Below are positions 1 through 64,000 of a stretch of 64,000 nt of DNA, piece after piece. Within the stretch, counting starts at the first letter, position 1. Each line of letters opens with the position of its first letter. The notes under the pieces are model-generated. The model saw nothing but the letters and a program-made list of their open reading frames with translations, had not been told where the DNA came from and did not search any database. The position numbers were made by a program, and so were the translations under genes. Source of the stretch: Siphonodentalium dalli (lineage: Eukaryota > Mollusca > Scaphopoda > Gadilida > Siphonodentaliidae); assembly GCA_032622095.1 (NCBI GenBank), contig CP136066.1:152669152-152733151 (forward strand). Direction: 5' to 3'.

Positions 1-640
1 AAATCAGCGATTTTCGGTGATTTTTCTATTTCTGGTGGCCATTTTGGCCGCCATCTTGGATTTGGGTGAATATTCCTCAACTCAGGTATAAGAGGAATCC
101 TAGCCCGAGTATCTCCTGCACATATATAATCATGGCTGGAGTAATAATAGCAATAACACTCATTGATTCGAAACAGACATTGCGTTATTAGCGTCGTTTT
201 TGCTTTGACCGGATTATACCAGCATTTGGGAAAACGTGATATCGGACAAAAATATCCGTCAAGAAATGTATATTATGGTCCCCGTGTGTTCGCCAATGAC
301 TCTTCTAGACGATAAATGTATAAAATCGCGTCAAGGTGCCAACATTTTCCCACAGAGACAAACGAAAGGTGGTGAAATGTCCGAAAAATAGCAATTTTTC
401 ACATTTCGGCGGCCATCTTGGCCGCCATATTGGATTTTTGTGTCGGATTTTTGGCTAATTTGTAAGGGTTGTATATTACCATAACGAATCGAACGGAAAA
501 CAAGACCGCATGTGACATCATCTTTACTATAACGGCGATCAAAGAGACCTGGTGCATATAAAAAAAAATGGCCGCCATGATGGACGCCATCTTGTCTGGA
601 GTCTCTGCGGCCACTTTTTTTTATTGTTAACAAGTGAAAA
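1..640 (-). repeat. Degenerate Q-family GGCCGCCAT repeats
   Basis: This stretch carries repeated short palindromic motifs of the GGCCGCCATCTTGG type near 40-60, 408-436 and 566-600. Similar motifs (CAAGATGGCNGCC next to GGCCATGTTTTT) occur at 22.7-23.1, 32.4-33.4 and 46.9-47.1 kb. Only tiny overlapping ORFs on both strands are present and none looks coding. Assignment to the family is by motif only. Confidence 0.4.
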
Positions 641-691
641 AAATTAGAGGAGACCTTAAGGAAGAAAATTAGTGGGGTGAAGTTAAGTCCT

Positions 692-708
692 GGGGGGGGG
701 GGGGGGGG
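692..708. repeat. Poly-G run (17 G)
   Basis: An uninterrupted G homopolymer. It is a likely assembly or sequencing weak point. Confidence 0.9.
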
Positions 709-720
709 TGCAGAGGTCTA

Positions 721-1231
721 CCAATATCTCCTGGACTATTAGTTTCAAGGTAAATTACTTGTGTGTTGTTATACATTTGATACATTTCTGCATGTTTTAC
801 AATTAGCTCAACCTGTTTGCTTTTATTTGTAAATTTTGATAGACAAAAAACATTTCGAGTTGAGGTATCCTGACCCTTAATATTTCTCTCTAGGCTTAAT
901 CTGCCCTTCTATAATGATTGGTGCACATTGATGTTGTTATGTCAGTGGTATTCACAGTTTATGCTGATCTCACTGGTGCACATCCGGGTGGTTATTCAAT
1001 TTTACCATATTGAAATTCACCTGTTATTTTTGGATGTGCGCTTTAGTCTATATTTATCCTCTGTTTTGGTTTTCTCAATGATCCTGTACGTTGTTTTTTC
1101 AATTTGGCCAAAGTTTCTGAAAAATTCAGTAATGGCCACAAAATTTGCCAAAATAATTTTCTGGTCAGTGCGAACCTTGGACATAATACCCCAAACTAAC
1201 CAAGAATCCAACAAACTTTTCTTACTTTTAG
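721..1231. other. No recognised gene (probable AIDA intron)
   Basis: AT-rich sequence upstream of the decayed exon copy. It is open in short frames on both strands, but I see no conserved protein and no clear repeat border. The upstream AIDA exons (N-terminal half) were not recognised here and presumably lie before the window. Confidence 0.4.
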
Positions 1232-1293
1232 GTTGTAGCCAGCTGTTACCGAAACCACTCACTGTCCGTGGAATGACCGTCAATATACTTTAG
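1232..1293 (+). pseudogene. Decayed duplicate of the AIDA C2 first exon
   Basis: Right after a TTTTAG acceptor-like site, this segment closely matches the first ~60 bases of the true AIDA exon at 5506. It reads CSQLLPKPLTVRGMTV where the intact exon reads CSQLLPRPLAVGGKTV. A gap of about nine bases relative to the intact exon precedes a TAG stop, and the rest of the exon, including the GLKD motif and the donor, is missing. It is best read as a truncated tandem copy of the exon in the upstream intron. A functional alternative terminal exon is possible but less likely. Confidence 0.6.
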
Positions 1294-1439
1294 TTGCCAT
1301 CATAAATAATTATAAAATTGCATGAATCAAATGTTGTTTTGTCAGAAAAACAAGTATGATTCTGACCTACATACGGCACTGGTTTTAATAATATTTGTGG
1401 ATAATGCTTCTGTAATCAAATTTTTTAAAAGGCAATACC

Positions 1440-1500
1440 CATGTTCAACTATTATAGTTGAATACAACTATTATTATAGTTGAATACAACTATAATATTT
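1440..1500. repeat. ATTATAGTTGAATACAACTA palindromic repeat
   Basis: Consecutive copies of TATAGTTGAATACAACTATA-like sequence form a small palindromic array. Confidence 0.6.
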
Positions 1501-1534
1501 TAATTCAGGATTAACTAAATTAATATGGTATAGA

Positions 1535-1920
1535 GGAATCAGCTTGTCGAGCCGTCGTCTGTCCAGATGTCCGTCCATCTGTGGATGCAGTTTTGTCCCA
1601 GCTTGTATTCCTGCATAATCCAATAATTTTTTTTTAAAGATATTTACCACTATATGCGAACATGTGCACCTGCAATTATGATGTCTGTCTGACTTTTGTT
1701 TAGTGGAGTTGTCCCCCTTTTTCGACTTAAGATATTTTTCGCAACAAACATAATGTTGTCCAAGCTTGTATTCCTACATTTTATTATCAAATTTGTTTAA
1801 TTTTTCACAGTTTTGCACTATCTGAACGTGTACATCTATGATTTTGAGCTTGATCTGACTTTTTACTGGAGGTTGCCTTAGAAATTTTTCACAACATGCA
1901 TATTTGCAACATTCCTTCTG
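1535..1920 (+). repeat. N-like repeat, diverged
   Basis: It starts with GTCGTCTGTCCAGATGTCCGTCC and continues with two diverged units containing GTCCAGCTTGTATTCCT-like segments about 160 bp apart. The head resembles the GTCCGTCCGTCTGTC heads of family N. Confidence 0.45.
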
Positions 1921-2255
1921 ATTTTATCTCACCTGAGACGAAGTCTCCGGTGGAGCTATAGTCATCACTCCTCGTCCGTCGCTCCGTCCGTCTGTCTGTC
2001 GTGCCGTCCGTCTGTCAAGAATCATCTTCTCCTTAAGAACCGTAAGACTGAACGGGTTCATATTTGGTGTGGATGTTCCCTAGGTGAATCACATTCAGAT
2101 TTGTTCAAATGAGGTCATCAGATCAATTAGTTGAGAAAGCAGGGCCACAACTCTATTCCTTCATAGTAATTCTTAGAACGACTGGGGTTCAGATTTGTTA
2201 AAATTGGGTCACTGGGTCAAATAGGGGCAGAGCCAGGGACATAACTCTAAAAACA
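1921..2255 (+). repeat. K-family repeat, copy 1
   Basis: The head is CTCACCTGAGACGAAGTCTC followed by a CGTCCGTC-rich tract, then a body with GGGTTCATATTTGGTGTGGA and GTCACTGGGTCAAATAGG motifs. Other copies are at 3176-4730 and, reversed, 33655-34090. Confidence 0.7.
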
Positions 2256-3170
2256 AAAATCCACACATAGGCATGAGCTATCCAATGCTGTAACCTAAGT
2301 ATTTTTTGTCCGATTGTGTTCATATTTGATATGTAGGTTTATACTGACACACCCCTCACCTGTATTGTTTTTGGTATCGATTGGTTGATCAGTTTAGAAA
2401 ATAATTAACCCTGCACACAAATGCTATCTGATGCATCTAAGTCAAACAATTTTCTTCTGATCTGCCTCATATTTCTTACCTAGGTCTTTCTTAGCACGTT
2501 CTTCATCTGTATGGATTTTGGTATTGTTTATTTAACCCTTTCCACTCTTGTTTTTAAATAGAATTCATCCAAGCCAGGATGACTCAAACATTTTTCATCT
2601 GATCGACACCAAATTTGGTATATGAATTTCTGACCCCTAAATACAGATCAAGTTATAATTCATACTTGTTTGCACTATGAAAGTTTTAAGAGAAGATTAC
2701 CCCATTGAGCACTGTGTTATTGAATGAGACAATATAGCTACAAGTATGGACACCTGATACCACTGGTGCCTTGCAGACCTGTTTATTATCTGTCAAACTG
2801 TGACTGATGACTCTTTATTCCAGTTTAGAAATTATTAACACTTTGCATCTGCACATAGGCATGAGCTATCCGATACTAGCTGTAACCAAAGTCTTTTTTG
2901 TCCGATTGTGTTCATATTTGATATGTAGGTTTATGATGACACACCCCTCACCTTTATAGTGTTTGGTATCGATTGGTTGATTTTATTAGAAATAATTAAC
3001 CCTTTTACAGACTGCCATCCATAAGTAAAATATGTTTCTTCTGATTTACCTCATATTTCTTATGGTACCTAGGTTTTCCATAGCACTATCTTCATCTGTA
3101 TGGATTTTGGTTTTAATTAATTAACCCATATACTCTTGAACCAGGGTTATTAATGAACACTATTTGATAG
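2256..3170 (+). repeat. N-family repeat, partial copies
   Basis: Two blocks share GCATGAGCTATCCGATGCTG, TTTTTTGTCCGATTGTGTTC and a TGACACACCCCTCACCTGTA motif with the full-length copy at 15.3-16.9 kb. There is no coding potential. Confidence 0.7.
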
Positions 3171-3175
3171 TTTTT

Positions 3176-4730
3176 AGCTCACCTGAGACGAAGTCTCCAG
3201 TGGAGCTATAGTCATCACTCCTCGTCCATCGTCTGTCCATCCGTCCGTAAACAATTCTTTAAACTTCTTCTCCTCTGGACCCATAAGACCGAATGGGTTC
3301 ATATTTTGGTGTGGATGTTCCCTAGGTGACTCACATTCAGATTTGTTCAAATGAGGTCACTGGGTCAAATAGTTGTGAAGCCAGGGCCATAACTCTTTCC
3401 CTCCATAGTGATTCTTTTAAACATCTTCTCAAATACCATCAGGCCAAATGGGTTCATATTTGGTATGAAGGATCCTTGGGTGACAGGTTCTGATTTGTTC
3501 AAATGAGTCACTGGGTAAAATGTGGGCAGGCCAGGGACATAACTCCAAAAAATATTTAAACGTTTTTTTTTTATTAAACTCCATGGTCAATTATATATAT
3601 ATATAATTATTGTACCCCTGGCCCTTTACTCAAGTTCACTGCTTCTGCCACCCTGGTCCCAAAAATAATATTTACAATGTACTCAAATTCTGAACAGAGA
3701 ATCATTAGTAAGAACCATTTACTTTGGCTCCAACTGTATGCTGGGTATGCCTACACATGTTAAGTGAAATCTGACATTTTTATAAACATTCCCTGGAGAT
3801 CTGCTAGAGGTCATTAATTCCCAATTACAACACCAATCTATCATATGTATTGTTCACATTTTTCAACAGGACATTTAACACATTTATCAGGGTCACCAGG
3901 TCAAGTAGGTGCAAGGCCAGTACATTACTCTTTCTCTCCATAGTAATTCATGATATGTCTTCTATTCAAGAATCAAATGGCCTATTTGCTTATATTTGGT
4001 ATGAAATTACCTTGGGTGACAGATTTGTGAAAATGTGATCACAAAGTTGAATAAGGGCAGAGCCAGAGACATAACTATTTCACCACATAGTAATTCTTAA
4101 AATATGTTTGCAAGAGCCAAGAACTAGTTGGCTTATTTAGCATGGAATGTTCTTGTTTGATTGCAATTCAGATTTTTTGTAATGGGGTCACCTGGTCAAA
4201 TAGGGGCCTGTCTGTCTTTGGTGTCTGGGATTCAAATATATTCAGATGGGGTCACCAGGTTAAATAGGGTGGAACCAGGGAAATAACTGCATGTCAAATT
4301 TATTCAGATGGGGTCACCAGGTTAAATAGGGTGGGACCAGGGACATAACTGAATGTCTCTATAGTAATTCTTAAAATGTCTTCTCAAGAGAGGTTGGACT
4401 ATTTAGCTTACATATAGGGGCCAAGCGAAGGACAGTTTCCCTCTTAATATGCTTCCTTCACAAGGACCATCAGGTCTATTTTACTGATATTTAGTATGAG
4501 GGGTTTTTTGGTGTCTGGGATTCAAATTTATTCAGATGGGGTCACCAGGTTAAATAGGGTGGGACCAGGGACATAACTATATGTCTCTATAGTAATTCTT
4601 AAAATGTCTTCTCAAGAGAGGTTGGACTATTTAGCTTACATATAGTTGGAGGATCATTTAGTGACTGAGATTCAGATTTGTTAACATGAGGTCAGCCTGT
4701 TAAGAAATGACGGGCTATGGGGAGTTAACA
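3176..4730 (+). repeat. K-family repeat, copy 2, internally duplicated
   Basis: It has the same head as copy 1. From about 4220 the body contains a segment with CAGATGGGGTCACCAGGTTA, GGGTGGGACCAGGGACATAA and TTCTTAAAATGTCTTCTCAA that recurs near 4510-4646, so the interior is a tandem duplication. No credible ORF is present. Confidence 0.65.
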
Positions 4731-4739
4731 CTTTTGTGT

Positions 4740-5500
4740 CTAATAAAATCATTGAAATACCAAATTCATTAAAACATCTACCTTGGAACTACCTGACTGA
4801 TTAATTTGACATACATGTATGGTTTTTGGGTCCATGGATAATTGGGCTTCAAACATGTCTAAATAGTTTAATAAAAAGGTGCTTGTGAGATTGGAAATTT
4901 CAAACAATTGAGAAAGTTTGAGATGTCGGTCGTGAAATTCCAACCTAAGACTTGGGAGTCTGGAGCCCGGTCGGGAGGGGACTTGTTGAGCTGGAGGAGG
5001 GAGGGGGTGATCAGTAGTGTATAGTTGGTAATTTCAAGGTGGATATTCACCGATCTACATACAGGAAGCCTCTCTAGCCACATATCCTGTTTAGATCTAC
5101 TTCTTTTAAAGTACTTTAACTTATGAAAAGTTCTGACTTCTGACTGTGGTCTCCAGAGTCCCAGTCTTATCAGTCTTTGCAGTCTGGTGAGCGACCCACA
5201 GTTATTGACTGTCTTTTTGTTTTTCTTCTTAAAAAAAAAATGTTAATATGACTATCCTTAATGTAGCCAAATCACACTTCATGGGTATCCTTATAGTCCC
5301 ATAGGGACCGTCCCACATCTAGTTATCTCTGCATATAATTAGAGTAATGGGAGTCCACTTAACCCCTCTCGATTCATCTCTTCTATTTTTTGTTTGTTAT
5401 GTGTTATTTGACTCGAAATGCTGACTTGATCTTGATTTCAATATGACTGGTTATTATTGACTAACAAGTCTGGCGTATCCTGAATTCAATTTGTCATGCT
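4740..5500. other. AIDA intron sequence, nothing recognised
   Basis: No repeat family or exon was recognised here. Short ORFs on the minus strand (4749-5083) look random. Confidence 0.4.
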
Positions 5501-5505
5501 TTTAG

Positions 5506-5634
5506 ATTGCAGTCAGCTGCTACCAAGACCGCTAGCTGTTGGTGGAAAGACCGTGCTGACCATCAGCATACTCAACATAGGATTAAAGGACTGCATTTGT
5601 TTGGTTGATCCATGCATGGTGATTACTGTTAAAG
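5506..5634 (+). CDS. AIDA: AIDA exon, start of C2 domain
   Basis: The acceptor is ATGCTTTTAG and the donor is AAAG|GTAAAT. The exon starts in phase 1 and ends after one base of the next codon. It reads CSQLLPRPLAVGGKTVLTIS followed by ILNIGLKD and a DP-containing beta strand, matching the human segment that begins LLPRLPSEPG and continues to IGLKD. The donor lies inside the 8-bp target duplication of the A-family MITE that follows. Confidence 0.92.
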
Positions 5635-8600
5635 GTAAATAAGCCTGCAAATAGTGTGTCTCACTTGCAGAATGAGGTCCCCAGAGGGTGAATTTAGTTA
5701 TCCTATCCCACACAATGGGCTAGCATCACCAAATACATCCTCTGGGGACCTCATTCTGCTAGGCCTCATCTTCTGGGAAGTATTTATAGTCTCAAATTAA
5801 CATTGTTTTACTATTTTCCTTTTATTGATTTTCTATATCCCCTAATTTTCAGAAGATAAAATGCATAATCAAAATGACTAATGGGTGAAAATCACCAACT
5901 TCAACTGGGGAACTTAAATCTTATCCTAGGTCTCCCATAGCTGTTGATGCCTAAGCAGAATGAGGTTTTCAGAGGGTGAATTTGGTGATGCTAGCCCGCT
6001 TTGTGGATAGTGTCACTAAATTCTCCCTCTGAGGACCTCATTATGCAAATGACAGACATGCTATTTGCAGACTTGAAAGGTAATGTGTTCATGGCTGCCA
6101 CCCATCCACCTGTCTATGGTTCATTGGATCTCAATGGAATTTGTTATATATATTTGCATTTTCCATTCTAAAGTTACTCTTCGTTTATTTTGAAATCTTT
6201 ATTTTATTGCCCGTCCGCAAAGATATCTCAGCCATGGTTATTGGATCTGAATGAAATTTGGTATGGAAGTTTGCCATCATGACTGCTTTCAAAGGAGTTC
6301 CCAAAGGATGTTGTTTGAATTTTCCATTCTATATTTATCCTTCTGTGTTTATTTTAAATTTGGTTTCTGTCCTGCCCATGTTTCGATTTGGTAGTGTGGG
6401 GGTTTTCCAGCACCCGAGGTGTAACTTCTTGTATTAAGTTTGATCTCCTTTATTTTGTGCCCCCTCTCCATGAAGTGGAGAGTGGTTCGTTCAGAGCATC
6501 CAAAGTTTGTGTTCAGGCTATTTAAGTATATCAATCCTGATGGTCACATATGGCCTTCTGTATGGGTTTACAATTATAATTTTTTAAAGCCCTGTGGTTG
6601 TTTAAATCCTGAAATTGTGCTCACATTTTTATTTTCCCCAGTCCTGTTCTTTGTATCAAAATAGTATGACAAATATGTTAAACAATCTGTTATGGTATCA
6701 AATAGAAATGGAGAATAATATTGTTCAAAGTAGTAATTTTTACAAATAGTATATCCAAATTGACAACACACACCCTCATTCTTATATATCAATTTAATGC
6801 AATGACTCTCAATGGTGAATTCGTTTTCGTTTGTTTATCGCCGATAGATGCATCCCGAATTGAGTAGTATATATTTACAATTGAGTGTAGTTCTGATGAT
6901 GTTTTCTATGGAGTGGTACGGTCGATTTGCTTCAAATTTTCAGCGATGTTAGTAGAATACTACATTCCTCCAGTTGTCATAGCGCTTATTAGTTTCACGC
7001 ACCTGAACAAGTAAATATTATGTCTTTAAATACTTTTATACAAAAGCTTATACGCTGCAGAAAGACTTATTCAAGTCATAAAATTTAGAATATTTGGGTC
7101 TCAGTTTTTCTTCAGCATGGAGCAATAAAGAGCGTACCTTGTTTGTCTATTCCAGATATGGTAAAAGTAAATAGAGGATATCTAGTATTTTTAGTGGATA
7201 TCGAAAATATCTCATGAGTGACTGAGACAAATGTCTATTTTTCGCGAGTCGTCGTGAATGAGATAATTTTCGGTATCCACTCAAAAACATCAAATTTCTT
7301 TTTTATTGTACACGTGCTGTGCATTTAGCCATTATAACCGGGTCACATTCAAATCTAACACTTCATAATAAAATTATACTAATGCTACTATATATGGTTA
7401 ACATTTTAAAATTTGATGATAGTTGTTCAAGAAATTCAGTTACGTCATAGACATCCGTAATGTCAAAGCTACATTGAAAGTGTAATTTTATATATCTTCA
7501 CTGCTAGCGGTGGATAACGATTATTATCTGTTACCAATTTCTTATATAATCTATTGTTGAGTGTAAATAAAGAGTATCTGTCTCACTTTTGTGTGAAAAT
7601 TTGAAAACAGTTGTAAAATTTCTGTGATAAGGGCAAGTTTTATTCAGAGGATACAATGTATATTAATAATCATAAGCTATAGATTGATATTTTGTGTATT
7701 AATCAACCTATCTTTTACCTGCTACCGAATAATTTGGCGGTTCAAATGAGCTGTCCATTTTGAGACAATATATTGTCAATAATGCCATGACATATTTTTA
7801 AGCATCAGATGATTTTTTTACTTTACAGATAGAGAAGGTAGAGACTTGATGGCTGTTCAGATGACAAAATCTGGCTACTACAGAGAAGAAAACCACATTG
7901 TGTTCAATACAGAAGTCCATATACAGAAAACAGTCGAGAGTCTGCCACCGGGTATGTTTGATGCATAGCAGAATAGGTGGAGGCACCAAGCCTACAAATA
8001 GTGTGTCTGTAATTTGTAGAATGAGGTCTCCAGAGGGTGAATTTAGTGACACTATCCAGCACAGCAAGCTAGCGTCACCAAAATCACCCTCTGGAACCTC
8101 ATTCTTATTAGGCTTAAACTGATATGGGAGACCTAGGATCAGATTGAAGTTCCCTGGTTGAAGATGTTCACCCATTAGTCACCTCGATTATGCATTTTAT
8201 CTTCTGCAAATTAGGGGATATAGAAAATCAATAGAAGGGAAAAAGTAACTAAAACAATGGTAATTGGAGACTATAGATACTTCCCAGAAGTTGAGGCCTA
8301 AGCAGAATGAGGTCCCCAGAGGGTGCATTTGGTGATGCAGCCTGCTGTGTGGGATAGCGTCACTAAATTCACACTCTGGGGACCTCATTCTTCAAATGAC
8401 AGCCACACTATTTGAAGGCTTGGGAGGCACTGGTGTGAATGGTGTAGTCTTCGTAGAATTGCAGAGTTATCTATCCTGGAAACTTTAACATTCGAGATAA
8501 CTGTTTGCACCTTTCCACATGCTTTTTATTTACTGGTTCCTTTTGATACTTTCATTGATACATAAATATGGAAGCTAGATTTGTATATTCCTCTATTTTT

Positions 8601-11600
8601 GCATAGTTATCCCTTTCTATACTGAATGGATTTTCCCATTCAGTTATATAAGGATTAACTGTCATGTGGACTGTTTTATGGAGATGTAACCGTGAGGTAA
8701 GTGGACATAACTTGTGTAAAACCCGAAGGGTTTTACATACAAGTTATGACCACTTACCTCACGGTTACATCTCCATAAAAATAGTCCACATGACAGTTAA
8801 TCCTTATATTTATATACATTTAGCGAAAAAGCCACTTTTGTAAATGTATTTAAATCGAAAAGTGTATCGTGACCAAAACAGCCCAAAATACCCAATAGCA
8901 CCCTTGGCAAAAGTTAATAGGGGCAATTTCTCTTCATATTGAAACCCGATGATGTATTAAGTCAATCCTGCGCGAGTTCAAATGCGCCCAAAACATTACG
9001 CGTTCGTCTTTCCAAACACAATGACGTATCGATGTTGTTATAAGCTTGGTGTTATTGAGCCGTTGCGTATTCACCGAGAAATAACTGCAATTAGCCACGT
9101 GGGCGCCGACCAATCAGAATGCTGGATTTAGTGATGACAACACTTAGTATGTAAATATAAAAGTATACATTGGAATAATCTATTATTCATTTGAATGGAT
9201 GTTAACCCTTTGAACCCGACTGGCCGCAAAAGCGGCCAGCCAGAAAACGTTCATACACCCGACTGGCCGCAAAAGCGGCCAGCAGCATTCAGTGACATCA
9301 TAAACCTATGTAGCATGTGTATACATGTTATAACCACTTATATATATGTAAATGATCCCAAGGAACTTCAGCAGTTCCATGGGTGCATGTGTATGAGTTT
9401 GTTGCCGACTAGTTGGTGTAGAAAAACACGCGCATGCGCAGAGCGCAGAATTCAACAAACGTACATTATTTGAAGCGATTCGGGTAAAGCTCTACCTTGT
9501 TCGCAGGATTGTAGAAAGACACCATTTTGATCACTCTTTTTGGTTTAAATTAGTAATGAATACATAACCAGTGCTATGTTCTGTCATATGCGAGGAAGGC
9601 GCACGCAGTTTCTTATTTGAGTCAATTTGTTTCGCGCATGCGCATAGGATAAAATGATAAATGTATGGATTTTTGTGAAATGATACAATCACATCAAGGA
9701 TCTCCATAGTACATAAATTTGCGTTATACAGCTGCACGTTTTGACATTGCACCAAAGTAGTACTGTGGAAATGGGTTGCATGGTCACAATACCATCTAGT
9801 CCGATATACTTGCGCGTGCACATTACAAACACGTGGTCAAATCGTGCATTATTGAGCAATTATGTAAAGTTTAAGACTCGTGGCACCATTTGGATATGAC
9901 CATCACCGTGCCTTTTAGGCGATTTCTAAAACAGGACGTAATGCCATTGAATGCACAGGGAAGTGGTGTCATTCGATCACTTGGGCTGTATGCTTAGCAA
10001 CCATTGATACCGTTAAATACAAACTACATGTAGGTTCAATCTTCTGACCTGATGTATCTCCAGTTTCACAATAGGGTATTGACTGCATTGAAAATGCCGT
10101 TTCTTAGCGCGGAATTATACGACGCTATAAGCTATAATTGCATTATACTTCCAGTTCCGGGTAGTTGCTTAGAAACCGTTACCAGGGAGTGATCGTGTGA
10201 CAAAGTATACCGTTCTAAAAAAAATACACAGTGGCCCATGGGAACATACCTGTAAAATTTCATACCTGTAGCACCATTTGAACATAACCATCAGCATGTG
10301 CATGCCAAGAATGTCTAAATTGAGGCATAATACAATTGGATTCACAGGGCAATGGTGTCATTCGATCATTTGGGGTATTTGCTTAGCAACAGTTGCTACC
10401 CTTAAATGCAAGTTAGGATCAGACTTCGGGCCAGATATATCTCAAATTTCACAATAGGGTGTTGACTGCATCAAAAACGCCATTTCCTTGGGCTGAATTA
10501 CGACCGTAAAAGCTATAATTGTATTTTACTTTCAATATCGGGTAGATGCCTAGCAACCGTTACCAGGGAGTGACCACGTGGCAATGTAACCAGATCGTAA
10601 AATAATCAGTGGTCCATGGGGAACATACATCTAAAGTTTCAGAAATGTGACACCACTTGAACATAAACAACACCATACATCTAAACGTTGGCCACAATAT
10701 AAAAAATACCACTGGGAGCCCAGGGTCAGGGTGTCGATCGTTGTGGGGAGCCAGGGTTCAAAGGGTTAAAGTGATAAAATCAGATGACAAATAAATAAAT
10801 GTGCAGAAGGAGCCATAATTATTGAGGGAAATGTTTAGATAATAAGTTCAACAAACAACCTGCATTTGTTGAACTTATTATCTGAACATTTCCTAATGGA
10901 TCTATTTGTCAATGATGCTTTAGTATAGAAAGGGGTTAAACAAATCATATATTAACGATGAGATAGGACTGCAGGAATAAACATATTCACAATAACACAA
11001 ATTGCACACAGAAAGGTACAGGCGGTTATCCAGGATTGATAACTCTACAAGACCATTTGTGGCACTGGTTCAATTTTATGTGTTCATTACTTCTCATGTG
11101 CATTAACAAATTATGACTTTTTATAAAAAAAAAATGGCCATTTTACGATCAGAATGGCACATTGAGTCCCTCAACCAAGCCTGGGTTTAGTGTGCCTGTG
11201 CAGGATAGCATCACTAAATTCGCCCTTTGGGGACCTCATTCTGCATGACCTCATCTGCTATGGGAGACATAGACTCAGATTGAAGTTCCCAAATGGAGAA
11301 TATTGTGATGCACACCCATTGGGAACCTCAATTATGCAATGTGTCATCTGCCAATTTGGGGATATACGGTAGAGAAACTAAATTAAAAAAGAAATAGAAG
11401 CTATGTGAAGAAGTTTCTATAGAAACTTTAGAGAGAAGATGAGGCCTAAGCAGAATGAGGTCCCCAGAGGGTGAATTTAGTGATGCTAGCCCGCTATGTG
11501 GGATAGCGTCACTAAATTCACACTCTGGGGACCTCATTCTGCAGATGACTTGCCCTCAACTGAGATCAAGCTTGAAAATTGATCTTTATTTTTGCCCATG

Positions 11601-14600
11601 ACTTTCTCATCTACCACAGACTGAGAGATGGTATCCACGACCGCTTGGCTACAGGGTCATCATAAAAGAAAGTCCTTTCCAAGCCTGCAAATAGTGTGTC
11701 TGTCCTTTGCAGAATGCGGTCCCCAGAGGGTGAATTTAGTGATGCTAGCCAGCTGTGCGGGCTAGCATCACCAAATTCACACTCTGGGGACCTCATTCTG
11801 CTTAGGCCTCATCTTCCGGGAAGCATCACTACTCACTAGTCTCAAATTAACATTGTTTTTAGTTATTATTTTCCCTTCCCCCTAATTTGCAGAAAATAAA
11901 ATATATAATCGAGGTGACTAATGGCTTAAGTTCCGGTGAACTTCACCAACTTCAACTGGGGAACTCCAATCTGATCCTAGGTCTCCTATAACAGTTGAGG
12001 TATAAGCAGAATAAGGTTCCCAGAGGGTGAATTTGGTGATGCTAGCCCACCGTGCGGGATAGTGTTACTAAATTCACCTGCTTGGGACCTCATTCTGAAA
12101 ATGACAGACACACTACATGCAAGCTTGGTTCTTTCACCAAGGGTTGAGCTGTTCTTCATTCTGAACATGGCTTCAAAGTATGACATGGAAAAGACCTAAA
12201 ATTATCAGAACAGCACAATGGAATTTCTCCGAAGTTAGATACTGTTTTGGCAGACTGCACATCATAGCACATCTCTGTCTGTCTGTCTGTCTGTCCGTCT
12301 CGGCAGATATCTGAGTCATCAGATCTGAATGAAATTCGGGATGGAAGTTTACCACCAGTACTGCTTTCAAAAGAGGGACCAATAATGTTATGTTCCCATT
12401 TTAGAGTTATCCTTCTTTGTTTATTTGGAAATAATATTTTTTATTTTTTTAGTTCCATCTTGATCTTTGGTTCAATTTGGCACCTTGGAGGTATGCCATC
12501 ACCCTATTTAACTAGCATTTACCCATGGTGCATCCTATTCTTTTTATATTTTCAGGTTTTGCTGTATTTTTTGAACTGAAACATTCAAAGCCAAGCAAAA
12601 AAAATACTAGTACAAAATGCTGGACCTTCCTAGAGAAAGATGAAATGAAGGACGGACAGCTAGCTCTTGAAATGTGAGTAAAAAGATGTTATATGAGAAT
12701 TGAACAGTCGTTGCAACCAGTCTGGTACATTGTATTCAAATAATAGAGTTAAATATGTTATCAGACCACCATTTTCCTGCTTTATGTGGAAAGTACAGTA
12801 ATCAGTGTTCGCCCTGGCCCGAAATTCTTTGCAGCCATTTTTTTAGCCACTTGTGCAATTTTGTTAGCCACTTTTGAAAAAGTTTAGCCACATACTGTGG
12901 GATAAATTAGCACATCGCGGCATCGTTTTACATAATCCAGCTAACGCTTCAAATGCTGTATGATAACTTGCTTATTAATGCCCAAGTGTATACTGTTCTA
13001 CAAATTTTAGAAATCTGTGGTCCGATGGGCATTTTATAAATAGATAATGGGTTTTTCCGGTCGTGACAATTCGGCTAATCTGGCCGCGTCAAATTGACCT
13101 ATAGGGATGGGATTTCTCGCAGGACAACACATTCCGGGTTTTCGTGGGGTGTGTATTCGCTGGGTGTCTTATAGTTGCAGTATGTAACTATGATGACCGC
13201 GTTAATTGCTTTCCATGTTTAGGTATGAACAATGGCTGGGCCATGCACTCTTGGCGGGAACACAATGCCTCCGATTTTTTATCCGAATTTAGAAGCTTTC
13301 TGGTGTGGTGAATGAGAAACCTGCAGCAATAAGCCGTAGTTTTTTTGTAATAATTTGAAGGATTAGTTGTTTTAACGGAATTCTGAGGCGGTGCATTCAT
13401 GTAACCAATATATTTTATATTATAATTTATATTTATGGCTAATAATATGATCTTGAGGGCGTTACCATTTCTGATTATGGTTTTCTTGTCACTATATAAC
13501 GGCTCAAACAGTTTGGTCAAACTGGAGTAGATCGCCGAGTCCTCATTATCAGCGAATCTACTATTCAAATTATCTCCAGAATAGATGTAAACTTCCTGCA
13601 GGCTGACACTGCATCTTGCCTAAGTTTAGGTCCATCTTTAATATCATGTCCGCGAGTCTCATTGTCCCATTCAACACTGTCCACTGCATTAACGTCAATT
13701 AAAAGTGAGGAGCTATTGAATTGTATCTATTGAATTGGGCGTATATATGACTTCACTCTTTTGCAATCAGTTTAAAACACTGTAAAATAAAGCCATTTTG
13801 TTACACATAAATCTATGTTTGCTCAATTGTGATAGCGTCTAATATATAGAATAGATCCATAGTAGCCGAGAATACCAAATTTTCACCACGAGTGGAATTG
13901 TGGTTTTAACCACGAGCCTTTTAGCGAGTGGTTAAAAACGAGTGGTGAAAAATTTGTACTCTCGGGTACTATGCATGTATTTTATTTATGCCATAATTAT
14001 TATTTTTGTAATTTTGTTCACGAATTCAACTACCCCGCTGTTTACATTGAATGTGTATCCTCACACACAGACACACAGGACGCTATAAGGAATGTGCGTC
14101 ACGCGTAGTGATGCTTACATTAACGTCATGACGTCATCCTGTTTCTGAGCGATCAGCTACATTTGATTGAAATTCATGCAATTTTCCTCATATTTAATTG
14201 ATATCATGACAACTTCCAATTTCAAATGAATGTGACATAGGAACTATTTTGCTAACTACGATGTAGTTCTACTATGGGTATACACGTTTAACACATGAAA
14301 TTACGTTTGAAAATTTACACCCACAGTAGAAATTTATACCCACAGTAGGAAGCTGTATACCCACAGTAGGGTGTAAAGATGAAATTTACAAAATAGGTGT
14401 TATACACACAATAGAACAGGCAATTATGGTATAAAAATATATATCTAAACGATCACTAACGAATTGCCCAGGGCGTGAAACTGACGCCCGATAGTATGCT
14501 AATAGAACACATCCGTAATCTCATCCGTCTCATCAGCTCTCGCAAATAACGTTAAGTCGTCTTGTGAAAAGCCAGTTAATTTCTTTTGCTTACAATAAAG

Positions 14601-17600
14601 TGTCGTTCAGTCCGCGGTCGACACGAAAAATGCCTGTAGCCATAATTTTAGCCACCAGCATATTTATTTTAGCCACTTAGTATATTTTTTCGCAATTTGC
14701 TAAAATGGCTAACGGCAGGGTGAACACTGACAGTAATGTCCTAAGTAATCGACCCCTAAACCACAGAAGAATTATAGGAAATTTTTCAGGATTTAGTCGG
14801 AAATATGGCTTGCTGCCATGTATCGGAATGCTGTCAGCGAGAGCTTTCCAATGAATGGCAACAAGCCATATTTCCGACTAAATCCTGAAAAATTTCCCAT
14901 AATTCTGCTTTGGTTAGAGGGTCATATACTTAGTGCAGCAAGTGACCAAATAAAATGTGACTGGTGTCTTGAACATTGAACAGTAATAGTCCTGCTTGCT
15001 GTTCAGAAGACTTCATTGGGGGAAAAGAGTTCTCGCTATTCCACCCCAAGCCAGTCAATAGGTGTTTTATTATATATTACGCACTTCACGGCTTGAGCCA
15101 ACCATAACCTCGACAGACAGGTAATAGTTTGAAGACTATAGCCCAGGCGATTAACTCACTTGCATCAATTCTCGCATCGTGCTAACCGTGACATCAGCAG
15201 GTGGGTAATAATTTAAAGACTATAGCCCACGTGATATTTCGCTTGTCAGGCGATAATTGTCAAAACTACTCTCTGACATGTGATCACATACTGTGAACTC
15301 TACATATATAATAATCCATTTTTATGTGTACCCATACCATGTATGGTACACATAATGCCGACGTCCGGATCAACCATCCGTCGTCCGTCCGTCTGTCTGT
15401 CCGTAGACACTTGCTATCAGATTCGATTACTCGAATATTTTTTATCGGATCGTGTTCAAATTTTATGTACATGTTTATGATGACACACTCCTCACCTGTA
15501 TAGTTTTTGGTATCGATCGGTTTAGAAATTATTAACACTTTACATCCGCACATAGGCATGAGCTATCCGATGCTGTAACCAAAGTATTTTTTGTTCGATT
15601 GTTTTCATATTTGATATGTAGGTTTATGATGACACACCCCTCACCTGTATAGTTTTTGGTATCGATTAGTTGATCAGTTTAGAAAATAATTAACCCTTCA
15701 CACACATGCTATCCAATGCAATAAGTTGAACATATTTCTTCTGATCTGCCTCATATTTCTTACCTAGGTTTTTCTTAGCACGTTCTTTATCTGTATGGTT
15801 TTTGGTATCGTTTAATTAACCCTTTCTGCTCTTGTTTTTAAATAGAATTCATCCAAGCTATGTTGACTTAAATATTTTTCATCTGATCATATGGTCCTCA
15901 CCCCGAAATACAGATCAGGTTCGAATTTGAGTTTGATCAGTTATATTTTAACAGAGTTATGGCCATTTAAAATTAATGTGACAGATAATGTAATTTAATA
16001 ATGCCTGCACTGAGAAGAGAAGAGAAGTTCTCAGATAACACCCAGTGTATTATTGGCAATGTTTAGCTGCACACCAGATAGAGATAAAATAACATTGCTG
16101 GCAGAGTCTGTTGATAAAACTGTCAAAACTGATTGATGACTCTGGCTTGTTCTGCCTTTCTGTGCAATATTAAGTTAACCCCTTTGTTGTAATAGGTTCA
16201 TGACTTTAGGGACTGACTTATTGTATCAGTTTTGCTAAATCCAATGACATGCTTTTTATAGACTTTTTTGTGTTTATCAGTTCATTAGTTTGGGTAAGAT
16301 TAAACCCATTCTATCCGATTTCATAACTCAAATATTTCCATTGATTATGTTTATAGTTCTTGGCATAGTTTATGACACCCCTAACCTGCATAGAGAGGAT
16401 CATTTGGTTTATTTGATTAAAAATATTAACATCCTCCACCAATCCTGTTGACACAATGTGATAACTAGATATTTATCACATGATCACTATATAAATAATT
16501 GCATCCACGTTAATGATGATACATTCTTCACCTGTATAGATTTTGGTATAGATTGGTTTGAAGATATTAACCATAACTTTAATTATATTTCCGCTATTCA
16601 CATACATTATATCTTTATATCTTTCAGCTTAGAAGAAAATTAACCCACCCCATTCCATGGTCATACAGTATGCTATCCAATGTAATGAATCTAATATTTT
16701 CAATCTGACCAATCTCATATCCTACTAGTACCTCTAGCTATCCGAAATTTCAGTATTAAAACATTTTATATCCAATCATTATCAATCATATTTATATCCA
16801 GGTCTATACATCCCTCACTTGTATAGTTGTTCAGGTATTGATTGTTTTTTGAATGGGAAATATTAACCCTTTTCTCCAATCTAAATGATCCCATGAATTT
16901 TTAATATGCAGCTATTAAACACAAAACATAATATAAAAATAACAATAAAAAAAAATAACATAATATGTTATGTCTCACATTCCAATGTGACAAGCAAATA
17001 AATGCTATGATGTTATCTACTTAATATCTTAACTATTTTGTCTTTAACTGCTATGGTTCTTCTTTCTGACTATGGATTGAGCTTAATTAGCTTTATCACT
17101 CTATAATAATAAGACATATCTGGTTGAAATCGAATGCTGCATCCATGTTCCTATTGTGCTTATATGAGCAAGGTGCCCAGTAAGTCTGATTCCACTTGTG
17201 ACCTTAATAGTAAGGTGTGAATTGTTGAAACTTTTTCACTCATGAAAAGGTTGGTGTAAGGATTTATTAAAATAGCTAATCGGTATTGGCAAGGTATGGG
17301 TTAAACATCTGCCAATCGTGATTGGCCTCTCGTATAATATGCTTGCCTATAAAATACCATAATGTAATATGTGTCTCTTATAAGCTACGGTGAAATACGA
17401 TTTTGTTATTTCACTGCAGCTTTCATTATTTCACTGTAGCTTTCATTCTTTCACTGTAGCTTGCCAGTGGGTTCTTTCAGTGTAGTGTTCAATTTGTTGT
17501 ACTAGTCGCGCATAATTTAGCAACTTTGAGCATTAATAATAAGGCGCATATAATAAAAAGAATACCTACATTTATGGTTTGAATGCCTCAAACATCTCAT

Positions 17601-17983
17601 TCTATACTAAATACTCATTGATGAGTAGTTCCCTCAGGAACTTACTATCTGAACATTTAACACCAATGAATATGAATCATTCTGCTCTTATATTATCTGT
17701 TTTACTGTCGGTTGTCTGCTTTTATTACCTGAACACCCCTCAAAATGAATGATAGACCCTTCCAATGTTTACTTCTATAACTGAGTGGGAGAATCCATTT
17801 AGTATAGAAAGGGTTAAGGTTTAAAAATGTCTTAAGAGCAAATAATTGGTTACGCACTATATAAAAACCATCACTCTTATCAATTTCAGATACAAAAAAC
17901 CAACAGATCCAAAGAGGAAAAAGATCCGTCTTCTAACTGTCAAGCCGTTATATCTACACCTCAAGCTTTCTCTGAATATGTGA
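5506..17983 (+). CDS. AIDA: AIDA homolog, 3' half (C2 domain), four exons
   Basis: The coding join is 5506-5634, 7829-7951, 12556-12673 and 17890-17983, giving 153 complete codons plus TGA. The exon phases chain without a break (1, 1, 1, 2). The translation follows the human AIDA C-terminus as I know it: IGLKD then DP in exon one, TEVHIQKTVESL (human VDIELQKHVEKL) in exon two, FFELKHSKP and TSTKC in exon three, YKKPTD and LLTVKPLYLHL in exon four. In vertebrates AIDA binds Axin and restrains Axin-dependent JNK signalling in dorsoventral patterning. Its C-terminal C2 domain binds membrane lipids, and a mammalian ERAD role in lipid metabolism has been described. Vertebrate AIDA is about 306 residues, so the N-terminal half must be encoded upstream of or outside this window. 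The introns are packed with MITEs. Identity is confident; the function here is inferred from homologs. Confidence 0.92.
5639..6075 (+). mobile_element. A-family MITE, copy A1, at the AIDA splice donor
   Basis: This is a 437-bp element with terminal repeats AAGCCTGCAAATAGTGTG and its complement, and two internal hairpins built on GAGGTCCCCAGAGGGTGAAT. The flanks 5631-5638 and 6076-6083 are both AAAGGTAA, an 8-bp target duplication covering the exon-intron junction (AAAG|GTAA). Confidence 0.88.
6095..6360 (+). repeat. Y-family repeat, copy 1
   Basis: It shares GATATCTCAGCCATGGTTAT-type sequence, TGGATCTGAATGAAATT, TGGAAGTTTGCCATCA and TATCCTTCT with 12255-12430. The family is unknown. Confidence 0.5.
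6361..7655. other. AIDA intron, no recognised gene
   Basis: AT-rich sequence. A small inverted repeat lies near 7170-7290, where GATATCGAAAATATCTCATG pairs with CGGTATCCACTC-side sequence. No exon was recognised. Confidence 0.35.
7660..7766 (+). repeat. S-family repeat, copy 1 (inverted partner at 24.5 kb)
   Basis: About 105 bp here is nearly identical to the reverse complement of 24479-24587, including TTAATCAACCTATCTTTTAC and CTGCTACCGAATAATTTGG. Confidence 0.75.
7829..7951 (+). CDS. AIDA: AIDA exon 2 of window
   Basis: The acceptor is TACTTTACAG and the donor is CCACCGG|GTATGT read as G|GTATGT; both ends are phase 1. It encodes DREGRDLMAVQMTKSGYYRE then NTEVHIQKTVESLPPG. This aligns with the human C2 segment DLNGIDLTPVQ ... 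VDIELQKHVEKLTKG. A second A-family MITE begins 36 bp after the donor. Confidence 0.92.
7987..8422 (+). mobile_element. A-family MITE, copy A2
   Basis: It starts CAAGCCTACAAATAG and ends CTATTTGAAGGCTTG. It is flanked on both sides by GGAGGCAC (7979-7986 and 8423-8430), a perfect 8-bp duplication. It carries the same two hairpins as A1. Confidence 0.9.
8647..8808. repeat. Foldback element O-type, ~75-bp arms
   Basis: Two arms starting TATAAGGATTAACTGTCATG are inverted almost perfectly around ACCCGAAGGGT near 8721-8732. About 340 bp of AT-rich tail follows (to about 9145), so hairpin plus tail look like a single insertion in G1. Confidence 0.8.
9202..10769 (+). mobile_element. D element, 1.57-kb TTAA-flanked, noncoding
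   Basis: The ends are TTAACCCTTTGAACCC and GGGTTCAAAGGGTTAA, with TTAA on both sides as the target. Near the left end GACTGGCCGCAAAAGCGGCC occurs twice. The interior has an approximately 380-bp direct repeat: blocks starting at about 9881 and 10266 share GGTGTCATTCGATCA and TAGCAACCGTTACCAGGGAG, and a third fragment starts at 10647. No transposase ORF was found, so it is a non-autonomous piggyBac-like element inserted in G1. Confidence 0.8.
11095..11600 (+). repeat. U-family repeat, copy 1, split by MITE A3
   Basis: The stretch ATCAGAATGGCACATTGAG...CCCTCAAC is continued after A3 by TGAGATCAAGCTTGAAAA. Uninterrupted copies are at 43740-43835 and 53750-53885. Confidence 0.65.
11176..11552 (+). 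mobile_element. A-family MITE, copy A3
   Basis: It starts CAAGCCTGGGTTTAGTGTG and ends near ATGACTTG. It is flanked by CCCTCAAC at 11168-11175 and 11553-11560. The left hairpin is partly deleted and the right hairpin is complete. Confidence 0.85.
11680..12127 (+). mobile_element. A-family MITE, copy A4
   Basis: It starts CAAGCCTGCAAATAGTGTG and ends TGCAAGCTTG. The 8-bp flanks are GTCCTTTC and GTTCTTTC (one mismatch). Both hairpins are intact. Confidence 0.87.
12255..12430 (+). repeat. Y-family repeat, copy 2
   Basis: It starts with a CTGT microsatellite and shares the TGGAAGTTT and TTATCCTTCTTTGTTTATTT blocks with 6095-6360. Confidence 0.5.
12556..12673 (+). CDS. AIDA: AIDA exon 3 of window
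   Basis: The acceptor is TATTTTCAG and the donor is GAAAT|GTGAGT. The exon is entered in phase 1 and left in phase 2. It encodes GFAVFFELKHSKPSKK and TSTKCWTFLEKDEMKDG, against human AAIFFEFKHYKP and TSTKCFAFMEMDEIKPG. This is the central C2 beta-sandwich. Confidence 0.93.
12803..14729 (+). mobile_element. hAT-like non-autonomous transposon, 1.93 kb
   Basis: The ends CAGTGTTCGCCCTG and CAGGGTGAACACTG are inverted, and ACAGTAAT is duplicated on both sides (12795-12802, 14730-14737). An 8-bp TSD and a CAGTG terminus are the hAT pattern. TAGCCAC-rich subterminal repeats lie at both ends. No transposase is seen, and a minus-strand 126-codon ORF (13188-13568) is unlike one. A foldback (13858-13973) sits inside. 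Confidence 0.85.
13858..13973. repeat. Foldback O1, CCACGAGTGG type
   Basis: The arms start CATAGTAGCCGAGAATACC and contain TTTTCACCACGAGTGG; the loop is CACGAGCCTTTTAGCGAGTG. An AT-rich tail (to about 14440) contains three TACCCACAGTAG repeats near 14325-14370. Confidence 0.75.
15310..16900 (+). repeat. N-family repeat, longest copy, ~170-bp periodic
   Basis: The head has CCATGTATGGTACACATAAT and GTCCGTCCGTCTGTCTGTCC. The body is built of diverged units of roughly 170 bp, each with a TATCCGATG-type start, GTGTTCATATTTGATATG, TGACACACCCCTCACCTGTA and GTATCGATTGGTT. At 15716-15725 it shows the empty site of the M element found in the copy at 59 kb. Confidence 0.75.
16901..17597. other. AIDA intron, little recognised
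   Basis: AT-rich sequence. Three near-repeats of TTTCACTGTAGCTTTCATT lie at 17405-17480. No exon was recognised. Confidence 0.4.
17598..17817 (-). mobile_element. G-family TTAA element, copy G2
   Basis: The right end is TTTAGTATAGAAAGGGTTAA, with the family's ATTCTATACTAAATAC at the left. It shares CTCATTGATGAGTAGTTCC and GTCTGCTTTTATTACCTGAA with the other G copies. It lies just upstream of the last AIDA exon. Confidence 0.7.
17890..17983 (+). CDS. AIDA: AIDA terminal exon
   Basis: The acceptor is ATCAATTTCAG. Completing the split codon gives EIYKKPTDPKRKKIRLLTV, then KPLYLHLKLSLNM and TGA at 17981-17983. The human end is YKKPTDFKRKKLQLLTKKPL... so length and end position agree. The following ~75 bases of 3' UTR run into a C-family MITE fragment. 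No AATAAA was seen; an ATTAAA lies at 18578-18583. Confidence 0.93.
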
Positions 17984-18054
17984 TGCCTCTCTTCACAAAA
18001 TTCCGACTTCCAGTTGCGAAGCAAGGGTTGAGCATCAGAGGGTGTGGATGTGTT

Positions 18055-18212
18055 TGAACCTTCCATGACTGGAGCTTCTTGAAATTTTAAACCATTTGCC
18101 AATGCATTCTCTTATATATGCGAGTCACCCATAGGGAGCCTCGCATATATTGGCCAAACAATATTTACCTTGACCTTGTATGTATGCAAGTGCATTCTCT
18201 TATATAAGGGTA
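18055..18212 (-). mobile_element. C-family MITE fragment in AIDA 3' flank
   Basis: The end reads ACCTTCCATGACTGGAGCTT, followed by one hairpin of the TTATATATGCGAG type. The other half is missing or rearranged. Confidence 0.7.
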
Positions 18213-18868
18213 TGTTTTATCTCAGTCTGGAGCATGTTTGTATAAACGTACTGCAACTATTTCATACTGATTATAATTTTTTCCGACATATAAAAAGCAA
18301 ATAACGGGAAAATGACTTTGCGTGGCCTAATTAGGCTTCATGGGGCTTATAAGAAAGCCCCGCAAATTCCACACACGGGACCTGTGGGCCCTGTAAAAAT
18401 GCAAAGACTTTCATTGTGCATTTGAATACGAAACCATCAACATAGCTGACTATTTGAAAGATAATAATAACTTTGTTTTACACTGTATTTTGCAAACACA
18501 GAATATTGCACATAGATTTCAAACAGATTTTTTGACAATCGGTAAAATGCGATGCTTAACCTCGACTTACTATTGTTATTAAAGTGAGGGACTATTATCA
18601 GGAATCAGTTCTTTACTCATAAATTTACGCTAAAATTTAGTTGTTTGGCACGGTCTTGTGAACAAATATTACTGTCATTGCAGTAAAACTTTTAGTGTCA
18701 AGTCTTTTAATTAAGTTTTTACATGGGTCTGCAAGATGATTTTGAATTTTGCACACTTTCAGAGTTTATGAAGGATCGAGTTTGCAGGTTTGCACACTGA
18801 GAATATACACTATTTTGATTGCCTTGAGTTTTCCGGGGTATATCCGTGATAATGTGATAATATTTTTG
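18213..18868. other. AIDA downstream flank, no recognised feature
   Basis: No exon or repeat family was recognised. A possible variant polyadenylation signal ATTAAA lies at 18578-18583. Confidence 0.35.
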
Positions 18869-18870
18869 GT

Positions 18871-19241
18871 CGGATTCTTCATCTCAAATTTAAACCTGGT
18901 TTAAACCTACATTGATCTTCCAGCCAAATCGGGTTTAAGTGAGCGTTTGTGGTCGTTCAGTGGCTGGCTGATTCGGTGAGATGAGCATGCAATGCAGGCC
19001 GATCAAATTTGTTCGTTGTCGTCATTATTTATTTCCAATGTCGATGGTGATCTGCATTAGGCAAGTACGATTATTTAGCTTGACATTATAGAGACACTAC
19101 TGCTAAACCATGGGTCTGACTGGACCAGGTTTAAACCAAAGATGATGAATGCATCACCCATTTAAACCACAGAATAAGCTGTCAAATGGTGGTTTAATCT
19201 AGAGGTTTAAACCGGGTTTAAACTGGATATGAAGAGTCCTG
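18871..19241 (+). mobile_element. GGTTTAAACC-ended element
   Basis: Inverted ends of about 34 bp (ATTCTTCATCTCAAATTTAA on the left; the right end complement begins ACTCTTCATATCCAGTTTAA) both continue into GGTTTAAACC palindromes. Further copies of TTTAAACC lie inside. No ORF was found. Confidence 0.55.
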
Positions 19242-19244
19242 CCT

Positions 19245-19507
19245 TTAACCCTTTCATGATGGGAGCTGCGTTGGTGCAGCATTAAAGATCCTGTGACAGT
19301 GCATTCTCTTATATTTGTGAGTCTCCCATAGGGAGCCTGACATATATGAGAGAATGCACTGGCTTGCAAGGTCAAGGTAAATAATGTTAGGCCAATGCAT
19401 TCTCTTATATATGCGATGCTCTCTATGAGAGACTCGCATATATAAGAGAATGCATTGGCACAGGATTTTTGCAAAATTTCAGGAAGCTCCAGTCATGGAA
19501 GGGTTAA
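19245..19507 (+). mobile_element. C-family TTAA MITE, copy C1
   Basis: TTAACCCTTTCATGATGGGA on the left and CCAGTCATGGAAGGGTTAA on the right. Two internal hairpins are built on CATTCTCTTATATATGCGA. The TTAA target is on both sides, the piggyBac pattern. Confidence 0.85.
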
Positions 19508-19643
19508 AGGCCCACTTAATTTTCGAATCACCAGATCACATTATTTACAACATATTTCTTATTATATACCACTAGCTGGTGGGACCGACTTCGTCCGGAC
19601 TGCTTCCCCTCTGCTTTCGTCCGGATCTAACATCGAAAGGCAC

Positions 19644-20160
19644 GATTTGACCTTGAATTGACCATTTTGAAGGTCAAGGTCAAGTCGGGGTCACGATTTG
19701 ACCCGGACAAAACACTCCCCGGACAAAAGTAACCCATGGTATCAAATTTCGTCGAAATCCGTCTGTTTTACCCGATTTGACCTTGAATTGACCATTTTGA
19801 AGGTCAATGTCAGGTCGGGGTCACGATTTGAGCCGTCCAAAACACTCCCCTGACAAAAGTAACCCTAGGTATCAAATTTCGTCGAAATCCGTCCGTTTTA
19901 CCCAATTTGACCTTGAATTGACCATTTTGAAGGTCAAGGTCGGGTCGGGGTCACGATTTGACCCGTCCAAAACACTCCCCGGACAAAAGTATCCCTAGGT
20001 ATCAAATTTCGTCGAAATCCGTCCGTTTTACCAGATTTGACCTTGAATTGACCATTTTGAAGGTCAAGGTCAGGTCGGGGTCACAATTTGACCCATCGAA
20101 AACACTCCCCGGACAAAAGTATCCCTAGGTATCAAATTTCGTCGAAATCCGTTTGGCAGT
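19644..20160 (+). repeat. 130-bp tandem repeat, four units
   Basis: GATTTGACCTTGAATTGACC recurs at 19644, 19774, 19904 and 20034, exactly 130 bp apart, with GGTCAAGGTCAGGTCGGGGT and ATCAAATTTCGTCGAAATCC in each unit. The block ends with AAACAGACAAACAGACAGAC, a common tail of noncoding invertebrate repeats. Confidence 0.9.
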
Positions 20161-20822
20161 TTTCCCGGCCATTGTTAATAAACAGACAAACAGACAGACA
20201 GAAGTTCCAAAATACATAGTAGAATATTTGAAGGAGGAAGCTCCAAAACATTGTATTATCAACTTATTCGATTGAATAAACTGAACATGTTGTTTTTGTT
20301 AAGGTACTGACAGGTGTTCTGTGCTTAATTTCGATCTGGCCTGTACTGCCAGTTTATTATTCTCAATGGAAGGGGAATAACTATATCTCTTAGTTGTGAA
20401 TTATGATGCATTCTGGGGTAAATAATGGGGGAAGTCTTGGGGTGAATCTGAGAATCTCTATCACTTGGTGGACACTCCTAGACCACAGCTATTCCATATT
20501 ATGCTGGAATATATATTTTTTTCTTTTCTTTTCTTTCCGTATTATGCTGGAAGATATATATTTTTCTTTTCTTTTCCAAATGGTATATAATATGGAATAT
20601 GTTGTGTATAATTATAATGTGATCTGGGCTTTTAAAAATTAAGTGGGCCTTTAAGTTTGTCTGTACCATTCATGAACTGTGATATTTTATAATTTTATTT
20701 AGAAGCATTTAACTGCATTTGTCGCTGTCCTTTTTCATGATTATTTTCTATGAATCTTTTTTACTATCAAAAACTGATTCAGGATTTACGAAAATTGTTT
20801 ACTCACATATTTTTGATATTGT
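20161..20822. other. No recognised gene
   Basis: AT-rich. CATATTATGCTGGAATATAT and a nearby variant followed by TTTTTCTTTTCTTTTC recur at 20500-20575. No exon is visible. Confidence 0.4.
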
Positions 20823-21051
20823 TTAACCTTTCGTTACTAATTACTCATTTATGAGTAGCTTCCTTAGGAAATGTTCATAACGGTAGGCTCTTTGTCAAAC
20901 TTATTATCTCACCATTTCTTATCAATGAATAGGAATCCTTCTGCACTTGCATTGTCTGTTCATTTGTCTGTCATCTGCTTATATTTCCTGAGCATTTCTG
21001 AGAAGAATAATAGACCATTCCAATGTGTAATTTTATAAAAGAAAGGGTCAA
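20823..21051 (+). mobile_element. G-family TTAA element, copy G3
   Basis: The left end is TTAACCTTTCGTTACTAATT and the right end AAAGAAAGGGTCAA (TTAA mutated to TCAA). The interior matches G2. An A-family MITE was inserted at its right border. Confidence 0.65.
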
Positions 21052-21054
21052 GAA

Positions 21055-21511
21055 ATAGGTCTGAATTTAGTGTGTCTGACATTGCTGAATGAGAACCCAG
21101 AGGGTGAATTTAGTGATGCTATCCCACACAGCGGGCTAGCATCACAAATTCACCCTCTCAGGACCTCATTCTGCTAAGGCCTTATCTTCTGATCTTCTGG
21201 GAAGTATCTATAGTTTCAAACATTGTTAACATTGTGTTTAGTTACCTTTTCACTTCTGTTGAATTTCTATATCGCCTACTTTGCAGAAGATAAAATGCAT
21301 AATCGAGGTGACTAATGGGTGAACATTACCATCTTCAACAGGTGAACTTCAATCTGATCCTACGTCCCCCATTGTGGTTGAGGCGTAAGCTGAATGAGGT
21401 CCCCAGAGGGTGAATATAGTGATGCTAGCTTGCTGTGCAGGATAGCATCACTAAATTCACCCTCTGGGGACCTCATTCTGCAAATGTCAGACACAATAAA
21501 ATTCAGGCTTG
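21055..21511 (+). mobile_element. A-family MITE, copy A5
   Basis: The flanks GTCAAGAA and GTCAATAA form a near-perfect 8-bp duplication. Both hairpins (GTCCCCAGAGGGTGAAT) are present, and the right end is TTCAGGCTTG. Confidence 0.82.
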
Positions 21512-22617
21512 GTCAATAATGGACCTTTCCACAGCTGTCTATCAAATAATTATTAGCAGATATTTTCATACCAATCAGTGATTGAGCTGGTTGCTTGCTG
21601 CAATGAAAATTCATTGTTCACCCTAATTTGATATCTGTGTATACTTATCTGTGTTAAATTGCCTATATTCAAACAACTTTTTTATTGTCAAATCATAATG
21701 TACTGAAATTTCTATTTGTGCCATGATGTTGGAATACTAGTCATAATTTTCACAATTACTAGTTTTAAAAGGTGAAAAGTATGTATGTTATCCAGTGTAC
21801 TATAGCATAAGGACAAGCACTGTTAAACTGATTAAACTCTTTCTGAAGATGCATTGTCTCCTAGCAACAGTAAGCTCCTCCCACTAGTGAACATGTGTGG
21901 AAAGCTCCATTGATTTCAGACGGGAGGTAGATCAATGAAATTTCTCACACAGCAGTCGGTGAGCACATGACCAATTGATCACTCCCTACAAAAGGCAACT
22001 AATATCCACAGATTTTTTTATTTTCATCGAAGCCCGGCCCATATAGGCCGCTTTTCAGACTTTCAAACAAGCCTGCCATATTTAATCCTAATTATGATTA
22101 TACATAATAAAATGATTTTATTTACAATTATTTCCGTGTTATTTATTGACTCTCCCAATTGCAATTTCAAATTATCAAACGGACCCAAGGCACTCACAGT
22201 GGGTAAATGTGTAAAAATTATAAAAGTCTGTTAAAAACATCACCACAAAGAAGACGAAGAAATAGATAAACTTTATTCTAATATTAATTATTGATAGCTG
22301 TCCGATAATGAAATAATGTAAACAGTATTGTTACAGTGAATTGTGAACAAACATAGCTAAGGAGTGAAGTTTAAATATTTTAGTCTAATGATTTTCAGAA
22401 TATTTTCCAATGCCCAATTTTTCAATGAAGCCTGCATGTTTTGATTCAACTTTGGTATCTTATTGGTCAAATTGACCAGTAATTCTACTGTAACAGTATT
22501 GTTTACATAAAAATGGTTTCAATATGCGAAAACTTGTTATGGAGAGTTATTATTAATGAAAATAAGAACAAAGACAAACTTCTATAAAATTTATGTTATT
22601 TCGCCTGAACCCACTCC
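21512..22617. other. No recognised gene
   Basis: About 1.1 kb without a recognisable repeat border, exon or RNA. Confidence 0.4.
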
Positions 22618-22722
22618 GACACTAGTGTGTCTGACATTTGCAGATGAAGTCCCCAGAGGGTGAATTTAGTGAACGCTATCCCACACAGCGGGCTAGCATC
22701 ATTAAATTCACCCTCTGGGGAC
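22618..22722 (+). mobile_element. A-family MITE, partial copy A6
   Basis: Only the left hairpin of the family remains, truncated after CCCTCTGGGGACCT. Confidence 0.75.
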
Positions 22723-22734
22723 CTGTTTTGAAAA

Positions 22735-23170
22735 TTTACAGGCAGGTTTAGGATCACTTTTCAATGAAAAACATCAGCCATCTTGGGTTTTACTCTCCGT
22801 ATGACTAGATACTTCAGCAAGTTCTACAGCCAACATTTTTAATCCAATTAATCCAAATTTCATATGGCTCTTCAGGTTGACCTCTGGTATTACTTAAACA
22901 TTTAGTTGGGGGCTATCGAATATAAATGACTTTTGATGACAAACATGGCTGCTGGTAGCCATCTGGAATTTACTCTTTGGATGACTAAATACTTCAGCAC
23001 ACCCTTCAGTCAACATTTTTCATCCAATTGATCCCAAACTTCATATGGCTTTTCGGGTTGACCTCTGGTATTACTTAAACATTTAAACTTTCTGCATTCC
23101 TTATCAATCCATTGACTGTAATGTATGACATTATTCCCTGTCCAAGTTGAGCTACAGTGTCACTGACACT
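22735..23170 (-). repeat. Q-family repeat, two ~180-bp units
   Basis: AGCCATCTTGGGTTTTACTC and a diverged AGCCATCTGGAATTTACTC lie about 177 bp apart with shared ATCCAATT and GGTTGACCTCTGGTATTACT. The end TTGAGCTACAGTGTCACTGA matches the reverse complement of 32381-32410, so this is an opposite-strand copy of 32378-33430. Confidence 0.65.
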
Positions 23171-23421
23171 TTCATTTCTATGAATTGTGCGTTATCCGGG
23201 AATTATTGGAGAAAATCGCATGTGAAACAGTATTAGGCAACACCCCAAGCTTAAACTCCGGTTTCGCCTGGAACCTACATTGCCTAAACAAATAGAAGGA
23301 ATTTCTTGTTTTCATTATTATCAATAACCCTTCAGTGAGGAGATTCCTCATGTTGAAACCAATGTTTGTGGCATTAGTGTAACAGCGCCATCAGTGTTTA
23401 TGATTTCCACAATGAAAGATA

Positions 23422-23585
23422 CCGTAATGCCCAAAGTATATGACCCTTTAACCACAGCAGAATTATGGGAAATTCTCGGTGAGAGCTTTCCGATGAATGG
23501 CAGCAAGCCATATTTCCGACTAAATCCTGAAAAGTTTCCCATAATTCTGCTGTGGTTTAGGGGCTGATTACTTAGGACATTACTG
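23422..23585 (+). mobile_element. B-family MITE, copy B2
   Basis: It begins CCGTAATGCCC and ends GGACATTACTG with TA on both sides. The right arm of the foldback is intact and part of the left arm is deleted. Confidence 0.8.
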
Positions 23586-23734
23586 TAAGTCTACAATACA
23601 GACAACTTTGATAATGATCAGATACGGGATGTGGCGTATTTCTGCAGTAACTTATTTACAGCAGCAATGGCAGAACTTGGGTCGCTCTGCTAAGTTTTTT
23701 GGCATTAAGAACAGAAAACATTATTTCTAACTCT

Positions 23735-23974
23735 TTAAGCCTACTCTAACTGGAGCTTCCTGAGATTTTGCGAAAACACTGTACCAATGTAATCTCTTAC
23801 ATGCATATATGCAAGTTTCCCATAGGGAGCCTCGCATATAAACAGAATACATTGGCCTTGTAAGCCAGCGCATTCTTATATATGCCATGGCTCCCTATTC
23901 GCATATATAAGAGAATGCACTGGCACAGGATCTTTAATGTTGCACCATCGCAGCTCCCATTATGAAACGGTTAA
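23735..23974 (-). mobile_element. C-family TTAA MITE, copy C2
   Basis: The right end is TTATGAAACGGTTAA and the left end TTAAGCCTACTCTAACTGGA. Two degenerate hairpins lie inside. Confidence 0.75.
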
Positions 23975-24478
23975 AAAAAATCCTGGCAAATATTGTAATG
24001 AGTAAAATTGTGACACCATGAGAACCAAATATTTCTATGTGATAGACGCTAACACTTAAACTGGTGTTTGTTACGTGATTTCAATAACTTTCTATTCACA
24101 TAGCGAATACTTTGGGGCACTTATCTCCAATAGGTATATATATATTGACAGAACCAAACAATGTGTGAATGTTATCACACAAGTTTGTTGTTGTGCAATG
24201 TTACAAGAGGCATCAGAATCGAGTTGTAATGGGTAACTTGCATAATAACAAACAAGAGAGTTAAAATTCACCTAGTTCACACGCATGCACAGTGTTGCCT
24301 TTATTACGCACCATCACGCAATATGTTTAGTATCAAATAATTTTTTTTTTTAGTTTTTCCATGCTAGTTATATTTTTATTTAGTCGTCAACACAATATAA
24401 GGTTGAGTTATTGTTGCAGTACCCATTGCCATTAAGCTTTTATAATTACAGTGTGCCCTAAATAATTGAATACTTATG
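23975..24478. other. No recognised gene
   Basis: AT-rich intergenic sequence in which I recognise nothing. Confidence 0.35.
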
Positions 24479-24587
24479 GACTCAAAACGGACGGCTCATT
24501 TGAACTGCCAAATTATTCGGTAGCAGGTAAAAGATAGGTTGATTAATACACAAAATATCAATCTATAGCTTAGGATTATTAATATAC
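24479..24587 (-). repeat. S-family repeat, copy 2
   Basis: Reverse complement of 7660-7766. Its end TTATTAATATA abuts MITE B3. Confidence 0.75.
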
Positions 24588-24733
24588 AGTAATGCCCTAA
24601 ATAATTGACTCCTTAACCACAGCAAAATTATGGGCAATTTATCAGGATTTAGTTGGAAATATGGCTTGTTACCATTCATCGGAAAGCTCTGTGCGAGCTG
24701 TGGTTAAGGAGTTGATTATTTAGGACATTACTG
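24587..24733 (+). mobile_element. B-family MITE, copy B3
   Basis: CAGTAATGCCCTAAATAATT to GGACATTACTG with TA flanks. The right half of the hairpin is shortened. Confidence 0.85.
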
Positions 24734-24830
24734 TAAGTCATTTATGTCACTCAAGCTATTGGGGATTGCTCTAGTGCATTTGGGTGAAATTTCCACACAG
24801 GTTAAAGTAACATAATCAACCGAAAGATAA

Positions 24831-25193
24831 CAAAGCTTGCAAACAGTGTGTCTGTCATTTGCAGAATGAGGTCCCCAGAGGATGAAATTAGTGATGCTAG
24901 CCCACTGTGCTATTCAAATTTACCCTATTGAGACCTCATTCTGCTTAGGCCTCATCTTCCTAGTAAGTATCTAGTCTCAAATTAACATTTTAGTCACTTT
25001 TTCCTTTCTGTTCAGTTTCTATATCCACTAAGTTGCAGAAGATAAATGTCATAATCGAGGTGACTAATGGGTGAACATCACCAAATTCAACTGGGTAACT
25101 TCAATCTGATCCTATGTCTCCCACAGCAGGTCACTAAATTCACCCTCTGGGGACCTCATTCTGCAAATGATAAACAAACTATTTGTGGGCTTG
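24831..25193 (+). mobile_element. A-family MITE, copy A7
   Basis: CAAAGCTTGCAAACAGTGTG to ACTATTTGTGGGCTTG. The internal region is as in the other copies and the right hairpin is shortened. No clear target duplication remains. Confidence 0.78.
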
Positions 25194-25529
25194 AATAAAG
25201 CTATAAATGGGATATGACAGATGTGATCAATGCCTGACTAACTTGGCCCCTGTTCAATGGATCAAACAGACAATGGGAGTTCCTCAAGTATGTTTATTGA
25301 TTTAATAAAATATATTCAACCTTTTAATCAGCTGTAAGTTACCTTAGCTCATAATATACAACAAACATGTTGCAACATTATAGTGCAAATACAACAATTG
25401 AAGGTAGGTATTCACAATACATTTAAGGATATATTCAAGGTTCCAGGAATTTGATTATGATTCATATTTTGCTTTTTATTTGGATATTAGTGTATTATTA
25501 GAAACAAGAAGTGACACCTGAAAGACACT
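25194..25529. other. No recognised gene
   Basis: Intergenic sequence; nothing recognised. Confidence 0.35.
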
Positions 25530-26280
25530 TTTGTTTAATATTGAATTTTGTATCCATTTATTGTATATAGTTTCGAAGTTTTAGAGGGCGAGTAATAATT
25601 ATTTTGCGCAATTTTCAAAATAAATATTCTTTTATTTTGTATTAATATTAAGTTAACAAATTTATACGTCATTTTGAAACAAACCAAAAAGTAATATTAA
25701 CCCTTTCATGACAGCAGCTGCGCTGGTGCAGCATTAAAGATTCTGTGCCAGAGCATTCTCTTATATATATGAGTCTCCCATGGGAAGCCTTGCATATAAA
25801 AGAGAATGCTTGGCTTACAAGGTCAAGATAAATATTATTAGGCCAAAGTATTCTCTTATATATGTGAAGCTCCCTATGGGAGACTCGCATATATAAGAGA
25901 ATGCTTTGACACAGAGTTTTCGTAAAATTTCAGGAAGCTCCAGTCATGGAAGGGTTAATATTGAATTTTATATCTATTTGTTTCATATAGTTTTGATGTT
26001 TTAGAGGGCGAGTAATATATATTTTTGCGCAGTTTTCAATATATATATTCTTTTATTTTGAATTAATAAGTTAACAAATTTATAATTAGCTTTGAAACAA
26101 ATCGAAAAGTAATAGTAACCCATTCATGACAGCAGCTGCTTTCAAATAGTTTTGATGTTTTAGAGTGCGAGTAATAATTATTTTTGCGCAATTTTCAATA
26201 ATAATATTTTGTATTAATAAGTTAATAAATTTGTACGTCGCTTTGTAACAAAGCGAAAAGTAACATTAACTTGTATGTTG
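25530..26280 (+). repeat. Tandem triplication of ~150-bp host unit with MITE at junctions
   Basis: TTTTAGAGGGCGAGTAATAA with a GCGCAATTTTCAA block recurs three times (about 25575, 26000, 26158). Between units 1 and 2 lies the full MITE C3. Between units 2 and 3 only its first ~25 bp remain (AACCCATTCATGACAGCAGC). Confidence 0.8.
25698..25958 (+). mobile_element. C-family TTAA MITE, copy C3
   Basis: TTAACCCTTTCATGACAGCA to CCAGTCATGGAAGGGTTAA with two hairpins and TTAA on both sides. Confidence 0.87.
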
Positions 26281-26723
26281 TTGTAAATGGAGATTTGGAA
26301 CCCTGAATGCATCTATAAATAGCAAGCGAATGACTATAATTGGTCAGAATTAGTATTACACACCATCAGAAAGCTTACTCAGAATAAATTTTAAATTTTG
26401 AAGACTTACTACTAAGTGCTATAGCATTTGTTTTCAAACTTTAAGGACTTAAGGTTATTTGATTTATTTAGATTTGAATTTATAGCACATAATCAGAAGG
26501 TATATTGATGACTTAAAAGCAGAGTACCTATTTGGAAGTATTGTTTTCAACTCTACATTTGAGTAATCTGAATGTACTCTTGAAGGCGAGAAAACAATTA
26601 AGTCAGTGTATGGGTAATCAAATTTGATTTTCTATGCACAAATACGACTATAGTCTATTGATGCCTGAAGTGATAAGTGCCACTTATTCACACTTATATC
26701 TGGCTAATTTCTTCAGTGTCCTC
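26281..26723. other. No recognised gene
   Basis: Intergenic sequence; nothing recognised. Confidence 0.35.
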
Positions 26724-27066
26724 TTAACCCTTTGGAGAGTATCTATAACGTCATATACATGACGTCATGAGTAAATTTAACGTCAACGTCATAGCAATAA
26801 TTATTAACAAGTTCGGGTCAAAAGGGTCCAATAATTTGTTTTAATTTATGTGCATTTTTTGTTAATGTGTGTTATCATAATCAATTGCACTTATACATTT
26901 GGGACATTATATTAATTAAAATAACTCCTGTACAAATCATTTATAAATCAGATGATTTATTGAAGTTATGTCTCCATAAAATAACATTTCCTGAAACGAC
27001 ATATATGTCGTTCTACTCCTCAACCGATATACGACATATATGTCGTTCTACTCGCCAAAGGGTTAA
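26724..27066 (+). mobile_element. E element, 343-bp TTAA-flanked
   Basis: TTAACCCTTTGGAGAGTATC on the left and CTCGCCAAAGGGTTAA on the right. Subterminal palindromes are ATATACATGACGTCATGAG on the left and two ACGACATATATGTCGTTCTA copies on the right. No ORF. Confidence 0.82.
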
Positions 27067-27220
27067 ATATTTTGATGTTACTAGAAGAAATGAATAGAAA
27101 TATAAAGATTGACACCTATTTAAAAGGTCCTCACAGACCACATCAGATCATTTATGATTTCGGTGTCTGAGGCTAAGAGCCATGCAGATGGCATTGTAGG
27201 TGATACGGTCATGTGAAATA

Positions 27221-27374
27221 CAGTAATGCCCTATATAATCGACTCCTTAACCACAATTTAGTCAGATATGGCTTGTTGCCATTCATCGGAAAGCTCTCAC
27301 TGAGAGCCGTCCGATTTCCGACTAAATCCATAATTCTGCTGTGGTTAAGGAGTTGATTATTTAGGGCATTACTA
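27221..27374 (+). mobile_element. B-family MITE, copy B4
   Basis: CAGTAATGCCCTATATAATC to GGGCATTACTA with TA flanks. Both arms carry small deletions. Confidence 0.83.
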
Positions 27375-27481
27375 TATATCTACTTACACCACCCATAACT
27401 CAATCGATAGAAGACTCTCGATTAATCAGGTCATGCACATCCTAAATTCAACTTTTTATAGTTATATTTAATTATTATAGT

Positions 27482-27560
27482 TTAACCCTTTGAGTGCCAG
27501 GGACCGATCTCATCGGCCCTAAACCTACAAAATAAGTCGACCTGGCACTCAAAGGGTTAA
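27482..27560. mobile_element. F element, 79-bp TTAA foldback
   Basis: TTAACCCTTTGAGTGCCAGG pairs with its exact inverse CCTGGCACTCAAAGGGTTAA around a 39-base centre. TTAA lies at both ends. It is too short to code. Confidence 0.85.
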
Positions 27561-28474
27561 TATGAAAAATGTTGTTTTGTGAATTTGATAAATGTGGGAT
27601 AATCCAAAATGATGTTTCACAAAAATGATTAAAAATCAATGTCATGTCTCAATACATGCAAATGATTAATAATGATGGCACATGACAAGGAAGTCAGCTA
27701 ACATTCAGTTTGTCTAAATGTGCCATTATTAAATAGAATAAGCTGGTGCAACAAGGTTGCAAAATGAATTTTATCTGTAGAGTGTTCATTTACTGCAATA
27801 ATAGTGTTAAGCGTGCAATTTGTAATACATGTATGTCTCGATCCATGCAATTGATAAGTCATTATGGCACATGATAAGAAAGTCAATTAATATTCAATTG
27901 GTCTAATTATTGTTATGATGGAGTGATTAAGTTGTCATGTTAATGTGATTTAGAAATGCATACTTATTATTAAATAAAATAAGCTGGCACAAAATGAATT
28001 TTATCACGAGACCTCCTTTGCTGCAATATTGTTAAGAGTGCAAATTGGAGTGATCCCAACATTTCCACAAAACAGGGAAACAGTGGATTTAGCACTGTCA
28101 AGTTAAACTATAATAGTTAAATATAGCCAAAATAGTTTAATTTCTGGATGTGCCTGACATGTCAATAAGAGTGTTGCAATCTATTTTAATGCAAAAACTC
28201 TCTGGAACTATGAATGCATCTTAACAAATTAAATTACCATCAAAATTTTGAAATAAGTGATGTGAGACTATTCAGAAGATATGTTGAAAATATAAATCTC
28301 TTTTTTAAGGATAGCAATATGGCAAGCTGACAAGAATACTGCCAAATATATATATATATATGATATAAGGAGAATTAAAGGGTGCCAAACACTTAATACT
28401 TATGATACAGCCAATGTATTTGAACATAGTACTGGGAATTTGTTTTTATTTCACACTGCCCAACCATTTTGCGG
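27561..28474. other. No recognised gene; internal near-duplicate
   Basis: The segment at about 27650-27790 (ATGGCACATGACAAGGAAGTC, AATAAGCTGGTGCAACAA) recurs in diverged form at about 27860-28035, so this is an old tandem duplication of roughly 200 bp. An AT microsatellite lies at 28349-28363. Confidence 0.5.
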
Positions 28475-28476
28475 CT

Positions 28477-28937
28477 AGGCCCCTCAAGTGTGTTACATAT
28501 GCCTCTCAGAGTTTTACATATGCCTCTCAGTGTGTTACATACATGTAGGCCTCTCAGTGTTACATAGTCCTCTGTGTGTTACATAGGCCCATCAGTGTTT
28601 TACATAGGCCTCGCAGTGTTTGAAATAGGACTCGCAGTGTTTTACATATGCCTCTCAGTGTGTTATATAGGCATCTCAGTGTTACATAGGCCTCTGTGTG
28701 TTACATAGGGCCATCAGTGTTTTACATAGGCCTCGCAGTGTTTGAAATAAGACTTGCAGTGTTTTACATAGGCCTCTCAGTGTTACATAGGCCTCAGTGT
28801 TTTACATAGGCCTCTCAGTGTTTTACATAGGCCCCCTCAGTGATTTACATACATGTAGGCCTCAGTGTTTTACATAGGCCTCTCAGTGTTTTCCATAGGC
28901 ATCTGTGTTTTAAATAGGCCTCTCAGTGTTACATAGG
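28477..28937 (+). repeat. Minisatellite, ~21-bp ACATAGGCCTCTCAGTGTTTT units
   Basis: About twenty imperfect copies of a unit near ACATAGGCCTCTCAGTGTTT, with a higher-order block (GTGTTTGAAATAGGACTCGC) repeated around 28612 and 28738. Confidence 0.9.
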
Positions 28938-28964
28938 TTGAATTGGTCAGTTTCACATCGCAAA

Positions 28965-29265
28965 AAGACACACATGATCTCTCAAACGTGCAACATGACA
29001 CCCAGCTAGGATCTCCCAAATGTGCTAAAAGTCACCCAGCATCTCAAAGTCTTGTTCATCTGCGACAGTCAAACTCAATTCTTTTGAAATTTCACTCGAA
29101 AATCACAAACAAATAATTATTGTGATAATAATTAACATGCGACTAATTTAATATATATTATGTTATGATACTTTGATATGGTGGGTCACTTTTTGAACAT
29201 TTGGGAGATCCTTGGTGTCTTTTTGCACGTTTACAAGATCCTGGGTGTCGTTTTGCATGAAGCCA
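28965..29265. repeat. Inverted repeat between two minisatellite arrays
   Basis: GCAAAAAGACACACATGATC and ACGTGCAACATGACACCCAG at the left face GGGTGTCGTTTTGC-type sequence at the right, enclosing an AT-rich loop. Confidence 0.6.
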
Positions 29266-29288
29266 TGTGACAATGACCAATTTAGCGC

Positions 29289-29380
29289 TACATAGGCCTC
29301 AGTGTTTCACAAAGGCCTCCCGGTTTTTCACACAGGCATCTCAGTGTTTCACATAGGCCTTTCAGTGTTTCACATAAGGG
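29289..29380 (+). repeat. Second minisatellite array, same unit
   Basis: Four or five units of ACATAGGCCTCAGTGTTTCA, the same family and orientation as 28477-28937. Confidence 0.85.
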
Positions 29381-29616
29381 GTGGGTCAAACCCCAGTTGT
29401 GTATGTTTGCCACATATTTTCAACAAACAGACGTCAGTATGTTTGGTTTGTAATCGTTGTCAATACACTCCGCTTCCAGAATCCAATAAATTCTACAGCT
29501 TATGCTAAGAAATAGCATAAAATCTGCTAGAATTCCCAGATTGGGAAAACAATTGAGAATTGCCAAATGAATCAGGGACACCTCTAAATGCAAAACCAAT
29601 TATATATAGAATATAC

Positions 29617-29747
29617 GCAGTGTTTCTGAATAACAAATTTAATCCACGAGTGGGATTGGCGATTTACACCACGAGCTTCAGCGAGTGGTGTAAATCGCCA
29701 ATCCCACGAGTGGATTAAATTTGTTATTCAGAAAAGAAACACTATGC
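29617..29747. repeat. Foldback O2, CCACGAGTGG type
   Basis: The arms begin GCAGTGTTTCTGAATAACAA and meet at CACGAGCTTCAGCGAGTGG. Each arm contains TCCACGAGTGGGATTGGCGA-type sequence. Confidence 0.85.
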
Positions 29748-29757
29748 ATATATTTTG

Positions 29758-29912
29758 TTTATGCCACGATCTTTGCAATGCGATGGATAAACACTTTTCT
29801 GTTCAAATTGTATGGAGAAAGTTTAATCCACTCTGCAAAGTTTATGCCACGATCTTTACAATGCGATGGATGAACACTTTTCCGTTCAAATTGTATGGAG
29901 AAAGTTTAATCA
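29758..29912 (+). repeat. 83-bp direct repeat in foldback tail
   Basis: TTTATGCCACGATCTTTGCA starts at 29758 and, with one change, again at 29841. Both units include GTTCAAATTGTATGGAGAAA. Confidence 0.88.
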
Positions 29913-31319
29913 ACAGTAGGCACGTTTAATAAACAGGTGTTGATTAAATGTAAAATTTAAACAGATGGCTTTATTTATATAGTAAGATAGGCGATATAAA
30001 TATTTCTTCCCCATCAGTCCCCCATGATATTTTTATTGCAAACATTATGGACCTATCTATGTTTATATATCAACTTCATCATAAAAGTCAAATTGCACTG
30101 ATGAGAAGCGTATTTAAAGCAATGAGAAGCTGCGAATCGGTAGAACAGTGTGAATTTATATTTTGAGCTCAAATACCAATAAGTCAATTGCACAAAGAAT
30201 ATAAAAACAACCATAGTTCACACAATTTGATCGACCACTGCAATAGTTTCTAACAATATGCAGATTATAGAAAAAACTCATCCTTATTGTTTCAGCACTA
30301 GTTTAAATACATGGTCCAGGCAACGTGAATTTAAAGCCTAGAAACAATTTATATGGAAGAAGCAATGATGTCAGCAGTTAATGGGTGCAATCGAATCTGG
30401 GTTCCCATTCGTGAACAGCAGGTTACCAGGAGCAGTTTCTTGAAGATTCAAACTCAGAGAACTACCCCGGGAACACTGACGTCATGTTCAATGTTTTGTA
30501 TTCTCACTCTCCGGAGAACCAGGGATTCAGAATTCTGACCAGTGAACATGTTCTGGTATGTTCTTAGTCTGTTTTCAGAGTTTGATTTATGAAGAGCAGA
30601 TCATGGCTTGGTAGTATTACCATTTACAAACACCCGAAAATGCCAAGTTGAATACACCCAATTATTTAGGATCCTGCGAATATTTAACTGGTCCAATATC
30701 GACATCGAAAGACTGGGCTGATACACAAATTTTTGAGTCAGCATGATTTACCAGTCACAAAAAAGTCAATGAATTTGTTGCTGGATTTGGTAGTTACATA
30801 TTGGCAGTTTGTTATTTGCCAAGTCACCATAATTTTGTTTAAATTTTCTAACATAAGGGAGGATAAAGTTACATTGATATGTAGTACTTAATGGAATCTG
30901 TTGACAGGAGTTAACGAACACCACCTGATTTATTTGCGAGATCTGATTTGATGTTGAGAATCAGAATAGTAATTCAATGTTTGATTCGGGGCAAATTCCC
31001 AGATTCGCAGAACGCTACGATTATTTGATAATACAAGCAGGTTTGAGCATGACAAACATTTATAGCCTGGAAGAGAAGCCACATTTTAGATGATAGTGGT
31101 CTTTTAAGGGGGAGGTCAAGTTACCACTTTTGAATGGGGATTTCCATGCAAATCTATGGAGCAAAAGTTTATACAGAGTAGCGCATATTTCTGGGTGTGA
31201 TCGGATCCAGTATTGAAAACAATAGATATTTGGCAGATTGACTTGGTAAATCTTTCATTAACATGCTCATGCTTTTATTTTTATATTGATTTTTCAATAG
31301 TATGTCGAGTGTTGTAATT
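29913..31319. other. No recognised gene
   Basis: About 1.4 kb of intergenic sequence with no repeat I recognise. A 61-codon ORF at 30353-30538 has no recognisable motif. Confidence 0.4.
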
Positions 31320-31649
31320 CAGGGACCAGCCTAGAGGGAGACTTGGGAGATATATTCTCCCTAAAATGTTCTACTTCTCCCCTATTTTGTCCCAAGGAGA
31401 AGTAACTTCTCTCTCATATAACAGTATGCACATGTACCAATAAAATATCTTAAATATATTTACTGATTATAATGGTGTACTTACTCATTATAATGGTCTT
31501 ATAAATGTGCTCTTGTATTGCATAATTCTTATTGGATAGAAAGGTGATGTTGGTGGTGTAAATTTTACTTCAGCCATTATGACATCTCCCTGATAATCAG
31601 ATAGAGAGAAGTGACTTCTCCCAATTTGAAACCTCAAGGCTGGTCCCTG
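31320..31649 (+). mobile_element. hAT-type MITE, 330 bp
   Basis: The ends CAGGGACCAGCCTAGAGG and CCTCAAGGCTGGTCCCTG are inverted. TTGTAATT is duplicated on both sides (31312-31319, 31650-31657). The CAGGG terminus with an 8-bp TSD is the hAT pattern. Subterminal GAGAAGT repeats are present. No transposase. Confidence 0.88.
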
Positions 31650-31725
31650 TTGTAATTCCAGAATTTTGTTTATCAAAAATAAATATATAGCGTGAATTTA
31701 CTGAGTTTGAGTTAACTACTTCACA

Positions 31726-31926
31726 CAGTAATGCCCCAAATAATCAACTCCTTAACTACAGCACAATTATGGGTAATTTTTCAGGATTTAGTCGGAAATA
31801 TGGCTTGTTGCCATTCACCGGAAAGCTCTGAGAGTTTTCCGATCAATGGCAACAAGCCAACAAAATCCTGAAAAATTACCCATAATTCTTCTGTGGTAAA
31901 GGAGTCGATTATTTAGGGCATTACTG
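31726..31926 (+). mobile_element. B-family MITE, copy B5
   Basis: CAGTAATGCCCCAAATAATC to GGGCATTACTG; TA follows the right end. The long hairpin is nearly complete. Confidence 0.85.
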
Positions 31927-32258
31927 TAGATACCTCCAGAGATATGCATGGAAATTTCCATCCAAATTTTTCACTTCCCCTCCCTCTTGACTTATATATA
32001 TTCAATTTTGACATAGAGAAAACATGTAATACCTCTCAACAATGAACATGAAAAATAAATGTTCATAAGTTATAATATAAAGCTTAGATTTGGAACAAAG
32101 AATCAAACAATACAACATTTCCAATTTCGAAGTATGGAAAACACTGAAGGTCCACTTGAAATTGATAAGGTTCTTCAATGATTGCTGAGAAAGGGGGCTG
32201 GCAGCCACCTTTTTTGTGTGTAAATGACCAAAATAATTTGTTGCTGATTAGCTCCCAT

Positions 32259-32378
32259 TTAACCCTTTATTTACTAATGGATTCTCCCATTTAGTTATAA
32301 AAGTATACATTGGAATGATCTACTAGTATTAATCTTTTAGAGGGGTGGTCAGGTAATAAAAGTAGACGACAGACATAA
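32259..32378 (+). mobile_element. G-family TTAA element, partial copy G4
   Basis: TTAACCCTTTATTTACTAAT and ATTCTCCCATTTAGTTATAA start the family. It breaks off at AGACGACAGACATAATG, where a Q-family repeat begins. Confidence 0.7.
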
Positions 32379-33430
32379 TGAAAGTGTCAATGACACTGTA
32401 GCTCAACTTGGGGAGGTGCTAATTTTATGCTGAGCAGTCAACAGAATGATAAAGTAGAAGGAAAGACTAAAAGATTCAGTAAAGGGTTTGCATTGTGCAG
32501 GTGAAATTATTTTCATTTCAAACATTTCACCAATAAATGTGGGCTGCAGGGTGTGCTGACCATGTTTTTTATGAAGTTTGGTGACAATCGGATGAGGGAT
32601 GTTGCATGCAGGGTGTGCCGAGGAATTTATATTTTGAAAAGAGTAAAATACAAGATGGCCACTACCGGCCATGTTTTTCATAAAAACTCGGAATTTGTTT
32701 ATGGCACCCATCTGGTGGTCACCCAGAAGATCCATATGAAGTTTTGTGACAATAATATGATGAATGTGGTCTGTAGGGTGTGACAAAGTATTTAGTAATG
32801 CAAAGAGTAAAATCCAAAATGGCTGCTGGTGGCCATGTTTTTCAACAAAATGTGAAAAAAATAGATAACTTCCATCAAGAGGTCATCTTAAACACACCTG
32901 TAAAGTTTAAAAATATTTTTCCGATAAAAGCGGCCCTGTATTTTAACGAATTTCGGGAAAATCGATGGCTCCCATCTAGAGATCACCCTGAAGATCCATA
33001 TGATGTTTGGTAATGATCGGTCAAGGGATGTGGTCTGTGGGGTGTGCCAAAGGATTTAGTCATGGAAAGAGTAGAATACAATATGGCTGCCAGCGGCCAT
33101 GATTTTCATCGAAAATTGTTCGAATTTGATAGTTCCCATCAAGAGGTAATACTAAACATTTTTGAAACATTTCTCAGATAAATGCGGGCTGCAGGGTGTG
33201 CCGATGGATTCATATTTGAAATTCAAGATGGTTGCTAGTGGCCATGTTTTTTTTTTAATTTCGGAAAAAAATTGAGGGCTCCCATCTAGAGGTCACTCCG
33301 AAGATCGTTATGAAGTTTGGTGATGATTGGATGAGTGATGCGGTCTGTAGAGTGACCCATATTGTGAGGAAATTGTTGATGGACGCACGCACAGATGGAT
33401 GACCGACGCCAACCCATGGCAATAACCGAT
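32378..33430 (+). repeat. Q-family repeat, longest copy, degenerate tandem
   Basis: Four or five diverged units of 150-260 bp, each with an AAATGGCTGCTGGTGGCCAT-like palindrome, CATCTAGAGGTCAC-like sequence and TTTGGTGACGATCGGATGA-like sequence. The start AAAGTGTCAATGACACTGTA is itself palindromic. ORFs on both strands are not conserved. Confidence 0.7.
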
Positions 33431-33470
33431 AATACAAAAGCAGAATATTTCATATTCATACTGCTTCATA

Positions 33471-33496
33471 GGGGGGGGGGGGGGGGGGGGGGGGGG
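33471..33496. repeat. Poly-G run (26 G)
   Basis: The longest homopolymer in the window. Its length may be unreliable. Confidence 0.9.
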
Positions 33497-33654
33497 AATG
33501 TTGGAGCACTAGATTAGACATTTGATCTGATTAGCTGTGCAAAGAATTGGAGTAATAAGATCGGTCAAAAAACAACCACACATACTGGAAGCAATGAGAA
33601 TACACCAATGAATGCAATAATAATTAATTACATGTAAATTGTCAGTCTCTTCAA

Positions 33655-34090
33655 AAATCAGACAGTAATCTTATCGGATGTTTTTCTCTAGAATTCTCAA
33701 GAAGTCATTTTAAGAATTACTATGGTGGGAGAGAGTTATGGTCCTGGTTTCACAGCTATTTGACCTGGAGACCTCATTTAAACAAATCGGAATGTGAGTC
33801 ACCAAGGGAACATCCACACAAAATATGATTCCATTCGGGCTGATGGTTCTTAAGAAGTCATTTTAAGAATTACTATGGAGGGAAAGAGTTATGTCCCTGG
33901 TTTCATAAACTCTCTGTCTTGGTGACCTCATTTTAACAAATCTAAATCTGAATCACGCAGGGAACATCCACACCAAATATGAACCCATTCGGTCATATGG
34001 TTCTGGAGAAGATGATTCTTGACGGATGGATGGACCAATGGACGACGGACGAGGAGTGAGGACTATATCTTCATCTCAGGTGAGCTAAAA
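33655..34090 (-). repeat. K-family repeat, copy 3, reversed
   Basis: It ends CTCAGGTGAGCTAAAA, the reverse complement of the family head. GGGAACATCCACACCAAATA and GAACCCATTCGG motifs match copies 1 and 2. The ~190-bp body is present twice (AAGTCATTTTAAGAATTACT at about 33700 and 33855). Confidence 0.72.
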
Positions 34091-34290
34091 ACTACAGGAT
34101 GCGAACAAGTAATCAGTAATAAATATTGTTGGCTGATAAAGATTCGAATGTCTCCTAGATTACGATAAGTAATTTATATCGCATTCAAATATGAATATAT
34201 TGTCTGTATTCTGTATCATATAATTTGACGTGTTTCGCTATTTGTGGGATAATTGTCCAACACATCATTGACCTCCGATTTCGCAACATA

Positions 34291-34453
34291 GAGAGTAATC
34301 AATTGGTTCTGAGAACTATATTAAATAATTCACGAGAGGCGAGAGGTGTCGGTAAGAAACGAGTGCGTGTTAGCGCACGAGTTTCTTACCAAAACTTCTC
34401 TCGCCTCGAGTTAATTATTGAACGTATAATTCTCGGAACTAAATGATTACTCT
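34291..34453. repeat. Foldback O3, ~75-bp arms
   Basis: AGAGTAATCAATTGGTTCTG pairs with its inverse at the right. The loop is at TGCGTGTTAGCGCACGAG. Arm sequence differs from the other foldbacks but the ACGAG/GCG centre is similar. Confidence 0.8.
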
Positions 34454-34894
34454 ATTTGTTACACTTCTGCGTCAATTTGGTTTGCCAAATATGATTAAAT
34501 ATACACAGAATTAATGCATGAAAGTCCCGATGTGGAGAAGATCAACCATCAAAAATTCAGTATAGATCGGTAAGCGACGAAACATCAATGAAGTCACGGG
34601 AAATGACATTTCACTGGTGACACTACCATTTTTATTTAACAGCATTTTCAATGGAAATCATCTGCTTTATCAAGAGACTGGATTTCTACCTTGCAATGAG
34701 CAACCAATGAAATAGCATCCAGTCTGAGACATCACCAATGCCTGGAATGAAGAGCATCCCTGCAAATGGAATAAGCATATAGAATTTTAGAGATGTAAAT
34801 CTGATAAGATCATCATTGGCTTTTTAAAGAGACTGGTAACATTGTGTTCATGTAAATTGTTGCGTTTCAAGTGCATAAACTATACAAAACAGAC
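34454..34894. other. No recognised gene
   Basis: Intergenic sequence; possibly the tail of foldback O3. Nothing else recognised. Confidence 0.35.
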
Positions 34895-35307
34895 CAAGTC
34901 TGGATTTAGTGTGTCTGACATTTGCAGAATGAGGTCCCCAGGACTAGCATCATCAAATTCTCCCTCTGGGAACCTCATTCTGCTTAGGCTTCAACTGCTA
35001 TGGGAGACCTAGGATCAGATTGAAGTTCTCAATTTGAAGTTGGAAGGGGATTTTCATCCATAAGTCACCTCGATTATGAATTTTATCTTCTGCAAATTAG
35101 GAGATATAGAAACTGAATAGAAGGGAAAAAGTAACTAAACTAAATGTTAATGAGACTATAGATACTTCCCAGATGATGAGGCCTAAGCAGAATGAGGTCC
35201 CCAGAGGGTGAATTTGGTTATGCTAGCTCACTGTGCGGGATAGCATCACCAAATTAACCCTCTGGGGACCTCATTCTGCAAATGTCAGACAAACTAAATC
35301 CAGACTG
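34895..35307 (-). mobile_element. A-family MITE, copy A8
   Basis: Both hairpins are present, the left shortened. AACAGACC lies at both borders, possibly the 8-bp duplication with a small offset. The internal part is in the reverse orientation relative to A1. Confidence 0.78.
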
Positions 35308-35416
35308 GTAACAGACCACGTAATGCCCATGGGTATGATTCTGATAAACATACAATATGAGATAAAAGTCATTAGAAAATCATAGAATGATGTCATCTCT
35401 CGATGTGTGATTTAAT

Positions 35417-35683
35417 TTAACCCTTTCATGACTGGTTGCTGCACTGATGCAGCATTCAAGATCCTGTGCCAGTGCATTCTCCTATATATATTTGTCTCAC
35501 ACAGAGAGCCTCACATATATTAAAGAGAATGCACTGGCTTACAAGGTCAAGGTAAATATTGTTAGTCCAATGTATTCTATTATATATGCGAGGCTCCTAG
35601 GGCAGACTTGTATATATATAAGAGATTGCATTGGCACAGGATTTTTGCAAAATTTCAGGAAGTTCCAGTCATGGAAGGGTTAA
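35417..35683 (+). mobile_element. C-family TTAA MITE, copy C4
   Basis: TTAACCCTTTCATGACTGGT to CCAGTCATGGAAGGGTTAA, with two hairpins. Confidence 0.85.
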
Positions 35684-35865
35684 ATGTATGTTATGTATGG
35701 CCGGCACCCATCAGTATTAGCAGCAATGTGTTTTAAACTGTAAATAGACGAGGGGGTTAACCATTTGTATATTAGAATCAACATCTATGTTTTTCTTGAT
35801 AAAACATAGTTCAATTTGAACCAACACCAATGATGACTGAGTAAATAACAATAAAAATGTACAGC

Positions 35866-36258
35866 AACAACCTCAAATAATGCACATTCATAGTCTGAGC
35901 TGGCCAGAACGCTCACAACCTCACATAATGCTCACTGTGCTGGCCAGAACTAAGCCAAAGAACCTCACATAAAGCACATTCAGGGTCTGTGCTGGCCAGA
36001 ACTAATGCTCACAACATCACATAATGCACACTCAGGGTCTGTGCTGGCCAGAACACTAACAGCCTCAAATAACGCACATTCATGGTCTGCTCTGGCCAGA
36101 ACTAAGCCAATAAACCTCACATAAAGCACATTCAGGGTCTGTGATGGCCAGAACTAACACTAACAACCTCAAATAACACACATTGAGGGTCTGTGCTGGC
36201 CAGAACTAACATTAACAACCTCAAATAACGCACATTCATGGTCTGCTCTGGCCAGAAC
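35866..36258 (+). repeat. Minisatellite, ~60-bp units
   Basis: About seven units built of AACCTCACATAATGCACATT, GGTCTGTGCTGGCCAGAACT and AACACTAAC. A stray fragment ACAACCTCAAATCATGCA at 37263-37280 suggests the array once continued there. Confidence 0.88.
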
Positions 36259-36262
36259 TCTT

Positions 36263-36508
36263 TTAACCCTTCCATGAGTTTCCTGAAATTTTGCGAAAAA
36301 CCCTGTGTCAATGCATTCCCTTACATATGCGAGTCTCCCATAGGAAACCTCGCATATATAAGGGAAGACATTGCCTTAACAATATTTACCTCAACTATGT
36401 AAGCCAGTGCATTCTCATATATATGTGAGGCTCCCTATGAGGAAACTCGAATATATAAGAGAATGCACTGGCACAGGATCTTTAATGCTTTAATCATGAA
36501 AGGGTTAA
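36263..36508 (-). mobile_element. C-family TTAA MITE, copy C5
   Basis: TTAACCCTTCCATGAGTTTC to ATCATGAAAGGGTTAA with two hairpins, next to the minisatellite. Confidence 0.85.
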
Positions 36509-36619
36509 ATTATAGTTTTAAACAAAATAATAGGGTTAAGGTGGCGCAGAGTTACCTAATTTCAACATTGAGTGTCATATCAAATTTTTCAGCAACTTAA
36601 TCTTCTGGAATTGAATTTA

Positions 36620-36815
36620 CCGTAATGCACTAATTAATAGACTCCTTAACCACAGCAGAATTATGTTAAATTTTTCAGGATTTAGTCGGAAATATGGCTT
36701 ATTACCATTCATCGGAAAGCTCTCACTGAGAGCTTTCCGATGAAAGGCACTAAATCCTGACAAATTATCCATAATTCTGCTGTGGTTAAGGAGTCGATTA
36801 CTTAGGGCATAACTG
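36620..36815 (+). mobile_element. B-family MITE, copy B6
   Basis: CCGTAATGCACTAATTAATA to GGGCATAACTG with TA flanks and a long hairpin. A minus-strand ORF over it is not a gene. Confidence 0.83.
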
Positions 36816-37287
36816 TACATCCCTGATCTAATGTTTTCCTCAAAAGCTGAAACACTTATCCAGCGCCAGTATCGGTTTATTTTTGGGGAAAGTATACTAT
36901 TAAAGAATTTTATGACAATTCCAGACATTTTCTTCAAAACGGCACTTTTAAAATGGGCGTGAATCTATTTGAACTAATAAGTTAGTGTACTAGATCACAA
37001 TACATTTGTATAAGCTTTAAGATTTTGTGATTTTCATATGAATTCAACTACAGTTTGATTTAAATTAGCTTTTAGAATTATTTGTTTCTGTTCAAAACCA
37101 TGTCACTTATTTCAAGGTATGAACAATTTCCCTCCGAAATTCAACATTTGCGACAGTTCAGAAAGGATATCCAGTTTACAATAGACTCAAACCCTGTGAG
37201 GCTGTAAAATTGTTAACCTCAGCGCCACCTTAAGTAGTCATACTCTTCAAGCCCTTACCCTAACAACCTCAAATCATGCACTAAGTA

Positions 37288-37542
37288 CAGTGATGCACTG
37301 AGTAATCGACTCCTTAACCACAGCAGAATTACGGGTAACTTTTGGTGTAAACATATTTATTCCAATCATAATAACATATTTAAACATTTGACAAACATTT
37401 TACAGTAAAATAGAATATAGATGATCGATTGATCAGTGAGAGCTTTCCGATGAATGGCAGCAAGCTATATTTCCGACTAAATCATGAAAAGTTACCCATA
37501 ATTCTGCTGTGGTTAAGGAGTTGATTACTTAGGGCATTACTG
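37288..37542 (+). mobile_element. B-family MITE, copy B7, with foreign interior
   Basis: Both ends (CAGTGATGCACTGAGTAATC, GGGCATTACTG) and TA flanks are intact. The left arm after GGGTAACTTTTGG is replaced by about 110 bp of unrelated AT-rich sequence. Confidence 0.8.
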
Positions 37543-38399
37543 TATACAGCCCTGTTAATTAGCAGAAATTTGCCAAGGCTAAAAACTTACCTGGGCCAGT
37601 AATTTTCCTTCGGCTAAAAAGCCTAGGATCTGCATATTTTCATGCTCTGAACATATAGCTTCAGTTTACAATAGAAATTTTGTCCATTATCATGACTAGT
37701 ATTTGGTTGGGAATGGCTTAAAATGACAAATATCAAGATAGTCCTTGTTTAAAAATTAGCCAATGAATTTTAGTTTTTGCCTCATTTCAGCCGATAGCTG
37801 ATGCTAATTTACAGGGATGATTTATATAAATTCAATCCGACAAAAGCTTTAGGCCTTCTTCAGTTGATATTACAGATAAACTTCACATGATAGCATTCAA
37901 TGTACATGCAAGATAATTTGAATCACATAAATTTAATAATACACTCCAAACTATAAATTGTAATCGTACATTCAAACCATAAATGTAGTAGCGTATAAAA
38001 GGTCCAGGAGATGTGGGAACCTGTAGGTTAAATGATTAAATGAAATCGCTATATCAAAGACTTTCAGCCTTAGGCCTTCTTCAGTATCATTATAAACAAC
38101 CATATCAAACTTTACAAATAATAAAATGTAGTCGTACACTCCAAACCATTAATGTATTCAAACATTCTAAGTAATAAAATGTAGTTTCATACATTCCAAA
38201 TGCTAATCATACCTTCCAACAGATGCCATGAATTTCTAGCCTGGCTATGCCCATAGACATCATATTCCACCAGTTCAAAACATGGGAACGTTTTGATGTT
38301 CAGATGGGGAATTTTATAACATCGTAATAATAACACATACATAAATATAATTCTTAGTTGATACCAGTTTTTTTATTCTAGTAATGTAGTCCACAGTAG
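37543..38399. repeat. Unclassified diverged direct repeats
   Basis: TTAGGCCTTCTTCAGT occurs at about 37851 and 38073, and ATGTAGTCGTACACTCCAAA-type blocks recur three times between 37940 and 38200. No exon is visible. Confidence 0.5.
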
Positions 38400-38540
38400 G
38401 AGAAGTTCCCAGCTCGAGACTGAATGATTTAGGAGACTTTTGTGAGCCAATTTTGTGATAAAAATTGAATTGATAACGCCTGGGCAAAATCAGCTTACAA
38501 AAGTCACCTAAATCATGCAATCGCAAGCTGTGACCTTCAC
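38400..38540. repeat. Foldback with diverged arms
   Basis: ATGATTTAGGAGACTTTTGT faces ACAAAAGTCACCTAAATCAT with about 70% identity extending outward on both sides. Confidence 0.65.
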
Positions 38541-39214
38541 ATGCTGTGAAATAAATTATCAAGGAACAGGTATTAACTAAGACATATTTATTTTACCTGC
38601 GTTATTTTCTCAATGTTGTAAATGTTTCCAGTCAGAATAAAAATAATTGCCAGGTTTTGATGTAGCCAGAGTAGAGATTCATGGTAAGATCTAACCATCC
38701 AAACATAAAACAAAATCATAATTATTAATGGACTTTATGACTATAAATTAAACATGTGGAGTATTCAATTTGTGAACAGCCCGAGTTTTGAAGTCTGAGT
38801 TCGCTGTTCCCCGTGACAGTGATGCATTGGCAGGGAATTTCTGAGTTTCATATAGCTCCTGTAATTTCATTTAACTATGTATTTGGGGGTTGAGACCTTC
38901 AAATAAAACATCAACAACAAACACAGCATCAACAACCAAAATAAAATTAACAGCACTTTTCGCTGCATTCATTGGAAAAGTGTTCAAAATCAAATGCAAC
39001 ATATTAACCAGACTTATAAATACCAAAGGAGATGTCATTTTGCTATTAAAATATTGACAAAATAACTACTGCAGTCTAAATTGTCTAAATTGTATGAAAT
39101 AAATAGATGAAAGTTTCAATATAAAACAATAGTGTTAATCAGGTGGCACTTCTCGTTCCAAATATGTTATTTCATACACTGGAATCTAAATATAAAGCAA
39201 AGCAAACTTCATAA
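38541..39214. other. No recognised gene
   Basis: Intergenic AT-rich sequence. A poly-A run lies at 39213-39229. Confidence 0.35.
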
Positions 39215-39600
39215 AAAAAAAAAAAAAACAGAATCTTGTTCAATGTGCCACACTGAAAAAGAGACAGTCCTACACTTATTATATGACTGTCCCATTTCTG
39301 AATAAATTTTATTGGAATTCCATTATTATTGTTATTCATTAGTTATTGAAAATAAATGTGAGATTAACTTTATAATATCACCAGAAAAAGTTATAATTGG
39401 TTTAATGGAGGAAAATGGACCAACATATAACATGTTAAATTTCTGTCAGTTCTGATTAAAACCATACTCAGACTCTAAAAGTACTTTTAGAGTCTGAGTA
39501 TGGTTTCAATCAGAACTGAATTTCTGTCTGCTCTTATTCAAGAGATATATTTATTGCTGTAAAATTCTTTAATCCATTGTTACATGACAATATACCACTA
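39215..39600 (+). pseudogene. LINE fossil, reverse transcriptase C-terminal zinc-knuckle region
   Basis: One frame reads CSMCHTEKE then ETVLHLLYDCP, a stop, then PEKVIIGLMEENGP. The pattern C-x2-C ... H-L-x3-C-P followed by a hydrophobic tail is typical of the segment after the reverse transcriptase domain in LINE-type retrotransposon proteins. At least one stop and frame drift show it is dead. A 72-bp palindrome has inserted in it. Only the 3' end is present. Confidence 0.65.
39447..39518. mobile_element. 72-bp spacerless palindromic element with 9-bp TSD
   Basis: CAGTTCTGATTAAAACCATA... folds on itself at ACTCTAAAAGTACTTTTAGA in the middle. The two 36-base arms differ at a single position. 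AATTTCTGT is present on both sides (39438-39446, 39519-39527), a 9-bp target duplication as made by Mutator-type transposases. Confidence 0.88.
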
Positions 39601-40401
39601 CCCACAATTCAGCCTTATGACAAACAAAGGATTCATTAGTGTTAATCCTCATTACTGTTTTACTTCATTGTTTGATAGCACATTGACATGAGTGACTTTT
39701 GTTACCCATTAAGCTGTATCACCTAATCAATTAGCAGATAATCATACTATAAATATGATTATCATGTCATTCCTGTTACAAAATAAATTTGGGTTTTTTT
39801 TATTATATTTCCTATTTTGGGGCAAAAAAAAAACAACTTTGGCCTATGCCAGCATGAACCCCGAACCCATGAATACATCATTCATTGAAATTGTTTGAAT
39901 CCTTTTCCAAAAACTCCCCAATTTACTGTGGGGAAATTATCTTATGGTCATTTTACTCCACAGTCTTATTATTTGACTGTACATGCTCTGAGGTGAATCT
40001 GTTGGTTATTTTACCCAAATTTTCTTTCCGACAGCAAATCGAGACTGAAAAACATGGGCTGTTCTGTGGAGAATTAGTATCTCAGAAATTCAGAAAAATC
40101 ATATTGACGTCTGTTTGATGACCCACCCAAGGGATAAATTGTAAACTTGTCAAAAAAAACAAACAAATTTGCACCTTCTCAAAAAGCCATATGTTACACT
40201 TAATATAATAATTTATCTAATTAAAGCTTTGTTATCCATGTGGTACAAATGAGATATAGAAATGAAAAAAAAAAAAATTTGGTCTATAAATGCTATCTCT
40301 GGTGTGGGTCATCCAGTACCCATGTCGACAACCTCAATAAATTATTCAGAATAACAAAGGTGCTCCCTTTCAATTATATTTTTCTTCTCATCTACAGATG
40401 C
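39601..40401. other. No recognised gene
   Basis: Intergenic sequence. A 77-codon ORF at 39885-40118 has no recognisable motif. Confidence 0.4.
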
Positions 40402-40622
40402 ATAACCCTTTCATGACGGGAGTTGCTCTGGTGCAGCATTAAAGATCATGTGCCAGCACATTCTATTATATATGCGAGTCTCCCATAGGGAGCCTCGCAT
40501 ATATAAGAGAACACACTGACTTACAAGCTCAAGGTAAATAGTTAGACTGGCATATATAAGAGAATGTATTGGCACAGGTTTTTCCGCAAAATTTCAGGAA
40601 CCTCCAGTCATGGAAGGGTTAA
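40402..40622 (+). mobile_element. C-family TTAA MITE, copy C6
   Basis: ATAACCCTTTCATGACGGGA (left TTAA mutated) to CCAGTCATGGAAGGGTTAA. The second hairpin is half deleted. Confidence 0.82.
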
Positions 40623-40751
40623 ATATGAGGTGCATCAGGTAAAAGATTGTTTTGCAATGAGCGAAACAAGTTAGATTAAGATATTAAAGATGCACGGTCC
40701 GATTTGACACCAACTAAGTGAGAAGTTCCCAAACAAATTTCATCTTTATAC

Positions 40752-40874
40752 CAGTTAGGCGAATGCATTCTCTTATATATGCGAGGCTCCCTATAAGAGA
40801 CTCGAATATATAAGAGAATGCATTGGCACAGGTTTTTCGCAAAATTCAGGAAGCTCCCGTTATGAAAGGGTTAA
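40752..40874 (+). mobile_element. C-family MITE, right half (C7)
   Basis: One hairpin of the TTATATATGCGAGGCTCCCT type and the right end CGTTATGAAAGGGTTAA; the left half is absent. Confidence 0.8.
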
Positions 40875-41640
40875 TCATTGGAATTTTTGCTCACATGAAA
40901 AAAATTAAAAACATGCTGAAACTTCCTCTTTTGAAAGTCAATTTATGACTATCAAAATCAAAACCTCCTATTAATGGGCTAATGACATGGGTATGATCTA
41001 GTTATATATATATAAAACATACCAATCGTAGTTTTATATTGTCAAATCGGACTAGGATCTTTAAATAAGTTATATACCACATATTAGTTTGGTCAATGCA
41101 ATAACATTGCACGGTTATCAGAAAAAGTTAATTCAATAATATATCTCTTTTAACTACTTGACAAAAATATTAATTGACTAAAAGTTAAAACTTAAAAAAA
41201 CAAGCAATACGCTCAATTAAAATAAAGACATTTCATAAATATATCAATTCACAATTCATTTTTTGGAATCTTTAACAGAGTAAGGGATCCAGCTCATTAA
41301 ATTGGTGTTATCTATTTAATATTTATTTTCAGTCAATATATTATTCAGTGTTTTATCAGGCCAATTTTAGTAAAGTTTTGCAATCCAATTCTCTACCAAC
41401 CACGTCCTACATATTTGGATATGTTGGTAGGTCAATACTTATTATTCAATTATCTTTGATTTTATATACCACCACATTTAAATGTGTACATTTATAAGCT
41501 ATAGAATAACAGTAAATCATTTCGTTTTTCGTAGTGATAGATTTTATAATACTTTACCTGTAATCTAATTTATCAATTTTCCTGTAGCACGTTTTTTCTA
41601 TTCTTAGGTAGTTAATAGTATGGTATGCACATATATCTTT
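40875..41640. other. Intergenic, downstream of the C1orf198-like gene
   Basis: AT-rich sequence without recognised repeats or exons. Confidence 0.4.
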
Positions 41641-41641
41641 T

Positions 41642-41647
41642 TTTATT
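41642..41647 (-). promoter_or_regulatory. Possible polyadenylation signal AATAAA (minus strand)
   Basis: AATAAA on the minus strand about 300 bases after the stop codon of the C1orf198 homolog. In such AT-rich DNA it could be chance. Confidence 0.3.
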
Positions 41648-41947
41648 TCAGATTAACTGAAAAAAGTCATTCAGGTGACTATAGGATTTACCTAATTAGA
41701 TATATCAAATGAAAACAAATTTGAAATGGTTATAGTCTTTTTAAGTAAAATGGCGTGACATAATTTAACTATGTAAATTCACAGCCCTAATATTATCCGG
41801 CAAAATACTTGAACTATGTTCATAAAGCTGAAAGACAAAACTGGAGAAAAATGTACAGCTATCACCATAAACAAGACAACCAATATTCTGTGATATTTGA
41901 TGAATATTTGCTTTTTAATCAGCATTCTGCACTGCTGGTTGCTATGG

Positions 41948-42004
41948 TTACCAGTCGTCAAGGAAATCATATCCAGATTTGTTGGCGGAGTCGGTGCTGG
42001 ACAC
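41948..42004 (-). CDS. C1orf198: C1orf198 homolog exon 5 (conserved C-terminus)
   Basis: Acceptor CTATTCAG, then VSSTDSANKSGYDFLDDW and TAA at 41950-41948. The aromatic-acidic FLDDW end matches human FLDNW. The exon is too short for a generic ORF scan. Confidence 0.92.
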   Translation of the reverse strand: MSSTDSANKSGYDFLDDW

Positions 42005-45000
42005 CTGAATAGAAGGAAAAACAGAAATTAATGAGGTACATTACCGGTAATAAGCAAGAGTGTTGGTGAAAGCATGACATCATTAATGCCAGAGGGTGAT
42101 GTCAAGCAAATTCTATTACTTCGAAGATGTAGCTCTCTCCCTTATATTAAATGCTAAAGAAGGCCATGGAGGCCGAATGCTTCTATTTTTTTCTTCTATT
42201 CAAATGAGAAAGTTCAGAAATATCACATTTATATTGATATTCATGAAGAAAGCATGTCTGCATCTGTGCTGATTTGGGCACCATTCTATATTTAGGGCAC
42301 ACTCTTTTCTGCTTTGATTTGGGGGAATGTAAAGGTCGCTATACATACCATTGCTGAGTCAGCAGGAATGCCTACATGTAAATCGAGACGATCCATTGTA
42401 TCTATCACCTTCAACGGGGCGTCATCATACTGGGTATTCTTCAGGAGTTCTGCCGTATCAAAGTCCTCCGTCAAATTGCTTGATTTTGTCGGACTCTTTT
42501 TCGGACTCTTTCGACCATCTGTGCGATCAATGACAACAGCCGCAGGTTCCTGTGTAGGATCATTTAAGAAATAATCTTGGTTTCCTAATGTAGTTACAGT
42601 TTAAAATCATCATGCCGAATCACAAACTCATTCATAAATCGTGAAGTGAAGTTATTTGGCAGCCTTTAAACTGTGTAATTATATTAGGATAGCAAGATGT
42701 TTACCTACTTTTACTTCTCAGTGACAATTATCAACATGAATATGCATTTTGAGTTGGAAATATCATTAAATATTGGGAACTATATAGTGGCGTGGCTACG
42801 ATGTCATGTGTTGCCATGACAAAATTCACACACTCAACGTTCTCTTACACCCTAATGTAATTATCCTATTTAAATACATTAGCATGGCAAAATACTATAG
42901 AAAATGAACTGAATTATACATACATATTATCACTATGGTGAATTAATCTGGCCATAGTATCATGCCAAGTTGAAGAGGCCATATCGCTGAATCAAACGAA
43001 TCGCTGACGTGATGCAACAACCAGATAAATTCAGTAGAGAAAATAGGTTTATTATATGACACCTATTAATGGGACAGGCGGCCTTCATTGTAGGTTATAA
43101 TTTAGAAATAACATTTATCAATTTATGATAATTTCCTGAAGAATATACTAATAATATAGCATAATGATGATATGGATGCAATATTAGAGAAAATGAAGGT
43201 CGAGTGTTGTTTAGTTTCTCGCAAAAACACGGTGAATTGTTTAAAAGCAGAGTCATGATATTGCATCATTTCATTATTTAGATTCACGTGCATTCTACAT
43301 CAGTTGTAAAACCCCTAATTTGGTGCATCTACCACTGCATCTACAACTTACAACTCACAATACTATCATAGTAAATTCCTTATTTGGTGTGTGATGTACA
43401 TGTACATGCTAATTATCATAGGTTAGGAGAAATTACTAACTGGATTGAAAAATATTCATCTCTTTGCAAGAACAATTATATTATGTACACGTTTTTTCCG
43501 CAATTATGAAGTAATGTGGATCAGTTAGATTTTGAGCTGACGAATTGAATACGATTGTTGATGTCGTAAATAATACTATTGATTAATGGAGCCAATAATT
43601 TTATCTTCGCCTTCCCACAGCACAACAGAACATTTTCATTGGATGATCCGGAAGTTCCGAGTGTTTGTCTATAAACAAATGGTTCTGTAACGTTTTTGAT
43701 GCTTGTTTACATAACAAAGCATACAAACGTGACAATAACATGTAAGCGTGAACAAATTATTCTCATTTCTTATCGAAATGGCCATGTATCGATCGGAATG
43801 ACACATTGAGATGTCCCTCAACTAAGATAATTATTTAAAATTATTATTTATTGGAATTTTGAAAAGAGCTTTAAACCGAATGAATGAAATAATTTATGCC
43901 AAAAATAAAATTTACACACTTTGGAAATTGATTGGCCAAGGAGCTGAAAATTATGCCAAATGTTTTGATAGGATGATTATCAGTTCAAGATTGTTGATTT
44001 TGAAATATTTCGGTATACTAAGGCCAAAAAAAATAAAATATTTGTTTCCTATTACGGTGCCAAAAAATTCCAGGTAGGTAGGTAGGGATTTTTTTTTTTT
44101 TGGTAATATTATTTTATTTTTTCCCCGAACAGTTAAGAAGTACATTAATGCTTACTCTTTATACTTGTGTTAAGGCTGTCCATGTATATTGCAAGTAAAC
44201 AGTTAATGTAGCACAATAATATGATAAGTATTGTCAATATGAACAAACAAATGCCACCCAGGCACTCAATTATGCAGCTCTCTTGTAATTATTCTCTCAG
44301 TTTAGATTGTGGTGGCACATCTTTCTCAGAGCACAATATTGACATATCAACAGGCCCAAGACATACACTATTACTTTATAATAACATAACTTGTATGATA
44401 TTAATTCAAACCTCACTTAAATATTTGGTCATACACCTCAGGACCTAAGACACATATCTCACATGCACCTCAGACACATTGCACAGGGTGTAAATGTTCC
44501 TCAGACATCCCTCAACAGCACTGAAATATAAAGTCCCACACCACACTGAAAATGGTACCACAGGCCACACCTTGACTGAGGTACCACGCCTCAGCATTCA
44601 AATTGGCATATGCATGCTTGTAAGTTTTATATACCCAAACAAACCAGTAGATAATTTCATGTGCTTTTTAGTGCCCATCCCAGAAGGGTGTTTGATATGG
44701 TAGACATGCAGTCATCTTTATACTGTCTGTATACATACTAGTAACTATGCCTGAACACTATGAATCATTGATTGACTGGGGAGAGGAACTTTAAATTCTG
44801 ATATAGAAAGTCTTCTACATGTATATTGCTCTCTAGCAGATAAGACTTCTTCCCATAAGACATGGGAGTTGAACAAACAAGATTACCACAGACAGGTTTT
44901 AAAGACTGCAGATTTATTGGTGAGATTGGGATTCATCTGCAACCACAAATGGACATGTATTTTAATAGAAGTAAATTGTTTTTGAAAATTCCATCTAAAA

Positions 45001-45096
45001 TTATTGCTGCTTAATGTAAACATAGTATATAGTATATATTTAACGATTTTGATGTGTTTACATGCCAATGACATGCATTAAAAAAAAAATTAAAAT

Positions 45097-45130
<34 letters not shown>

Positions 45131-48100
45131 GGGTTGAATTTTTTTGATTTGGGTTGAAATTTAAAAAAAAAAGTCCAGGTCGGCCCAATTTCGGCAGGTC
45201 GGTCGGGTAACCGGAAACACAGATGTTTTTTTTTTTGGCCTAAACGCATGTCATTTAACATAACAGCTCTTATCATACCACACCTGCAGCAGTTGATGTG
45301 ATGGAGACGACGTCGCACTGCTTACACTCAAATTACTTCTGTCCCCAACAAAAGTCGCCCATTCGTCCCCTTCAGAGACTGGATTGTCAAAAGCATTTTT
45401 CTCCCTTTCAAGAGCAAAGTTATCGAAAGCACTGTCTTCCTTACAACCACCAGATTTGCTTGGAGATATTGCACGCTTTTCACCATCATCTTTTTTCTGT
45501 GCTGACTGAAGACAATCATCACCCATCAACGATGCACCACTGCCCGAGCTTTTAGAAAATGAGGGCGAGAGTGGGAATTTTCGTGACACGGTCGCTTTTG
45601 GTGATTTCTTTGTGGGTTTCGGCGATTTTCTGGAGCCAGACAATTTCTGATACTTCCCATCATCAGCGCACAAGATATTGTCTTCTGCTGCGTCGCCTTC
45701 GGAAGCCTGGAAATGATCTGGCTCAACGTTCTCTTCATTCTCGAAAAGCTGGTTGTCGTCTGAGACATTTGGAATAGTTTTAAACCCAGATTTCTTTTTA
45801 CTGGCCAAGAAAGAGGAGTTCTTCCATATACTGTTTGTTTTGTCTTGTTTCCATGGAAATATTGTCTCTTGTTTTGGGGATGGTTTATTTTCGGTTTTCT
45901 TTTTTGCTTTATTTGGAGGTTTATTTAGCTGGTCAGGTTCAAGATCTATCAATCCAAGGTTCTCCTGACTCTGAAATGATGAGAAGAAGCATCATGATAT
46001 TTGCTGAAAGTATGGGAGTGAGATTATTTGGCCTGGACACCCGAGATGGCACAGTAACATGCTGGTCATCCTATAAATCGGACTGCGTAAATTATTGCAT
46101 ATTAGAACGTGTTGAGGGCATAAGTGGAGACTACAGGTGAATTTGTTTTGAGGGAAATGTATTATTGTTTTTCTTCGGGCACAACTCTGGATCCATGAGG
46201 TGCTTGATGAACCCAGCTTCAACCAAATGCCAACATTTGGATGATAAAGTGACGTTCCACCGATATAGATATTTTATGAATAATGTTGTGTTTTTCTCAG
46301 GAACTGATATCTAAATTTTCTCTGAACTACTGTCACAGCATCAATAGGCAATGCCCATCATATATGTCTTCCATTGGTTGGTATAACTTCTATATTGACT
46401 ACTTTTATCTAATTAGACTAGCACTAGTATGGAAAACTGTAATTGTTACTGCCAACAGTGTGGTTTATAGGATGACCAATGTACAGTAAAGGCTAGCCTT
46501 ATTTCCACTAAGGTTCAGTGCAGTTGTTTCTGTTTACGATTTTACTGGGCTGTGGATCTCTTGCCCACAGTAGCGTTCTTTAATTTACATGCACATAATA
46601 CCTTGGGTATGTGTAGTACATGGGACAACCATTAAAGTTGACACCCGATCCAACGACGACACCCTAGCACTGACCTGCACACAGCACTGGTGGAGGCATT
46701 CCCACAACCAGGATGGTCTCCCTAGACTCAGTGAACTAAGTTTGGCAGCCCAGCGTGGAATTAAGCTCAAGTGGAAATTATCAAGGAGCAGTTTCCACTT
46801 CACTACCTATCTGTGGTAGTCAGTACGTCACTTAACCGAATGTGCTAATGTGACTCCCATATAAATATATATATGAATAATTGGTTGCAACATGGGTGCT
46901 GGCATACTCCTATGGTGCAAATTGAAACATGAGCAGATCTGGACCCAAAACATGCATGTAAATTAACAAAATTATCAAATGTGGGCTGCACAGTGTGCCA
47001 ATGGATTCAAATTTGAAATGCAAGATGGCTGATTGTAGCCATGTATTTTTAACAAATTTCGAAAATAATCTGCGGCTCCCATCTACAGGTCCACCCGAAG
47101 ATCCATATAAAGTTTGGTGACGATCGGATGAGAGATGTGACCTGTAGGGCAATAGTTCAAACTTGTCAAATTGACCTAAAAATAGGGTCGGTCGGTGGGT
47201 AGACTTTTTTTTATTACTATTATTATTTCTTTACCAGCTGGTAAAATGAACAAATATAGTGCCCCTAATTAATAAAAGTTTGACCCACTATTGTAATATT
47301 GAAATTGTAAACATATTCAATGGTTTATTCTATTAATTGTCAACTCATTTTGGCATGTGGAGCTCTGTGGTTAGCACGTCAGACTTGTCTTCGATGTCAA
47401 CTCAGTGAGATGAGTTCGCAGCCTGCCGCTGGTCTAATGTGAGTTTCTCACAGCAGTGTCTTGGCCGAATTGATCGACGTGCAATTGTCGGATTATAAGC
47501 TGTTCAAACTTCGTGCCAAGTTGTGACCCTTGAGCAAGGTTGCTCGCACTGTGTCTGCTTCGCACCACCCATGTGTTGAAAGGGTATCTAATTATGAGCA
47601 GTGAAAGATCTTTTTAGTACAAGTATGCTAGCCACATTGATACCTCCCTCCCCCTGTCCCCGGGGAGCAGTAGATGGTTACAGAGTGTTTAGGCTCATCA
47701 CAGTAATAATTGTCCACGCATTAAAACAGACTATCTGTAGAATGCATGTAATAAATGGATTGATTGTTATTTTTGTTATGGTCTGGAATACATCAAGCCA
47801 CGAGAAGAGCAATCTTTGCAAATGGGGGGGGGGGTCGCTATTTTGTAACACTTTCTCCACCACAAAATTGTGACAGATGCTTTTAATTCCGTCCAACATT
47901 TCACAGAAAAAAAAATTCTGTGTGATCATTGCTGAATATAAACACTTCAATTGTTTTATCCTTGTCCACTTGAGCCATGATTTGAGTCGATTCTATATGA
48001 CACCATTGAATAACACATGAGGTGGCCAATAATTTCATGGGCATTGCCAGGTTTTCCACAATTCTGAGCTCCTCAACCTTACAGCAATTTCAGATTGAGC

Positions 48101-51100
48101 TTTACCGAATCGCTCTATTCTCCAGAGAGGCAAATGGAGTATTCATATATAGTAAACGTCATTCAAGTAAACAGACATGGTCAAGGGATGTACATGTATC
48201 TTGATTAAAGAAGTAATTCAAGAAAATTGCTATGGGTTTACTATTTGAGTTTATGAAGCCTGAAGACAAATATTTTGTGTACTGATTGACCTAATCTTAT
48301 CCCTGCTTCAACATAAGTAGACATTTGGAAGTTGAATGAACCATGTCTGTTTGCTACCAGACAATTCTAAATTTGTCAAGCTCAGTTTGTAATGTCGGCA
48401 TACCTTTGACTTCCATGAGAAGGGTCCAGAATGCTCATCTTGCCATGTCCAGTACTGAAAGAATACAATGATATATATATTATTTTTTAATAAGTTGTAG
48501 TTGTACTTGTATAGACTTTTGCATATCAATAACCTCAGGTTCTAAGCCCCTGCGAATTTTTCACTAGAGTTGAATTTTGATTTGAATATACGCATTTAGA
48601 AATTCAAAATCGAATTGAATATTGAATATTACATAATCTTGACACCCACATTGTATGAAATAGGCCTTTAATAACTACCATCTACCGGTATATTTTCCCA
48701 TTTCTGTTGCTATAACTAAACCATCGCAGCTGTTTCCATGATCGCTAAATGAACTGAGAATAATATTTCACCAGATAGGGTAAACATATTGCAAAAACAT
48801 TGAAACAGAACTTTTTTTCGTGTATGATTACATGTATCTGATTTTGTAAGCCTGTCATGTACCATTTTGGACAAAATTAATACAAACAAATGATGTCACA
48901 AAATGGAATCACATGCCGATTGATTTTTGGCATATAAACATGGTGAGTAATCATGTGGTCTGAAATTGATGAAAATATAAAGATAATATTGAGATAAATT
49001 CATATAAAGGCTCATAACACACCAATGTTAAGACGGCCCATTATTTTCTGAACCATTTTGGTATGACACTGGTGCCAAAATATTTGCTGGCTTTCTTTAT
49101 AACATTCTTACACAATTTTCCAATCGAAGGATTATTTGCTAATTTGTGGAGTTGTGAGTTTGCATGAACTTATAATATTTAAACTGTTTTACCTGCTTTA
49201 ACGAAACAATTACCGTATGTCCGGAAGCTGGTGCCAGGCATTAACGAAAACAAAAGGTCATTAATTACGCAAGCCACTCACTTCCGCTTCAAAATTATGG
49301 AATCTTACATGTACTGAGCAGGCAAATTACAGATAATCTACTACATTACATGTAGTGCACGCCTTCTAAAGTTGTAATAAATACACATTATTGCATGGTA
49401 CAGTGAAGTGATATGGGCCAAGGTACTACTAGTAGTAGAAGTGCCGAGTCGACAAGGTCAGATCACCCTATCAAATGAGCTGCCACAGGCAGGGAGTTTG
49501 GTGATCTGACCTCATCAACGAGACATAATACTATGTACAGTTCATCATTATACAGATAAAGCATTTATTGTATGACATGTCTATGAAGCATCCCATGCGA
49601 AATGGGGGAAAAACTACTCCATTACACTATCCTATGCCATCACCCGAAATTCACATTTGAAGACCAAATTCGACAATAGAATACACCGGTGCATGGTTCA
49701 AATGAACACACTTTTTTTTTCTTTTTTTTTTTATATTTTTTTATTTTTTCCCCAAACAGTTAAGAAGTACATTAATGCTTACTCTTTATACTTGTGTTAA
49801 GGCTGTCCATGTATATTGCAAGTAAACAGTTAATGTAGCACAATAATGTGGTAAGTATTGTCAATGTGGACAAACAAATGCCTCCCAGGCACTCAACAAT
49901 GCAGCTCTGTTGTAATTATTCTCTCAGTTTAGATTGTGGTGGCACATCTTCCTCAGAGCACAACATTGACATAACAGGCCCAAGACGAACACCATAATAG
50001 GGCTTTTCTATGACCTTATAATAACATCACTTGTATGATATTAATTCAAACCTCACTTAAATATTTGGTCATACACCTCAGGACCTAAGACACGCCTCCA
50101 CTGGCAGGATATCTCACATGCGCCTCAGACACATTGCACAGGGTGTAAATGTTCCTCAGACACCCCTCAATTGCATTGAAATATAAAGTCCCACATCACA
50201 CTGAAAATGGTACCACAGGCCACACATTGACTGAGGTACCACACCTCAGCATTCAAATTGCCCCAAACTTTGAAGTTCCTTATACACACTGGCATATGCA
50301 TGCTTGTAAGTTTTATACACCCACACAAACCAGTAGATAATTTCATGTGCCTTTTTAGTGCCCATCCCAGAAGGGTGTTTGATATGGTAGACATGCAGCC
50401 ATCTTTATATGAATCCTTGATTGACTGGGGAGAGGAACTTTAAATTCTGATATAGAAAGTCTTCTACATGAATATTGCTCTCTAACAGATAAGACTTCTT
50501 CCCGCAAGACATGGGAGTTGAACAACAAGATTACCACAGGCAGGTTTTTTGGGTTGAAATTTGGAAAAAAAAGTCCAGGTCGGACCAATTTCGGCAGGTC
50601 GGTCGGGTAACCGGAAACACAGATGTTTTTTTTTTGGCCTAACCTAATTTCAAACCATAGCCTACTGATATGGATTTCAAAGGATACTGATACGGATTTC
50701 AAAGGATACTGATACGGCTCAGGATCAGACATGTGTTTTTCGACAGCTAGGAATTTATCACCTATTAAACAATTAATAGTGGTATTTGTAGGAGATTAGT
50801 GGGAGTCATATAATAACAGTCCTTCGATTTTGAGGCGCGCAATTGGCACGCACGGATCTAAAAACCAGCGAGTTATTAAATACGCATGCCGAAAATTTCA
50901 AATGCGCGCCTCGGAATTTGCAACCAGTGAACGAGATTTTAACAAACAACACACCAATGGTTAAACACCGACAAGACTATTCACCATGTATCTTACTCAG
51001 CAGTGATGACGATGATTACGAACCTGGTAACGAAATTCTGATACTATCAAAGCGAAAGAGGGTTGACTTGTCGGATTCCGGTGAATCTGATTGCGGTAAC

Positions 51101-54100
51101 GATTAAGATTCCACTTCCGAGTTTGAAACTTTAAGCGAGTCTGATGAGCATGCGCTTTCAGACGCGGAAGTCGACCAATTAGGTTGGCGATTATCGCAAT
51201 ACGATAGGGGAACACTCCGATGTTCGTACTCAGATATCAACAATTTTTGTACCCAGCTTGCCTGTTCTGGGTTCCACAGGAAAATGGCTAATTTGATTCT
51301 GTTTGTTGTTATATATATATCACCTCATTTATTATTCTGTTCATAAACATAAAATAAAACAAGCCGAAGATGATTTGTTTAAAATTTCTGAACCATGAAA
51401 CTGGCGATGTTATCAGAGTACGTTATACTTGTGATAGTTACATTACGCACAATGTGTTCCCCTATCGTAATGCGATAATCACCAACCGACTAATTACCAT
51501 GATCATATTCACCGGGATTGCCGGATTGTTGATGTTATTATCATGTGGACTATTGTACAATATAAACAAATGTTTTTATTTCTGTTTCTGTTGCCACACT
51601 TGGAATTAAACGTGTGTATACCATTATACTTGTGTTTGTCTTTATTCAGTAATAATTTCATCGATGTTAATTTGAATTGTGCTCCCTCAAAAAAGGCGCG
51701 CGCAAATCCCAAAAGCTATATCGCTTACCTACGTTTTCCAAATTCGACCCAGACAGCACAACGACGTCGGGTTCCAGACGTCGGCCCAACCGTCGGTATG
51801 TCCGTCGGGGCGACGTCGGCCCGACGTCGTTGTGAAATAGAGATGGTCGGCAACAGGTCAGCACCCGACGTTCACTAGATCTCGCCAGAACTGGAGGTCG
51901 ACATATGGTCGGCTGCCGACGGGAAACTGACCAGTGATAAATAAATCGTGGAATATTTATATATCACGTGCCATATTGATGTCCGAAGTCGTATATTAAT
52001 CTTAGCTACATAAATTCCACCCTTGAAGGTTTATTGCACGTTCCATGCTTTTATAGTAGTGTTTGAAGTGATTGTTGTTGTTTTCATACATTGGTCGGTA
52101 AAACGTCGGTTGCCGACGGATTGCCAACCGAAAACGTCATTGTCGCTAATATGACGTCGTTGTACGTCTCGTCTGCCGCGTCAATTTGAAAGCTTCGGTC
52201 ACACTATTTTCGACTTTAAATTCGTTGCTGATTGGAGCCTAACATTATTATTTCTTCTCTGATGTGGAAAATTAATCACAATCGGTGTTAATGATTACAC
52301 AGAGGACCATGCGTGCATGGATAGCCTACATTTCCAGGGCGGAATAATAAAGGTAAGTTTAATATTTTTCCAAAATATATTGCACACTTATGGAAATCAT
52401 CCGAAGTTCCGGGCTTGATTGGTACCCCTAAAAAACCAGCTTAATATATATATATATAAGCCACATTTGTCTCTATTATATATAGTTTCTCATTGTATCA
52501 AACAGATTGTTACGTTTTAGACTTTTAGTATGTTAACACGCCAACATTTATTTAATGTTGGTCTATTGTCAGCGCAGTCGGCAACCTGACGTCAGCCCGA
52601 CGTCGACAATCGACGGTGTAGTATTTCTTAATTATTATCTATTGTCAGGTATATACTTACATGTACCGGTATGTCATGTCTCAAATGTACTTGAATGTCA
52701 ATTGAAGGTCCAAAGTATGTTCTATTCTGTTACATCACGGCCCAGTTCTGGAGGGATCAACCAATTAGGTCTACACATTATGCTTAACATTAACGTTATA
52801 TTCGGCCTCTTTATATGCCACAGCAAGATTAATATTAGTGATATCATTGAGAATGTTTGGGTCCAGAACATTCTTCGGCATTGATCAATGAAGAGTTTCT
52901 TCAATTTCCTTGTTACGATCTAGTCCTCACATGGTACATGTATAAATAAAGGGCACAGATGTGCGAAAATTCAATGTAGATTGAACCTAGTTCTGACATT
53001 AACAGGATTGTTCATGGCATATGCAGTAACTGTTGATAATGCGTATGGATCATCATAATGTCACCTTCTTCCAAATCACGTCAACAAAGTTAACGTTAAA
53101 AGTTCTAATGAGCCATGTCCGTTTAAATTGTTGTAATGTATTCTATTTATATAACCGTTACATACATATTCCTGGATTGGATATTACGGCAACAGTCTCT
53201 TTTGTTAAAAAAATGCATGTTAAAATTTAATATATGCATGATGAAACGCGAAGAGCGTTTAGCAAGCGCTATTTTGAATTGCACGAATAAACTATTGGCA
53301 AAAAACAATTGTTTCTATTAACATGCCACATCGGTCCTCCCGTCCGTCTGTCCCAGTAGATAACTCGGCCATATATTAGTATTATAGGTCATCAGATATC
53401 TTTAAACATTGAAAGGTATGTTGGCCAGCATTGGGGTCGATCAGGTACTTTCAAGTGTGCAAGTGTGTTTAGTATTCCCCTCATTATATTTACAGGACCA
53501 CTGTTGGATATGGTAATAACAGCATATATATAACGCACGTGAATGGGGATGTTGGTGTGTGCATGGGACATAGATGTAAATGGTTGTCTGAAGTGGGGGA
53601 ATGACTGTCGTCTTAAAACTTGCTGCATGATGGTGACAAATTAATTGTATGTTAGAAGCAGGATACATGTATCAGAGAATTAAATGGAGAAACGGACTCA
53701 GTGTATATATGAGTGTTAATGATTGCTTCAAATGCGCTTGCTTCAGTGAGTGTGAACAAATTCTCATTTCTTATCGAAATGGCTATGTACTAGTATCGAT
53801 CAGAATGGCACATTGAAATGTCCCTCAACTCGGATCAACCTTGAAAATCGGTCTCGATTTTCGCATATATCGGGGTTCAAATCGTGACAACCTAAATACC
53901 TAATCTATCCCAGATTGCGATGATCTAGGAATCGTTCACGATACATGTGGGAGATTTCCGTGTGCTGCATGGTGTTTGTCATTCTGTACGTTGTTCCCTG
54001 AAGAGAAGTATATCACATTACGTATACGTATGTGACATGAGGTGTGAATCCAGAGTCCCTACATGCATTTGAAAAAGCCAACCATGCAGACTGAACTCTC

Positions 54101-56049
54101 GGTCGAACTATATATGCGTAGATATATATGATGTGAACTGGAAAGTTAATCGGAATTTCGGAGTATTGGAGCTTCGTTGTACAGAGTTTTGGACCTTCAG
54201 GCAATCGAAGATTAGGCCAGCTGATTAGGCCGGAAATATCTTAGTACAGGAAACTCTGGGATATAAAATTTCAAAATTCCAGACATTATGTCTAAAGCAA
54301 GTCTGACGAATTTCACAGAGAACTATATACCACTATAAGTATATACATAATAAATACCGTTATACGTGTTTTTGCGTTGATTTTTAACATTAAAAATTGT
54401 TGGCAGCTATTTGCGGTCTGGGTCGCATATACGCAATCCTATAATTTTCCACTTGAATTATCCCTATCAATATCAGTAGCTTTGTTTGATTTGTAATGTA
54501 TAATTATATCAACACGATTAAACGTTGACAATTAGCCATTTTTCTTCTGGCATTTATAACCGTTTCAAAATTTGTTTTTGTGACTTCTTGGTTAACCGGA
54601 AATTCACAGAGAATTGCAATCGTTTTAGTCTTGTTAGTTTAGTTTGCAATTACAGTATATAGAGCTCAGTAGTTCACATGACCACGAACTGGATCACGCC
54701 ACAATTATTTACTCCATATCTATGCCCGTGCCGTAGCTATTGAGTAGATATTCATGCATGGCATGATCAAGACCAAGAAAAGCCTTCGTGCCAACTGTGG
54801 TCGGCATGGCGTCGGCTGCCAACCATTTGCCAACGTCGGCTGCCGACATCGGACCGACGTCATAGCCGACGGCCAGGCCGACGTCGGCAAATGACATCGA
54901 ACCGACGGTGGTCGGCATGACGTCGACTGCCAACCATATGCCGACGTCATAGCCGACGGCCACGCCGACCGTCGGGCCGACGTCGGCAGCCAACGTCGGG
55001 CCGCCGTCGCTGCCGACGTCGGCCCGACGTTGGGTGGCTATCTGGGGAAGGACTGTAATAATCTGTATTGTTACCAGATACTTGTCTTTAGATGGCTTTA
55101 TCTTATAGTAGATTATAACTGTAGTTTACCGCATGGTAAGATTCCATAATCTTGAGTCGAAGTTGACCAATGTCGGGCCGCCGTCGCTGCCGACGTCGGC
55201 CCGACGTTGGGTGGCTATCTGGGGAAGGACTGTAATAATCTGTATTGTTACCAGATAATTGTCTTTAGATGGCTTTATCTTATAGTAGATTATAACTGTA
55301 GTTTACCGCATGATAAGATTCCATAATCTTGAGTCGAAGTTGACCGGAAGTGAGCGGCAGGCATTAATGAACCTTTGTTTTTCGTGTTTCCCTATGCTTT
55401 GGAAAATTTGTCAACACATCATTGACCTAAAACCACTCATGATCGAAGCAGATCGAGATTGTATATACTTATATCAGCTTTTTATAGAGACTGGATCGAA
55501 GCCATCTCAATTAACACGTTGACTGCGGGCTATGAGTTCTCTGATACTTTTTTATGTAATTCAATGGGAGTTGGCAGTCAACACGTTAACAATGATCGAG
55601 CTGTCATGGCACAACCAATGAAATAGCACCCAGCAAAGTGAACAAACATATAAATAATGATATAGAGACACAGTCTCAGACATGACCAATGGAATATGAT
55701 CGAACGGCGTCTTATAAGTCGGAAATCAGAATTTCATACTGGCCAAGTGTAACTTTAAAATAGTAGAATTTCTTACATCGTTAGAATAATCTACCACGAT
55801 TTTCTCGCCAGACTCTACAACCAGTTTTGGATAAGGGTTCGGGATCCCTTCTATGTCATCCGGGTGTTCCTTGTATTTCTCTCTTGTTTCTGGATCGACA
55901 AAATAATCATCAACCAGATCGTCTTGTTCTGACGATTCAAACTTCTCCCATTTATCTCCATAACAATTCTTCACAAACTTGTGACCATCAACAATCTTCT
56001 TCATAAACGGATTAATCGATGAGAAATAAGAGGCAGCCTTTGTTTCCAT
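41948..56049 (-). CDS. C1orf198: C1orf198 homolog (DUF4706-type), complete, five exons
   Basis: The join on the minus strand is 56049-55777, 48454-48404, 45970-45284, 42549-42349 and 42004-41948, giving 422 codons plus TAA. Every intron falls between codons (phase 0) with GT/AG ends. Three blocks match human C1orf198 as I know it: the N-terminal YFSSINPFMKKI ... QDDLVDD (human YFSSLSPMARKI ... QQDEIID), TWQDEHSGPFSWKSKSQ (human TWQDEHSAPFSWETKSQ), and the end MVSSTDSANKSGYDFLDDW (human QVSSSNVVLKTGFDFLDNW). The middle is low-complexity, rich in Ser, Lys, Asp and Glu, with KSPK-type repeats. I recall the family as DUF4706; its function is unknown. Human C1orf198 is about 327 residues, so the extra length lies in the disordered middle. 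Intron 1 is 7.3 kb and filled with repeats. Confidence 0.9.
42349..42549 (-). CDS. C1orf198: C1orf198 homolog exon 4
   Basis: Acceptor CCTACACAG, donor ATG|GTATGT, 67 codons. It starts EPAAVVIDRTDGRKSPKKSP, continues TEDFDTAELLKNTQYDD and ends GIPADSAM. The KSPKKSP run repeats the motif of exon 3. It is less conserved with human than exons 1, 2 and 5. Confidence 0.88.
42580..43739. other. Intron 3 of the C1orf198 homolog, no recognised repeat
   Basis: No exon or repeat border was recognised in this part of the intron. Confidence 0.4.
43740..43835 (+). repeat. U-family repeat, copy 2
   Basis: ATTTCTTATCGAAATGGCCA and GATGTCCCTCAACT, as at 53750-53885. Confidence 0.6.
44023..45240 (+). mobile_element. 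T element, copy 1, in intron 3
   Basis: The ends AGGCCAAAAAAAATAAAATA and its approximate inverse (GATGTTTTTTTTTTTTGGCC) frame a body shared with 49727-50641, e.g. AAGAAGTACATTAATGCTTA and GGCTGTCCATGTATATTGCA. TA lies at both borders. G-rich GGTAGGTAGGTAGGG and GGTCGGTCGGGTAACCGG sit near the ends. Copy 1 has about 230 bp more than copy 2 before the right end, including a 29-T run. The right end lies 43 bases from the donor of exon 3. Confidence 0.75.
45284..45970 (-). CDS. C1orf198: C1orf198 homolog exon 3 (large disordered exon)
   Basis: Acceptor CATCATTTCAG, donor CTGCAG|GTGTGG, 229 codons. It opens SQENLGLIDLEPDQ, continuing the KSQ of exon 2, and ends SVSSATSSPSHQLLQ. The segment is charged and Ser/Lys rich, with KSPKPTKKSPKA. 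Short AFDNF, AFDNP and DEWATF peptides near the end recall linear motifs, but no domain is assigned. The donor GTGTGG is not optimal. Confidence 0.88.
45971..46900. other. Intron 2 of the C1orf198 homolog, no recognised repeat
   Basis: No repeat family or further exon was recognised. Short ORFs on both strands look random. Confidence 0.4.
46925..47150 (+). repeat. Q-family repeat, copy 3
   Basis: TTGAAATGCAAGATGGCTGA, TAGCCATGTATTTTT and TTTGGTGACGATCGGATGAG match 32378-33430. Confidence 0.65.
47165..47235 (+). repeat. V-type G-rich fragment
   Basis: CCTAAAAATAGGGTCGGTCG followed by GTGGGTAG and a T run. Similar GGGCCTAAAAAATACCCACC sequence is at 61803-61870. Confidence 0.5.
47355..47600 (+). 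mobile_element. tRNA-derived SINE, candidate
   Basis: The head TGGAGCTCTGTGGTTAGCAC resembles a tRNA A box region, and GATGAGTTCGCAGCCTG about 55 bases later resembles a B box. A body of about 170 bp follows (GTGCCAAGTTGTGACCCTTG, TGCTCGCACTGTGTCTGC). The head cannot fold as a proper tRNA, so this is a SINE rather than a tRNA gene. Confidence 0.6.
47601..48403. other. Intron 2, no recognised feature
   Basis: A G run lies at 47825-47834. Nothing else was recognised. Confidence 0.35.
48404..48454 (-). CDS. C1orf198: C1orf198 homolog exon 2 (TWQDEHSGPFSW)
   Basis: Acceptor ATTCTTTCAG, donor AAG|GTATGC, exactly 17 codons reading YWTWQDEHSGPFSWKSK. This is the family's most recognisable block; human has LTWQDEHSAPFSWETK. 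It anchors the identification of the whole gene. Confidence 0.95.
48530..49454. other. Intron 1, no recognised feature
   Basis: AT-rich; no repeat or exon recognised. Confidence 0.35.
49455..49512. repeat. Short hairpin
   Basis: AGGTCAGATCACC pairs with GGTGATCTGACCT. Confidence 0.55.
49727..50641 (+). mobile_element. T element, copy 2, in intron 1
   Basis: About 85-90% identical by eye to copy 1 over about 850 bp, with GGTCGGTCGGGTAACCGG and TTTTTTTTGGCC at the right. The left end is truncated at a T-rich stretch. Confidence 0.75.
50843..51345 (+). pseudogene. Unrecognised + strand ORF with one in-frame stop
   Basis: ATG at 50843 opens 87 codons with an acidic stretch (SSDDDDYEPGNE) and KRKR, then TAA at 51104-51106. 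The same frame then stays open for about 79 more codons (DSTSEFETLSESDEHALSD and on) to 51345. An acidic N-terminus with a basic patch occurs in piggyBac and other transposase N-termini, but no catalytic domain follows. It lies in intron 1 of the C1orf198 homolog on the opposite strand. Most likely the dead N-terminus of a transposon protein. Confidence 0.4.
51177..51495. repeat. Inverted repeat, ~38-bp arms
   Basis: GGCGATTATCGCAATACGAT with AGGGGAACAC at the left (51187-51214) is inverted at 51454-51495. The 240-bp interior is AT-rich. Confidence 0.75.
51746..55047 (+). mobile_element. L element candidate, CGACGTCGG-rich ends
   Basis: The left border CCCAGACAGC...ACGACGTCGGG and the right border GACGTTGGGTGGCTATCTGG are approximately inverted. 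CGACGTCGG-type palindromes cluster at 51760-51900, 52085-52180, 52560-52615 and 54790-55040, strongly CpG-rich against AT-rich surroundings. No transposase is seen and the TSD is unclear, so one 3.3-kb element or several small ones are both possible. Confidence 0.45.
53750..53885 (+). repeat. U-family repeat, copy 3
   Basis: Contains ATTTCTTATCGAAATGGCTA, ATCAGAATGGCACATTGAAA and CCTCAACTCGGATCAACCTT. Confidence 0.65.
54991..55344 (+). repeat. 177-bp tandem duplication at the L right end
   Basis: CGGGCCGCCGTCGCTGCCGA recurs after exactly 177 bp (units 54991-55167 and 55168-55344) with only about four differences. Each unit holds the right end of L plus about 120 bp of flank (GGACTGTAATAATCTGTATT). 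Confidence 0.92.
55511..55589. mobile_element. 79-bp TTAA-flanked mini-element, second family
   Basis: TTAACACGTTGACTGCGGGC and GGCAGTCAACACGTTAA are inverted with TTAA on each side. It is the same size as F but of unrelated sequence. Confidence 0.75.
55777..56049 (-). CDS. C1orf198: C1orf198 homolog exon 1, start codon
   Basis: ATG at 56049-56047 is the first in-frame ATG and is followed by GAA ACA (METKAASYFSSINPFMKKIV). Donor GAT|GTAAGA, 91 codons. NCYGDKWEKFESSEQDDLVD aligns with human [20 protein letters not shown]. Human has about 27 extra residues before this block, so a shorter N-terminus is normal here or a further upstream exon exists. Confidence 0.9.
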
Positions 56050-56082
56050 TTTTTTTAGATGTGTCAAAATAAATAATCGCTT

Positions 56083-56088
56083 GATTGG
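56083..56088 (-). promoter_or_regulatory. CCAAT box candidate
   Basis: CCAATC on the minus strand 34 bases before the ATG of the C1orf198 homolog, between the gene and a MULE insertion. The position is close for a CCAAT box, so its use is doubtful. Confidence 0.25.
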
Positions 56089-56129
56089 CAGGTGCCCCCG
56101 GAAATGGCTAGAAAACTCCGCAGTTAAAT

Positions 56130-57506
56130 GGGAGCGGGTCGATTCGGTCCAGGGCTCTTTCGGTCTTCGACTTTTCGGTCCAGGGCTCTTTCGGCCGGGC
56201 TTGTTCGGCCGGGCTTGTTCGGCCCCTATTCAATTCGGGTAATTAGGTAGTGTGGGTGTTAATTGGACGGCATGTTAATTGCCTTTGATTTGGGACCGGT
56301 CTTTTGATGACAATGGAGATTTATGTTTGCAATTAACGTTTTATTCGCAACAATAGTAATGGGTATACACACATAGTAATTAACACTGCAACAAATTCGA
56401 ACAATAACGTGAATATATGATGAAAGATATGAACATTTATTGATTAAAAACAAGTTAAAACAGTAAATATATACAGTTTACATGATAAAACATCTGGTTA
56501 TTTAATGATTAAAAACAAGATAAAACATGGAAAAATCAGTCAATATATTATTTATTTATAAATATTAAAACATTGCGTAGGTCTTCTTTCTTCTTCTTCT
56601 TTGCGTAGGTCTTCTTCTTTAGTCTTCTTCTTTATTTCTTGGATTGGCCATTCTTGTAGATCGCGTTCACATCCTTCAGGAATTCGGTTGTCTTGATGGT
56701 GCCGTCTTTGTATGATACCCATATCGCCACAAGGTCTCTGTCAATCTTCGTGTACTTCTGCTTTATGTCGGTTTCGAGGTCCCTCGCTGCTACAGCTACC
56801 TCGATATGTGCAGCTTCTTTTTGGAGCACTTGGATCAGCAGGTAAAAAGACAATCGGCTCCACTTCATGTTAAGCCGCCTGTGCCAAGCTGTGAAGAAGA
56901 CGAAATTTCATTAAATTTGTTTGTACTTTTGTAGTTTAATAAAAATATGGTGAAGAAGACGAAATTTCATTAAATTTGTTTGTACTTTTGTAGTTCAATA
57001 AAAATATGGTGAAGAAGAAGAAATTTTTGGTTTATATAAATTGATAATAATTGTTGTGATTGCATGAACAAGTCTCAACTCACCAACTGAGTGATTCTCA
57101 ACTCAGATCAATCACCGTTTTATCTTGTCCAAACAAACATGCCAGAAGCCGTTCTGAGTGTAAAAAGGTAGATACAATCTATATAGTAAGTTAGTAACAT
57201 ATATCTACAACTTTATTATCATCTTTCTCACAGACAAATCACAGGTAAGAATATTAAATCAAATCATAAGATCAATATATATAATATAAACTAGAGCAAT
57301 GCTACCCTTTTATACACTTTAATCAAAATATTAAACGCTTTATTATAATAATAAAATAACATACAAAAGAAAAATATATATAAACATCCAAATATCCTAC
57401 TGATAAATTTTTATTTAGGTGAGACTCTTCGGCCCAAACCATGGGCCGAACAAGCCCGGCCGAACAAGCCCAGCCGAAACAGCCCTGGACCGAATCGACC
57501 CCGACC
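56130..57506 (-). mobile_element. MULE (Mutator-like) deletion derivative, 1.38 kb
   Basis: Inverted ends GGGTCGATTCGGTCCAGGGC and GCCCTGGACCGAATCGACCC, then GGCCGAACAAGCCCGGCC-type subterminal repeats on both sides. CAGTTAAAT lies at 56121-56129 and 57507-57515, a perfect 9-bp TSD, the Mutator hallmark. It contains the terminal part of a transposase ORF. A 59-bp AGAAGACGAAATTTCATTAA block is directly repeated near 56893 and 56952. Confidence 0.85.
56632..56868 (-). pseudogene. MULE transposase C-terminal fragment
   Basis: After a TTCTTCACAG acceptor-like site the frame reads WHRRLNMKWSRLSFYLLIQV, then LQKEAAHIEVAVAARDLE, ending KNGQSKK. WHRxxN followed by a helix with QKE and a YxDLxxR-like charged stretch (here YTKIDRDL) resembles the tail of animal MULE transposases, where a WHR-F motif precedes a KEQ helix. 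The catalytic DDE domain and zinc finger are absent. Together with the 9-bp TSD this supports a MULE; the protein call alone is moderate. Confidence 0.55.
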
Positions 57507-57515
57507 CAGTTAAAT

Positions 57516-57844
57516 TTCATCAAAGGATGCCATTCAAGTTATTTGCATATTAAATTGAGAAATGGTGTCAAAACAATTCGCTGATTACAAGATTTGTGAT
57601 AAAAAATAATGTACTGTCTGACATTGTATCGATTATAATTTAAATTCACGAAATCAAATCATTGCGTCATCATCAGATCTAAAAAAAATAACCACTGTTT
57701 GTAAACAAAACTCCACGTGGTAATTTTCTTTTTGTCAAAATAATAAACAAAATATAACCTCCAAAAATGGGCATTTTTTAATGTGTACAGCAGATATGCA
57801 CTACCATATACACCCCATGGCCACACAAATATCACACAATATAT
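57516..57844. other. Upstream flank, no recognised feature
   Basis: Nothing recognised. CATATACACCCCATGG and ATATGATATATATCATA palindromes precede an N-family head. Confidence 0.35.
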
Positions 57845-57960
57845 GATATATATCATACACATGATGCTGACGTCCGGGTCAACCATCCGCCGTTCGTCCG
57901 TCTTTTCGTCCGTCTCGATCCACGAATGGTAAGCTTGCCTGCATGTTCTGGGACTTTTTT
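57845..57960 (+). repeat. N-family head fragment
   Basis: Contains GACGTCCGGGTCAACCATCC and TCGTCCGTC as at 15350-15400. Confidence 0.65.
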
Positions 57961-58554
57961 CTGGCTCATGAGACTTTTTGAAAGTCTCACAAACATGTTA
58001 AAATTTCATTCAGGCAACAGTCCCAAAAAAATACTGTAATATCCATAACATTTCATGTTATATATTTATTGTGTATTATTATTCGATGTACGTCGACCTT
58101 AAGAATGTGTATCTCTGGTCAGTTACGATTGAATAGATAACGTACCGCTCGTTGCATGAACTCATTATGTCTCACTCCACGATCGGTCCGTTGATTGTTG
58201 TGAGTGAATAGCACGATGTGTCCCTCCGCTTGGATAGTTCGTATTATATTGTGACTTTTAATAAATTCATCGAACCAGTCAGTTGTGTGTTATCTTATTC
58301 TATATTGTGTCATATTGCTGGCCATCACAAATACCACATGTACATCTTTTGACATGGACATTTTTGAACACTCCTGCAGGGGATAACATTAGTTTTGGCC
58401 CGATCTTCAGTCGCCGGCCTTGATCGAAACTTAGTATTTTGTGATTTATAGTCCAAAGAGAGGCAGTGTACTGTGACGAACACAAGATGGAAGTCCAAAA
58501 CCAATAACTCTTTCAAAGGTACCACAGACTGCATTGAAGTCCCACAACTAGAAT

Positions 58555-60100
58555 TTCGTTGGTTGATCCATCCGCCTGTCTGTAGATGTATGCTATCCGA
58601 TGCGATAACTCAAGTATTGTTTTTATCCGATTGTGTTCATATATTGTATGTGCAGGTTTATGACATACATACCCCTCGTCTGTATAGTTTTTGTTATCGA
58701 TCGGTTATTGTTTTTATCCGATTGTGTTCATATATTGTATGTGCAGGTTTGTGACATACATACCCCTCGTCTGTATAGTTTTTGTTATCGATCGGTTTAT
58801 TATTTTAAAAATTATTAACACTTATCATCCACACATGGACATGTGCTATCGGATGCGCGTTACTCTTGAAAGTTTTTTTTGTCGGATCGTGTTCCTATTT
58901 TATGTGCAGTTTTATGATGACAAACCTCTCTCCTGAATATTTTTTGGTATCGATTGATTGATCGGTTTAGTAAATAATTAACCCTTCATGCACATGCATG
59001 CTGTCCAATGCAATAGGGGAAACTGGGGTGGAGTGGGACAATGGGTACTGTGGGACAGTGGAGATAACTCCATAACATCGATGAGTTGCCTCATCTGTAT
59101 GGATTCATTTGATGCTCATAAGATGTCCCATGCACATATGACATGAATCAAACGTGTCGCAAGCATATTCAATCTTTTATGTGAAAAAAAGGGTTTTGAT
59201 GGAATCTGAGCAATTTTTTCCGAACACAACATTTTGAAATATTCAAAGTACATATGAGAGATATTTTCTTACCGACTCTGAGCTCTGAAACAACTGTGTT
59301 TAAGCTTCAAATTGCATATCTGTTTCAATAGGTTAGCATAGGCATGTTGCTAGAATATTGAATCAACCGATACATGACCATGTCGGGGTAGAGTGGGACA
59401 TATGGCTTGGTGTACTTTGGGACGGTTAGTTACAGTAATGTAGAGTTGAGCAGATCTTTGGAAAATACCATTCCTGGTTGCTTTTATCTTCTACATGTAG
59501 ACGCCCAACAGAACGTTTTTTTTTATTATTTTGTCAGATTAGAATTGGGCCCTATGGATCGACACTGCGTCCCACTCCTCCCCGATTGAGTGGAAATATC
59601 AATAAAACCTTATGTTTCAACTATATAAATGTGTGTTACCACATAAAGAATTTCCCTCTTTGAATGAATAACTGTTTCGGTTGTTGTTATGGGGTATGTT
59701 ATTGAATTCCAATGGGTGACCCACTGTACCCCATGACCCGGGGAAGTGTGGGACATTAGGGTACCTTGTTTAAGTTGCCAGCATGGGAAATATATCAAGT
59801 TGATAATAGTATACACAGTCATATTAGTTGCGGTAATCAATTATGTATAAATCTTACACAAAACAACAGTTGGATATGTAGCACAAATTGAGTTCTGGGC
59901 CTTGGAAGAAAAAATGTCCCACTCCACCCCAGTTCCCCCGTAAGTCAAATACATTTATATTTCTTAACTAGGTTTTTCTTAACACGCTCTTTATCTTTAT
60001 GGATTTTGGTATTGATTAATCAATACCCTTATATTTACTCTTGAACCAGGTTTATTAATGAACACTCTATAATATACATATTTAATAGTTGTACGGTACG
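58555..60100 (+). repeat. N-family repeat, copy split by element M
   Basis: Unit blocks (TTTTTATCCGATTGTGTTCA, TGACATACATACCCCTCGTC) are tandemly duplicated at 58618-58800. The family resumes at 59941 with TAAGTCAAATACA and TAGGTTTTTCTTAACACG, matching 15718-15790 without the insert. Confidence 0.75.
59016..59940 (+). mobile_element. M element, 925 bp, GGGGTGGAGTGGGACA ends, TA TSD
   Basis: GGGGAAACTGGGGTGGAGTG and CACTCCACCCCAGTTCCCCC are inverted. TA lies on both sides, and the empty site CAATGCAATAAGTTGAAC at 15714-15731 confirms the borders. Internal GGGGTAGAGTGGGACAT repeats the terminus. No transposase. Confidence 0.88.
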
Positions 60101-60600
60101 GTATATCATTAGATGTGATGTCCTGTTTTGATAATATGACGATTTTATTTTAAAAGTAGCATGTCTTATAATGATATCAATAAATTAAATATCACATGAA
60201 TATCCAGTGGTGAGGGCATCGGTACATCTATTGGGCATATTGAGCACTGTTTTTTGAAAGCTATAAGGTGCACAACTCTAATTGAGTGTAATGACACGTA
60301 CCTCTTATGCTAATATTCCACATGCGAGTATTAAATGACACCCATATACTATGATGGCCATTGGCTAGCAGAACATTTAATTGTTTATCATACATGTCAA
60401 AATGTGATAAATTAACTCGTTTAGGACGGAATCGGATATATCCGTTTCCCAAAACATTACCTGCGGAACGGTAAAACGGATATATGGATCCGTTTCCCAC
60501 ATCATGCACTTGTTATCAGCGAATGATTCTTTTATAATTTAATGTTTTGCGCACAGTAACATGTAATCAATATAGGCTCATCACTCAGTGAGGGGTCCAG
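60101..60600. other. No recognised repeat; one small inverted motif
   Basis: CGGATATATCCGTTTCCCA at 60431 and ACGGATATATGGATCCGTTTCCCA at 60475 are related motifs. No exon was recognised. Confidence 0.4.
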
Positions 60601-60619
60601 GAAAATGTAGCATATTTTT

Positions 60620-60670
60620 GGTGTCACGTGGGGGGCCGCGTGCCGTGATTCGTGACGTCATTGTTTCAAA
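60620..60670 (+). promoter_or_regulatory. Possible CpG-rich promoter with E-box and CRE
   Basis: CACGTG at 60625-60630 and the full palindrome TGACGTCA at 60653-60660 lie just before a strong ATG context (CAAAATGG). The stretch is locally GC- and CpG-rich against an AT-rich background. Confidence 0.4.
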
Positions 60671-60796
60671 ATGGCGGCGCCCTGTGCAATGTTACGATAT
60701 TCCAGTAGGACTACTTATTTCCCGGTACCGTTCCTGTTAATTACTCGGAATAGTCAAACCAAATTACGAGTGTTGCCATTTAATCACATAGCCTAA
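60671..60796 (+). CDS. Short ORF MAAPCAMLRYSS..., possible first exon
   Basis: 41 codons in a good initiation context. The peptide begins MAAPCAMLRYSSRTTYFPVP and contains several Arg and Ser with no acidic residue, which resembles a mitochondrial presequence. It ends at TAA 60794-60796 unless it splices earlier; a weak donor GTGTTG lies at 60770. No downstream exon was recognised to 64000. It could be the first exon of a gene running out of the window, or chance. Confidence 0.28.
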   Translation: MAAPCAMLRYSSRTTYFPVPFLLITRNSQTKLRVLPFNHIA

Positions 60797-60942
60797 TCAT
60801 CCTTTTCTTTAATGGAAACTATGGGTAATCATTAATCCTTTCACACCTCATGGTTACATATACGTACCTTTGTAATTATTCATTATTTAGGCGGGCCGGT
60901 TGGCGCATGCACTAATAGCAATACGTCTTGTCATGCACTGAG

Positions 60943-61136
60943 TCGCGGCCATATTGGACCCATCCAGCTCCGTTCCGTTCTTTAGTGCTACAGGTCAAAG
61001 TTCTGGAATAGCATTCCATATATGGAATTCATGAACATACAAAAGCTCCATATATGGAATGCTGCTCAAGAACTTTGAACTATATATAGCACTAAAACAC
61101 GAAAAGGGGCTGGTGGATTCAATATATGGCCGTGAC
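60943..61136. repeat. Foldback, ~80-bp diverged arms
   Basis: GTCGCGGCCATATTGG... with AGCATTCCATATATGGAATT at the loop side is mirrored by CATATATGGAATGCTGCTC...GGCCGTGAC. Confidence 0.75.
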
Positions 61137-61400
61137 ACGGCGTATTACGGTGAATATGACTCGTATATATAGTAAAAGGTATTTTGAGTCATTTTGACTA
61201 ATATAGCTGGGCCTTATACGTCCTTTTCCGCAAATTATTATGACTATAACTCTGGGATTAGTCAATTTGAATGTGAGCGCGAGTTTCATCATTGCTGTTC
61301 ATATAGGTTGGTATTTATGAGGATATATAGCATAACATGCGTGTTTTAGCGTATACAGTTTTTATTCTTTCAGTGGATTCCGGTGGTCTACCGGTACTGT

Positions 61401-61413
61401 GGGGGGGGGGGGG
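61401..61413. repeat. Poly-G run (13 G)
   Basis: An uninterrupted G homopolymer. Confidence 0.85.
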
Positions 61414-61802
61414 TGTCGGGCTAGCATTTTGGCAGCCATCTGCGTATCAGTCACACAAACTCGCCTGAAATAACACAAAGAAAGAAATATAATCATGCAG
61501 TGCGCTATATATATGCTTTTCTGCTTCTTTTGTAGAAAAATAATGTCCCTGTGACAAGGACGGCCATTTTGACCACGATCTTGGAATTTCCCCAATTACC
61601 ATAATTCCTCAAGGTTGCCAATCAGCCGTTGCTTTCTTCCGAATGGTACCCTTGATAACCGGAATCCGCAAAGAAAAAAACTTTAAAAGCGAATACACGC
61701 ATATTGGCAATAATCGCGGTTTGGCTGCCGGACTGAACCTATTGACTGGTTATATACCCATTCCATTTATTATCGCCATGTTGGTACATATATTCATACA
61801 AG

Positions 61803-61870
61803 GCGGGCCTAAAAAATACCCACCACCCACCTACTTTCAAAAAATATTTTTGTCCTCAGCAAAATTTGGG
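61803..61870 (+). repeat. V-type fragment
   Basis: GGGCCTAAAAAATACCCACC followed by ACCCACCTAC; related G-rich pieces are at 47165, 62505 and 62890. Confidence 0.5.
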
Positions 61871-61967
61871 ACACGTACACCCCATATTTGACACTTATAA
61901 AAGCTTTTTAATTTTTTTTAATTGGGAATACCATCCCAAATGTATTCATTGTTCACTCTTGTTTCTA

Positions 61968-63656
61968 TGGGCAGCCAAATTAACATATACTCAAATATTT
62001 GGAGATATATCTAATTCATTTGGAGATATCTTAAAATAAATTGCAGATATCTATAAATCGATTTGGAGAGCTCTTCAATTCATACCCTAACTATTTAGGA
62101 CACCAAAGCATTTGAAGATATCTCTAAATATTTGGAGATATCTCTAATTGATTTGGAGATATCTCCAATTATCTGGAGATATCTCCAAATATTTGAAGAT
62201 CTCTTCAAATCATTTAGAGATATCCACAAATGCATTTACGGAGAAGTATATTCGATTTATCCACTTTATATCCATAAATCATTTAGAGATATCTCCAATT
62301 CATATAGAGATATCTCCAATGTATTTAGAGATATCTCTAAATGATTTGGAGATATCTCCAATTGCTCTTCTTTATTACGGATAAGTACTTATTTGAGGAG
62401 AAGTGCAAATCATTTAGAGATATCTCTAATTCGATTTGGAGATATCTCCAATTCATTTGGAGATATCTCCAATTATATAGAGATATCTCTAATTGATTCA
62501 GGGTGGGGGGGGGGTGAAAAAAAAATTCCGGGTGGGTGGGTGGTCAAAGCCACCAACAAGCAATTTTTTCCGCAACTAAAAAAAAATTTCCTGCTTGTTT
62601 TTTTAGTGTTTTGGCAATGAGTTGGGCTTCAAAACCACTTTGAATGAGAGAAATAATGTAATTCTAACTGGTAAACTGACTGCAGGCAGTTATCGTGTTG
62701 TATTTTGTTGCAAATTTTGAAATCCAAGATGGCCGCTGGCAGCCATGTTTTTTTGGCCGAATGACCTAAAAATGACTCATTCCTATTTACATGTTCATGT
62801 TAACATCCATGATAAATAGTATGCACATAAATTCATATACAGCTGTTTACAGTGAACTTCCCCCCGCAAATCTCTGTTTTAGTATTAAAAGGGGGGGGGT
62901 GGGTGTCAAAAAATGGTCGGAAAAAACTGCCGAAAACGGAAAAAATGGCGGTGGGGGTGGGTGGGTAGAAAAAATGATCGAAAGGGAAAAAATGCCATAC
63001 GTGCCTGAAAAAAATTTCCGACCCCCCCCCCCCCCCCGATTGATTTGGAGATATCTCCAAATAATTAGAGATATCTTCAATTCATTTGGAGATATCTCCA
63101 ATTATTTGGAGATATCTCCAAATATTTAGAGATATCTTCAACTGAATTAGAGATATCTCCAAATATTTAGAGATATCTCCAATTCATTTAGAGATATCTC
63201 CAAATGATTAGAGATATCTCTAAATCATTTGGAGATATCTCCAATTATTTGGAGATATCTCCAAATCGAATTATGGAGAAATATTTTATTTACGAATATG
63301 TGACATATGTTCAAAAAGAACTTATCCTCAAATGAATTAGAGATATCTTCAAATGATTTGGAGATATCTTCAATTAATGTGGAGATATCTCTAATTAATT
63401 TAGAGATAAGTCCAATTCCAGGTTCAATTATGGATATGTGCTGATTTAGAGATATCTCAAAATGATTTGGAGATATATCCAAATATTTAGAGATATCTCC
63501 AAATCATTTAGAGATATCTCCAAATCATTTAGAGATATCTCCAAATATTTAGAGATATCTTCAAATCATTTAGAGATATCTCCAAATATTTAGAGATATC
63601 TCCAAATATTTAAAGATATCTCCAAATATTTGAGTATATGTTAATTTGGCTGCCCA
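61968..63656 (+). mobile_element. W element, 1.69 kb, array of GGAGATATCTCC palindromes
   Basis: Perfect 41-bp terminal inverted repeats start TGGGCAGCCAAATTAACATA and run into the array; TA lies on both sides (61966-61967, 63657-63658). Between them, at about 61995-62500 and 63040-63640, several dozen copies of the 12-bp palindrome GGAGATATCTCC or its one-base variants are separated by 7-9 variable A/T bases. The centre (62505-63038) is different: V-type G-rich tracts, a Q-like CCAAGATGGCCGCTGGCAGC piece and a 16-C run. No transposase ORF. Confidence 0.88.
62505..63038. repeat. Central non-palindromic core of W, G-rich V-type ends
   Basis: GGGTGGGTGGGTGGTC-like tracts at the left, and at the right GGTGGGGGTGGGTGGGTAG followed by a C run. 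It looks like a V-family element that landed inside the palindromic array. Confidence 0.5.
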
Positions 63657-63951
63657 TATGTTTCCAATTCTGTTCCACTATCTATTTTAAAAGTCACTAA
63701 AGATATATGTGCCTACCATGCATGCATGCATACCATTCAGTCTTCACCGTTATTATTGACTGTTGATAAAAATAAATGGCGTGAAACAGTTCTATCCCAA
63801 TATGTGCTTCAATCATATTAATCATTTAATATAGGTATTTATTCTGTGTAACAAACGATGCATAAACCTGCCCAAACACACGATCTAACCCCAACATAAT
63901 TTTACTAAGACCAGGTGAATCCCAGGTCCGTTCTTTTGCTGTGGAATTGTA

Positions 63952-63970
63952 TTGTGTGTGTGTGTGTGTT
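63952..63970. repeat. GT microsatellite
   Basis: A run of about nine GT dinucleotides. Confidence 0.85.
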
Positions 63971-64000
63971 TTGTGCAGTAATGTGGTGACATTGATCGGA

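Follow-up and report, generated by a model that had tools for sequence, protein, structure and literature searches.

Structure and ends of the element

The window analysed here, a stretch of 64,000 nucleotides from contig CP136066.1 of the scaphopod Siphonodentalium dalli, carries at positions 61966–63658 a transposable element filled by an array of short palindromes and split by an insertion of another family. Its features, numbered from the first letter of the window, are as follows (strand given where it applies):

61960–61965: left target-site duplication of the palindrome element, TGTTTC
61966–62008, plus strand: left terminal inverted repeat, 43 bp, perfect, first letters TATGGGCAGCC; its terminal 24 nt have 155 exact matches in the genome
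62001–62498: left part of the palindrome array, with 14 AGATATCT and some non-palindromic stretches
62492–62498: ATTGATT, left target duplication of the nested MITE, part of the array
62499–63038: nested MITE of another family, 540 bp, outside the palindrome element's own sequence
63039–63045: ATTGATT, right target duplication of the nested MITE
63046–63622: right part of the palindrome array, with 22 AGATATCT
63616–63658, minus strand: right terminal inverted repeat, 43 bp, perfect, last letters GGCTGCCCATA
63659–63664: right target-site duplication of the palindrome element, TGTTTC

The palindrome element has no coding content, and its copies are dispersed and young. The initial annotation had described perfect 41-bp inverted repeats bounded by TA. 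The repeats are perfect, but they extend over 43 bp with the TA inside them, and it is TGTTTC that flanks the element on both sides as a 6-bp target-site duplication. A TA duplication, the criterion of Tc1/mariner elements, was therefore rejected, since the duplicated letters number six and lie outside the TAT..ATA ends. These termini were found at all 33 two-ended copies, which had been chosen by their ends and comprise 11 from the 12 best array matches in the genome, seven from 20 one-ended loci and 15 pairs of exact ends. Locus L010, in which the right end is absent, was left out of the duplication count.

A perfect 6-bp duplication was present at 22 of the 33 two-ended copies, and at four more five of the six letters agreed; mismatched left-right flank pairs, used as a control, gave a 6-bp match in 4 of 1056 cases. 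Perfect flank matches at other lengths were found at one of the 33 copies (4 bp) or at none (5, 7 and 8 bp). When three pairs of loci with common flanks (L056/L057, L060/L061 and L065/L066) were counted once each, the figure became 19 of 30. The duplications support the earlier reading of the element as a transposon.

The block in the middle, which had been taken for the core of the element, proved to be a nested MITE of another family with ATTGATT on each side. That MITE is very numerous, with ends made of G/C runs and 7-bp duplications: all 40 scored genome places matched (39 besides itself, at 93–96%), out of 3849 candidates at a first look. Five sister insertions (L040–L044) likewise have 7-bp duplications, for example GTCGGAA at L042, as read by eye with ends that can be shifted by a few bases. 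Among the first twelve loci, the block is missing from ten other complete copies of the palindrome element (L002–L009, L011 and L012). It was thus rejected as a part of the element itself, and as a later insertion it implies that the intact palindrome element is one array.

The palindrome array

The window element contains 36 AGATATCT cores, and the conserved motif is about 16 bp long, TTRGAGATATCTCYAA. Dozens of copies of a perfect 12-bp palindrome, GGAGATATCTCC, had been reported from the sequence; a palindrome array does lie inside the inverted repeats, but exact GGAGATATCTCC occurs only ten times in the window, always within the element (0.01 expected from shuffles), and the majority of units read RGAGATATCTCY. 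A consensus of 1210 bp was built from 19 like-oriented copies, namely 18 copies of 1050–1450 bp and the window copy, to which the single copies are 94.7–99.8% identical; L060 and L061 (long insert) and L057 and L066 (duplicated flanks) were omitted. The consensus holds 37 units, with 29 of the 36 steps between them measuring 20–22 bp and autocorrelation peaks at 20–21, 41 and 61. Among the 36 consensus units that lie in contiguous runs, AGATATCT and its flanking TT and AA never vary, and the outer letters of the core hardly do; the core is bordered by R and Y, and the centre of the spacer is almost free. Units were called by similarity to the core (at most one mismatch), a procedure that itself favours a contrast of core and spacer between units.

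The initial annotation had also claimed that the core is conserved while the spacers drift. Between units this holds, with the bias of unit calling just given, and between copies it holds weakly. At fixed positions, mean site diversity between copies was 0.0243 in the core and 0.0301 in the spacer (p = 0.016 by permutation of sites within A/T and G/C classes); pooled values were 0.0233 for the core, 0.0292 for the spacer and 0.031 for the remaining stretches, and A/T sites alone gave 0.0165, 0.0244 and 0.0197, respectively. Equal divergence of core and spacer had been named beforehand as contrary to that claim, and between copies the two come close to it. The near-equal decay implies that the contrast between units mostly predates insertion. 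Once inserted, copies drift almost freely, and constraint on individual copies is weak at most.

Two other short-period arrays occur in the window: at 54810–55345, next to a 177-bp duplication, there are GCCGACGTCGG-like repeats, and at 28476–28937 a 21-bp TAGGCCTCTCAGTGTTTTACA array.

Copies in the genome

The exact 24-nt end of the element was found at 155 places in the 2.23 Gb genome (control, 0). Among the 100 of these that were listed, 24 pairs lay at most 1.5 kb apart and 52 ends stood alone. Of the 20 lone ends that were opened, 13 had no recognised far end within 1.5 kb. Copies other than that of the window range from 62 to 1435 bp and carry between 0 and 40 AGATATCT. The smallest, L053 (C1:28346317-28346378), is a 62-bp perfect palindrome in which the two ends are joined via CAAATATTTG with zero units between them. 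Five of six letters agree in its flanks, so the array may be dispensable for insertion unless it was lost later; the short forms down to 62 bp have probably arisen by collapse between units. At the other extreme, L068 (C2:142516300-142524000) has a single right end and four left ends, at intervals of 910, 890 and 890 bp; this tandem expansion of part of the element is possibly a nascent satellite. In effect the transposon comes with a satellite ready-made, and one locus has undergone tandem expansion.

A 32-nt pattern of two units matched 465 places in the genome (control, 0). Those listed, 50 in number, fall into 19 clusters, all on C1 and every one with an element end within 2.5 kb; the end is exact in 13 and recognisable in six (L070–L075), two of the latter being broken by extra letters. 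Arrays lacking termini, which would speak against a transposon, were thus sought and none was found among the 19 clusters listed on C1; a free satellite was rejected, given that all of these clusters adjoin a terminus. Two loci far apart on C1, L023 and L032, have flanks with common letters in opposite order (CTAAAT context), perhaps through rearrangement or a repeated target.

Superfamily assignment and search for a coding partner

According to passages of PMC10045372, IS3EU and, mostly, GingerRoot transposons have TA..TA ends and 6-bp duplications, and passages of PMC12730594 give fungal IS3EU elements TAYGG..CCRTA ends, inverted repeats longer than 30 bp and 6-bp duplications. The window element ends in TATGG..CCATA, and judged by its ends and its 6-bp duplication it matches the signature of the IS3EU/GingerRoot superfamily. 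It shares with these transposons, as portrayed in those passages, the TA..TA ends, the inverted repeats longer than 30 bp and the 6-bp duplications; it differs from them in having no transposase gene and in an interior that is wholly one palindrome array. The passages of the IS3EU literature consulted on palindromes contain no description of such arrays, and in a literature text search with the motif letters the listed matches hit TATGGGCAGCC alone, under unrelated titles.

As to the other superfamily trait, an rve-type transposase without the HHCC motif, the copies are non-coding and the genome searches gave no partner. Searches with PF24764, the IS3/IS481 models, the protein of L049 and that of L079 yielded no transposase with the ends or the palindromes of the element. 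Six loci matched by the IS3/IS481 models were opened, and five looked Gypsy-like by eye, L049 being the exception. All 20 one-ended loci lead into the array, L037 after a short stretch of other sequence, and no internal gene region is common to separate loci among these 20; L025 and L026 have common flanks and look like a duplication. Among the transposase matches and element copies listed, whose positions were compared by eye, no match lay beside a copy; the nearest, 8 kb from a copy on C9, has neither array nor end there, and a transposase fragment lies 20 kb from a copy on C3. The same searches brought up L016, L017 and L018, three long copies of a recently active element that surround a PF24764 (rva_4) frame and are nearly identical to one another.

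End arrays in other integrase-type transposons

Several loci of this genome, L077 and L079 among them, encode integrase-type transposases and have TGTTACAGT ends in TATA context. The rve and zinc domains of L077 and L079 score below the Pfam cut-offs, and the zinc domain of L081 scores above its cut-off. By comparison with passages of PMC2836005, these loci fit Ginger2; an assignment of L077–L079 to IS3EU was rejected in favour of Ginger2 on account of the TGTTACAGT ends, the TATA context and the integrase zinc domain. Ten Ginger2-type loci (L077–L083, L087, L088 and L090) have family-specific 20-bp palindromes near their ends: AGTCATTTGGCCAAATGACT in L077, L080, L082 and L088, AGTCATTTCATGAAATGACT in L081, weaker AGTAATTTCATGAAATTACT-like sites, mostly with two to five mismatches, in L078, L079, L083 and L087, and CAGTTAATACGTATTAACTG, once per side, in L090. 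The steps are mostly 29 bp, some 33 bp or other. Both ends carry sites in L077, L078, L079, L088 and L090; a single end does so in L080, L081 and L082, and in L083 and L087 the sites are concentrated at one end. In nine of the ten loci no site of the assigned type starts within the coding frame used; L087 has one, at the last bases of the frame. Eight control loci (48,007 bases) had 0–2 such sites per motif. A repeated palindrome was found in none of three further Ginger2-type loci, L085, L086 and L089.

The Ginger2 loci thus resemble the window element in their palindromes near the ends, which here accompany an integrase-type transposase; they differ in their TGTTACAGT ends, their mostly 29-bp steps, the small number of sites per end, their coding capacity and the sequences of the palindromes themselves.

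A second kind of end array was seen in a 7,025-bp GingerRoot-like element (L091, L052 and L092) with TG..CA ends and the duplication CTCCTG, which encodes an rve transposase and an OTU protein (domains taken from its relative L049). The 11-mer CTTTTGAAGTA occurs nine times at one end and eight times at the other, in steps of 18–28 bp and once of 40 bp, the motifs being direct and not palindromic. L049, L051, L052, L091 and L092 all carry 148–149-bp tandem repeats in long inverted ends, and an 11-mer array adjoins each terminus. The 7-kb type of L049 may be a variant of Ginger1, because Ginger1 proteins can carry OTU domains according to passages of PMC2836005; its single 6-bp duplication argues for GingerRoot/IS3EU. 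Motif arrays of differing sequence near the ends of integrase-type transposons therefore recur in this genome, as expected if each transposase reads a motif of its own.

Origin and possible role of the array

Taken together, the data suggest, at what we consider an even chance, a non-autonomous IS3EU/GingerRoot-type transposon with an interior that would be taken up entirely by an array of putative transposase-binding sites. A cognate integrase-type transposase would bind each palindrome of about 16–20 bp as a dimer, and steps of two helical turns would align these sites along the same face of the double helix. Slippage or unequal exchange could have lengthened the array from a short subterminal one such as its relatives carry, and a longer array would recruit more of an enzyme supplied by a partner. 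Consistent with this are the TA..TA ends, the duplications at 22 of 33 copies, the 37 units at regular steps, the Ginger2 palindromes, the GingerRoot-like 11-mers and the precedent of Galileo described below; the palindromes near Ginger2 ends in the same genome support the binding of a dimeric protein only indirectly. Against it stand the comparators themselves, the clearest of which belong to a sister superfamily with a pitch of 29 bp, while the GingerRoot-like motifs are direct and L085, L086 and L089 have no repeated palindrome. The searches that returned no transposase with the ends or palindromes of the element, the core that is barely less diverse than the spacer between copies, and L053, which has a duplication of five letters in six with zero units, also count against it.

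An alternative is a passive array, in which the non-autonomous transposon carries along a tandem repeat grown by slippage or hairpin-primed copying, whose regularity reflects recent copying and not function. We regard this as possible although doubtful. Near-equal decay of core and spacer, a core count running from none to 40 between copies, the four left ends of L068, and models for the origin of repeats inside MITEs in passages of PMC8268682 all agree with it; however, an invariant core beside a nearly free spacer centre, as seen between consensus units, would not be expected from simple copying of a 20-bp unit, and end motif arrays recur in other integrase-type transposons here. The palindromes might instead act as DNA or RNA structure, through foldback replication or double-stranded RNA, and not as protein sites. 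Folded as single-stranded DNA, the right half far surpasses 20 shuffled sequences (z = −18.6), and L053, at 62 bp, is palindromic throughout. Strong folding is expected of every palindrome array, however, and the outer R/Y pair is complementary in only 15 of 36 consensus units, which counts mildly against a hairpin requirement; hairpins or cruciforms thus seem to us improbable. Similarly low is the probability we give to a dimeric host protein that aids or silences the element: the length and palindromy of the motif would suit such a factor, but the end arrays of related transposons use other motifs, so that the element's own transposase fits better, and inserted copies are under little constraint.

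If the palindromes are indeed transposase sites, this one genome holds a natural series, from 0 to about 40 sites between near-identical ends, on which an effect of site number on transposition rate could be tested; which DNA the eukaryotic relatives of retroviral integrases recognise could then be read from sequence. We tentatively suggest, as a speculation that may well be wrong, that the element is a parasite of another transposon, its roughly 40 putative dimer sites competing for or titrating the transposase of the latter, and that subterminal arrays, with a motif and step proper to each family, are a general and so far undescribed trait of integrase-type transposons (Ginger2, GingerRoot/IS3EU).

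Comparison with known systems

Tandem repeats inside transposon ends are known from the foldback-type elements Galileo and Tetris of Drosophila. For Galileo, passages of PMC3573991 and PMC4079207 report secondary transposase sites in repeats that lie within the ends, and extra sites have been proposed for Tetris, which in the passages seen is without a known autonomous partner and feeds satellites. Both differ from the window element, according to the same kind of passages, in that their repeats of about 210–220 bp lie inside long ends and in their superfamilies (P and probably Mutator); the duplications of Tetris are 8–10 bp long, and the window element is instead filled by a 20-bp palindrome. 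Mollusc MITEs with internal tandem repeats (Donax, oyster) are, according to passages of PMC8268682, short and non-autonomous like the present element, whose repeat differs in being palindromic and in occupying the whole element. In design, the window element seems to take a known arrangement to an extreme.
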